From a virus, in IMG/VR virus record IMGVR_UViG_3300036846_001055, positions 1-39,250 of that record: a stretch of 39,250 bases of DNA; one strand, 5' to 3'. Made by a program: the position numbers and the translations under genes. Of the stretch, positions 1 to 39,250 are shown one piece after another (the stretch's first letter is position 1; every line of letters starts with the position of its first letter). The notes under the pieces are model-generated. The model did no database searches. It saw nothing but the letters and a program-made list of their open reading frames with translations, and had not been told where the DNA came from.

Positions 1-1
1 A

Positions 2-2065
2 TCGTCGAAGTCGAGCTTCATCTCAACCGACGTGCGCGACGCGATCATGCTCACCCTGCCGAGCCTGATTCGCCTGTTCGACACATCAGAGAACGTCGTC
101 AGCCTGATCCCGAGAACCCAAGCCGACGTCGACGCCGCCGAACAGCAGACCAACTACATCAATTATGTGTTCTGGCAGGACAATCCCGGCTTTCTCATCC
201 TGCATGGCGCGTTCAAAGATGCGATGACGGTTAAGGCCGGCTTCGTCAAATGGTGGACCGACGACAGTCGCGAGACCAAGACCAAGACCTTCGTCAACAT
301 CAACCGGCTGCAAATCCAGATGCTGCAGCAGCAGGATCGGCAGGCGCGCATCATCCATCTGGGAGATCAGGACGAGCTGGGCAATTACGACACCGTGGTT
401 TTTCAATATCGAGTCGATAAGCCGATCATCAAAGTCGCTGGCGTGCCGCCGGAACAGATGCGGTTAGATCGAAACGCTCGCACCTTCTCGCAAAGCCGGA
501 TCGTCGGCCACGAACGGCAGGTTCCGATCGATGAACTGGTCGCTATGGGGTACGACCGCGAGCTATGTCTCGATCATCTGACGGGCATGACCCTGTCCGA
601 CTTCACCATGGAGGATCAGCTCAGGAATCCAGGCCGCTACACTTCAACCCGCGCCGCCGATGGGGTGCATTACGGCGAATGGTACATCAAGGCGGATAAG
701 GACGGCGATGGGATCGCCGAGCTCAGATACATCTGCACCATGGGCGAAGATCATGGAATCGTGCGGGATGAACCCGCCAATCGGATCAAATTCGCCTGTT
801 TCCTAGTCGACCCCATTCCGCACACCATCGTCGGCGACTCGCTCACCGATTACACCAAAGACATTCAGCGCATCAAAACCAACATGATGCGCAATACGCT
901 CGATTCGCTGGCGGCGTCGATCAATCCCAGGACAGTGATCAATCAGCTGATGGTCAATGTCGACGACGCGCTGAACGATGATCCGGGCGCCGTGATCCGC
1001 ACCAACGGCGATCCCAACAACAGCGTGGCCTTCTCCGTCACCCCATTCGCCGGCCAGCAAGTGATGCCGGTGATCGACTATTTGAACGACGTCTTGGCTC
1101 GCCGCACCGGCTTGACCGACGCGGCGAAGGGCCTGGACCCCAAGGCTTTGCAATCATCGACCTCAATCGGGGTGGAGGCGATCATCAATGGGGCGCAGGA
1201 AAGGATCGAGCTTACAGCTCGAATTTTGGCCCAGACCGGGTTTAAGGAGCTTTTCACTGGCCTCTATAATGAAATTGCGGAGGCCCCGAACCAGAGACGG
1301 ACGCTTCGCATCAACGGCAAGTGGACCGACATCGACACCGGAACCTTCGACGCCTCCATGGGCGTCGAAGTCAACTCCACCTTAGGAAAGGGCTCCGACC
1401 AAGTCCGGATGATGACGCTCAGCCAGATCAAGCAGGATCAGGCGATGGTGTTCACTCAATTCGGGCCGCAGAACCCGGTGGTCGGCATTCCGGAAATGCT
1501 CAACACCATCGAAGACATGGCGGCGATCGCCAACATCAAGAACATCGGCCGGTACTTCAAGCGTCCGCCGCCTCAGGTGCTGCAACAGATCCAGAGCCAG
1601 CCGAAAGAGCCGGACGCGATGACCATCGCCGCTCGAGCGCAATTCGAGAAGGTCAAGGCCGAAGCGGCGCAGGGCGTCGGCGATCAGCAATTGCAATTGC
1701 ACAAGCAGCAACAGGACGACGCCTACCGCCACGCCCAATTGATGCAAAAGGCCTGGTTCGAGCATCAAAAGATCCAGGTCGATCGCGCCAAGGCCGGGCT
1801 GCAGGCGATGCAGGGCTCGCCGCCGGAAGACACCTCCGCCGATCACGCCAAAGTCGCCGCCGACGTGCACGCGACCAATGTGAAGGGCGCGACCGATTTC
1901 CACGACACCCAGACTCAGGCGCAGCTGGCGCGCGAAAAGATGCTGAATGACTACCAAATCGCGCAGATGAAGGCCGAGCAGGCGCGCCAGGCGGCGGAAA
2001 TGTCGGCTGAGACGGCCATGGCCACCGCGGCGATGAAACCCAAACCGGAAAGTAAGAATGGCTAG
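2..2065 (+). CDS. Portal protein (P22/SU10-type), 5' end outside window
   Basis: The portal forms the dodecameric ring at the head vertex through which DNA enters and leaves. The reading frame is open to the window edge: upstream of the GTG at 32 it reads SSKSSFISTDVRDAI, typical of the N-terminal part of this family, so the true start lies to the left. Family signatures seen are the KADKDGDGIAELRY strand, the segment GDSLTDYTKDIQRIKTNMMR, and RTGLTDAAKGLDPKALQ followed by GVEAIINGAQERIEL, the usual helical crown and barrel entry. The C-terminal part (about 1570-2050) is a Gln/Ala/Lys-rich coiled coil. It heads the structural operon and overlaps the next gene by 8 bases. Confidence 0.93.
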   Translation, partial: SSKSSFISTDVRDAIMLTLPSLIRLFDTSENVVSLIPRTQADVDAAEQQTNYINYVFWQDNPGFLILHGAFKDAMTVKAGFVKWWTDDSRETKTKTFVNINRLQIQMLQQQDRQARIIHLGDQDELGNYDTVVFQYRVDKPIIKVAGVPPEQMRLDRNARTFSQSRIVGHERQVPIDELVAMGYDRELCLDHLTGMTLSDFTMEDQLRNPGRYTSTRAADGVHYGEWYIKADKDGDGIAELRYICTMGEDHGIVRDEPANRIKFACFLVDPIPHTIVGDSLTDYTKDIQRIKTNMMRNTLDSLAASINPRTVINQLMVNVDDALNDDPGAVIRTNGDPNNSVAFSVTPFAGQQVMPVIDYLNDVLARRTGLTDAAKGLDPKALQSSTSIGVEAIINGAQERIELTARILAQTGFKELFTGLYNEIAEAPNQRRTLRINGKWTDIDTGTFDASMGVEVNSTLGKGSDQVRMMTLSQIKQDQAMVFTQFGPQNPVVGIPEMLNTIEDMAAIANIKNIGRYFKRPPPQVLQQIQSQPKEPDAMTIAARAQFEKVKAEAAQGVGDQQLQLHKQQQDDAYRHAQLMQKAWFEHQKIQVDRAKAGLQAMQGSPPEDTSADHAKVAADVHATNVKGATDFHDTQTQAQLAREKMLNDYQIAQMKAEQARQAAEMSAETAMATAAMKPKPESKNG

Positions 2066-2258
2066 AAGAGCGGGCGATTTATCGAAGCAAGAGCAGCGCG
2101 ACTTCGTCGAGCAGCGATTCAGTGAGCTGATCGACTTCGTGCAGGAGCACAACAAAGACGACTCCAAGCTCAGCCAGACGGCGGAACAGGCGCTCAGCCA
2201 CCTGCACACCGCGCAAATGTGGACCGAGCGGGTGTTGAACGAGATCGAAGAGCCCTGA
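2058..2258 (+). CDS. Small helical protein (66 aa), possibly Acb2/Tad1-hairpin-like
   Basis: The gene is translationally coupled to the portal (8-base overlap) with GGAAAG upstream of its ATG. The product is short, charged and predicted to be two helices. Its C-terminal half, EQALSHLHTAQMWTERVL, resembles the second helix of small phage proteins of the Acb2/Tad1 hairpin type (pattern A..L..A.MW...L), which sequester cyclic-nucleotide immune signals and often lie among phage head genes. This match is from memory of the pattern only, and the protein may be an unrelated head accessory protein. Gene call strong, function weak. Confidence 0.7.
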   Translation: MARRAGDLSKQEQRDFVEQRFSELIDFVQEHNKDDSKLSQTAEQALSHLHTAQMWTERVLNEIEEP

Positions 2259-2261
2259 GGG

Positions 2262-2277
2262 TGTTTCACGTGAAACA
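2262..2277. promoter_or_regulatory. parS: Exact parS-type palindrome (ParB binding site)
   Basis: The sequence TGTTTCACGTGAAACA is a perfect 16-bp palindrome identical to the bacterial chromosomal parS consensus bound by ParB. One extra base pair on each side extends the symmetry to 18 bp. It lies in the short gap between two structural genes. No parA or parB gene is visible in the window, so any ParB would come from the host. The same palindrome could form a 7-bp RNA hairpin with an ACGT loop followed by CTTTTCTT, so a terminator or processing role is a competing reading. Confidence 0.75.
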
Positions 2278-2302
2278 CTTTTCTTGAGTAAGGAGAATGG
2301 GA

Positions 2303-2719
2303 ATGGCTGGCCTACCAATAACGATCAACGGTACTCTAACGGATGAGACTGGCACGCGCGCAATCACCATCATCGGCGTGGCGACCATCACCGGCCTAGG
2401 CATTAGTGGCGGCCCGATCGATCCCTATCCGGATATCGGCGGGCCGGGACCGCAGCCCCCCGGAGGCGGCAAGCCGCCAAATTATCCCAATGTTCCGCCG
2501 CATCCGGAGCATCCAATTGCTGGGCCCGGGCCATTCCCGCCGGGCGAAGGTTTCCCGCCAGTCGTCGGCGGCGGCCCGATCTATCCGACCGACCCGCCGG
2601 TCGAACCGCCGACAGATACAAGCAAGATCGAATGGCATGCGGCCTGGACGCAGCAGGATGGCTGGATCACCATCGGCATTATCAAGCCGGAAGGTCCGCA
2701 CGTGACGCCTTCTCAATAA
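2303..2719 (+). CDS. Pro/Gly-rich head-region protein of unknown function
   Basis: The product is about 138 residues. Two ATGs are possible, at 2297 and 2303; AAGGAG at 2290-2295 leaves only 1 base to the first but 7 to the second, so 2303 is chosen. It has an N-terminal beta-type segment (MAGLPITINGTLTDETG), a long central linker of Pro-Gly-rich sequence, and a C-terminal globular patch WHAAWTQQDGWITIGIIKP. Similar Pro-rich small proteins sit between portal and capsid genes in other short-tailed phages, but I know no assigned role. Possibly a head-decoration or portal-associated protein. Confidence 0.75.
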   Translation: MAGLPITINGTLTDETGTRAITIIGVATITGLGISGGPIDPYPDIGGPGPQPPGGGKPPNYPNVPPHPEHPIAGPGPFPPGEGFPPVVGGGPIYPTDPPVEPPTDTSKIEWHAAWTQQDGWITIGIIKPEGPHVTPSQ

Positions 2720-2729
2720 ACTATTGAGA
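2711..2729 (+). repeat. Perfect 8-bp inverted repeat over a stop codon
   Basis: TCTCAATA and TATTGAGA flank a 3-base loop (AAC) and overlap the TAA of the preceding gene. The stem is AT-rich and is followed by AAAAG rather than a T-run, so it is not a normal terminator on the plus strand. It may be an mRNA processing or stabilising hairpin, or chance. Confidence 0.5.
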
Positions 2730-2746
2730 AAAAGCCGAGTTTATGA

Positions 2747-2998
2747 ATGAGCGACAACGTTCAAGTCTTGCGTGAAAAAGCGGTCGGCGCGCGTAACCTC
2801 ATTGAGGACCCCATCCTCAATGAGGCGCTCGCCAAAGCCAAAGAGCTGGTCATGGCTGAGATGGTGCTCAATCGGACGCCGGACGCGCGCAAGCTTGAGC
2901 TCGTGCAATTGTACAAGGCGATCGAGCTTTTGAAGCCGATGCTGCAGACAATCATCAACGATTATCAAAGCGCCGCCCGGAGGCAGGCCCGTGGCTGA
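2747..2998 (+). CDS. Small helical head-operon protein (83 aa), unknown
   Basis: The product is charged, Leu/Ala-rich and predicted all-helical, beginning MSDNVQVLREKAVGARNLIEDP. Short helical proteins with an early LI(E/D)DP..NEAL-type motif are common between portal and scaffold genes in related phages. The gene overlaps the scaffold start (GTG at 2991) by 8 bases, indicating translational coupling. I do not recognise a function. Confidence 0.75.
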   Translation: MSDNVQVLREKAVGARNLIEDPILNEALAKAKELVMAEMVLNRTPDARKLELVQLYKAIELLKPMLQTIINDYQSAARRQARG

Positions 2999-4241
2999 GG
3001 GCGTCGATAACGCCGCCGCCGCGTTTCAGGCGGAGATTCAGCCGCAACCGCGCATTGCGGATCGATCGCGCGACGCGGAAACCGGGCGATTCACCCAGGT
3101 GCGCGAGCGGCCCGAGCCAATGTTCGCGCCGCGGCCGCTCGAAGGCGATCCGGAAACCGGAGATCTGAGCGACGGCGGCGACGATCCGCGTCTCGCCGCT
3201 CATGAAAGGAAGGCAGCCAATGGTTGGACTGACGAAAGGGATGCCGAAGGGGCTCGACAAACGACCGCCCTCCGTCAAAGGCCGGGTAAAGAACATGGTC
3301 GCGATGCCGGGACGGGATCAGAGCATGCCGCCGCCGACGACCGACACGCGGGAGCCGAAGCGGAGCCGGAGCGGCTTGGTGACCAACGGACCGGGGACGA
3401 TCAAGACGCTCAGGAATCAGACGAAGGGCCCAGTTCCGAAGGGCCACCAGAGCCGGACGCCGAAAGCTGGCAGGTAATCCGCAACGGCAAGCCGGTCGAA
3501 CAGCTGGAAGTGACGATCGACGGCCGGCCGCAGCCGGTCACTCTGGATGAATGCGTCAAAGGCTATATCCGCGAGCAGACCTTTCACCAGCGGATGACTC
3601 AAGTCGACCAGGCTCGCCAAGCGGTGCAGGGCGAAGTTCAGACGATCGGCCACAAGCGGCAGGAATTGGAGGACAAGCTGATCCTGGCCGACCGGATTCT
3701 GGCTGATATGACGCCGCCGGAGCCGGACTGGGATCAGGAATTCGCCATCGACGCCAAAAGCGCCCGCGACCATCAGAAGGCGTTCCAGAGCGTTTATCAC
3801 AAGCGGGCGATGATCCAACAGGCTATGGCTGAAGAAAGAGCCAAAGAGCAGCAGGAATATGATGCGCGAGCCAGAGACTATGCAGTGAACGAATTCACTC
3901 AGTTTGTTGCGGAATCAGGCTTTCGCAATAAGCAAGAAGTCGACGAAGCCGTGGCGATGATGCACGACTACGCGCTCAAAGAAGGCTTTTCCCCAGCAGA
4001 GATCCATGCCGTCTACGACCGCAGAATGCAAAGGGTATTGCGGAAGGCGGCATTGTACGACCTGTCTCAGGCTCATCCGCCTAAGGCAGTTTCACCAGAC
4101 AGTGGCAAGACATTGATACCCGGTAGCGCTACGCCCATGGGGAATGCGCCACGCCGACAGATTGATGCCGCGCAGAAAAGACTGGCCAAAACAGGGCGTT
4201 TGGATGACGCCGCGCTAGTAATGAAGCAGTTCATCAGATGA
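2991..4241 (+). CDS. Putative scaffolding protein
   Basis: The gene lies directly before the major capsid gene, the normal place for a scaffold that templates procapsid assembly and then exits. The start is GTG, coupled to the upstream stop. Residues 1-160 are acidic, Gly/Pro-rich and look disordered. From about residue 163 (VIRNGKPVEQLEVTIDGRPQ) a compact segment begins, followed by YIREQTFHQRMTQVDQAR and a long charged coiled coil (residues 195-300), then a basic C-terminal helix (AAQKRLAKTGRLDDAALVMK), as in scaffolds that bind coat protein through a basic tail. The disordered part is overlapped in another frame by a nested gene (3220-3477), and third-position GC in the scaffold frame drops there. 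Confidence 0.78.
   Translation: MAEGVDNAAAAFQAEIQPQPRIADRSRDAETGRFTQVRERPEPMFAPRPLEGDPETGDLSDGGDDPRLAAHERKAANGWTDERDAEGARQTTALRQRPGKEHGRDAGTGSEHAAADDRHAGAEAEPERLGDQRTGDDQDAQESDEGPSSEGPPEPDAESWQVIRNGKPVEQLEVTIDGRPQPVTLDECVKGYIREQTFHQRMTQVDQARQAVQGEVQTIGHKRQELEDKLILADRILADMTPPEPDWDQEFAIDAKSARDHQKAFQSVYHKRAMIQQAMAEERAKEQQEYDARARDYAVNEFTQFVAESGFRNKQEVDEAVAMMHDYALKEGFSPAEIHAVYDRRMQRVLRKAALYDLSQAHPPKAVSPDSGKTLIPGSATPMGNAPRRQIDAAQKRLAKTGRLDDAALVMKQFIR
3220..3477 (+). CDS. Nested basic protein overlapping the scaffold gene (+1 frame)
   Basis: An 85-codon frame lies wholly inside the scaffold gene in the +1 frame. It has an excellent ribosome site (AAAGGAAGG at 3205-3213, 6 bases before the ATG). By hand count about 80% of its codons end in G or C, against about 56% for the scaffold frame over the same bases, while the scaffold frame is GC3-rich before this stretch (about 73%) and appears so after it. 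The product is very basic, rich in Lys, Arg, Pro and Gly (MVGLTKGMPKGLDKRPPSVK...), and has no recognised family. It could be a small nucleic-acid-binding or virion protein. A pair of compensating frameshifts in the scaffold is an alternative. Confidence 0.55.
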   Translation: MVGLTKGMPKGLDKRPPSVKGRVKNMVAMPGRDQSMPPPTTDTREPKRSRSGLVTNGPGTIKTLRNQTKGPVPKGHQSRTPKAGR

Positions 4242-4251
4242 GGCATCAATC

Positions 4252-5253
4252 ATGGCCGTTAACAATGTCGAGAGCACGGGTAAGGTAACCTCTGCTTTTA
4301 CTACCTATTCCGCGACTGGTAACCGCGAAGACTTGTCAAACGCAATCTACAACATAGATCCGTTTGATACGCCGGTGCTGTCCGGCTCTAAGCGCCGAAA
4401 CACCAAGAATAGAACCTTCGACTGGCAGACCGAATTCCTGCCGACCGTCGATCCGAACAATGCGCAGCCGGAAGGTTTCCTGCTGCTCAATTCGCCGGCG
4501 CAGCCGACCTTAAGGCAAAGCAACGCTACGCAAATCAGCAAGCGGGACGCTACGGTTTCTGGTTCGCAAGAAGAAGTGGACGCGGCCGGCAAGTCGTCGG
4601 AAATGGCCCACCAGATGGCGATGACCGCCAAAGTCCTGAAAAGCGACCTGGAGACGATCGCCTGCTCGCGTCAGGCGCTCAACGCCGGCAACGACTCGAC
4701 CCCGACGCCCAGAACGACCGAAGCCATCTGCCACTGGCTGGGGCGGGCGACCGACCGCACCGGCGCGGTCAACGGCGCCGTCGCGCCAGGCACTTCGCTG
4801 CCGGGCGCGTATACGGCGACGGCGGCGTTCCCGACGCCCGGCGCCGCGGTGCAGATCACCGAAGCGATGCTCGGCGCGGCGATGCAGCAGGCCTATATCA
4901 ATGGCGCGAGCCCGACCCTGTTGATCGTGCCGCCCGGCGTAAAACGGACGGTGTCAACCTTCACCGGCCGGTCGACCACCCAAGTCCTGGTCGGCAAGAC
5001 GGAAGTGGTGTCGACGGTCGACGTGATCGCCACCGATTTCGGCCGGATCAAAGTGGCTCCATCGCGCTGGATTCCGACCGATGTCGGGCTCTTGCTCGAT
5101 CAAGACTATCTCGCCTTCGCGTTTTTCCGCAATTTCCGCCAGTTCCTGATGGCTCGGGTCGGCGACGCGGAGACGCGCATGATCGTGGTCGAATGGGGCA
5201 TCGAAATGCGCAATTCGCTGGCGCATATCCTGTTCAACTCGATCAAACCGTAA
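4252..5253 (+). CDS. Major capsid protein (DUF5309 / SU10-type)
   Basis: The product has 333 residues, the usual size for this HK97-fold capsid family. The N-terminus shows the hallmark pattern TTYSATGNREDLSNAIYNID followed by PFDTPVLSGSKRRNTKNRTF and DWQTEFL, and later SGSQEEVDAAGKSSEMAHQM and LKSDLETIA. The C-terminal third (GRIKVAPSRWIPTDVGLLLD, then LAFAFFRNFRQ) matches the P-domain/A-domain ending of the family. It forms the icosahedral shell. It starts 10 bases after the scaffold stop. Confidence 0.92.
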   Translation: MAVNNVESTGKVTSAFTTYSATGNREDLSNAIYNIDPFDTPVLSGSKRRNTKNRTFDWQTEFLPTVDPNNAQPEGFLLLNSPAQPTLRQSNATQISKRDATVSGSQEEVDAAGKSSEMAHQMAMTAKVLKSDLETIACSRQALNAGNDSTPTPRTTEAICHWLGRATDRTGAVNGAVAPGTSLPGAYTATAAFPTPGAAVQITEAMLGAAMQQAYINGASPTLLIVPPGVKRTVSTFTGRSTTQVLVGKTEVVSTVDVIATDFGRIKVAPSRWIPTDVGLLLDQDYLAFAFFRNFRQFLMARVGDAETRMIVVEWGIEMRNSLAHILFNSIKP

Positions 5254-5258
5254 CGCCA

Positions 5259-5396
5259 ATGGGCGAAGACCAGCTGATGGTCGCGCTGCAGGTCGTCGAC
5301 CAATTGCGCCAGATCTCCGAAACTCTGGCGCGATTGGAAGATCTCATCCAGCGCGTCGCGCTGGTCGTCGGCGTGACGCCTAGAGGATCGGCATGA
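5259..5396 (+). CDS. 45-aa coiled-coil small protein
   Basis: A short gene between the capsid gene and the 5393 gene, with ATG at 5259 and a stop overlapping the next start as ATGA. The product MGEDQLMVALQVVDQLRQIS... shows heptad-spaced Leu/Val/Ile, suggesting an oligomeric helix. The tight spacing and overlap support a real gene. Function unknown; possibly a head accessory or assembly peptide. Confidence 0.6.
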   Translation: MGEDQLMVALQVVDQLRQISETLARLEDLIQRVALVVGVTPRGSA

Positions 5397-5686
5397 GCCA
5401 GCACCGTAAAACCTACCAAGATCGGGATGGAATCCGCCGCACGCTCGTCTGGGAAGACGAAAAGCCGGATGAGGTTTCGGTCTATGCCGAGCAACGGATC
5501 GACGAGATCATGACCGGCATCGCTCGCAACCGCGAATTGATGAACAGGCACGGGCCCAACAAGCTCGCGGCGTCGATCCCGGCGGTGCACGCCGATCGGG
5601 TGCTCTCGATGGACCCGGATGAACTTGACCATTGGCTAAATGACAGCGCCAACGAGCAATATCGAGTCTGGAAAGGGCGCGTGTGA
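5393..5686 (+). CDS. Phage head-associated protein with C-terminal WLND...RVW motif
   Basis: The product has 97 residues. Its N-terminal half is basic, with a Gln/Arg-rich segment; the C-terminal half reads LAASIPAVHADRVLSMDPDE followed by LDHWLNDSANEQYRVWKGRV. Proteins ending in a WLND.N...R.W.G.V pattern occur next to capsid genes of several short-tailed phages, where they are thought to be structural. This is recognition by pattern only. The gene is coupled to its upstream neighbour by an ATGA overlap. Confidence 0.72.
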   Translation: MSQHRKTYQDRDGIRRTLVWEDEKPDEVSVYAEQRIDEIMTGIARNRELMNRHGPNKLAASIPAVHADRVLSMDPDELDHWLNDSANEQYRVWKGRV

Positions 5687-5689
5687 AGC

Positions 5690-5905
5690 ATGGCGGCCAA
5701 CCTGATCGTCGCGCTCATCCTGGTGAATCTGACCGGGCCGACCGGACACCACGTCTATGTCAACCCGGACGAAGTCTCGTCGATTCGGGAGGTGGCGCAT
5801 GGTCAGCATTGGGGCCCTGGGACGCGCTGCGTTTTGGTGATGACTTCCGGCAAGTTTTTGGCGGTGCACGAGACCTGCGAGCAGGTGCGGAGAGCGCTCC
5901 GATGA
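5690..5905 (+). CDS. 71-aa small beta-rich protein (FlbD-like pattern)
   Basis: The product begins with a hydrophobic strand or short membrane-like stretch (MAANLIVALILVNLTGPTG), then HHVYVNPDEVSSIREVA and VLVMTSGKFLAVHETCEQV. The arrangement L(T)..G....VNP..V..I...... G....V.E....V resembles the small FlbD-like beta proteins also seen in alphaproteobacterial phages; no function is established. Its stop overlaps the lysozyme start (ATGA). Confidence 0.65.
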   Translation: MAANLIVALILVNLTGPTGHHVYVNPDEVSSIREVAHGQHWGPGTRCVLVMTSGKFLAVHETCEQVRRALR

Positions 5906-6354
5906 GAATTTCCGACGCCGGCGTCGAGACTTTAAGAAATCGCGAAGGCTGCGAACTCGAAGCTTATGTCGACAGCGTCGGCGTGTGGACAATCGGCGTC
6001 GGCCACACCGCCGCGGCTGGGCCGCCGGAGCCTAAGCCCGGCCTATGCATCACTCAGGATCAGGCCGACGCGCTCTTCGATCAAGATCTCAATTCTTACG
6101 AATCGACGGTCAATCAGGTCATTGTAAAGCGGATGACCCAGAATCAGTATGACGCCTTTGTTTCGATCTGTTTCAACATCGGCCAGAAGGGGTTTACGGA
6201 TTCGACCTTCGCCGAACGCTTCAACTTGGGTGACGTAGCCGGCTGCGCGGAGGCCATCCTGTGGTGGAATGATCCGCCGGAAATTCTCGAGAGACGACAG
6301 GGCGAATACGTGCAGTTTCTTGGCGGCTATGTCGCCCGGATCGGGCAATTATGA
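5902..6354 (+). CDS. Endolysin, GH24 (T4-type) lysozyme
   Basis: The 150-residue product cleaves the MurNAc-GlcNAc bond of peptidoglycan for host lysis. The T4-lysozyme triad pattern E-x8-D-x5-T is exact: E15 (REGCELEAY), D24 (YVDSVG) and T30 (WTIGVGHT). QNQYDAFVSICFNIG and the C-terminal ERRQGEYVQF are further family signatures. There is no signal peptide or SAR segment, so it should need a holin. The ATG at 5902, overlapping the upstream stop, is preferred over a longer frame that would run through the 5690 gene. Unusually, it sits inside the head genes, before the adaptor. Confidence 0.92.
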   Translation: MRISDAGVETLRNREGCELEAYVDSVGVWTIGVGHTAAAGPPEPKPGLCITQDQADALFDQDLNSYESTVNQVIVKRMTQNQYDAFVSICFNIGQKGFTDSTFAERFNLGDVAGCAEAILWWNDPPEILERRQGEYVQFLGGYVARIGQL

Positions 6355-6995
6355 GCGATTACACTGACTTCGTCGTTACGCTGCGGGACTGGGCCAACCG
6401 GCAGGATTGGTCGGACGCCTTGGTCATGTCCTATGTGCGGGCCGCCGAGCAGAAGCTCAATTCTGAACTGCGCATCGCGCGCATGATCAAATACGCCCGC
6501 AACACCGTCGCCGACGCTTGCGGCCCATTGCCCGACGACTGGCTGGAGATGGATCTGGTGCAGATCGCCGCCGGCTGGGCGTCGACTGGCTTCTGTCCGA
6601 TTCATTATAAGGCGCGCGAAGAATTCTTCCGCACTGAGGCGGTTCGGGACACCAGCGCCACCCAGCAGACTTGGCGCTTCTACACGCTGATCGGCCGGAC
6701 GATCTACTTCGGCGGCCAGCCGGATGAGGTCAACGGCACGCCTTACAAAATCGCCTATTACGCCGAAGTCCCGGTGTTCGCTGACGCTACCCCGTCCTGG
6801 GTTTATAGCAAATATCCCAGCTTGTATCTGTATGCCGCGCTGATGCATGCCGAATTGCACGCCATCGGTGAAGAACAGAGCGCCGCCAATATGAAGGCGC
6901 TGGCCGAAGACGCCATCCAGAAGCTCAACCAAGAGCATCAGCGATCGAAGGCCTCCGGCTCCCGTCTCACCCGTATGCGCCGGAGCTTTGGCTGA
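6351..6995 (+). CDS. Head-tail adaptor/connector protein
   Basis: The product has 214 residues. Pattern features of the phage adaptor family that docks below the portal are an N-terminal helix pair (FVVTLRDWANRQDW, VMSYVRAAEQKLNSEL), LPDDWLEMDLVQI, a beta segment with an aromatic YTLIGRTIYFGGQPDE and PYKIAYYAEVPVF, then YPSLYLYAALMHAELHAIGE. The position after capsid genes and before tail genes fits. It is coupled to both neighbours by overlaps. Confidence 0.83.
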   Translation: MSDYTDFVVTLRDWANRQDWSDALVMSYVRAAEQKLNSELRIARMIKYARNTVADACGPLPDDWLEMDLVQIAAGWASTGFCPIHYKAREEFFRTEAVRDTSATQQTWRFYTLIGRTIYFGGQPDEVNGTPYKIAYYAEVPVFADATPSWVYSKYPSLYLYAALMHAELHAIGEEQSAANMKALAEDAIQKLNQEHQRSKASGSRLTRMRRSFG

Positions 6996-7291
6996 TGAGC
7001 CTGGTGTTCAACACCTGGGTCGAAACTGACGGATGCGGAGCCATGTCTCTGGTCTTGCTTGACAATATGGAGCGGCTGATCCCTACGGCGATCAATACGC
7101 TGCCCCAGATCAGCCATACGCCCTATGGCGGCTTGTGCGAGCTGATCGTCAATGGCGTCACCTTCACCACTGTCGACGGCTCATTCCACGTCGACACTAA
7201 TCGCAACGTCTATTGGACATCTCCCGACATTGCCGTCGTGCCGTCCGACATGGTCATCGCGGTCTACAGCTATATGGGGTCGCCGTCATGA
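6995..7291 (+). CDS. 98-aa putative virion protein, unknown
   Basis: The product overlaps the adaptor stop by 1 base and the next start by 4. It appears beta-rich: LIVNGVTFTTVDGSFHVDTN, then NVYWTSPDIAVVPSDMV and AVYSYMG. No family recognised. A small beta protein here could be a tail or neck component. Confidence 0.7.
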   Translation: MSLVFNTWVETDGCGAMSLVLLDNMERLIPTAINTLPQISHTPYGGLCELIVNGVTFTTVDGSFHVDTNRNVYWTSPDIAVVPSDMVIAVYSYMGSPS

Positions 7292-9819
7292 ACATCATGA
7301 AATGGCTTTGTGCCTGGTTCGTTCCCGTACTGTTCATAGCTGTTACAACTTTTACAGTCGGGGCTCAGGCGCAGACCACATCGAACAATCCTTCGACCGC
7401 GAAGATGGGCATCGATCACACCAGCGATCCAGAGCCGGTGTTTGTGCAGGACGCTTCCAGGATCTGGGCGCAGATGGGTTCGGTCAACAAGACCACCCAC
7501 ACCTTCACCCCGGTCGGCGGCGCGTCAGGCGGCGGTGGCGGCGGCGGCGGATTATCGGAAGGGCCATGGGGCTCGCCGCCGCCTGGTTATGCAACCTACA
7601 TCGGCATTCTGGCCGACCCGTCCGGCAATATGATCGGCCCGAAAGGCTCGATCTGGGGCACGCCGCCAAGCGGCGGCACAGTGCTCGATGTCAACGCCAA
7701 TGTGCTCAACGTCGCGCATATCATTTGCGATTCCGGCTGTAGCGGCGGCACGGGCTCGGGCTCGAATGCTTCGGTCGGCGCGATCCCCGGCACGGCGCCG
7801 ACCTCCGCGACCTATCAGGGCATGCTGGTCAGCGGCGGCGGCATGGTCGGCGTCAGCGGTTCGCCTTGGGGCACCGCGCCGACTGGGCTCAATGTCTTGG
7901 GCGTCAACGCCCAGATCTTAGGGGCGCTGCCCGGATTCGCATCGACGCCGTCGTTCAATTGCGCTTCCGGCTGCACCAGCGGCGGCGGTCCAGTGACTGC
8001 GGCGAGCGGCGCCTATGCCGATGGCGCGCTGATCACCATGGGGACCAAAGCCGACCCGGCCTGGACGACCGGGTCTGGCTCGGAAATCGCGATCTTAAAG
8101 ACGATCGCCGGCTCAGTCGCAGCGCTGCCGCCCAATGCGTCGACCGCCTCCAATCAGACCAGCGGCAGCCAGAAGACCCAGATTGTTGATAGCGGCGGCA
8201 CGGTGATTGGTTCAACCAGCGGCGGCTTTAACGTCAATTGCGTCGCCGGCTGCTCGGGCGGCACCGGAGGCTCGAATGCGTCGGTCGGCGTGGTCTCACC
8301 GCCGGCCCCGGCCCCGACGTCCGCCACCTTCAACGGCATGCTGATCTCCGGCGGCAATATGGTCGGCGCATCCGGCTCGGTCTGGGGAACCGCTCCGACG
8401 ACGCTGAACGTGTTTGGCGTCAACGCCAATGTGCTGTCTTCCGTTCTGCCGCCCAATGCGGCGACCGCGTCCGGTCAACCGACGCTCAACGCCGATGGCG
8501 GCGCTCAGGCTCACATCATGAATTTCCCAGCCACCCAGCCGATCAGCGCGGCTTCACTGCCGCTGCCGGCTGGTGCGGCGAACTCCGCTAATCAGACCAA
8601 CGGCACCCAGCAAACTAAGATTGTCGACGGCACCAATGTCATCGGCGTGACTGGCCATCCTTTGTTGGTCGCTTGTCCCGATGGCACGGCGACCTGTTTC
8701 GGCTCGACCGGCGGCGGTGGCGGCGGCAACGTCAACATCACCCAATGGGCGACTCAGACTGTCGGCAATCCATCGACTTATGGCGTCGCGCCGACCGGCT
8801 TGTTTCCCGGAACGAATGCGTTCGTCACCAATACCGTGGCGATTAGCGCGTCGGCGTTGCCTTTGCCGAATGGCGCGGCGCAAGCTTCACTACAGGCTCC
8901 GATCAACGCTGATAATGGCAGCCAAGTCCATGTGATGAATTTCCCGGCGACGCAGCCGGTGAGCGTAGCGTCACTCCCATTGCCGGCCAATGCGGCGACG
9001 GCCTCAGGACAGCCTGCGATCAACGCTGACGGTGGCTCGCAGGTCCACGTTCAGAACTTTCCGGCGACCCAGGCTGTCTCGCAGGCGGCCTCCTCTGTGG
9101 CTTCTGGGGCCTATGTAGCTGGCGCGATGGCAGATGGGTCGATCGTCACTATGGGGACCCAGGCCGACGCGGCTTGGTCGGGCTCAGGCAGCGGCACGCA
9201 AGTCGCCATCCTCAAAAAGATCGCGACGAATACGACAGGCAGCTCGAGCACTGTGACTCAAGGTCCTCCAGGCACCGCGGCCAATGGCTGGTTCGCCAAG
9301 GTCACTGACGGGACTAATGTGTCTTCGGTCAAGGCGGCGTCGACGCCGCCGGTCGCCGCCGATCCGGCTCAGGTGGTTGCTTTGTCGCCCAATACGCCGG
9401 CGACGGCCTTCGGTGCTCCACCAACGACGACGAGTTTGGGGGCCGGCGGTACGAGCTTGCTTGGCTTTTTGGGCACGCTGACCAATCAAATGGCGAGCAG
9501 CATGGACAGCAATAATAACGCCAGAGTGGTAAGCGCGACCAACGTCACCCCAATCAATTGCTCGGTGAGCGCGACCACGACCGCGGCCAATGCGCCGAAT
9601 TTAGGCACCGCTAATATACACGGCTTCACGGTGACCAACCTCAACACCGCCAACAATGTCGGCATCAATCTGTTCGGCGCAGCGGTGATCGGCACAGCGC
9701 CGACGATCACCCTCAATGCGGCGACCCCGTCTTACACGACGCCAAATGGGTTTGGGGCGAACACCAATCTGAGTATCATTGCTTCGGCTGCAACTTCGGT
9801 GAGCTGCTGGGCATGGTGA
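7288..9819 (+). CDS. Large repeat protein with Sec-type signal peptide
   Basis: The product has 843 residues. The ATG at 7288, in an ATGA overlap, gives a classical signal peptide: MNIMKWLCAWFVPVLFIAVT, then TFTVGAQA and a likely cleavage before QTTS. The rest is Gly/Ser/Thr/Ala-rich and built from imperfect modules: (A) ATY.G.L..GGNM.G..GS.WGT.P...NVLGVNA.VL near 7591, 7810 and 8320; (B) GAYADGA.ITMGTKADPAW near 8010 and 9100; (C) INADGGSQVHVMNFPATQPV near 8480, 8900 and 9020. Modules B and C resemble repeats in phage fibre-like structural proteins. A cleavable export signal is unexpected for a virion protein. It is likely a surface or receptor-contact component. Confidence 0.8.
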   Translation: MNIMKWLCAWFVPVLFIAVTTFTVGAQAQTTSNNPSTAKMGIDHTSDPEPVFVQDASRIWAQMGSVNKTTHTFTPVGGASGGGGGGGGLSEGPWGSPPPGYATYIGILADPSGNMIGPKGSIWGTPPSGGTVLDVNANVLNVAHIICDSGCSGGTGSGSNASVGAIPGTAPTSATYQGMLVSGGGMVGVSGSPWGTAPTGLNVLGVNAQILGALPGFASTPSFNCASGCTSGGGPVTAASGAYADGALITMGTKADPAWTTGSGSEIAILKTIAGSVAALPPNASTASNQTSGSQKTQIVDSGGTVIGSTSGGFNVNCVAGCSGGTGGSNASVGVVSPPAPAPTSATFNGMLISGGNMVGASGSVWGTAPTTLNVFGVNANVLSSVLPPNAATASGQPTLNADGGAQAHIMNFPATQPISAASLPLPAGAANSANQTNGTQQTKIVDGTNVIGVTGHPLLVACPDGTATCFGSTGGGGGGNVNITQWATQTVGNPSTYGVAPTGLFPGTNAFVTNTVAISASALPLPNGAAQASLQAPINADNGSQVHVMNFPATQPVSVASLPLPANAATASGQPAINADGGSQVHVQNFPATQAVSQAASSVASGAYVAGAMADGSIVTMGTQADAAWSGSGSGTQVAILKKIATNTTGSSSTVTQGPPGTAANGWFAKVTDGTNVSSVKAASTPPVAADPAQVVALSPNTPATAFGAPPTTTSLGAGGTSLLGFLGTLTNQMASSMDSNNNARVVSATNVTPINCSVSATTTAANAPNLGTANIHGFTVTNLNTANNVGINLFGAAVIGTAPTITLNAATPSYTTPNGFGANTNLSIIASAATSVSCWAW
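7591..9105 (+). repeat. Imperfect modular repeats within the 7288 gene
   Basis: Three repeat classes alternate. Module A occurs around 7591, 7810 and 8320, with a degenerate copy near 8775; its shared DNA core includes GTCAACGCC at 7689, 7907 and 8419. Module C occurs around 8480, 8900 and 9020 with NFPATQ in each. Copies differ at many synonymous sites, so these are old duplications and not assembly artefacts. Confidence 0.7.
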
Positions 9820-12800
9820 TGCGGGCTTTAGCTTTTCTCGCCGGTTTGCTGTTCTGCACTCAGGTTTTCGCTCAGGCGGGCGCGCCTGGGTTAGGATCGA
9901 TCGGTCGTTCTGGCCTAGCTCCTTCGAAGGTCGTTGGGCCGCCGCCGACCGCGACGACCTATTACGTCTCGACAAGCGGTCTCGACACCAACGACGGCCT
10001 ATCGACGTCGACCCCGTGGCAAACGATCGGCAAGGTCAATGGCCGCACTTATGCCCCAGGAACGACCATCCTGTTCAACGGCGGTCAGACGTTTTCCGGC
10101 GGGCTTAATTTCACTGCCAGCTCTTGGAGCGGCGCGACTTTAGCGACGCCGATTACCGTTGGCAGCTATGGCACGGGCAACGCGACGATCTCGTCTGGCA
10201 CAGCGTCCGGCCTTACCGTTACGAATAACGCCGGATTTGTTGCTCAAGATCTCATATTCGTCGGCGCTGGTGCGACCAGTCACATAGATGGGATTTTCAT
10301 AAACAATAGTCAGGCTGGAAATACAAAGCTGTCTGGCATTAAATTGCAGCGGCTCGATGTGAGCGCTTATGGTTCGAGCGGGGTCCTGGTGAAGGGGAGC
10401 GCCGGAACCTCTGGCTTTAGCAATGTGACCATTTCCTATGTCGTGTCGCACGGCAATACGTTTTGGTATGCAGGAGGGCTGGGATCGGCTGGGATCAACG
10501 TTAGCAGTCCGAGTAGTGGGTGGACGTTTGGATCATCCACCCCTAGCCATACGAATGTCACGATTGATCACTGTACCGTATACGGCAATAATGGTATTTC
10601 GAGCTCGACCAATTGGACCGGATCCGGAATTTATGTTGCTGAGACCGGCACCGGAACGATCAGCAACAACTTAGCTTACAATAACGGGACCAGCGGACCA
10701 AGTTCTGTTGCTATTTGGGCGGAGGATTCGAGCAACATAACAGTTCAAGATAATGAGGCTTATGGACAGGGAACTTTCAATAATTTATTTGGCACTGGCT
10801 TCGTTTTAAGCGGCGGAATAATAAACTCTGTTGTGCAATACAATTACAGCCACGATAATTTTGGCCCTGGGTTTATGGTGGCTGCTTATTCAAACGGCTC
10901 CCCGCCACTAGCCGAAAGTGATAGTGACATTGTTCGATTTAATGTTAGCCAAGATGATGTTACCTCATCAGCGCCGAATACGCCTGCTAGCTTTGTCATT
11001 TACAATGACGGAACGGCTGGAGATGGCGGTATATCAAATCTTCAGGTTTACAATAACACGATTTATCAGTCTCATGCCGGTATGGCTATTTTGGCGACAG
11101 GCGGCGCTACGCCGTCGGATATTTCTGGGTTTTTAAGTAATAATATTTACTATACGACTGGGACCAATCCGTTCGCCATCAATTATTCCACTGGCGCAGC
11201 GACGCCGCTCACCTGGGTCGGCAATAATTATTACAACACAACTGGGGCATTCTCCTTAACCAACGGTGCGACGACCTATACCAGTCTCGCGTCCTTTCAG
11301 GCGGCGGGTTACGAGAAGGTTGGCTCGACTCCGGTCGGCACCACAGCGAATCCGCAGCTCACCACGCCTGGCGGCGGCTTAACGACCAATACGACGCCCG
11401 GAGATCCTTCGACTCAAGCTTTGGCTTATAAGCTGCTCGCTGGTTCGCCGATGCTTGGCGCCGGGCAGACGATCGCCTCACCTGGCTCGCAGGATTTTTT
11501 CAACAATACGTTGCCGGGCTCGAACAGCATCGGGGCTGACCAAAGCAGCCCGGTGTCTGTGGCGAATATGATCACGCCCCTTCTAGGCTCGACCCTGCCA
11601 ATAACAAGCGGCACGGCTACTGAATACACGACAGGGCAGCCAGCCTTAGGCCAAAACACTACGACCACGACCTCAACTAGAAAAGTCCCTATTCCGATCG
11701 CCGGAACGTTGAGCGGCTTGGCGGCAGGGATGAATGCGCCATTCACGACCGCGGCTATTTTCTCTTACCACAACGGCGCGCAAGGCACGTTGACGTGCAA
11801 TTTCTCCGCATCTCAATTTTGCAATTCAGGCTCGGCGACTGAGCATTATGCTCAGGGCGATTTGCTCAATTGGCAATGGGTTCCAGGCGGGACATGGGCG
11901 CAGACCTCTGGCCTTCCAATGCTGGTGAGCGCTCTGTTTCAAGCTGATTCAGGATCATCCACAGGGATGATTCTGTCAGGAAGTCAAACCTCTGGCACGA
12001 ACGGCGCTACCGTACATGTTTATCAGGGGTTTGGTTTTACAATAGCCAATAACACTCAGGCCACCGATCTTTTAGCCTCAACTTTAATGCCCGCTGCCGG
12101 AACCATATCGGGTTTGTATGTTCTTCCGAACGCCAGTGAGAGCGCGACTAACCCGCATACTTACACATTAATCAAGAATGGAACAGCGACGGGAATTTCA
12201 TGCACGGCCAACACGACAACCGTGACGGCTGGATGCTGCACGAATGCTGGCGGGGTCGGTAATATTGGCGGAGTGACGGCGGCGGCTTGTACAGCGGCGA
12301 CGGCGGTTTCGATTGCGGTTGGAGATACGATCTCGCTCGATATCGGCTGCCCGTCTGCGGCTTGTAACAGTGTATCGCCCGGCGCGTCAGTCCAATGGAA
12401 CCCAACAACGCCGGGGCAAGCCATTCTCGCTGTGTCAGGGGCCGGCAACTTAAATGTTGCTTCTACTACATATACTCTTGGTTTGTCTGATAATACATCA
12501 TTTTCCAATACGGAGACTAATTGGCAATTGGTTCCTAAAGTCGCCAGTACGATGACCTTGAGCAAGACAATGTTTTGCACCGTGGGGAATCCCGGAACGA
12601 CTCCAGTGCGAACAGTGAATGTGAGGTACGCGACGACGCAGGTTGCGCCGACGACCAACAGTCCAGTCACTCTTTCGGTCGGCACGGGGCAGGCTTGTCC
12701 GGGCGCGAATAGCGGCGTCTTGCTTGGCGGCAACCAGGATACGACACATTTAATTTCGCTCAATGCTGGATCTACAGTTGACTATAGTCAATCGTTTACT

Positions 12801-12857
12801 GGAGCCCCAGCCAATGCCACGAACTACAAATTCAGCTCAGTCGCGACGGTGCCATGA
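9819..12857 (+). CDS. Signal-peptide beta-helix protein with jelly-roll-like C-terminal repeats
   Basis: The product has 1012 residues. ATG at 9819 (TGATG overlap) or 9813; 9819 gives MRALAFLAGLLFCTQVFA, matching the next gene's MKALAFLLALIAFAAG. Residues about 45-580 form a right-handed parallel beta-helix (YYVSTSGLDTNDG..TPWQTI, many short N-rich turns, ending LLAGSPMLGAGQTI), a fold typical of polysaccharide depolymerases and other surface-sugar enzymes. Residues about 620-1012 contain two or three repeated beta-sandwich-like units with AG(T)LSGL...G and SVGTGQAC.G patterns. Around 10230-11160 base composition is markedly more AT-rich than the flanking genes, suggesting a transferred cassette. 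The catalytic site cannot be named from sequence alone. Confidence 0.82.
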   Translation: MRALAFLAGLLFCTQVFAQAGAPGLGSIGRSGLAPSKVVGPPPTATTYYVSTSGLDTNDGLSTSTPWQTIGKVNGRTYAPGTTILFNGGQTFSGGLNFTASSWSGATLATPITVGSYGTGNATISSGTASGLTVTNNAGFVAQDLIFVGAGATSHIDGIFINNSQAGNTKLSGIKLQRLDVSAYGSSGVLVKGSAGTSGFSNVTISYVVSHGNTFWYAGGLGSAGINVSSPSSGWTFGSSTPSHTNVTIDHCTVYGNNGISSSTNWTGSGIYVAETGTGTISNNLAYNNGTSGPSSVAIWAEDSSNITVQDNEAYGQGTFNNLFGTGFVLSGGIINSVVQYNYSHDNFGPGFMVAAYSNGSPPLAESDSDIVRFNVSQDDVTSSAPNTPASFVIYNDGTAGDGGISNLQVYNNTIYQSHAGMAILATGGATPSDISGFLSNNIYYTTGTNPFAINYSTGAATPLTWVGNNYYNTTGAFSLTNGATTYTSLASFQAAGYEKVGSTPVGTTANPQLTTPGGGLTTNTTPGDPSTQALAYKLLAGSPMLGAGQTIASPGSQDFFNNTLPGSNSIGADQSSPVSVANMITPLLGSTLPITSGTATEYTTGQPALGQNTTTTTSTRKVPIPIAGTLSGLAAGMNAPFTTAAIFSYHNGAQGTLTCNFSASQFCNSGSATEHYAQGDLLNWQWVPGGTWAQTSGLPMLVSALFQADSGSSTGMILSGSQTSGTNGATVHVYQGFGFTIANNTQATDLLASTLMPAAGTISGLYVLPNASESATNPHTYTLIKNGTATGISCTANTTTVTAGCCTNAGGVGNIGGVTAAACTAATAVSIAVGDTISLDIGCPSAACNSVSPGASVQWNPTTPGQAILAVSGAGNLNVASTTYTLGLSDNTSFSNTETNWQLVPKVASTMTLSKTMFCTVGNPGTTPVRTVNVRYATTQVAPTTNSPVTLSVGTGQACPGANSGVLLGGNQDTTHLISLNAGSTVDYSQSFTGAPANATNYKFSSVATVP

Positions 12858-15800
12858 AAGCGCTTGCCTTCCTTTTAGCTCTGATCGCCTTCGCAGCGGG
12901 CTGTGACGCTAGCTTTGCCTTGCTGCTACGCGGCAATGGTTCGACTGGCGGAGGTGGAACTGGTCCGCCGCCGGCTGGCGCGCCGGTGAGTGTGGAAATT
13001 CCACAGATCGGCGGGTTAGATTACCCTCCAGCCGGCAGTACGGTGACGTTGACCGCGCAGCCGGGAACTTGGACGAACAGTCCGACAAGCCACACCTATT
13101 CGTGGCACAAGCCGGATGGCACGGTGCTCGGCACTGGTACGAGCTTAACCCTGACGACGCCGGGCGCAGTCGGCACGATCGTTGAGCTTGATGATACAGC
13201 GACCAACGCGAGCGGCTCTGCGACGCGCACGAGCCACTGGTTCGGTCCGATTGCGTCTTCGGCGCCGGTTGGGCCCACGGAATGGGAGGTCCCCGGCAAT
13301 GGGGCTACGCAGTGTGATATTAGCCGCAGCACAGATGGTTCAAATTATCACTATGGCTGCGGTCCAACATCTCTGCCGACTTCGCCCGCGCGTTTCATCG
13401 AGAATATGCATGCGGTCTTTCCTGGCTGCACGATCCCGCCACAGTCGCCTAACTTGAGCGCTGGCCATCTGTGGTATTTCGATCCGATTAAAGGGAAGAC
13501 CCAAGCGAATGGTGGCAACGGCAGTTTAGCAAGTCCGTACAAAGACATCGCGGCGCTGACCACAGACATGACCGGTTCGGGTTATGCCTCTTCTCCCCTG
13601 TTCGGCGTTGGCGGGACTACGGTAATCCATCCGGGCGACACGATCTACATCGAACCGGGCGACGCCACGCATCCGGTTGGCTCGCTTAGTTTTACCGGCG
13701 GCCTTGGCTATAGCACGAGCGACGGCACGCAAAGCGGCACAACAGCTTTCACCTGGATCATGGGTGATCCCGCCGCCGCATCCAAGCCGGTGATAAACCA
13801 AATCACTTACACCGGCGGAGCGATAGGATTTATTTACCAGCATATAGCTGTAGAGCCGCCCACCGTGGGGGCATCGCGAAACGCTATAGTTTTCACCGGC
13901 GCAAGCAGCGCGATAGATAAGGACATTTATTTAGAGGATATAAGCATAAATGGATGGCCGGGGCACGCCAATGATCCGTGGGAGCCGTCACATTGGCCGA
14001 ACAGCGGAGGCAGCTCTGACGGCCGGGCGACTACGGGCAGCCCTGGGTTGTCGCAAAGCTTCGGTCAGGACATTCCGTCATTCAGCGCCACTATGGCGTT
14101 GCATGCGACAACGGTGACCACTTCCGCCGGAGTGAAGGTAGGGAATTATATTTGGTCAGCCAATTCCTGGCAAACGAACGGAAGCGCGACCCCGACCTCT
14201 CATCCAACCGGAATCCCAAATGGGACTGTGGTAAAGAGCATCTCCGGGACGACGGTTACTCTAGGCCCGTGCGATCCGGTCGCCGATGCCGACACTGGCT
14301 GCCCGACATCCAATTACCCAGGGTTGTCCACCAACATTCCCGGCTGCGATCCGCTCACTTCTTACAACGTTGGCTTCGGTGGCGGCACCGCCGGCGGCTG
14401 CGGCGGCTCACCCGTCGCCTGGAACGGCGCGACGCGCGCCATCAGCGGCGAGAACCTTCAATATAGCGATCGCATGGTGATTACCCCGGCGGGGTATTAT
14501 AGTCCGTGGGATTATGGTTCTGGCACATATTTCGGTGTCTGGATTAACGGTGTTGTGGATTCATCAGGAGCATTTGATCAGACGAATAGTCCAAATATTA
14601 TTACGAAATCAAAATGCTTTTCTATCAAAGATAGCTGGTTTCGCAATGTTAACGATGCCGTTAATATTTCCCGTACGACCAACACCGTATTCTACAACAA
14701 TCGAGTTAAATTTGTGGCTCAAGATGCGTTTGAGGTGTGGTCATCTCACCGCGTTTGGGTCATCCACAATCTAATAACCGATTCCACCGTCACCTGGGGG
14801 CACCAGGATTCCATTCAATTCGCCAATTCAGGCAGTCCTGCATATCTAAAGTTTTGGTATAATTCGGCTGCGATTGAGAATGAGATCGTTCAATTTACCG
14901 ACTATACTAACTATTATCCACGTCAATGGCAAGCGCCTATAATGACCGACCTTAGTTGGTGGGGTACGTATGTTGCAGATAATGTCGTAATTGCTAGGAC
15001 CAACGGCCTTCAGATAATGGGCCGGTGGAATGTGGTCGCCAATAATGATGTGTTTGGGCAGACGGCTTATGTTGGGTATCAGAAAAAGGACATCCTTAAG
15101 CCGCCGACCAATAACAGCCCAGACGCTCAAGATATGATCCCGGTTCATTCTCTTCTGGCTAATAATCTGGCCAATGGGAGCGGACGCAACCCGATCAACA
15201 ACGCTTCCTCTCAAGGAGCGAACATAGGTTGCAACCAGACAACTGGTGATTTGGACACCATACTAACAAATATTAGCTTACCCTACGTTAACTCTGGTGG
15301 GGTAGGCGGCAGCAATCTTAATTATCATTGTTTTCGCTATGAGACGAGAACGGACGATGTGCTGGGTAACGCAAATATAGGTGAATTTGAAGGCTTAAGT
15401 AATTGGACTGGTGGCGCAGCTTCAGATTGGCGGTCGGACATATCTGGGGTGTCGCCGCTTCTTATAGGCTACGATCCCCAGCCGCTTCCGACAGCCGGTC
15501 AGCCTGGCTACGGATTGTGGACGGATGGGATGTGGCTCACTTGTCTGCAAATGTCGATCATTCCATTTGAATGTCCAGCTGGTAGTCAGGGAATCTTAAA
15601 CCCGCGGCCTAATCCTAGTTGGGTGGGTCCGTTTCCATATCATACGCTTGCCGCGTCGGTGACGCGTAATAATCAATTGCCCTCTGGGCAGCCTGACAAT
15701 ACAGTGATACTGAATATCGGAAGTCCCGGCACTGGATCCTGGGTAGCCTGCACTCCTGGTCAACCCCTGCCTTCAAAGGCTTATCCAACATCTACCTGCC

Positions 15801-18586
15801 CGACCACGCCGCAATCTGGCACCACGGTAAACTACGCCGGCGGCGGGCCTAATTGCGCTGGAACCAGTTGCAGCCTTGCCGGGCCATATACGCCGCCTAT
15901 TGTTGGTGGGGGAACCGCTCTCGGGGCGCAGATGCCCCTTGTCGATCTTGACGGCAAGGCCTGGAAGTCGCCGCCTTCGGTTGGGGCCTATGAGGTAGGG
16001 GCAGCCGTAGCGACGGATCCCACCGCCATCGTCATTGCTCCCAGCGGCAGCGATTCCAATCCATGCACCGCGGCCAGTCCGTGTCTGACTCCGGGCAAGG
16101 CTCAGACGGTAGCGAGAGGCGCAAGCGATAAGCTTATTTATGCACGGGCTGGAACTTACTCCAACGTTCTTTTAACTCTGACGACGTCGGATAATGGGGA
16201 GACATGGAGCTATTATCCGCCGGATGGCTACAATAGCGCAATCTTCGATGGCGGAGCTACATCGGCCAACGCAAGCTCCACCACTTGCACCAAGCAGCCG
16301 TTCACGCTTTTGGCGACGAACAATATTACGATTACCGGCTTGACGATTCAGAATTTCCAAGCCTGGGGTATTGGCATCCATGGCGGAGAGACCGATCCGA
16401 ATGGTTGCTTCCCGCAAGCCACCATGGCTGCCGCCAATAACAACTCATTCACCAACAACATTATCCAGAATGGTTACGTTGGCAACAACAATGCCGGTTG
16501 GGCCGGCGGCGGGATTTGGATACAAGGGCAGGTGACAAATCTCACCGTGTCTCACAACGTGGTCCAGAACCAATACGGGTCAGGCATAAGAGCATCTGCT
16601 GATGGCGATGGCGCTTCGCCTAACGACAATCTATCCGGCCTAAGCATTATTAACAACGCCGTCTTGAACACCGACCAGAAGACGGGCGATAACGGGGCAA
16701 TCTACTTCCAAGATCAGACTGGTCCATTGAAGACTGGTGGCGGACCGTCTAATTCGACTAACATCTCTATCAAGAATAACTTCATCCGCGATTATCAAAC
16801 TAACCCGGTCGGCAGTCTCTACAATGGTCAGGCTCCCACTCGCGACGTTGCAATCTACATCGATCGCGGCGGATCAAACGCGACAGTTTCCGGCAACATA
16901 ATCGCCAACACGGCCGGCACTTACGCAGCAGATATCAACAGCTCGACCATTTGGATGAGCACCAATGCGATCTTTCACAGCGGAGCGAACAACACGTTTT
17001 CCGGCAACATCATAGATTTAGGCAACAACGGATGGATCTTCAACGCTATTTATGAGCAATATCAATCGACAGACATCGTCACTGGTAATTCTGTCACCGG
17101 TAATATATTTCTAGGCAAATGGGCTGGCTCTCAGGCGACTGCTGGGTGGGGCCAGAACTGTAATTGTGCTTATTTGCAGGGCGGACCCAGCCCCGCTTCG
17201 GTTAATATTTCCCATAATCTTTATTACGATTACGGCGCGGGAACCATGTCGACTTCCGGCAACGGCATCAGCGACGCTTCGCCGGTTACTGGGACTGATC
17301 CGTTGATTTCAGGCACGACCTACACCCTGTCGAGTAGCAGTCCGGCGCTCGGTTCGCCGGTGAACTTCCCGCCGATCATTGGCGGATGGGGGCCTCCGAG
17401 CTATGTGATCCCCGCGACCGGCACGCCGCCCAGTTCGACCGTGCATAATTATTGGTACGCCGCTACTTCGCCGGAATGCCCATCCTCCAGCGGCTCCGAC
17501 TGCACTGGCTATCCGGCGACGCAGGGTTATGTCCGGGTTTACGACATCGACCAGAACTTCGCGCGGGCAAGCAGTCTCGATTTCAATCTTCCAACCACCG
17601 TTAAGGGGCTGCGCGGCTTGTTCGCCGACTCGACCGGCACGCATATGTATTTCCCCAATTATGGGACGACGAATGTCGGCGCCAACACCACCGGCGCGCG
17701 GCTGATGAGCTGGAATTTGACCTCCGGCTCGGCTGACTATGACGTGTCCTATTCTTTGGCGGCGATCGACCGCGCCTGCCTGTCGGCAGACAACACGACC
17801 ATTTACGCGCCGAGCGGTGAGAATGTGCAGACTGGGGCCTATAATTCTTCCTGGTATGTGATCACCGCCGCCACCGGAGCGCAGACCGGAACCATCGCTT
17901 TGACCAGCGGCGCGGTGCGTCCACACAACACCGAATGCTCAGCGAACAAGATTTACATGGCGGCGGTGGATCTTCACGGCGGCGTGGCTGGAAAGCATAA
18001 CGTGACGATGTACAACACATCGAGCCACGCGCAGACGGTCTGCGGACCATTCACCGCCGGCGATGGGCGGGTACGGCCGTTCGACGTCGATTTCATTCAT
18101 GATCTGGTTTACGTCAACCTGGAGGATTGGATTGGCTTCGCCGTCTGCAACGGCGCGACTGGCGCGGTGCTGTACGATTCGCAAGCGCCACCCAGCTACA
18201 CCCAGCCAGGCACCAGCAATGTGGTGAACTCGCATGGGATCGCGGTCACTCCAGACGGCAACAAGCTTTACGTCGCCGATCCGAATATGGGAGCGGGATC
18301 GAGCACAGCGACCGGCGTTGAAGTGTGGGACGTGTCCGGGGTTAGGACCGGCAGCGCGCCGGTGTACAAGAAATTCATCGCGACTAGCAAAGATACGCAC
18401 ATTTACGACGGTAGAAATCCTGGCTGGATGGACATCACCAGCGATAGCAAATTTCTTGTGGTCGAGACGGGTGAGGTCATTTCGACCGCGACTGACGCGG
18501 TCGTCACTCAGCTTGCCGATCCCAGCCAAAGTGATGGTAATGGGTTGTTTATGCGTACTCGCTATTTCACTCAGGTTACTAAGTAA
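12854..18586 (+). CDS. Giant signal-peptide/lipobox-like protein: Ig-like, two beta-helices, C-terminal beta-propeller
   Basis: The product has 1910 residues. It starts in an ATGA overlap with MKALAFLLALIAFAAGCDAS; FAAGC is lipobox-like, while cleavage after ASFA is also possible. Residues about 45-135 look Ig/PKD-like (VTLTAQPGTWTNSPTSHTYS). A beta-helix spans about 210-1040 and a second about 1055-1510, opening with IVIAPSGSDSNPCTAASPC. From about 1530 to the end is a YVTN/NHL-like beta-propeller: repeated blades such as GIAVTPDGNKLYVADPNMG and VRPFDVDFIHDLVYVNLEDW, with paired cysteines. Part of 14500-15450 is AT-richer than its surroundings. It is likely involved in recognising or degrading surface polymer; whether it is in the virion or exported is open. 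Confidence 0.82.
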   Translation: MKALAFLLALIAFAAGCDASFALLLRGNGSTGGGGTGPPPAGAPVSVEIPQIGGLDYPPAGSTVTLTAQPGTWTNSPTSHTYSWHKPDGTVLGTGTSLTLTTPGAVGTIVELDDTATNASGSATRTSHWFGPIASSAPVGPTEWEVPGNGATQCDISRSTDGSNYHYGCGPTSLPTSPARFIENMHAVFPGCTIPPQSPNLSAGHLWYFDPIKGKTQANGGNGSLASPYKDIAALTTDMTGSGYASSPLFGVGGTTVIHPGDTIYIEPGDATHPVGSLSFTGGLGYSTSDGTQSGTTAFTWIMGDPAAASKPVINQITYTGGAIGFIYQHIAVEPPTVGASRNAIVFTGASSAIDKDIYLEDISINGWPGHANDPWEPSHWPNSGGSSDGRATTGSPGLSQSFGQDIPSFSATMALHATTVTTSAGVKVGNYIWSANSWQTNGSATPTSHPTGIPNGTVVKSISGTTVTLGPCDPVADADTGCPTSNYPGLSTNIPGCDPLTSYNVGFGGGTAGGCGGSPVAWNGATRAISGENLQYSDRMVITPAGYYSPWDYGSGTYFGVWINGVVDSSGAFDQTNSPNIITKSKCFSIKDSWFRNVNDAVNISRTTNTVFYNNRVKFVAQDAFEVWSSHRVWVIHNLITDSTVTWGHQDSIQFANSGSPAYLKFWYNSAAIENEIVQFTDYTNYYPRQWQAPIMTDLSWWGTYVADNVVIARTNGLQIMGRWNVVANNDVFGQTAYVGYQKKDILKPPTNNSPDAQDMIPVHSLLANNLANGSGRNPINNASSQGANIGCNQTTGDLDTILTNISLPYVNSGGVGGSNLNYHCFRYETRTDDVLGNANIGEFEGLSNWTGGAASDWRSDISGVSPLLIGYDPQPLPTAGQPGYGLWTDGMWLTCLQMSIIPFECPAGSQGILNPRPNPSWVGPFPYHTLAASVTRNNQLPSGQPDNTVILNIGSPGTGSWVACTPGQPLPSKAYPTSTCPTTPQSGTTVNYAGGGPNCAGTSCSLAGPYTPPIVGGGTALGAQMPLVDLDGKAWKSPPSVGAYEVGAAVATDPTAIVIAPSGSDSNPCTAASPCLTPGKAQTVARGASDKLIYARAGTYSNVLLTLTTSDNGETWSYYPPDGYNSAIFDGGATSANASSTTCTKQPFTLLATNNITITGLTIQNFQAWGIGIHGGETDPNGCFPQATMAAANNNSFTNNIIQNGYVGNNNAGWAGGGIWIQGQVTNLTVSHNVVQNQYGSGIRASADGDGASPNDNLSGLSIINNAVLNTDQKTGDNGAIYFQDQTGPLKTGGGPSNSTNISIKNNFIRDYQTNPVGSLYNGQAPTRDVAIYIDRGGSNATVSGNIIANTAGTYAADINSSTIWMSTNAIFHSGANNTFSGNIIDLGNNGWIFNAIYEQYQSTDIVTGNSVTGNIFLGKWAGSQATAGWGQNCNCAYLQGGPSPASVNISHNLYYDYGAGTMSTSGNGISDASPVTGTDPLISGTTYTLSSSSPALGSPVNFPPIIGGWGPPSYVIPATGTPPSSTVHNYWYAATSPECPSSSGSDCTGYPATQGYVRVYDIDQNFARASSLDFNLPTTVKGLRGLFADSTGTHMYFPNYGTTNVGANTTGARLMSWNLTSGSADYDVSYSLAAIDRACLSADNTTIYAPSGENVQTGAYNSSWYVITAATGAQTGTIALTSGAVRPHNTECSANKIYMAAVDLHGGVAGKHNVTMYNTSSHAQTVCGPFTAGDGRVRPFDVDFIHDLVYVNLEDWIGFAVCNGATGAVLYDSQAPPSYTQPGTSNVVNSHGIAVTPDGNKLYVADPNMGAGSSTATGVEVWDVSGVRTGSAPVYKKFIATSKDTHIYDGRNPGWMDITSDSKFLVVETGEVISTATDAVVTQLADPSQSDGNGLFMRTRYFTQVTK

Positions 18587-19384
18587 ATGGCTGACATCGA
18601 TGGCGCAACTACGAATTACGGCTGGGTTATGCCAGCCGACCATGGCTCGCTCGCCACCTGGGGCGCCAAGCTGAATGCTGACCTGCAGGCGATCGACGCC
18701 CAGGTGCACGCCAATCAGACTGCGATCCAAATCGGTTCGACGATTATCGGCGAAATCAAAATGTTTGGCGGCACGACGGCGCCGGACAACTGGCTCCTCT
18801 GTGACGGGTCATCAATACCGCGCGCCGCGCCTTACGACAAACTGTTTGCGGTCATCGGCGCAAGCTTTGGCAGCGTCGATTCGAGTTCTTTCAATCTGCC
18901 GGATTTCGGCGCGCGCTCGCCGATTGGCGTTGGAATGGCGACCTTTGGACCGGTCGCGGTCGGCGCCGCCGGCGGCGAAAGCGCCCATATATTGGTCGAA
19001 GCGGAGATCCCGGGCCATACGCATCCCATCGAAGACCCACTCCATACGCATCCGATTAGTGATCCGCAGCACGTCCATGCTCAGAACTCGCCGCACACCC
19101 ATCCGGCGTCGCAAGACGCGCACCGGCATGGCGGCGTCATCATCCCAGGCGGAAACTTTTCCCTTGGCGTCGGCCCGTACACCACGCAGGGCGGGTTTAC
19201 CGATTTTCAGCAGCCTACCGTCACGGTTGGCCCGGCTTATGCCGACATCGCCTTTGCCGCCACCGGCGTCGCTGTCCAGCCCGCTTTGACCAACATTAAT
19301 CACACCGATGGAGCTGGCGGCGGCGCGTCGCACAACACTTACCATCCATTTCTCGTCATTAACTTCATCATCAGGTACCAATAG
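18587..19384 (+). CDS. Tail collar-domain protein with His-rich region
   Basis: The product has 265 residues. Residues about 54-118 are a phage tail-collar domain: IGEIKMFGGTTAPDNWLLCD, FNLPDFGARSPIGVG. Residues 144-181 carry five H-x-H motifs (HTH 144, HTH 153, HVH 162, HTH 170, HRH 179), as in T4 gp12-type fibres where histidines bind metal along the trimer axis. It ends with the family's typical YHPFLVINFIIRY. It is probably a short tail fibre or tip. The ATG abuts the stop of the giant gene (TAAATG). Confidence 0.88.
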   Translation: MADIDGATTNYGWVMPADHGSLATWGAKLNADLQAIDAQVHANQTAIQIGSTIIGEIKMFGGTTAPDNWLLCDGSSIPRAAPYDKLFAVIGASFGSVDSSSFNLPDFGARSPIGVGMATFGPVAVGAAGGESAHILVEAEIPGHTHPIEDPLHTHPISDPQHVHAQNSPHTHPASQDAHRHGGVIIPGGNFSLGVGPYTTQGGFTDFQQPTVTVGPAYADIAFAATGVAVQPALTNINHTDGAGGGASHNTYHPFLVINFIIRYQ

Positions 19385-19393
19385 GGATCAGCC

Positions 19394-19585
19394 ATGAGTA
19401 TCGGCCTAATATTCGTCGTTCTCCTGGTTCTCATCCTGATCGGCGGAATAGGCGGGGTCGGCGGTCCAGTCGGCTATGCGCCATGGGCCTATGGCTATGG
19501 CGGCGGTCATTATGGGATCGGCCTGATCGGTCTGATTCTGATCATCCTGATCATCTGGCTCCTAGCCGGCGGCGGGCTGCGGTGA
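19394..19585 (+). CDS. Small two-helix membrane protein, DUF3309-like; holin candidate
   Basis: The 63-residue product has an N-terminal membrane helix (SIGLIFVVLLVLILIGGIGG), a Gly/Tyr/Trp loop (PWAYGYGGGHYGIG) and a second helix (LIGLILIILIIWLLAGGG). This layout resembles the small DUF3309 family. AGGGA at 19383-19387 serves as ribosome site. Its position among tail genes and its two membrane segments make it one of two holin candidates, but no holin motif proves it. Confidence 0.75.
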   Translation: MSIGLIFVVLLVLILIGGIGGVGGPVGYAPWAYGYGGGHYGIGLIGLILIILIIWLLAGGGLR

Positions 19586-21165
19586 CCAAGTTCACCCCAA
19601 TTCAGATTCCGGGCGGCGTGGTGACCAACGCCACCAAGAACATGCGCTCGTCGAATTGGGCGGAAGTCAATCTGGTGCGCTGGATCGAAGGCGAAATGCA
19701 GCCGATCGGCGGCCAGAAGCAGCTCGTTTATCCAGCTAATTATCCGTTTGGCTCACGCTGCCGGATGATCCATGCCTGGATCGATCTCACCGGGACCAAG
19801 CACATAGCCTATGTCTGCGAGCAGCATGTCTATATCGACACCGGCGGCGTGCTAACCGACGTCTCTCCGGTCGCGCCGGCGACGCCATGGCCGGGCCCGC
19901 CTGGGCCGGGCGAAGGCGGTTACGGCGATCTGCTCTATGGCGACGACCTCTATGGCACGCCGCGCGCCAGCGGCACGACGTTGCCGACCGACACCATTCC
20001 CAATGTCTGGTCGGTCGATAATTTTGGCGCAATCCTTCTGGTGATGAGCTCGATCACTGGCGAGCTCCTGTACTGGGACCCGGCGGTCGGCGGAACGCTG
20101 GCCCTGGTTGCTGGCGCGGCGGGATCGGTCGTGCCGCATGCGCGCTGTTTCGTTGTCACCCAAGAACGGTTCGTGATGGCGTTCGGAACCTATCACGACG
20201 GCACTGAAGACGGTGGTTCGTCCCGCCGCTTCGCCTGGTCTGACCAAGAGCTTTACGACACCTGGAACTATACGGAGGTGGTTTCCCAATCTGGCTTTCT
20301 CGACGTCGAGCCGGCGAGCCCGATCATCGCTGCGCACGCCGGCAAATTCGGCGTGTTATTTTTCACCGCTCATCGCGCCTATTTGAGCGCTTATCAGGGC
20401 CTGCCATACGTCTACGGCTACAAAGAGCTGGCGGATGGCTGCACGCCATGGTCGCCGCATTCGATCACCTCCACCTCCAGCCTGGTCCTATGGATGAGCG
20501 ATCAGGGCATGCATTCCTATGACGGCGCATCGATCAATCCGATCGCCTGCCTGGTGCGCCCATGGATTATCGACGATCACGACCCGGCCAATGTGCGCGA
20601 GCAGGCTTGCGCGGTGCATAATTCGACTTTCAATGAATGGTGGTGGTTCTTTCCGCAAAACGGCCAGCCGCACAACACCCGCTGCGTGATTTACAATTAC
20701 AAAGAAGGTTGGTGGTCACAGGGCACGATGAGCCGGTCAGCCGGCATTGATTCGAGCTACATCGAAGAAACCATCATGGCGGATGGAACGCTGGTCTATG
20801 AGCACGAGCTCGACCAGTACTATAGCGCCGGCACGCCGTTGCCATGGGCCGAGACCTTTGATCTGAATCTTACCTCCGGCGCCAGATTGGCGACGATCAA
20901 GCAGGTCATGCCGGACTTGCGCATGCCGCCCGGGCAGGCGCTGCCGAATCTGCAATTCCAATTTTACAGCAAGATGTCGCGATCGCCGGGCGGGATGGGC
21001 AATTGGTCGCAGCCCTATCAGCTCAGGGCGGATGGCTCTGGCTATGTCGACGTGCGGGTCACCGGGCGCGCGTTGCGGATGAAAATCAGCGTAGCGTCGC
21101 CGCCAGTGACGCCCTTCACCGTTGGCCAGCATCTGTTTGACTTTGCCGTTAGGGGCGATCGATGA
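19582..21165 (+). CDS. Tail protein, beta-propeller-like hub/stabilisation type
   Basis: The 527-residue product starts at GTG 19582, overlapping the upstream stop as GTGA. The opening is typical of a common phage tail family: [35 protein letters not shown]. Further signatures are [70 protein letters not shown] and [20 protein letters not shown]. The regular Trp/Tyr-rich blades suggest a beta-propeller. It is likely a tail-nozzle or packaged-DNA stabilising component analogous to P22 gp10. Confidence 0.8.
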
Positions 21166-22007
21166 CCGTCTCGCCGCCGCCGGATCTGCCCTCTAACCTG
21201 CCGCCGATCGTGGCTGACTATTTGCGCCGTCTGCGCGCTTGGATGCAGGACGGATTGAACCGGATGGTCGACGCGACGTCGGCGACCACCGGACTATTGA
21301 TGCAAGATCAAAACGGTGGCCGGAGCGTCTACCGCTTCGGCTTGGCGGTCACGTCTGGGACGCCAAATGCTGAATTGACCGAGATCCAACTCGGCACTGG
21401 CAAGCCGGGCGCAGTCTTCGGAGTCGGCGGCGGCGCGACGGGTCCAGCGGGTCCAGCGGGCCCAGCGGGCCCAGCGGGCCCTACCGGCCCTGCGGGGCCG
21501 ACTGGCGCAACCGGCGCGACTGGCGCAACCGGTCCAGCCGGACCAGCGGGTCCGACCGGCCCCGCGGGGCCTCCAGGTTCGGCCGGAATCGGCGTCACCG
21601 ATGGCTCGAACGCCGCGGCCGGGCACATCGGCGAATTCATGCAGGCGATTCTGCCTGCAGGGACTGGCTCTGTCTTATCCGCCACGCCTACGTCCCTCAC
21701 CAGCATCACACTAACTGCCGGCGATTGGAATGTCTGGGGCACGGTTGGGATCGATCCGCCGACAGCGAACGTGGTGGACCTGTCGGGCGGGATAAGCACG
21801 GTGCTCAATGCCTTTGATAGCAACCCGGAGATAAACACGATTGAGGTCGGCGGCAGCGAAGTGTTCGGCTCCATGGTGCTAGCCACTCCGATCGTGCGTC
21901 TAAACGTGACCGCCTCCACCGTCGTCTACATTGTCGGGGAGATTACTTTCACTGGGGGCGGCGCTCTTGATATTTTCGGCAGCATCTCGGCGCGGAGGAT
22001 GCGATGA
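21162..22007 (+). CDS. Collagen-like tail fibre protein
   Basis: The 281-residue product has an N-terminal helical anchor ([20 protein letters not shown]) and a short beta region, then 16 uninterrupted Gly-X-Y triplets encoded by 21441-21584, then a jelly-roll type head ([20 protein letters not shown] ... [15 protein letters not shown] ... ISARRMR). Collagen stalk plus C-terminal beta-sandwich is a known trimeric phage fibre architecture. It overlaps both neighbours by 4 bases. Confidence 0.85.
21441..21584 (+). repeat. Collagen-like (GPA/GPT/GAT) coding repeat
   Basis: Sixteen 9-bp units encode GPA x4, [12 protein letters not shown] x3, GPA x2, [12 protein letters not shown]. The first units are near-identical at the DNA level (GGTCCAGCG or GGCCCAGCG), so copy number can change by slippage and may vary among relatives. 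Confidence 0.9.
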
Positions 22008-22357
22008 TCGACTATCCTGAGAAGCTCGAGCGTGTGCTTGCCGCCATGGGCGGCGTCTATACGGTCGACGATCTGCTCGAGCGGATCGACGACGGGCGCA
22101 TGCAATCGTTCACCGTCAACAACACTTGGGCGGTGACCGAGATCAACGTGTACCCCCAGAAGAGAAGGCTTCAGGTGATCGCGATGGTTGGCGACCTCAC
22201 TGATGGCGAAGCGATGCATGCGACGATCTCTGACTTCGCCGAAAAAATGGCGATCGATTCGATGGCGACTTATGGGCGTAAGGGGTGGATGCCGTGGGCG
22301 CTCGCTCATGGCTGGAAAATCAAGACGAAAAGTTGGCTCTACCAGAAGGATCGATGA
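22004..22357 (+). CDS. T7 gp13-like (GNAT-fold) phage protein
   Basis: The product has 117 residues. The pattern [20 protein letters not shown], then [13 protein letters not shown] and [20 protein letters not shown] followed by WKIK, matches the T7 gp13-like group, small acetyltransferase-fold proteins encoded near internal virion genes of short-tailed phages. They are thought to act in assembly or ejection rather than acetylation. Coupled to the fibre gene by an ATGA overlap. Confidence 0.72.
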
Positions 22358-22360
22358 GCC

Positions 22361-23722
22361 ATGGGCGGCGCAGACACCACGCAACAGACGGAATCGCAAC
22401 AAGTTCAGCAGTTGCCGCCTTGGATTAATGACGCGGCGCAGCAGAATTACGCCTTCGCCCAGAATGTCGCCAATCGGCCGCTGCAGCAATTTCAGGGCCA
22501 GATGGTCGCCGATCTCGGACCGCAGCAGCAGCAAGCGTTTAATCTAGCGGGCAGCTCCGGCAATGTCGGGCAGAACCAATATGACGCGTCCCAGGCTGGA
22601 TATCTGGGGGTGCTCGGCCAGCAGCCGCAGCAGGTGACAGCCGGTCAGCTGAGCAATACCAATTTACAACCGTATATGAATCCGTACACCCAGGACGTGA
22701 TCAACGCCACCCTGCCGATCATGCAGCAGCAGCTGGGCATGCAGATGATGGGCAATCAGGCCAACGCCACTCAGCAGGGCGCCTTCGGCGGCTCGCGCAT
22801 GGGCGTGCAGCAGGGGGTGACCCAAGCGCAGGGCGCGATGGACATGGCGCAGATGGCGGCGCAATTGAACCAGGCCAATTTCACCCAGGCGCAGGGCGCA
22901 GCCGGTCAGGACATTGCGTCCCGGATGCAGGCGGCGCTGGCCAATCAGCAGGCGCAGCAGAATCAGGGCGGACTCAACTTACAGGCGGCGCAGGGCTTAG
23001 CCGGACTTGGCCAGCAAGCGCAGCTGAATCAGGCGCGCAATTTCACTGAGCTGATGACCGCCGGTCAGGCCGAGCAGCAGCAGGCGCAGAACCAGATCAA
23101 CGCCCAGCAGCAGAAATTCCAGAACGCCTGGGGCTATCCAACCCAGCAATTGGGGGCGTTGCAGAGCGCGCTCGGCATGACGCCCTATGGCACGGCGACG
23201 CAGGGCAATCAGGTCACCACCACTCAGCAGTCAGCCAATCCGCTGCAGGCGGCGCTAAGCGGCATGGAGACGCTCGGCGGCCTGTTCGGCAGCGGCGGCG
23301 CGTTTCCGCTGGCCGGCCTGCTCTCCGATCGGCGGCTGAAGACCGACATCACCCGGATCGGCACCCATCCCTCTGGCATTCCTCTCCACGCCTACCGTTA
23401 CAAAGGCGATCCGAAATCCTACCCGAAAGTGGTAGGGCCTATGGCGGAAGACGTAGCCAAGATTGCGCCGCAGGCGGTGTTCAAGATCCCGGGCTCCGGC
23501 GGCAAGCGCGGCATCCATATGGGCTTGCTCAACGCCGCGACGCAAGCTCCGCGCGGCGCGTCAGCCGCCGGCATGCCTTCCTTGGGCGGCGCTCCGGGCG
23601 GCCCGCCGATGGGCGCGCCGATGGGGCCGCTGGCCATGGGCGGCGGGCCGCTGACGCCGCCGGTCCCGCTCAGTCCGCGCCGCGTCCGCCCGCCGTCGAT
23701 TAGGGGAGCGCTCGGTGGCTGA
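22361..23722 (+). CDS. Gln-rich internal/ejection-type protein with S74-like chaperone motif
   Basis: The product has 453 residues. Residues 1-290 are extremely Gln/Ala/Asn-rich and helical (QQQAQNQINAQQQKF, NQGGLNLQAAQGLAGLG). Around residue 322 comes LLSDRRLKTDI, the start of a Peptidase_S74-type intramolecular chaperone; S322 and K327 have the Ser-x4-Lys spacing of the self-cleavage dyad. RYKGDP..YPKVVGPMAEDVAKIAP follows, as in that domain, but the usual long chaperone helices are short and the end is Gly/Pro/Met-rich. It is likely an ejected internal protein, adjacent to the transglycosylase gene. Confidence 0.75.
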   Translation: MGGADTTQQTESQQVQQLPPWINDAAQQNYAFAQNVANRPLQQFQGQMVADLGPQQQQAFNLAGSSGNVGQNQYDASQAGYLGVLGQQPQQVTAGQLSNTNLQPYMNPYTQDVINATLPIMQQQLGMQMMGNQANATQQGAFGGSRMGVQQGVTQAQGAMDMAQMAAQLNQANFTQAQGAAGQDIASRMQAALANQQAQQNQGGLNLQAAQGLAGLGQQAQLNQARNFTELMTAGQAEQQQAQNQINAQQQKFQNAWGYPTQQLGALQSALGMTPYGTATQGNQVTTTQQSANPLQAALSGMETLGGLFGSGGAFPLAGLLSDRRLKTDITRIGTHPSGIPLHAYRYKGDPKSYPKVVGPMAEDVAKIAPQAVFKIPGSGGKRGIHMGLLNAATQAPRGASAAGMPSLGGAPGGPPMGAPMGPLAMGGGPLTPPVPLSPRRVRPPSIRGALGG

Positions 23723-24581
23723 CGCCGGCGCATATCAACCCGTCGTTAACGCCGCCGCCAGCAAGTATGGGATCGATCCGACTTGGCTCTCCAGCCTATT
23801 ATGGCAAGAAAATAAGTTTAGACCGACAGGAACGTCTCCGGCCGGCGCGCAGGGCATCGCCCAATTCATGCCCGGCACTGCGGCGCGCTATGGCGTCAAT
23901 GTCAAAGATCCAGTCTCCTCAATCGACGGCGCCGCCCATTATCTTTCCGATAATCTTAAAATGTTTGGCGGCAATGTCGGGCTCGCCACGGCCGCCTACA
24001 ATTGGGGGGAAGGCAACGTCCAGAAATGGATGCGAAGCGGCGGATCGGTTCCAAAAGAGACGCAGGACTATGTCGCGAACATTACTGGGAAACCGATAAG
24101 CTCATGGGCCGGCGCTGGCGGAGCCAGCTCTAGATCGGGCGTCACGCCTACCCCAGCTTCCAACCTAGCACTCGGCACAACCCTAACAAGCACTCCCAAT
24201 ATGGGGACCGCGCCAGCGACTGTGACGCCGCCAGATTTCGGGAAACCGAAGCCAGCCGATCAACAGAAGCCAACTGAGCCGGACAAGCCGCCGCAAGCGC
24301 CTGACTTCCAATTAAACCCGCTGCCGCTGCATCGGCCGGACATGGTTCAAGCGGCGCAGATGCAGCAGGCCATGGGCTATCAGCCGTCGCCGATCTATGG
24401 CGTCGGCCTGACTTCGACGCCCGGACAATTCTCGAGCGCGGCCGGCGCCGGCCAGCAGCAGGGCCAACAGCCACTTGGCCAGAACCCGATGCTGATGCAG
24501 CTCGTGCAGCAGATCGCAATGCAGCAGGCTCAAGGGCAGAGCCCGTACGGCTCTTATGGAGGCGGCTATGGCGGATATTAA
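23715..24581 (+). CDS. Virion lytic transglycosylase (SLT domain)
   Basis: The 288-residue product cleaves peptidoglycan to let DNA enter. The GTG start at 23715 overlaps the upstream gene by 8 bases. The SLT domain occupies residues about 5-125: catalytic glutamate E32 in LLWQEN, then SPAGAQGIAQFMPGTAARYG, the YLSDNLKMFGG helix and ATAAYNWGEGNV. Residues 140-288 are Pro/Gln/Gly-rich and end with a Gly/Tyr tail, consistent with an unfolded ejection protein. This is a second muralytic enzyme besides the endolysin. Confidence 0.9.
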   Translation: MADAGAYQPVVNAAASKYGIDPTWLSSLLWQENKFRPTGTSPAGAQGIAQFMPGTAARYGVNVKDPVSSIDGAAHYLSDNLKMFGGNVGLATAAYNWGEGNVQKWMRSGGSVPKETQDYVANITGKPISSWAGAGGASSRSGVTPTPASNLALGTTLTSTPNMGTAPATVTPPDFGKPKPADQQKPTEPDKPPQAPDFQLNPLPLHRPDMVQAAQMQQAMGYQPSPIYGVGLTSTPGQFSSAAGAGQQQGQQPLGQNPMLMQLVQQIAMQQAQGQSPYGSYGGGYGGY

Positions 24582-25176
24582 GCCGTTCAATCCCAGTCCT
24601 TATGGGGTCTTTGACGCCAGTCAATGGATGAACCCATATAGCCGGTATTCCCATCAAGCCCTGCCATGGCCGCCGCAATACGTCGGTATGCCAAACAATG
24701 CTTTGGGCCAGCCGATTCAGCCGCCGCCTGGGATAACCTTAAATAGCGCCCCAGCCGCCGCGCCCGCTGCGCCAGCTGCGCCGGCGCCGGCGCAAAATCC
24801 AATGATCAACCAACTGGTCGGCTGGAATGATCTGCAGAATTTGAACATGCCCGGGCGACCTCAGTCGACCGGCGACCCCTATCTGGATCAGGTTTACGGC
24901 ATCAGTGGCCAGCGCGCCGCGCCGCAAGCGCCGCAAGCATCGCAGCCGACCAGCAGCGGCGGTCAGCCATTGATGGATTACAATACCGTGCTCGGCATGC
25001 TGGCCAATCCGGGCAAAGTCACCACGCCTGGCGCACAACCGGGAGCTGCGCCACCGAATCAGCCTGGGCCCGGCGTGCTGCAGCAATTCCTAGCGAACTG
25101 GAATCCGGCTCAGTCCGGGCCGGGCGCCGGTTTTCAGCAGAGTTTCGCCAGCACCCTGAAACAATTGGGGTATTAA
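24568..25176 (+). CDS. Pro/Gln/Ala-rich ejection-module protein, unknown
   Basis: The 202-residue product starts at ATG 24568 with GGAGG at 24558-24562; an upstream ATG at 24556 lies before that ribosome site and is rejected. It begins MADIKPFNPSPYGVFDASQW and is rich in Pro, Gln and Ala with no clear domain. It ends with a possible amphipathic helix (FQQSFASTLKQLGY). It sits between the transglycosylase and two large internal-type proteins, so it is probably packaged. Confidence 0.7.
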   Translation: MADIKPFNPSPYGVFDASQWMNPYSRYSHQALPWPPQYVGMPNNALGQPIQPPPGITLNSAPAAAPAAPAAPAPAQNPMINQLVGWNDLQNLNMPGRPQSTGDPYLDQVYGISGQRAAPQAPQASQPTSSGGQPLMDYNTVLGMLANPGKVTTPGAQPGAAPPNQPGPGVLQQFLANWNPAQSGPGAGFQQSFASTLKQLGY

Positions 25177-25177
25177 G

Positions 25178-26695
25178 ATGCCCGGCCTGTTCGACCTGAT
25201 CGCTGGGGCCTTTGGTCAGCAAGACCCGCGTCAGAAGCTTCTGGCTGGTCTAGGCCAAGCTCCGGGCCAGCCCGGCTCCAATTCACCCGCGCCGCCTGTT
25301 GGGGGTCCTCAAGCCCCAGCAGGCCCGCCCAGCGCCCCTGGGGCCAACCCTCCTCCCGCACCGCCAGCAGGGGCGCCCGGCCCTCCGCAGCCGCAGAGCT
25401 TGCAGAGCACGCCGGATCAAGCGGCGACCAACGCCAAACTGGCGAGCCCGCTCGCCGCCAATATGCCAGCGCCTACCGCGCAACCGGCCGCCGCCTCTGC
25501 GCCGATGGGTCAGCAGCCGCTCGGGCCAATGCCCGGCGGCCAGTCGCAGATCCAGCTAACGCCGGAGATGCTGCTGCAGCTGTACAATCGTGATCGCTCT
25601 GAACAAATGTTCTATCGCGGCTTGGCCGGTCTCAGTGGGGCGCTCTACCCAGGCAGGAATCCGCAGGGCAACGCGCTGCTCGTTCCGCCGTCGCAAGATC
25701 CGGGTCAGCTGTTCAGCGAGATCGCCAAGCTGCAGACCTATCAGCAGCAAATGGGGAGCCGGCAGGCTCTATGGAATCAGCTGCCACAGATCGCCAAAGA
25801 CAACGACATCACGCTCGATCAGGCCAAGTCGTTGTTCCTGACCGATCCGGAGTCGCTGAACAAGCTCACCTTACAGCAGGCGGGATTCGGGAGCGGGCCG
25901 GTCGCGCAACAGAAGTTTGACGTCAGGACTTATCAAAAGCAGAATCCGGGAGCGCCGATCCCGTCCTATATGCAGGGCCCGAATGCGCAATATCAAACGA
26001 CTGCTAAGGATGTTGCGGCCGAGCAAAACAATTTCGACAAGAACGTTTCGGTGCTGCATCATGTCGAAGATCTAGCGACGGCGCTGCATGATGGGCCTTA
26101 TGCTGCGCCCTTAAAGTCGGCTTTGGATAAGTGGACGGCGCGTTCGCAGGAAGATCAGAACAGCATGCTGGCTTTTACTGCGACGCATCTCATTCCGCCG
26201 GGCTGGGGCGGGCTAACCTCCGATGAGGCAGAAGCATTAAATCAGTTGCGGCAATTGAACGCTTTGAAGACGCAAGCCGCGGCGGAAATCGGCGGCGGGC
26301 GTCGCGCGCAGCAGATCACCAAAACCATGGCCGGCGGGTTTACTCAGACGGGCAATCTGAGCTCCGGCTCAGGCCCGATAATGTCGGCGCTTGACGACGT
26401 CCGGAATTGGACGCGCAAGAGCATCGCGGACTTGCATGGGGCCGCCGGCTATCTCAGCACCATGGACCCGCAATATGAGGGGTCTTTGAGCAAAGAATAT
26501 CAGCCTGGACAGCCTGGTTATCGCGGCGGCGCCCTGCCGTCTGAGCGCGGTGAGACCGCGCCGGCGGCCGCGCCATCTGCTGGGGGCGGCCCTGCAGATC
26601 TCAGGAGTTCAAAAGACCCGTCCGGCGACTACGCCAAGGTGCCGCCGGGTGGGACCTATATCGCGCCTGATGGCACGACCCGCACCAAGAGATGA
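25178..26695 (+). CDS. Putative DNA-ejection/internal virion protein
   Basis: The 505-residue product starts 1 base after the upstream stop. Residues 1-130 are a Pro/Ala/Gly-rich linker after a short amphipathic helix (MPGLFDLIAGAFG). Residues about 130-430 are helical (LLQLYNRDRSEQMFYRGLAG, KDVAAEQNNFDKNVSVLHHV) and the last 80 are disordered, closing with VPPGGTYIAPDGTTRTKR. Size, composition and position fit an ejection protein; no specific family is recognised. Confidence 0.7.
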   Translation: MPGLFDLIAGAFGQQDPRQKLLAGLGQAPGQPGSNSPAPPVGGPQAPAGPPSAPGANPPPAPPAGAPGPPQPQSLQSTPDQAATNAKLASPLAANMPAPTAQPAAASAPMGQQPLGPMPGGQSQIQLTPEMLLQLYNRDRSEQMFYRGLAGLSGALYPGRNPQGNALLVPPSQDPGQLFSEIAKLQTYQQQMGSRQALWNQLPQIAKDNDITLDQAKSLFLTDPESLNKLTLQQAGFGSGPVAQQKFDVRTYQKQNPGAPIPSYMQGPNAQYQTTAKDVAAEQNNFDKNVSVLHHVEDLATALHDGPYAAPLKSALDKWTARSQEDQNSMLAFTATHLIPPGWGGLTSDEAEALNQLRQLNALKTQAAAEIGGGRRAQQITKTMAGGFTQTGNLSSGSGPIMSALDDVRNWTRKSIADLHGAAGYLSTMDPQYEGSLSKEYQPGQPGYRGGALPSERGETAPAAAPSAGGGPADLRSSKDPSGDYAKVPPGGTYIAPDGTTRTKR

Positions 26696-26698
26696 GCC

Positions 26699-28195
26699 AT
26701 GGCATGGCAGGATGACCCGATCGCCACAGCGCCGAGCGCTGGTGGGAGCGCGCCATGGCAGAACGATCCAGTTGTAGGTGGGCAGCCGGCAGCCGCGCCG
26801 GCAGCGCCTGCCGCTCCGTCATTTCTGCCCACCGATTGGAAAAGCCTGCTTGGCTTTCCCAGCTTTACCGGACCGGATTTAGGACGCACTGGTAAAGAAT
26901 TCGGGAAAGCCATGGACATCGGCCGGATGGCGATCGGTCAGCTCCCATTTGGGAACAAGTTGGTTGACGCGGCTGGCGCCGAGCAACGGCTCGCTGGCAC
27001 GCCGATGGCGGGCGCTGGCGAAGTCTTGGGCGGCGCTGGCTTAGGAGTAGGCGGCGAAGCGTTGGGCGCAGGACGGCTTGCGGCTGGAGCGCTTACGCCG
27101 GGCATCGCCAACGTGGTCGGCGAACGCGCCGCGCCATTCATCGCCAATCGGGTCGGCGGCGCGCTCGAGCAGGGTGGCATTGGCGCAGCTGGCGCAGCGA
27201 GTCAGGGCCAAGATCCGACTCAGGCAGCCGGAGTCGGCGCCGCGATCGGCGCAGTTACTGGGCCTTTCGGTCGGCTTCGCCTGCCAGCAAAGCCGAATGT
27301 AGGGCCGTCCGCAGCCAGCCTCACGGCGGCGACGGAAAAGGCGTTCCAGCCGTTGGACGCCATCAGCGCCGGACGGAACGACTACGTGCCGCCGATTAAT
27401 CAAGTCTGGGGCGGATACAGTCAGGGAACGCAGGATCTGGCCACGTCGACTAAGGCCATTGTACAAGATATCAACGATAATCCAACTATGAGCATGGCCG
27501 AGCTGGAGCGGGCCAGAAAACGGCTGGCGACGGCTGGCCAAAGGGGCTCGCTAGAGGATCAGCTTATTGCGCCGAAGGTGGCGAGCGCGCTCAACAATTT
27601 CATCGAGACCGGCCCGGCTTGGAACGCGGCGGCAAATCGGGCGGCGGCGCCTGGGGAAGCGGCGGCGGCGCGCGCGGCGGGCAATCTTGCCCATGGCCGG
27701 GAAATGGACGCAGAGCGGCTGGCTCAGATGCAGGACATCGCGGCTCGCGGCGGGACTGGAGTCGGACCTGCGGCGCAAGACTGGAGGAACACTCAAGCAG
27801 GCCTACGCTATTCGCCAATCGGCAGCCCAGCAGATGAGGCTTGGGCCGCGTTGGGCCAAATGCCCGGAAAGCTTCCCAGCCCAGCGCCATCACTCTGGGA
27901 CCTACATCGCTTAAGCTATCCGATTCTGGGCGGCATTGGCGGCGCGATCGCGGGGCGCCATGAAGATCCGGCAAAAATCGCTGAAGAAGTAGCGATCGGC
28001 GCAATTGGCGGCTACGGCCTTCACAGAGGCGCGCCGCTGCTCACTCCAGCCATGTGGGACCGAGCGGCGGTCCAAGCCGCCGCTCGGAAGACGCTGACTG
28101 AAGGCGTGCCGTTCCGACCTAAGAAGCCCAGTCAGAGCATCTTCGACGCCCTGCGAGCTATGAGCGCTTATCAGGGCGCGCAGGGCCGATACTAG
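26699..28195 (+). CDS. Putative DNA-ejection/internal virion protein, Gly/Ala-rich membrane-active segments
   Basis: The product has 498 residues. It opens with two short repeats (MAWQDDPIA, APWQNDPVV), a pattern seen in phage internal proteins. Residues about 75-200 are Gly/Ala-rich and amphipathic (GAGEVLGGAGLGVGGEALGA, ANRVGGALEQGGIGAAGAAS), resembling helices that insert in membranes during ejection; the C-terminus has another Gly-rich stretch (LGGIGGAIAGRHED). It is the last gene of the plus-strand operon and converges with a minus-strand gene, overlapping it by 4 bases. Confidence 0.75.
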   Translation: MAWQDDPIATAPSAGGSAPWQNDPVVGGQPAAAPAAPAAPSFLPTDWKSLLGFPSFTGPDLGRTGKEFGKAMDIGRMAIGQLPFGNKLVDAAGAEQRLAGTPMAGAGEVLGGAGLGVGGEALGAGRLAAGALTPGIANVVGERAAPFIANRVGGALEQGGIGAAGAASQGQDPTQAAGVGAAIGAVTGPFGRLRLPAKPNVGPSAASLTAATEKAFQPLDAISAGRNDYVPPINQVWGGYSQGTQDLATSTKAIVQDINDNPTMSMAELERARKRLATAGQRGSLEDQLIAPKVASALNNFIETGPAWNAAANRAAAPGEAAAARAAGNLAHGREMDAERLAQMQDIAARGGTGVGPAAQDWRNTQAGLRYSPIGSPADEAWAALGQMPGKLPSPAPSLWDLHRLSYPILGGIGGAIAGRHEDPAKIAEEVAIGAIGGYGLHRGAPLLTPAMWDRAAVQAAARKTLTEGVPFRPKKPSQSIFDALRAMSAYQGAQGRY

Positions 28196-28386
28196 AACCA
28201 GTGATTTATGGACGCGAAAAACACCAGAGATATGGCGAATATTATAAGACCGCCTATGCCTTCCTTAAACTGTTCCCACGCCCACGGATCAGAGGGCCGC
28301 TTAGTTGGTCCTGTTGGCCGGAAGGCGAAAAACAGAAGTCCAATAAAGGTCGCGCAAACGACTATTGGAATGACATTTTCTGACAT
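28192..28386 (-). CDS. Small membrane protein with two predicted helices; holin candidate
   Basis: The product has 64 residues. Helix 1 is VIPIVVCATFIGLLFFAF, then a polar loop (RPTGPTKRPSDPWAWEQFKE), and helix 2 is GIGGLIIFAISLVFFASI. AGGAAAG precedes the ATG. Two membrane segments in a short protein fit a small holin, but it is transcribed with the recombination genes, away from the endolysin. No known family recognised. Confidence 0.7.
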   Translation of the reverse strand: MSENVIPIVVCATFIGLLFFAFRPTGPTKRPSDPWAWEQFKEGIGGLIIFAISLVFFASINHWF

Positions 28387-28398
28387 TGGTCTTTCCTT

Positions 28399-28737
28399 TC
28401 ACTTAAGCCCGAATCTCCGGGCGATATTGGTCAATCCTTTGACCGCCTTCAGCGGCTGCTTCATCTCCCGCCGCTTGGCTTTGCTGCGCTGCTGACCATC
28501 GTCGTTGGTCTTCTCATCATGGCAAGTCAGGCAGAGCAACTGACCGTCTGCAGCCGTCAGTCGCGGCCGCATAGTTTCGCCCAGCGGGCGCATGCCTTCA
28601 GACAGCGTGTGGTCGATCTCGAATTCATTGCGGTTCTTGACCCATAGGCCGCAATTCTCACACCTGACCTTTTCATCTTCGTCGGTGGCGCGCCGGGTGA
28701 TCTCGAGCTTCACGCCGTCAGAGAATTCTTGCCGCAT
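28399..28737 (-). CDS. HNH endonuclease
   Basis: The product has 112 residues. Zinc-binding C26-x2-C29 (RCENCG) and C69-x2-C72 (LLCLTCH) frame the HNH core: D42-H43 in EFEIDHTLSEG, ADGQLLC, and H73 with CHDEKTNDD. The tail is basic (RSKAKRREMKQ). Free-standing phage HNH nucleases often assist packaging or recombination; here it ends the recombination operon. It overlaps the next gene upstream by 28 bases. Confidence 0.88.
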   Translation of the reverse strand: MRQEFSDGVKLEITRRATDEDEKVRCENCGLWVKNRNEFEIDHTLSEGMRPLGETMRPRLTAADGQLLCLTCHDEKTNDDGQQRSKAKRREMKQPLKAVKGLTNIARRFGLK

Positions 28738-29138
28738 GTCTCAGGCTCATCAAAGGCCGCAAGCAGGCGCAACAATATGCGGCCCCGCGGTGAAGTCGGA
28801 ACTTTATCCGGATCCCAATGCTTAAGCTCGTCTTCGATCATCGCCTTGAGCGGCCTACGGGCATACCAGCCCGGCGAATCGGGAAAGGCCTGAGTGCCGT
28901 TAAACGTCACGACCCATTCATCGGTCAGGGCGTTGCCGGTTTCGTCGTATAAGGTAAGATCGAGATCACAATCACGGATGTCGAACAGGGTTGTGATGGC
29001 GTCATCATGGCTCATCTCTTCAGTAGGCGGCCAAACGACCCTGCCTATCTCTAGATCCGGACCATAAGAGCCGTCGCGCAGCCGATCGACCAATCTCTCG
29101 ATATCGTCGAGCAATTGACGGCGCTCTTCATCGGTCAT
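28710..29138 (-). CDS. 142-aa acidic protein of unknown function
   Basis: The ATG at 29138 overlaps the NinB stop (ATGA) and is preferred over much longer upstream starts that would run through NinB. The product begins with a helix (MTDEERRQLLDDIERLVDRL) and later has DDAITTLFDIRDCDLDLTLY and WVVTFNGTQAFPDSPGWYAR. The acidic, beta-rich centre is not a family I recognise. Position within the recombination operon suggests an accessory to DNA metabolism. Confidence 0.72.
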   Translation of the reverse strand: MTDEERRQLLDDIERLVDRLRDGSYGPDLEIGRVVWPPTEEMSHDDAITTLFDIRDCDLDLTLYDETGNALTDEWVVTFNGTQAFPDSPGWYARRPLKAMIEDELKHWDPDKVPTSPRGRILLRLLAAFDEPETCGKNSLTA

Positions 29139-29530
29139 GCGACGGCCTTTCCTTGATCGATCCGGAAATGGATTCCCCATTCGTCGCCCTTCTGGTACAT
29201 CAGCGTGATCATTTCCGACATTTTCTCTTTGCTGAGCCGGGCCGACGAATAGCCGACCGCCACGACGCCGCGGCCGTCGATCGATGGGAGAAATTCCAGC
29301 TTGACGCCGATCGCCTTCATGAATGCGCATTTCCAGTGCTCCGGCGGGTGCATCGCGCCGCCGATCGGCCTCTGCTGGGCAATGTCGGTCAGGAGCCACC
29401 ACATCAGCCGGAGCTGCTCACGGCTGCGCGGATCGTCGATGAGATCGATCTGCGAGCCGGCGGCGCAGCTCTGCACCGCATTGACGATTTCCGCCCGGTT
29501 GGCCTCAGTGATGGTCTTCTTAAGCCGCAC
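29135..29530 (-). CDS. ninB: NinB/Orf-family recombination mediator
   Basis: The 131-residue product begins at GTG 29530 (VRLKKTITEAN), with CGGAGC 7 bases upstream, overlapping the YqaJ-type gene by 11 bases. It matches lambda NinB (Orf): IDLIDDPRSREQLRLMWWLL, TDIAQQRPIGG, PEHWKCAFMKAIG, then GRGVVAVGYSSARLSKEKMS and GDEWGIHF. Lambda Orf (146 aa) helps load annealing or recombinase protein onto SSB-coated DNA, replacing RecFOR. Location next to an exonuclease and an annealing protein supports this. Confidence 0.87.
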   Translation of the reverse strand: MRLKKTITEANRAEIVNAVQSCAAGSQIDLIDDPRSREQLRLMWWLLTDIAQQRPIGGAMHPPEHWKCAFMKAIGVKLEFLPSIDGRGVVAVGYSSARLSKEKMSEMITLMYQKGDEWGIHFRIDQGKAVA

Positions 29531-30167
29531 CGTAGCGCTCCGTGAGATAGGCGACGCGCTGATCGACCTCCGTGAGAAAGAGTTCAACTTCCTCCGTCAT
29601 CTTGGCGATCACGGCGTCATCGCGCATTAGCCGCTTGCCGAAATAGGTCATGCTGGCGGGAAATTCTGGATTAAACGAAACGAAATCCCACCACTTGCGC
29701 TCGGGCAGGCACGCCAGATTCCAATGCATCTGCCAGAGGTTGTCCTCCGGGATGTCCTCCGCCACCAATGTTTCCTGGTGGACGGCGTATTCCGGACACT
29801 TGATCTCTAATCCGCCGTCATCGCCAATCAGCCCATCCGGCGACGCGCCGCTCATGAGTAAGGTCGGGTGATCGACGAACTCGACCCGCTCGACTTTAAC
29901 GCCTTCTCTCAGTTCATAAGTGGCGCGCGCCCGCGGCTCCAACTCGACGCCCCGCTGCATGGGGCGGGTGACGAAATGGTTGACCTCCCGATTGGTCAGC
30001 CGCTCATAGACCAGCTCTTTGAGATAGCTGGCCCGGTCGGCGTAATAGCCGCCGTTCTTCTGCTTCTTGCAGATATCCTTCATCCGCGACGCCGTGGCTT
30101 TGCCTAAACGGCGCTTGAGATGCTGCGGCGACAATCCGTATTCGGCGACGAAGCTGATGTCGTTCAT
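29520..30167 (-). CDS. YqaJ-type (lambda Red-exo-like) recombination exonuclease
   Basis: The product has 215 residues. Core motifs of the PD-(D/E)XK viral exonuclease family are MQRGVELEPRARATYE (72-85), SPDG with D111, the E121-I-K123 pair in GGLEIKCPE, and LWQMHWNLACLPERKWWDFV. It should resect double-stranded ends 5'-3' to give 3' overhangs for the ERF annealing protein encoded just upstream. Start ATG 30167 overlaps the ERF stop as ATGA. Confidence 0.92.
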   Translation of the reverse strand: MNDISFVAEYGLSPQHLKRRLGKATASRMKDICKKQKNGGYYADRASYLKELVYERLTNREVNHFVTRPMQRGVELEPRARATYELREGVKVERVEFVDHPTLLMSGASPDGLIGDDGGLEIKCPEYAVHQETLVAEDIPEDNLWQMHWNLACLPERKWWDFVSFNPEFPASMTYFGKRLMRDDAVIAKMTEEVELFLTEVDQRVAYLTERYGAA

Positions 30168-30916
30168 TGCTTAGCAATCTTGCTCTTGAGGTTTACGACC
30201 GCTTCTTCGTAGCGCTTGATCTTCATCGCCTCCAGCTTGCAACCTGCCCAAGATTCAATGGTGTCTCGAGTATAGCCAGCCTGTTGCATCAAATCTTGAA
30301 GATGAACCAGCTGATCGGCGTCGATCGTCGGATCGGCGGTCGTATTGTCTATTCCGCCGCGGCCGTCGTCGTCCGTGGTCACTGACAGGCCAAGCGCCAG
30401 CTTAAGCGTGTAGCGCTGCAGATAAGTCGCGCTAGAGCCGATCGCTTGCACCGCATTCTTATTGCCGCTGGTGTCTTCAACGACTTCGAGCGAAGTCTCT
30501 TCCCGATGGCCATGCTTGTGGGTGACGATGCAGGTCACTCTGAGCTTGCCCGGCGCCGGCTGGTCGGACCTGAACCGATAGGTCAGGCCATATTTCTTCA
30601 GGATTGGGTCGACGGCGTCGGTGATCGCGGCGAAATCTTCATAGCGGTAATTGGTGCGGCCCTTTTGGCCGGTGAAATCCACCGAACGATTCTTGACGAT
30701 GTCTGGGAATTCGCCTTTGGCGGCGGACAAAGCGTCATTGAACGCCATTTCTTTGGACTTGTCTTCCCGGCGCTCCAGCATCCTCAGCATGTGGTCGAGC
30801 TTGTCAACATCGACCTTTGGATTGCTAGCGGCTTTGGCGATCAGCGTCATCAGCGGATCGCCTTCGGGTCTGGCGGGCCGCTCAGCCGGAACGATGTCAG
30901 TCGGGTCTTGGTCCAT
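30164..30916 (-). CDS. erf: ERF-family single-strand annealing protein
   Basis: The 250-residue product starts at ATG 30916 with GGAG just upstream; a TTG at 30937 would be in frame but lacks a good site. The ERF core is present: MAFNDALSAAKGEFPDIVKN, GRTNYRYEDFAAITDAVDP, KYGLTYRFRSDQ, HREETSLEVVEDTSGNKNAV and AIGSSATYLQRYTLKLALGL followed by SVTTDDDG. It anneals complementary single strands, probably for genome circularisation or recombination. First gene of the operon with YqaJ, NinB and HNH. Confidence 0.93.
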   Translation of the reverse strand: MDQDPTDIVPAERPARPEGDPLMTLIAKAASNPKVDVDKLDHMLRMLERREDKSKEMAFNDALSAAKGEFPDIVKNRSVDFTGQKGRTNYRYEDFAAITDAVDPILKKYGLTYRFRSDQPAPGKLRVTCIVTHKHGHREETSLEVVEDTSGNKNAVQAIGSSATYLQRYTLKLALGLSVTTDDDGRGGIDNTTADPTIDADQLVHLQDLMQQAGYTRDTIESWAGCKLEAMKIKRYEEAVVNLKSKIAKQ

Positions 30917-30938
30917 GATCGATCTCCATGTTGGCAAG

Positions 30939-30971
30939 CAACATTTGATTGATCGCGATCATGTTGTCAAG
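30939..30971 (-). promoter_or_regulatory. Promoter/operator region upstream of ERF operon
   Basis: On the minus strand GCTTGACAACAT (30972-30961) contains a consensus -35 box TTGACA, the same 12 bases as in the inverted repeat before the helicase gene. An imperfect opposing half-site CAACAT lies at 30939-30944, with the palindrome GATCGCGATC (30951-30960) between. The -10 region at 17 bp spacing is poor (CAAATG), suggesting an activator or a non-standard promoter. The expected start would be near 30935, about 20 bases before the ERF ATG. Confidence 0.55.
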
Positions 30972-30987
30972 CTATTTTTAGAGAGGA

Positions 30988-31028
30988 GAGGCCGGCATTC
31001 ACTGGGGGGTTCGCAAATCGCCGGCCTC
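30988..31028. repeat. 9-bp perfect inverted repeat in ERF/PEP-CTERM gap
   Basis: GAGGCCGGC (30988-30996) and GCCGGCCTC (31020-31028) flank a 23-base loop. There is no T-run on either side, so it is not a standard terminator. The loop begins with ATTCACTGG, part of a box also found at 36370-36378. Confidence 0.5.
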
Positions 31029-31050
31029 CCCCACCCCAAGTCTTCGCCGT

Positions 31051-31710
31051 TCAGGATTGGCGAAGGACCGGGATTCGCTTATAGGCCCTGAGTCCAGCCA
31101 ATAGGCCAAAGCCCGCGATCAACATTGCCCAAGTTGACGGCTCGGGAATGGGGACCACATCGGCCTTGAACTCTCTCAACAGGACATTGGCCTCACAGCC
31201 GCGGCCGCAGCCGCCCGGACCCGTCCCGGCTGGGCCGCCGGTATAGAAGAAGCTGTAGAAGGGGAAGCCGCCGGCCAGATTATGCAGCGCGTCGTCGTGG
31301 CCGTCGATGACCAGCGGCGTCTCTGGCCCGTTGATGAAGTCCGAGCCAAACACCGACCATTTTTCGCCCTGAGTGGTCGAGTTCATGGCGAATTGGAAAT
31401 GGGAGGGATCGTGTAGCTCAGACACGTCAATCTGGATCAGATTCTTGCCGAAAATCTCGTGCTTGCCGCTTGGATCTGAGGCTAGGCCGACGCCTTCCTC
31501 ATCGCCGCCATCGTCTTTGCCGAACAGATGGATCGGGGTGAAATCGGCGGAAAACCCGGTGAGGGTGATGAACTCGCCGCCGGCGAAATAGCTGTGAGAA
31601 TTTCCCAGATCGCCAGTTGGCGAAGTGAAGTTAAAAGTCAGCGTTTCCGCCGCCGCAGCGCCGCTCAGAAGGGCGGCGGCCAACGCCACGCCGAAGAAAG
31701 TGAATTTCAT
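31051..31710 (-). CDS. PEP-CTERM sorting-domain protein
   Basis: The 219-residue product has an N-terminal signal peptide (MKFTFFGVALAAALLSGAAA, cleavage near residue 21) and a classical C-terminal PEP-CTERM signal: PEP at 189-191 in VPIPEPSTWAM, a hydrophobic helix (LIAGFGLLAG) and a basic end (LRAYKR). Such proteins are processed by a host exosortase and delivered to the cell surface or matrix. The middle is a beta-rich, Asp/Gly-rich domain without obvious family; the segment GGCGRGCEAN holds two cysteines. TTGAGG precedes the ATG. A PEP-CTERM protein in a phage is unusual and looks like captured host cargo. Confidence 0.9.
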   Translation of the reverse strand: MKFTFFGVALAAALLSGAAAAETLTFNFTSPTGDLGNSHSYFAGGEFITLTGFSADFTPIHLFGKDDGGDEEGVGLASDPSGKHEIFGKNLIQIDVSELHDPSHFQFAMNSTTQGEKWSVFGSDFINGPETPLVIDGHDDALHNLAGGFPFYSFFYTGGPAGTGPGGCGRGCEANVLLREFKADVVPIPEPSTWAMLIAGFGLLAGLRAYKRIPVLRQS

Positions 31711-31748
31711 TCGAATGCCTCAAGTCTGCCGAGCCCAATCGCCCGAAG

Positions 31749-31777
31749 TTGTCAAGCTTCCATGAATATGCTACGCT
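31749..31777 (+). promoter_or_regulatory. Putative promoter of the XRE gene, possibly leaderless
   Basis: TTGTCA at 31749-31754 and TACGCT at 31772-31777 are separated by 17 bp, a plausible but weak sigma70 pair. The ATG at 31784 follows within 7 bases and no ribosome site is visible, so the mRNA may be leaderless. TTGTCAAGC (31749-31757) and TGTCAAC (31777-31783) match the half-sites in front of the ERF and helicase genes, so autoregulation is plausible. On the opposite strand the same bases give two TTGACA boxes facing the PEP-CTERM gene. Confidence 0.45.
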
Positions 31778-31783
31778 GTCAAC

Positions 31784-32155
31784 ATGGGAAGACAAAGAAA
31801 TCCAAATCAGACGAAGCGCTATAACCGGTTGCGCCGCGAAGGGCTGATCGCCCATCGCATGGCTCAGGGCATTCAGCAAGATACGCTCGCCGAAATGCTC
31901 GGCTGCAGCCGTTATATGGTCACCGCCTGTGAGATTGGCCTACGCGATCCGTCGCTCGAGATGATGATCAAATGGGCCAAGGCGTTGAAGCTCGGCGATC
32001 CGCCGCTCAGCATGTTCGTTGCTCCCGAACTGAGCGCCGAACCGAATCAACCGCCGCCGAACGGGCCCCAGGTCGATGATAGCGGTCCCCTGAATCGCGG
32101 ATCGCCGGCGGCGTTGAACACCGCCGAGCGCGCATTGCCTGATCGCGGCATGTAA
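31784..32155 (+). CDS. XRE-family HTH regulator
   Basis: The product has 123 residues. Residues about 20-70 form an XRE/Cro-CI type helix-turn-helix: LIAHRMAQGIQQDTLAEMLG, CSRYMVTACEIGLRDPSLEM. The C-terminal 50 residues are Pro/Asn-rich and disordered, with no oligomerisation or RecA-cleavage domain. It is the only plus-strand gene in the right arm and its last 109 bases overlap a minus-strand gene tail to tail. It is the likely reader of the TTGTCAAGC half-sites nearby; inference only. Confidence 0.85.
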   Translation: MGRQRNPNQTKRYNRLRREGLIAHRMAQGIQQDTLAEMLGCSRYMVTACEIGLRDPSLEMMIKWAKALKLGDPPLSMFVAPELSAEPNQPPPNGPQVDDSGPLNRGSPAALNTAERALPDRGM

Positions 32156-32679
32156 TAACCAAGATTGATCGGCGCAGGAGCTGCCGTCTGAGCCGCCACA
32201 GTAGCCGCTGGGCTGCCTTTTGCCGCCGCTCTAGGTCGACGTGGCGGGAGCGGCGCATCGGCCGCCACGGGGCTTCCCTGAGGCACGGCGGGGCTATCCG
32301 GTGGAGCGGCCATGCCGCGCGCCTGCGGCTGGAATGACGGCGATAGCGGTCCGGGCGGCGGGGTCGGCGTCACCGGCCGCGCCGGCGCCGTCATGTTCAT
32401 CGGCGCTGGGCCAGCGCCAGTGAATGGGCTGGCGGGCGCTTGGCTAGCCAGAAAGGCCGGCAGATTGTTGAGATTCGCCTGCACCTGCGCGCCAAGGCCC
32501 GGTCCCGTCGCCGGCGGCGGAGTCATCTGGCCGCCGGCCTGGCTCATCGGATAGCCTTGCGGATCGGTCTGATTGGCGTTAGGCGGTTTCAAGAATTGCA
32601 GCCACCATTGCGCCCATGGGTCGACGCCGCTGCCCCATGGGGTGATCGGCGCCTGGTCGTCGGGCGCTTGAACCGCCAT
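32047..32679 (-). CDS. Pro/Ala-rich protein of unknown function (210 aa)
   Basis: The product is largely low complexity (Pro, Ala, Gly, Gln), with short order-promoting parts at the start (MAVQAPDDQAPITPWGSGVD, PWAQWWLQFL) and end (INLGYYMPRSGNARSAVFNA). Its start is coupled to the upstream stop as TAATG. Its 3' part is antisense to the end of the XRE gene. Composition resembles virion ejection proteins although it lies among early-type genes. Confidence 0.65.
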   Translation of the reverse strand: MAVQAPDDQAPITPWGSGVDPWAQWWLQFLKPPNANQTDPQGYPMSQAGGQMTPPPATGPGLGAQVQANLNNLPAFLASQAPASPFTGAGPAPMNMTAPARPVTPTPPPGPLSPSFQPQARGMAAPPDSPAVPQGSPVAADAPLPPRRPRAAAKGSPAATVAAQTAAPAPINLGYYMPRSGNARSAVFNAAGDPRFRGPLSSTWGPFGGG

Positions 32680-32900
32680 TACGGCAGGGCCGGATTGAGC
32701 GCCGTGCCCGGATCCTGGATCGTCCGGTCGTGGGTGAAGGTCGCCGTGAGCGCGGTCACATTGGTCCCGGCGGTGGTCAGCGCCGCGGCGATGTTGGTGA
32801 AGGTCAACGCCGTGTTCGAGCCGACCGCATTGCCGACATTGCCCAACGCCATGTTGATCAGGCTATTCAGCTCCTCATTGAAATTGGTCAGGGTCATCAT
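32679..32900 (-). CDS. 73-aa helical protein, unknown
   Basis: The product MMTLTNFNEELNSLINMALG... is Ala/Thr/Asn-rich and probably helical. It overlaps the upstream gene by 4 bases and the downstream start by 1, which supports a real gene; a second ATG at 32897 is also possible. No family recognised. Confidence 0.65.
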   Translation of the reverse strand: MMTLTNFNEELNSLINMALGNVGNAVGSNTALTFTNIAAALTTAGTNVTALTATFTHDRTIQDPGTALNPALP

Positions 32901-33520
32901 CGCCGGCTGTCCTGTTCATCGGCCCGCTTCTGGCCTTCCCGCTCGCTGTTGAGGTCTTTCAGATTCGGCACGCCGGAATCGATCGCCCGCTGTTCCTCCG
33001 AACGCTCCTGCATCGAATTGCCGACGCCGCGCACCTGCTCACGCCGGCCGCCTTCTGGAATGGTCGGGTCGTGGTCGCGCATCCACTTATCGATGCCGTC
33101 GCGCTGCATTTCCATTGATCGATTGCGTTGTTCGTCGATCACTGGCTCAAAGTTCGCCAAGCCCTCACGCCGGCCGCCCTGTTCGCCCAGATGGCTGGGG
33201 GGAACGTCGACGCCGATCGGGGCGACGGGATCGCCGCCCTGTTCGGCCCGATGCTGGCGCTCGAGATCGCCCTGATGCGCCGAATCAGCCCGATCGGCGT
33301 CTTTGTCTTTGCCAGTCGGATTCGGCTGCTTGGATGGATCGTGCGACTGCTGCTGCGGTGTTCCGGGCTGCTGGCCTGATCCGGGCTGCTGGCCTGAACC
33401 CGGCTGATTCGGTCTGGGCTGCGATGCAGGGGTCGACGGGTTGGACGGCTGATTTGGCTGGGCGGGCGGCTTGGGCTGCGGATGGGACGGCGTTGGGGGC
33501 TTCTGCGGAGTCGTGGCCAT
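32897..33520 (-). CDS. Disordered Pro/Gln-rich, charged protein (207 aa), unknown
   Basis: AGGAGCAGATC precedes the ATG, a strong ribosome site. Residues 1-85 are Pro/Gln/Ser-rich, including a direct repeat GSGQQPGSGQQPG; residues 85-207 are highly charged helix (REGLANFEPVIDEQRNRSME, REQVRGVGNSMQERSEEQRA). No catalytic motif is seen. It could be a scaffold-like or DNA-associated protein. Confidence 0.65.
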   Translation of the reverse strand: MATTPQKPPTPSHPQPKPPAQPNQPSNPSTPASQPRPNQPGSGQQPGSGQQPGTPQQQSHDPSKQPNPTGKDKDADRADSAHQGDLERQHRAEQGGDPVAPIGVDVPPSHLGEQGGRREGLANFEPVIDEQRNRSMEMQRDGIDKWMRDHDPTIPEGGRREQVRGVGNSMQERSEEQRAIDSGVPNLKDLNSEREGQKRADEQDSRR

Positions 33521-33529
33521 GATCTGCTC

Positions 33530-33718
33530 CTAAGCTGGATGCTTGTGGCGCTGCGCGCGCGTCATCTGACCCCTTTTAACGCCCTTCGCCGTGGGTTTGT
33601 TCGAGCCAGGCTTGAGGTCGCCGGCTTTCTGTAAAGCCGCGGTGGCGACCGCATAAGGGTTATCGACTTTGCCCTTAGCCTTGATGCGCTTAACGGCGGC
33701 GTCGAGTATGCGCGGCAT
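33530..33718 (-). CDS. Small basic phage protein (62 aa)
   Basis: MPRILDAAVKRIKAKGKVDN, then PYAVATAALQKAGDLKPGSN and a KKG/RGQMT-like basic tail. Near-identical layouts (A..RIKAKGKV..PYAVATAALQK.G.LK.G) are familiar small proteins in alphaproteobacterial phages and prophages, without a known role. Very basic, so nucleic-acid binding is possible. Confidence 0.75.
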   Translation of the reverse strand: MPRILDAAVKRIKAKGKVDNPYAVATAALQKAGDLKPGSNKPTAKGVKRGQMTRAQRHKHPA

Positions 33719-33845
33719 TGGTCAGCTTCCCGATTGGCCCATTCTTAGCAGGGAGGCGTGGGGGCGGCAACCGGGCGACCCGACCAAAGGCGACCCGGCG
33801 CGCTCCGGAACCGAAGGAAAAGACGGTCCTGCCCCCACTTTCCCC
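33719..33845. other. Gene-free gap between primase and small basic gene
   Basis: This 127-bp gap holds GTGGGGGC (33758-33765) and its complement GCCCCCAC (33831-33838), a perfect 8-bp pair but with a 65-base loop, and a direct repeat of GGCGACCCG near 33774 and 33789. No convincing promoter or terminator seen. Confidence 0.4.
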
Positions 33846-34781
33846 TCAACAACAAGCACGCAGCTCATCATTGAAGTCCTTGAACTGGCCAGACGGGAAG
33901 GCGACTTCGATAGTCAATGTACGGCGCATGGTCTTGAGCCGATAGGCTAGCGAATAAGACGTCATTTGCCCGCAGAAGCTTTCGTCGCGATCGCCGAAAA
34001 TCACGATTCGACGCGTCGACTCGGGCGGCTGCCATTTAAGCAAAGCGGCGGCGCTCAAGCAAGCCCAAACCGTCATGTGATGCAATTGCGCGGCGGATAG
34101 CGCGGTTTCAATGCCTTCCGCTACGCCTAAAGTCTCGTCGGCCGGGCCGAGTCGGACTGCGCCGCCTGTGGGTATCTTGCCCGGCATCAGCATTTTGCAC
34201 TTGTCACCGAGCACAAAAGCCTTTGTTCCCTGTTCGTTCAGAAACGTGCGATGCAACGTGGCCGAGCTATTGTCTGGGGCGACAACTTTAGCGATCATGG
34301 TGGGGAAATAGGTGCGGATCTTGCCGTCGTAATAGGGCAGCTCTTGGACAAATCTCACCGCGGTTGGCGGCGGCTTGATCCTGATGCCGCGGCTCGCCAG
34401 ATAGCGCGACGCGGCGTCTGGCCCTTCGAGCGGCACGGCGCGCGTCCATAAGGCTTGCAGCCGTTCTTTTCTACCTTCGTCTTCGAGCGTCGGCGGCGGC
34501 AGGCGGACCGGGGCCGCGCCAATTTCCTTTTCGATCAGAAGAACCGCATCGTGAAAGTTGCAGGTTTTCAGCTTCATGATCAGCTGGAAGCCATTGCCGG
34601 CGCCGCAGCGATTGCAGATCCACGTGCCATCGCCCCTACGATCATCGAAGCGAAATCGGTCTTTGCCGCCGCAGATCGGGCAGGGTCCGCCTTTGTTCTT
34701 TAGATGTTCGCGATTAATCCCAATTGCGGCAAGAATTCCTGTCCAGCGTCCCCGGGCGCGTGACTGGATGTCATCCCGCAT
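33846..34781 (-). CDS. Zinc-finger/Toprim primase
   Basis: The product has 311 residues. The N-terminal zinc finger has C34-x2-C37 (CPICGGKDRFRFDD) and C56-x2-C59 (WICNRCG), as in P4/T7-type primases. The Toprim domain shows the catalytic glutamate E222 in LGVAEGIETALSA and D264-x-D266 in IFGDRDES, closing with KDFNDEL. It makes RNA primers for phage replication. Its start lies inside the helicase stop (11-base overlap), so primase and helicase are co-translated. Confidence 0.9.
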   Translation of the reverse strand: MRDDIQSRARGRWTGILAAIGINREHLKNKGGPCPICGGKDRFRFDDRRGDGTWICNRCGAGNGFQLIMKLKTCNFHDAVLLIEKEIGAAPVRLPPPTLEDEGRKERLQALWTRAVPLEGPDAASRYLASRGIRIKPPPTAVRFVQELPYYDGKIRTYFPTMIAKVVAPDNSSATLHRTFLNEQGTKAFVLGDKCKMLMPGKIPTGGAVRLGPADETLGVAEGIETALSAAQLHHMTVWACLSAAALLKWQPPESTRRIVIFGDRDESFCGQMTSYSLAYRLKTMRRTLTIEVAFPSGQFKDFNDELRACC

Positions 34782-36306
34782 GACCCAAGACCCTCCGCTC
34801 GGCGCCGCGTCGCTTTGCCCAAGCGATCTGCCGTGACTGGAGCCAGCTTAGCGTATCGCGCGTCGGGCTCAACAAGGCGGCGTAGCGAATCGATGGGTGA
34901 TCGGGCCAGACGCCGAGCCGCTCGCGATATTGGTGCGCCGCCCAGCCCTCAGCATAGTTGTGATCGCGCCCGTAAGCCCTGAGTTCGCCATAGAAGGCGG
35001 ACTTATCGGCCATGGTCCAATCTCTTGGCTGTTTGCCGTAACGCCAGCCATCATATTTCGCCGCCGCGCTATGGACGCCGAGCTCGACCAGCTCGCCGTC
35101 GACGGTCTCAATGGCGCTCGACCATTTCGGCGCTTGGCCGCAATTGGGGCAGGTCTTCACCTTGACCGGGATCAGCATGCCGCAGCTCGGGCATTCCTTC
35201 GGCAGCGGCAGCTTCTTCTCATCATCGCCGGCCGATTTGCCCGGCTGGCCGTCGCGCAAGCGGTCATGGCGGATCTGATCGACCGTGCCGAGCCTGAGCG
35301 TCGTGTCGCTATGGTCCAGGATCAGCAAATGATCCTTACCTGGATGGGCGCGCAGGCCGCGGCCGATCGATTGAACATAAAGGATCTCGGACTTGGTCGG
35401 CCGGGCGTATTGGATGCAATCGACCGGGGGAATATCGACGCCAGTGGTCATTGTGCCGATCGAGCAGATGACCTGGGTTTCGCCCTTTTCCAGCCGCTTG
35501 ATGATTTCCGCCCGCTCGACGCGCGGCGTGAGCGCATCGACATATTCGCTTTTGACCCCTTGAGCCATGAATTCGTCGTGCACTTGGCCGGCGTGCGCCC
35601 GGTTGACGCAGAACACCAAAGTCTTGCGGCCGCCGGCCTTCATCAGCCAGGTCTGCACGATGTCGGCGACCAGTTTCTTTTCGCCCATCACGTCGGCGAG
35701 TTCGCCTTCATGGTAATCGCCGGCGATGGTGCGCACCTTCGAGAGATCGGGATGCGACGGCGCAAACGCCTTGAAGTTGCACAACCGGCCCTCATCGATC
35801 AGCTGGCGGATCGATGTCGGCTGAATCAGATCATCCCAGAGATCGGCCATGCCTTTGGCCCATGGCGTGGCGGTCAGCCCGATGAACAGCTTGTCCGGCT
35901 CGGCCAGCATCCATTTCTTGGTCGCCTCATGCATCAGATGGGCTTCGTCGACCACGATGATGTCGACCACCGGCCAGCCGCGCTTGGCGATCGTCTGGAC
36001 AGAACAGATCTGGATTGGGGCGCTCGGCCGCTTCCAGGGATGATTGGCCTGCACGATCCCCATGTCGGCCGGATCGATGCCATTCTCGATGAAGCGATTG
36101 AAGGTCTGATCGATCAGGTTGATCGCCGGAACGAGAAAGGCCACCCGGTTGTCTTTGCCGCGCGCCCCGACCACCACATGCGCCGCCAGCACGGTCTTGC
36201 CGGCCGCGGTCGGCATGTTGATCACCGGGCGCTTATGGCGCGTCCTGACCGAGTCGCGCAGAAGGTCTAAGGCCTTCTGTTGATGGGGGAATAGGGGCTT
36301 GAGCAT
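34771..36306 (-). CDS. SF2 DEAD/DEAH-box helicase with C-terminal zinc ribbon
   Basis: The product has 511 residues. The ATG at 36306 with AGGAAAG upstream is chosen; an in-frame ATG at 36330 lies inside the regulatory inverted repeat. Motifs: FPHQQKAL (Q-like), Walker A MPTAAGKT (31-38), DEAH (120-123), LTATP (144-148) and motif VI QSIGRGLRAHPGKD. A four-cysteine ribbon follows (CPSCG...CPNCGQ), then about 100 residues ending in a charged tail. It is of the type found beside phage primases and is probably the replication or recombination helicase. Confidence 0.92.
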   Translation of the reverse strand: MLKPLFPHQQKALDLLRDSVRTRHKRPVINMPTAAGKTVLAAHVVVGARGKDNRVAFLVPAINLIDQTFNRFIENGIDPADMGIVQANHPWKRPSAPIQICSVQTIAKRGWPVVDIIVVDEAHLMHEATKKWMLAEPDKLFIGLTATPWAKGMADLWDDLIQPTSIRQLIDEGRLCNFKAFAPSHPDLSKVRTIAGDYHEGELADVMGEKKLVADIVQTWLMKAGGRKTLVFCVNRAHAGQVHDEFMAQGVKSEYVDALTPRVERAEIIKRLEKGETQVICSIGTMTTGVDIPPVDCIQYARPTKSEILYVQSIGRGLRAHPGKDHLLILDHSDTTLRLGTVDQIRHDRLRDGQPGKSAGDDEKKLPLPKECPSCGMLIPVKVKTCPNCGQAPKWSSAIETVDGELVELGVHSAAAKYDGWRYGKQPRDWTMADKSAFYGELRAYGRDHNYAEGWAAHQYRERLGVWPDHPSIRYAALLSPTRDTLSWLQSRQIAWAKRRGAERRVLGHAG

Positions 36307-36314
36307 GGTCTTTC

Positions 36315-36361
36315 CTTTGCTTGACAACATTGCCTGATCGACCCGATGTTGTCAAGCAAAG
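36315..36361. promoter_or_regulatory. 16-bp perfect inverted repeat (operator) at helicase promoter
   Basis: CTTTGCTTGACAACAT (36315-36330) and ATGTTGTCAAGCAAAG (36346-36361) are perfect reverse complements separated by 15 bp, so arm centres are 31 bp (three helical turns) apart. Each arm contains TTGACA; on the minus strand the arm at 36356-36351 is placed as the -35 of the helicase operon, and the other arm covers the -10/start region, a classic repressor arrangement. The -10 candidate (CAATGT) is weak. Confidence 0.8.
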
Positions 36362-36375
36362 ACTGTGGCGTTCAC

Positions 36376-36391
36376 TGGCACGGTTCTTGCT
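36376..36391 (+). promoter_or_regulatory. Sigma54-type promoter 1
   Basis: TGGCACGGTTCTTGCT matches the RpoN consensus TGGCAC-N5-TTGCW exactly, with GG and GC at -24/-12 spacing. It reads rightward into a 300-base region without a plus-strand gene. A caution: TTCACTGG and GGTTC in this stretch also occur at 30998-31012 without the sigma54 elements. Confidence 0.5.
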
Positions 36392-36392
36392 T

Positions 36393-36408
36393 TGGCATGA
36401 TTCTTGCT
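36393..36408 (+). promoter_or_regulatory. Sigma54-type promoter 2 (tandem)
   Basis: TGGCATGATTCTTGCT is a second RpoN-like site, 17 bp after the first and a near-repeat of it (TGGCAY, TTGCT). The predicted start, about 12 bases after the GC, is near 36419, exactly where the CAACCC hairpin begins. Confidence 0.5.
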
Positions 36409-36614
36409 ACGCGCGCGCAACCCCTACGGGTTGAACAGTGGGAGGCTGGGGCAGGCGGCAGTAAGGGTCAAGCCAGGGAAGGATAGGGCTAGGAGTACAG
36501 GGGGCAGGCTTACGTCATTATCTACTACAGTGGACCGACACAACTAGAACGTGTGACAGCTCAGGGTTGAGTGTGGTTGTAGAGGTTGTACAGCCCAACG
36601 ATCGGCTGGCCATG

Positions 36615-36641
36615 AGCCATCCGCTTCGGGGCTTGCTTTTT
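36615..36641 (+). terminator. Possible upstream terminator
   Basis: AGCC-AT-CCG pairs with CGG-GGCT around a CTT loop (7 bp with a 2-base bulge) and is followed by TGCTTTTT. A shorter RNA end is possible. Confidence 0.4.
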
Positions 36642-36722
36642 CGGGAGAGTTGGGAGATTTTGGTTCATGGCCCCGTGGCGTCGGTGTCATCACAGATTAG
36701 GCTATGGCTAGTAGCGCTAGTC

Positions 36723-37229
36723 CTACAGGCTCCCGATGAACTCGGGGGCCTGTTTCATTTGTGCGGCCGATTCGTGCCGCTTGTCAAGCGGCGGCATAAC
36801 GATCGTGTTGGATGGGGTCAGCGGCCTGAGCACGCCGAGCGGAATATCGATGCACGGCTCGATCGCTTCGCCCTTAGCCCCGCCCAAGGAGATCTTTGAC
36901 GCGTCGATCAATTTGAGCGGCGCCCAATAGATCCCATTGACGAATCGGTAGACAATGCAGGCTGGCACGCGCACGTGCAGGACGCCGATCGCCAGCGCTA
37001 GAAATTTGTCTAGGCCCAGCCAGACGCTGGGATAGGCGCCATAGGGCTCATCGCGGCATTTGAGCTCGGCCAAGCCGGTCAGCTTGCCGTCGCGCTCCGA
37101 ATACCAATCGACGGCGCACAGATCGGGAAAGCGGCGGATTTTGCAGCACCATTGCGCGCCGACGATTTCCGCGGTTTCATTTTGCCGAGCGCGATCGGCT
37201 GGCGTTTCATAGATCGGCATCTTGCCCAT
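36723..37229 (-). CDS. PD-(D/E)XK-like nuclease family protein
   Basis: The 168-residue product starts at ATG 37229 (MGKMPIYETPADRAR) or 37220. The N-terminal half carries a nuclease-like pattern: FPDLCAVDWYSERDG, LTGLAELKCRDEPYG (E-x-K... type LAELKCR), a helix VWLGLDKFLALA and strand ACIVYRFVNGIYWAPL. Similar phage proteins are predicted resolvase or DNA-end nucleases. The C-terminal 60 residues are less conserved-looking and end over the terminator. Confidence 0.72.
   Translation of the reverse strand: MGKMPIYETPADRARQNETAEIVGAQWCCKIRRFPDLCAVDWYSERDGKLTGLAELKCRDEPYGAYPSVWLGLDKFLALAIGVLHVRVPACIVYRFVNGIYWAPLKLIDASKISLGGAKGEAIEPCIDIPLGVLRPLTPSNTIVMPPLDKRHESAAQMKQAPEFIGSL
36725..36760 (+). 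terminator. Rho-independent terminator, plus-strand direction
   Basis: ACAGGCTCCCGA (36725-36736), loop TGAAC, TCGGGGGCCTGT (36742-36753): a 12-bp stem with one G-U pair, followed by TTCATTT. The T-rich tail is on the plus-strand side only; the minus strand has no T-run. It overlaps the 3' end of the minus-strand nuclease gene, so it serves a transcript coming from the left. Confidence 0.7.
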
Positions 37230-37333
37230 GTTCCTCTCAGCCAGCAACCACGCTCCGGACAGGGGAGCTCAGGGAACGGACAACCGCCGATATGGCCGCA
37301 ATGCTCGTTCTTCGGCCCATAGCGCGGTTCCAC
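37079..37333 (-). CDS. Small Cys-rich open frame overlapping the nuclease gene (doubtful)
   Basis: From GTG 37333 the frame begins MEPRYGPKNEHCGHIGGCPF, then PELPCPERGCWLRG: four cysteines and two histidines in 22 residues suggest a zinc knuckle, and third positions are GC-rich up to about 37230. After that it runs 150 bases inside the nuclease gene in another frame. It may be a real small gene with a long overlap, or a remnant whose end was lost. No ribosome site is evident. Confidence 0.35.
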   Translation of the reverse strand: MEPRYGPKNEHCGHIGGCPFPELPCPERGCWLRGTWARCRSMKRQPIALGKMKPRKSSARNGAAKSAAFPICAPSIGIRSATAS

Positions 37334-37349
37334 GGAGACGCCGCCACAC

Positions 37350-37538
37350 CTATTTCCCGCGCTTCAGCATAGCTTTGGCGCGCGCCCTTATCTTGGGTTG
37401 GGCTGAAGCAGGAGCGTGGCGAATCAACGCCAGCGCCGCTTTGGCGTGGTTCTTATCGGGAATTGGAAAGCTTCGGTTTGGTCCAGCAAACTTCGAAGCT
37501 GGCAGCTTGGCTCGGGTAGATGCTTTCAATCTGGCCAT
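37350..37538 (-). CDS. Small basic phage protein (HA.AAL motif, 62 aa)
   Basis: MARLKASTRAKLPASKFAGP, then NRSFPIPDKNHAKAALALIR and a Lys/Arg tail. The pattern LP.S.FA.P....PI.D..HA..AL is a familiar motif in small phage and prophage proteins of unknown role. The ATG at 37538 overlaps the upstream stop as TAATG; ATG 37556 would add six residues. Confidence 0.7.
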   Translation of the reverse strand: MARLKASTRAKLPASKFAGPNRSFPIPDKNHAKAALALIRHAPASAQPKIRARAKAMLKRGK

Positions 37539-37882
37539 TATTTGAGCGCGCCCCATTTTCGCAATTGCTCGATCGCCGAATCGAGACCATAGCAGACGGC
37601 GTAAGGAACGCCCAGATCCCGGCAGACGCGGCCGAACTCGTGTTGTGGGCCGCTCAGCCTGCCATTCGTAGTCTTGAGCTCGAGCCAGCCGGTTTTTTCG
37701 CGTAAGATCGGCGACATGACAATCAGGTCGGCCAAGCCGGGCGTCAACCCGACTTGACCGAAGGCCCGCCGATTAGGGACGGCTGCGACCAAAGAGCCGG
37801 GAAGGCCGAACCATCGCCAGCGCGTGATCAGCGCGGCTGTGAGCTCGGGTTCGGTTGGGCTCAATTCCTGGTTATTCTTCAT
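37538..37882 (-). CDS. VRR-NUC domain nuclease
   Basis: The product has 114 residues. The VRR-NUC (PD-(D/E)XK) core is complete: VAAVPNRRAFGQVGLTPGLA, D in GLADLIVMSP, catalytic ExK in GWLELKTTNGRLSGPQ and the Q helix, then YAVCYGLDSAIEQLRKWG. Stand-alone phage members act on branched or flapped DNA, as in Holliday-junction resolution before packaging. Overlaps the upstream gene by 4 bases. Confidence 0.9.
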   Translation of the reverse strand: MKNNQELSPTEPELTAALITRWRWFGLPGSLVAAVPNRRAFGQVGLTPGLADLIVMSPILREKTGWLELKTTNGRLSGPQHEFGRVCRDLGVPYAVCYGLDSAIEQLRKWGALK

Positions 37883-38196
37883 AGGTAGCCGCGTCGCCGG
37901 GCGGCGGGAGACGAGCGAATCAGGTAGTTCGCCGCCGCCAATCGCCGGCCGGGCTCTGGGCTGTCGAGCGCTTCCAGAATGATGGTTTCCGCCTGATCGA
38001 GCGCCATTTCCTGCGCTTCGACCGCGGCGGCCAGAATCGATGGGCGGGCCTTGATGGCGATGCGCAATAACTGCGAATCGACGCCCAATTCCTTCGCCGC
38101 TTTGGTGATCGAGCCGCGGTGCTTGAGCAGCGCCGCGCGCGCCGCGGTGGGAAACAGCGCGTCGGGAAAGACCTGGGTAAAAACGTCCTTAGTCAT
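37879..38196 (-). CDS. HTH protein, small-terminase-like
   Basis: The product has 105 residues. Residues about 20-55 form a helix-turn-helix (ALLKHRGSITKAAKELGVDS, QLLRIAIKA); residues 65-105 (EMALDQAETIILEALDSPEP, RRLAAANYLIRSSPAARRRG) resemble the C-terminal part of small terminase-type and related HTH proteins found beside terminases. Packaging specificity is plausible, but the large terminase is not in the window and a regulator is an alternative. Confidence 0.65.
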   Translation of the reverse strand: MTKDVFTQVFPDALFPTAARAALLKHRGSITKAAKELGVDSQLLRIAIKARPSILAAAVEAQEMALDQAETIILEALDSPEPGRRLAAANYLIRSSPAARRRGYL

Positions 38197-38665
38197 CTTT
38201 CCGCCGGGCCTCTTTCAGCAACAGGAAATTCCTACGCGCTTCCGCTTCGCGCAACGATAATTCCAGAGTTTGCCGCCGCCATTTGACCGGCTTTGGCCCA
38301 TAGAGTTTTTCCCGCAAATTGGCGATCAGCTTGTCGACGCCCTGGGTGCGATAGCGCCGGGTCTGCAGGCCATCGCAGGCGATGCAGCGCGGTCCGTCTT
38401 TGATCCAACGCAGGTTTTTGGCCCGTTTGCCGCAATTCGGACAGATGAATTGGGTCCAGGAGCCGCCTTGTTGCAGCGCCATTTGATGCAGTTTGACGTC
38501 GCATGCGCGCTCGAGCCCGCGCTCGTCCGGGCCAAACGAGACCAACGCGGCTCGATCACTGTCAAGAATCACGCCGCTTTTCCGCAAATCAGACACATTG
38601 ACATGCGGGAACTCGTCGCGGAACGGCGCGAAATTGCTTTGCGGCCGGCCTACCCGCCTAGGCAT
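38189..38665 (-). CDS. Zinc-ribbon protein (158 aa), unknown
   Basis: A central four-cysteine ribbon, FICPNCGKRAKNLRWIKDG followed by RCIACDGL, then TRRYRTQGVDKLIANLREKL. The N-terminus is MPRRVGRPQSNFAPFRDEF and the C-terminus is a basic helix (SLREAEARRNFLLLKEARRK). Similar zinc-ribbon proteins occur in alphaproteobacterial mobile elements, where DNA binding is assumed. Overlaps both neighbours by 8 bases. Confidence 0.72.
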   Translation of the reverse strand: MPRRVGRPQSNFAPFRDEFPHVNVSDLRKSGVILDSDRAALVSFGPDERGLERACDVKLHQMALQQGGSWTQFICPNCGKRAKNLRWIKDGPRCIACDGLQTRRYRTQGVDKLIANLREKLYGPKPVKWRRQTLELSLREAEARRNFLLLKEARRKDD

Positions 38666-39002
38666 TCGATTTTTCCTTGATATCTTTTAACGTGTGGGGA
38701 TCAACCAACTTCCAGCGCGCCGCGCACCATTGGCATCCTTCACCCTCACAGCGAATCAGGCTGCTCGCTTTCCAATCCTTCGGATCGTAGGCGACTGGCC
38801 AGCGATGAAAGGGAAGCTCCCATGGGCTTTTTGGCGAATGGCGATAGAGCCAGAGCAGCATTGGCGGCGCCACGGGCCCAATGAAGCTTGGACCGCCTTC
38901 GTCGGCGCGCCAATCGGCTTCGAGCTCCTCATAGCTCATCGGCTTTAAGCGGCGATTCGTTTTGATCGGTTGCGGCTCCGTGCGCGGCCGGCCGGGTTTC
39001 AT
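38658..39002 (-). CDS. 114-aa protein, unknown
   Basis: MKPGRPRTEPQPIKTNRRLK, then an acidic helix (SYEELEADWRADEGG), an aromatic segment (PPMLLWLYRHSPKSPWELPF) and a Cys pair in CEGEGCQWCAARWK that could bind zinc. No family recognised. Coupled to the upstream gene by a 4-base overlap. Confidence 0.68.
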   Translation of the reverse strand: MKPGRPRTEPQPIKTNRRLKPMSYEELEADWRADEGGPSFIGPVAPPMLLWLYRHSPKSPWELPFHRWPVAYDPKDWKASSLIRCEGEGCQWCAARWKLVDPHTLKDIKEKSNA

Positions 39003-39241
39003 GGCTTTTTCTTCGGCGCCGAATTTAGCCGGCGCAAGTCGTGCACGTCGCCAAGCTCGCTCGCCCAGTCATAGGGATCGACGGCTGAGTCAAAAGCGGC
39101 TCGAGCGGCCTCCGGAAAATCCTCTGTGATTGGCATGCCAAAAAACCAGAAACCGGCGCGCCGGGCTTCGGTCAGCCATTGAGTGTAGGTCAGTTCCGGC
39201 TTAGCGGGCGCGTCTTTGGGCGGATCTTGGCCGGTGTTCAT
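38999..39241 (-). CDS. 80-aa protein, unknown
   Basis: The ATG at 39241 (MNTGQDPPKDAPAKPELTYT) is preceded by GTGAGGA, a fair ribosome site; a GTG at 39250 on the window edge is the other candidate. The product is acidic and aromatic (RRAGFWFFGMPITEDFPEAA, SAVDPYDWASELGD). Function unknown. Confidence 0.65.
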   Translation of the reverse strand: MNTGQDPPKDAPAKPELTYTQWLTEARRAGFWFFGMPITEDFPEAARAAFDSAVDPYDWASELGDVHDLRRLNSAPKKKP

Positions 39242-39250
39242 TGTCCTCAC

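Follow-up and report, generated by a model that had tools for sequence, protein, structure and literature searches.

Whether a phage can use the exosortase of its host to place a protein of its own on the cell surface is the question raised by one small gene of a tailed soil phage. The window, meaning the whole stretch of DNA analyzed here, is a 39,250-base virus contig with genes for portal, scaffold, DUF5309-type capsid, tail, ejection, endolysin, primase, helicase, YqaJ nuclease, and ERF proteins, and its source is a genuine tailed phage. No large terminase gene was recognized in the record and the portal open reading frame (ORF) begins at its left edge, so the record is probably incomplete and an integrase may be outside it. 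There are no tRNA genes in the window, and Rfam gave no match. An earlier note, made from the letters of the DNA, had described a phage-encoded protein with a complete signal peptide and a tail of PEP motif, transmembrane helix, and basic residues, lying beside the phage regulator, and had predicted an exosortase-positive host; it had suggested that such cargo could change the host surface or block superinfection.

The gene (31051-31710, minus strand) is a complete ORF of 219 codons with an ATG start, and its 219-amino acid product has three parts. Residues 1-21 (31648..31710) are a predicted N-terminal signal peptide, in which MKF is followed by the hydrophobic TFFGVALAAALLSGA (mean Kyte-Doolittle hydropathy 1.86) and by an A-rich cleavage region ahead of E22; by inspection, this N-terminus appears to be a typical signal peptide. 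Residues 22-188 (31147..31647) are the ectodomain, and residues 189-219 plus the stop codon (31051..31146) are the PEP-CTERM sorting tail, IPEPSTWAMLIAGFGLLAGLRAYKR, with PEP itself at residues 189-191 (31138-31146). The motif is followed by a hydrophobic segment, with a hydropathy maximum of 1.8 at residues 193-207, and then by the basic residues R208, K211, and R212. Hydropathy windows above 1.4 are confined to residues 1-24 and 191-210, so there is no third membrane helix.

Three curated profile models recognize the tail: NF035944 (PEPxxWA-CTERM, here with the motif PEPSTWA) scores 36 bits by hmmscan against a cut-off of 35 (38.5 bits in the genome search), TIGR02595 scores 16.7 bits against 16, and Pfam PF07589 scores 26.8 bits against 20.7. 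The margins over the NF035944 and TIGR02595 cut-offs are narrow, the former being one bit, and the three models concur. The PEPxxWA model has a single match in the whole record and none in 14 control genomes. The NF038126 FxDxF PEP-CTERM family matches the tail only (residues 185-209, 34.1 bits), and a full-length match of at least 50 bits was not reached; apart from the tail, nothing in Pfam, PHROGs, PADLOC, or NCBIfam matches the protein. The PEP motif, the hydrophobic helix with its basic cluster, the predicted signal peptide, and the absence of any extra helix mark the product as a PEP-CTERM domain protein. The search with PEP-CTERM models proposed in the earlier note therefore upholds its claim for the tail, and hydropathy and inspection uphold the signal peptide.

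The only homologue found for the ectodomain is on a second viral contig (L017), which has the same gene order and a protein 94% identical to that of the window, with the tail kept except for one V/I change. Between the two copies dN is 0.034 and dS is 0.255, and the protein is therefore under purifying selection. The ectodomain used as a query (A1) had no homologue in the scan of genome contigs, on plasmids, or in 385 sampled Alphaproteobacteria, while 398 sampled Pseudomonadota gave matches to the tail only. The sole match among the 385 Alphaproteobacteria (L173) was rejected as a chance match to a different protein. A widened viral scan with an alignment (A9) that included two rows composed as degenerate bait, not natural sequences, recovered L017 again and nothing else. 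The search for homologues in related phages and bacteria called for earlier was thus answered in part, with the L017 copy and its tail on the phage side and no bacterial homologue of the ectodomain. A sister contig (L018), about 90% identical to the window over the aligned stretches, is without the gene; it keeps the divergent promoter region with the upstream element, roughly the final 35 bp of the gene, and the hairpin that follows, and about 150 bp of unrelated sequence replaces the rest. Present in the window and L017 and absent from the same place in L018, the gene is accessory phage cargo, as is expected of a moron.

The PEP-CTERM gene is placed between two genes of the phage. Downstream on the same strand is an ERF-family single-strand annealing recombinase (30164..30937, minus strand; PF04404, 8.3e-17), with a probable start codon at the ATG near 30916, and on the other side is a divergent HTH_3 regulator (31784..32155, plus strand; PF01381, 5.6e-8; PHROG transcriptional regulators/repressors). 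Flanked by phage genes, with this divergent neighbor and nothing to indicate contamination, the gene fits its description as phage-encoded and beside a phage regulator. Four copies of the 9-mer CTTGACAAC are present in the window, where 0.12 would be expected, a count that no shuffle out of 100 attained. One copy precedes the PEP-CTERM gene, one precedes ERF, and the other two are at the helicase gene. The first site belongs to an operator/promoter-like element, GCTTGACAACTT, with a -35-like TTGACA about 40 bp upstream of the PEP-CTERM start codon (31746..31757, minus strand). The same element is found upstream of ERF (30961..30972, minus strand), and the fullest copy, at the helicase gene, is a 12-bp perfect inverted repeat, GCTTGACAACAT...ATGTTGTCAAGC (36319..36357, no strand assigned); the second arm is partial at ERF and poor at the PEP-CTERM gene. 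The sites are conserved in L017, and in L018, which has lost the gene, the PEP-side copy is CCTGACAAC. We infer that the element is an operator overlapping a -35 box and bound by a regulator of the phage, for which the adjacent HTH_3 protein is the likeliest candidate. A promoter consensus scan found no good promoter at the PEP-CTERM gene. Early expression of the gene is probable, since ERF and the helicase gene carry this rare element too. Between the PEP-CTERM gene and ERF is a conserved hairpin (30978..31039, minus strand; -40.2 kcal/mol for the 86-nt stretch, z -3.65), kept in both L017 and L018; it has no clear T-run and could be a terminator, a processing site or signal, or an attenuator. 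Together, the operator-like element and the hairpin suggest that the gene may be a near-complete cassette.

Phages related by capsid or ERF were surveyed by searching whole records with PF07589. Tails were found in 19 of 43 records overall, in 13 of 37 when the six found via the PEP-CTERM query itself were left out, and in 10 of the 17 capsid relatives of at least 30 kb. The ectodomains cluster into four groups, A (the window and L017), B, C/D, and E, with no between-group similarity at E 1e-3; the tail is common to all, and selection therefore acts on the sorting signal. A scan of viral contigs gave 47 loci for group B and at least 80 for group C, the weakest of the latter matching by the tail only and more than 50 at full length, and about 100 uncultivated viral contigs carry group B or C ectodomains with the tail kept. 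When 99 group B and C ORFs were extended to stop codons and tested by regular expression and hydropathy, 97 proved to have kept the PEP-like motif, the helix, and the basic end. The fetched flank contains core genes of the phage group to which the window belongs at 22 of 47 group B loci and 29 of 79 group C loci. Other loci have different phage genes, such as terminase or primase-helicase, so the cargo is not tied to one phage lineage, a conclusion to be taken with care because short flanks hide core genes. Among isolate phages, 50,697 phage records had no match to the four queries or to the generic tail in a tblastn search, which may miss short tails.

Four of the related phages (L003, L004, L005, and L007, in records G003, G004, G005, and G007) have two PEP-CTERM genes side by side, and in G004, G005, and G007 the paired genes have ectodomains of differing groups (D and E).

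What the sequence shows, namely a conserved accessory gene with its tail, a regulatory element common to other phage genes, and the recurrence of such proteins in many phages, is the basis for a reading judged rather probable, in which the gene is an accessory phage moron whose secreted protein borrows the host exosortase for placement on the cell surface. In the model proposed by Haft, EpsH/exosortase processes the PEP-CTERM tail on the outer side of the inner membrane (PMC1569441). The phage gene would be switched on with the phage early genes through the common operator/promoter element. Following the PEP-CTERM/exosortase model, the Sec signal peptide would carry the protein across the inner membrane, the tail helix would hold it in that membrane, its PEP motif facing the periplasm, and the host exosortase would recognize and cleave the tail and hand the ectodomain to the cell surface or exopolysaccharide matrix. 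The added surface protein might then alter the dealings of the infected cell with phages or neighbors, for which glycan receptor shielding or altered matrix or aggregation would be the most likely route.

It is possible, if doubtful, that the gene is instead lysogenic conversion cargo, expressed from the prophage and of benefit to the lysogen, for example in its biofilm or matrix or in making it resistant to other phages. Nine of 33 records had an integrase, and the accessory distribution fits. Eight integrases from phage records were compared with 91 group B and C loci, a comparison that covers the queried integrase types within the fetched flank; 13 loci had an integrase, and in all 13 it is the convergent 3' neighbor of the PEP-CTERM gene, 38-830 bp away, although some of these loci overlap or are near duplicates and are not 13 independent events. 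This integrase-adjacent 3' position, beside attP, is the usual place of lysogenic conversion genes. The window record, however, is without a tyrosine integrase, and a role in lysogeny is therefore unsupported for its phage, although the record also has no recognized terminase and an integrase may lie beyond its ends. A further argument against conversion cargo is that the regulatory element is common to early replication and recombination genes, which a lysogenic repressor should silence.

Two observations concern the integrase-side arrangement of other contigs. A tRNA-Tyr gene is found directly 3' of a group C PEP-CTERM gene (L231, 10479-10562) and may be an attachment site or a phage tRNA. 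A 52-kb contig (G041, L162-L164) with two variants of the integrase and PEP-CTERM gene was considered as tandem prophages, but its ends repeat each other at 75-91%; two strain variants assembled together are the likelier explanation, and the contig was left out of the evidence.

None of 23 phage records has an exosortase, so a borrowed enzyme would need to be that of the host. Exosortase (PF09721) is present in 51 of 385 sampled Alphaproteobacteria. PEPxxWA tails were detected in at least five of these 385 genomes, a lower bound since no more than 21 candidates were scored per genome, and all five detected are within the 51 exosortase-positive genomes, which would have a probability of about 4e-5 by chance if the genomes are independent. 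Because the motif was detected, among the sampled Alphaproteobacteria, in exosortase-positive genomes alone, the tail would predict an exosortase-positive host. The prediction in the earlier note is supported to the extent of this association among bacteria, and for the phage's own host the result is consistent with it. The nearest capsid in a named phage is that of Ochrobactrum phage OH (65%), and capsid relatives are present in prophage-like regions of an Enterovirga genome and a Caulobacteraceae metagenome-assembled genome (MAG) (47-49%). These point to a host within the Alphaproteobacteria, and the relatives appear too distant to name it. When these two genomes were checked for exosortase, as the earlier note had advised for candidate hosts, the Caulobacteraceae MAG had it and the Enterovirga genome did not. 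A search of 288 genomes from Enterovirga's order, run without a positive control, did not recover group B.

The same association bears on a second alternative, that the protein is membrane-anchored or periplasmic, acting for example in superinfection exclusion or lysis timing, with the C-terminal helix as an anchor only, the exosortase unused, and the PEP likeness due to descent from a host gene. Small membrane-anchored exclusion proteins are often phage-encoded, a few members of the phage PEP-CTERM set show drift of the PEP motif to PEL, PEA, or PET, and the exosortase of the host is a prediction. An anchor alone, however, would not require PEP-x-x-W-A, which most members keep across unrelated ectodomains, and in the sampled Alphaproteobacteria the motif was detected in no genome without an exosortase. 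An anchor without sorting is accordingly regarded as unlikely, and delivery by a host exosortase continues to be the preferred reading.

The other ectodomain groups bear on the origin of these proteins and on what a delivered ectodomain might do. Group B matches NF038126 at full length with 48.8 bits, under the cut-off of 50. For group C, an exosortase-positive alphaproteobacterial genome encodes a homologue that is full-length and has a PEP-CTERM tail of its own. The simple reading is that groups B and C were captured from hosts as genes for surface proteins; the searches gave no source for group A. A confident structure prediction for the group C ectodomain (pLDDT 95) gives an all-beta sandwich, and VIA-align places among its best solved neighbors Bd1399 of Bdellovibrio (Z 9.1), surface glycan-binding protein B (8.9), CBM61 (8.3), tailspike domains (8.1), and CBM16 (7.5). 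Carbohydrate binding by this predicted fold is a lead, given that Z scores of 7-9 can reflect the common sandwich. The model of the window (group A) ectodomain, built from two sequences, has a pLDDT of 29 and was not used; since it also has no relatives beyond L017, the glycan-binding idea comes from group C, which is unrelated to the window ectodomain. PepA, a PEP-CTERM protein of Aquincola (gene pepA), influences the formation of flocs and the fraction of bound polymers (PMC9850573). By analogy, an effect on the surface or matrix of the infected cell is favored, and receptor shielding and changed aggregation might be the main options.

The resemblance of group C to beta-sandwich domains found in tailspikes could also suggest a virion or tail component that contacts the host surface matrix and not an exported host-modifying protein, but a signal peptide and membrane tail would divert the protein from the cytoplasmic assembly site and the gene is among early genes or beside an integrase, apart from the tail genes, so this is very improbable. 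Fusion of a bacterial PEP-CTERM gene to phage sequence, by host contamination or as an assembly artifact, is rejected as having almost no chance of being correct: IMG/VR matches that are similar in the tail only (L008, L010, and L011) appear to resemble bacterial genes in or beside proviral contigs, but the window gene is flanked by phage genes on both sides in an order identical in L017, is phage-like in composition (59.2% G+C against 59.6% across the window), is integrated into the phage's own regulatory element, and has related arrangements in tens of independent contigs. The earlier note would have abandoned its reading had no model matched the tail, or had relatives been without it and the region been contamination; the tail was found and contamination is contradicted. 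As a whole its interpretation is partly supported, and the recurrence of such proteins in related and unrelated soil phages goes beyond what it described.

Phage morons and conversion genes that alter the host surface are known, such as O-antigen modifying or exclusion genes. The gene described here is similar to these in being accessory, with its own upstream element, a downstream hairpin, and in 13 relatives an integrase neighbor, but those already known work through lipoprotein signals, membrane anchors, or enzymes. The motif PEPSTWA is that of the NF035944 PEPxxWA-CTERM proteins, while the window ectodomain is unrelated to any curated subfamily; similarity to the NF038126 FxDxF proteins is full-length for group B of the related phages and in the tail only for the window protein. 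The PEP-CTERM/exosortase (EpsH) system (Haft 2006, PMC1569441) has the same signal peptide, PEP motif, transmembrane helix, basic cluster, and low ectodomain homology, but here the protein is encoded by a phage without its own exosortase, so the enzyme would be that of the host. Nothing on phage-encoded PEP-CTERM or exosortase cargo was found in open papers; PEP-CTERM proteins and phage morons are each already known, and use of the exosortase route by phages was not found described.

The recurrence of the tail suggests that phages may repeatedly use the exosortase route to change the surface of infected cells. As a general strategy of soil phages, it can be tentatively proposed, with more reservation than conviction, that the host exosortase is supplied with unrelated, mostly beta-sandwich, and possibly glycan-binding ectodomains on one tail, in early infection or from a prophage, and that these cover the cell or modify its exopolysaccharide matrix, so that other phages are blocked or aggregation is controlled. 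If true, a bacterial surface-sorting pathway would be a phage delivery route, and viruses would be linked to the exopolysaccharide and biofilm traits of soil bacteria. The PEP-CTERM tail would then be a sequence handle for host-modifying phage cargo in metagenomes, and exosortase-positive hosts could be predicted for uncultured phages. Such phages should also depend on the host exosortase gene, or their effect should change with it.

Elsewhere in the window, the tail-gene region has two adjoining and very large ORFs (9813-12857 and 12854-18586, of 1014 and 1910 amino acids), with local similarity to ORFs elsewhere in related phages, such as G031 7756-9162 (67%). Another ORF of this region (7213-9819) has internal repeats, seen as repeated blast matches at 7759-7911, 8247-8427, and 8935-9090.
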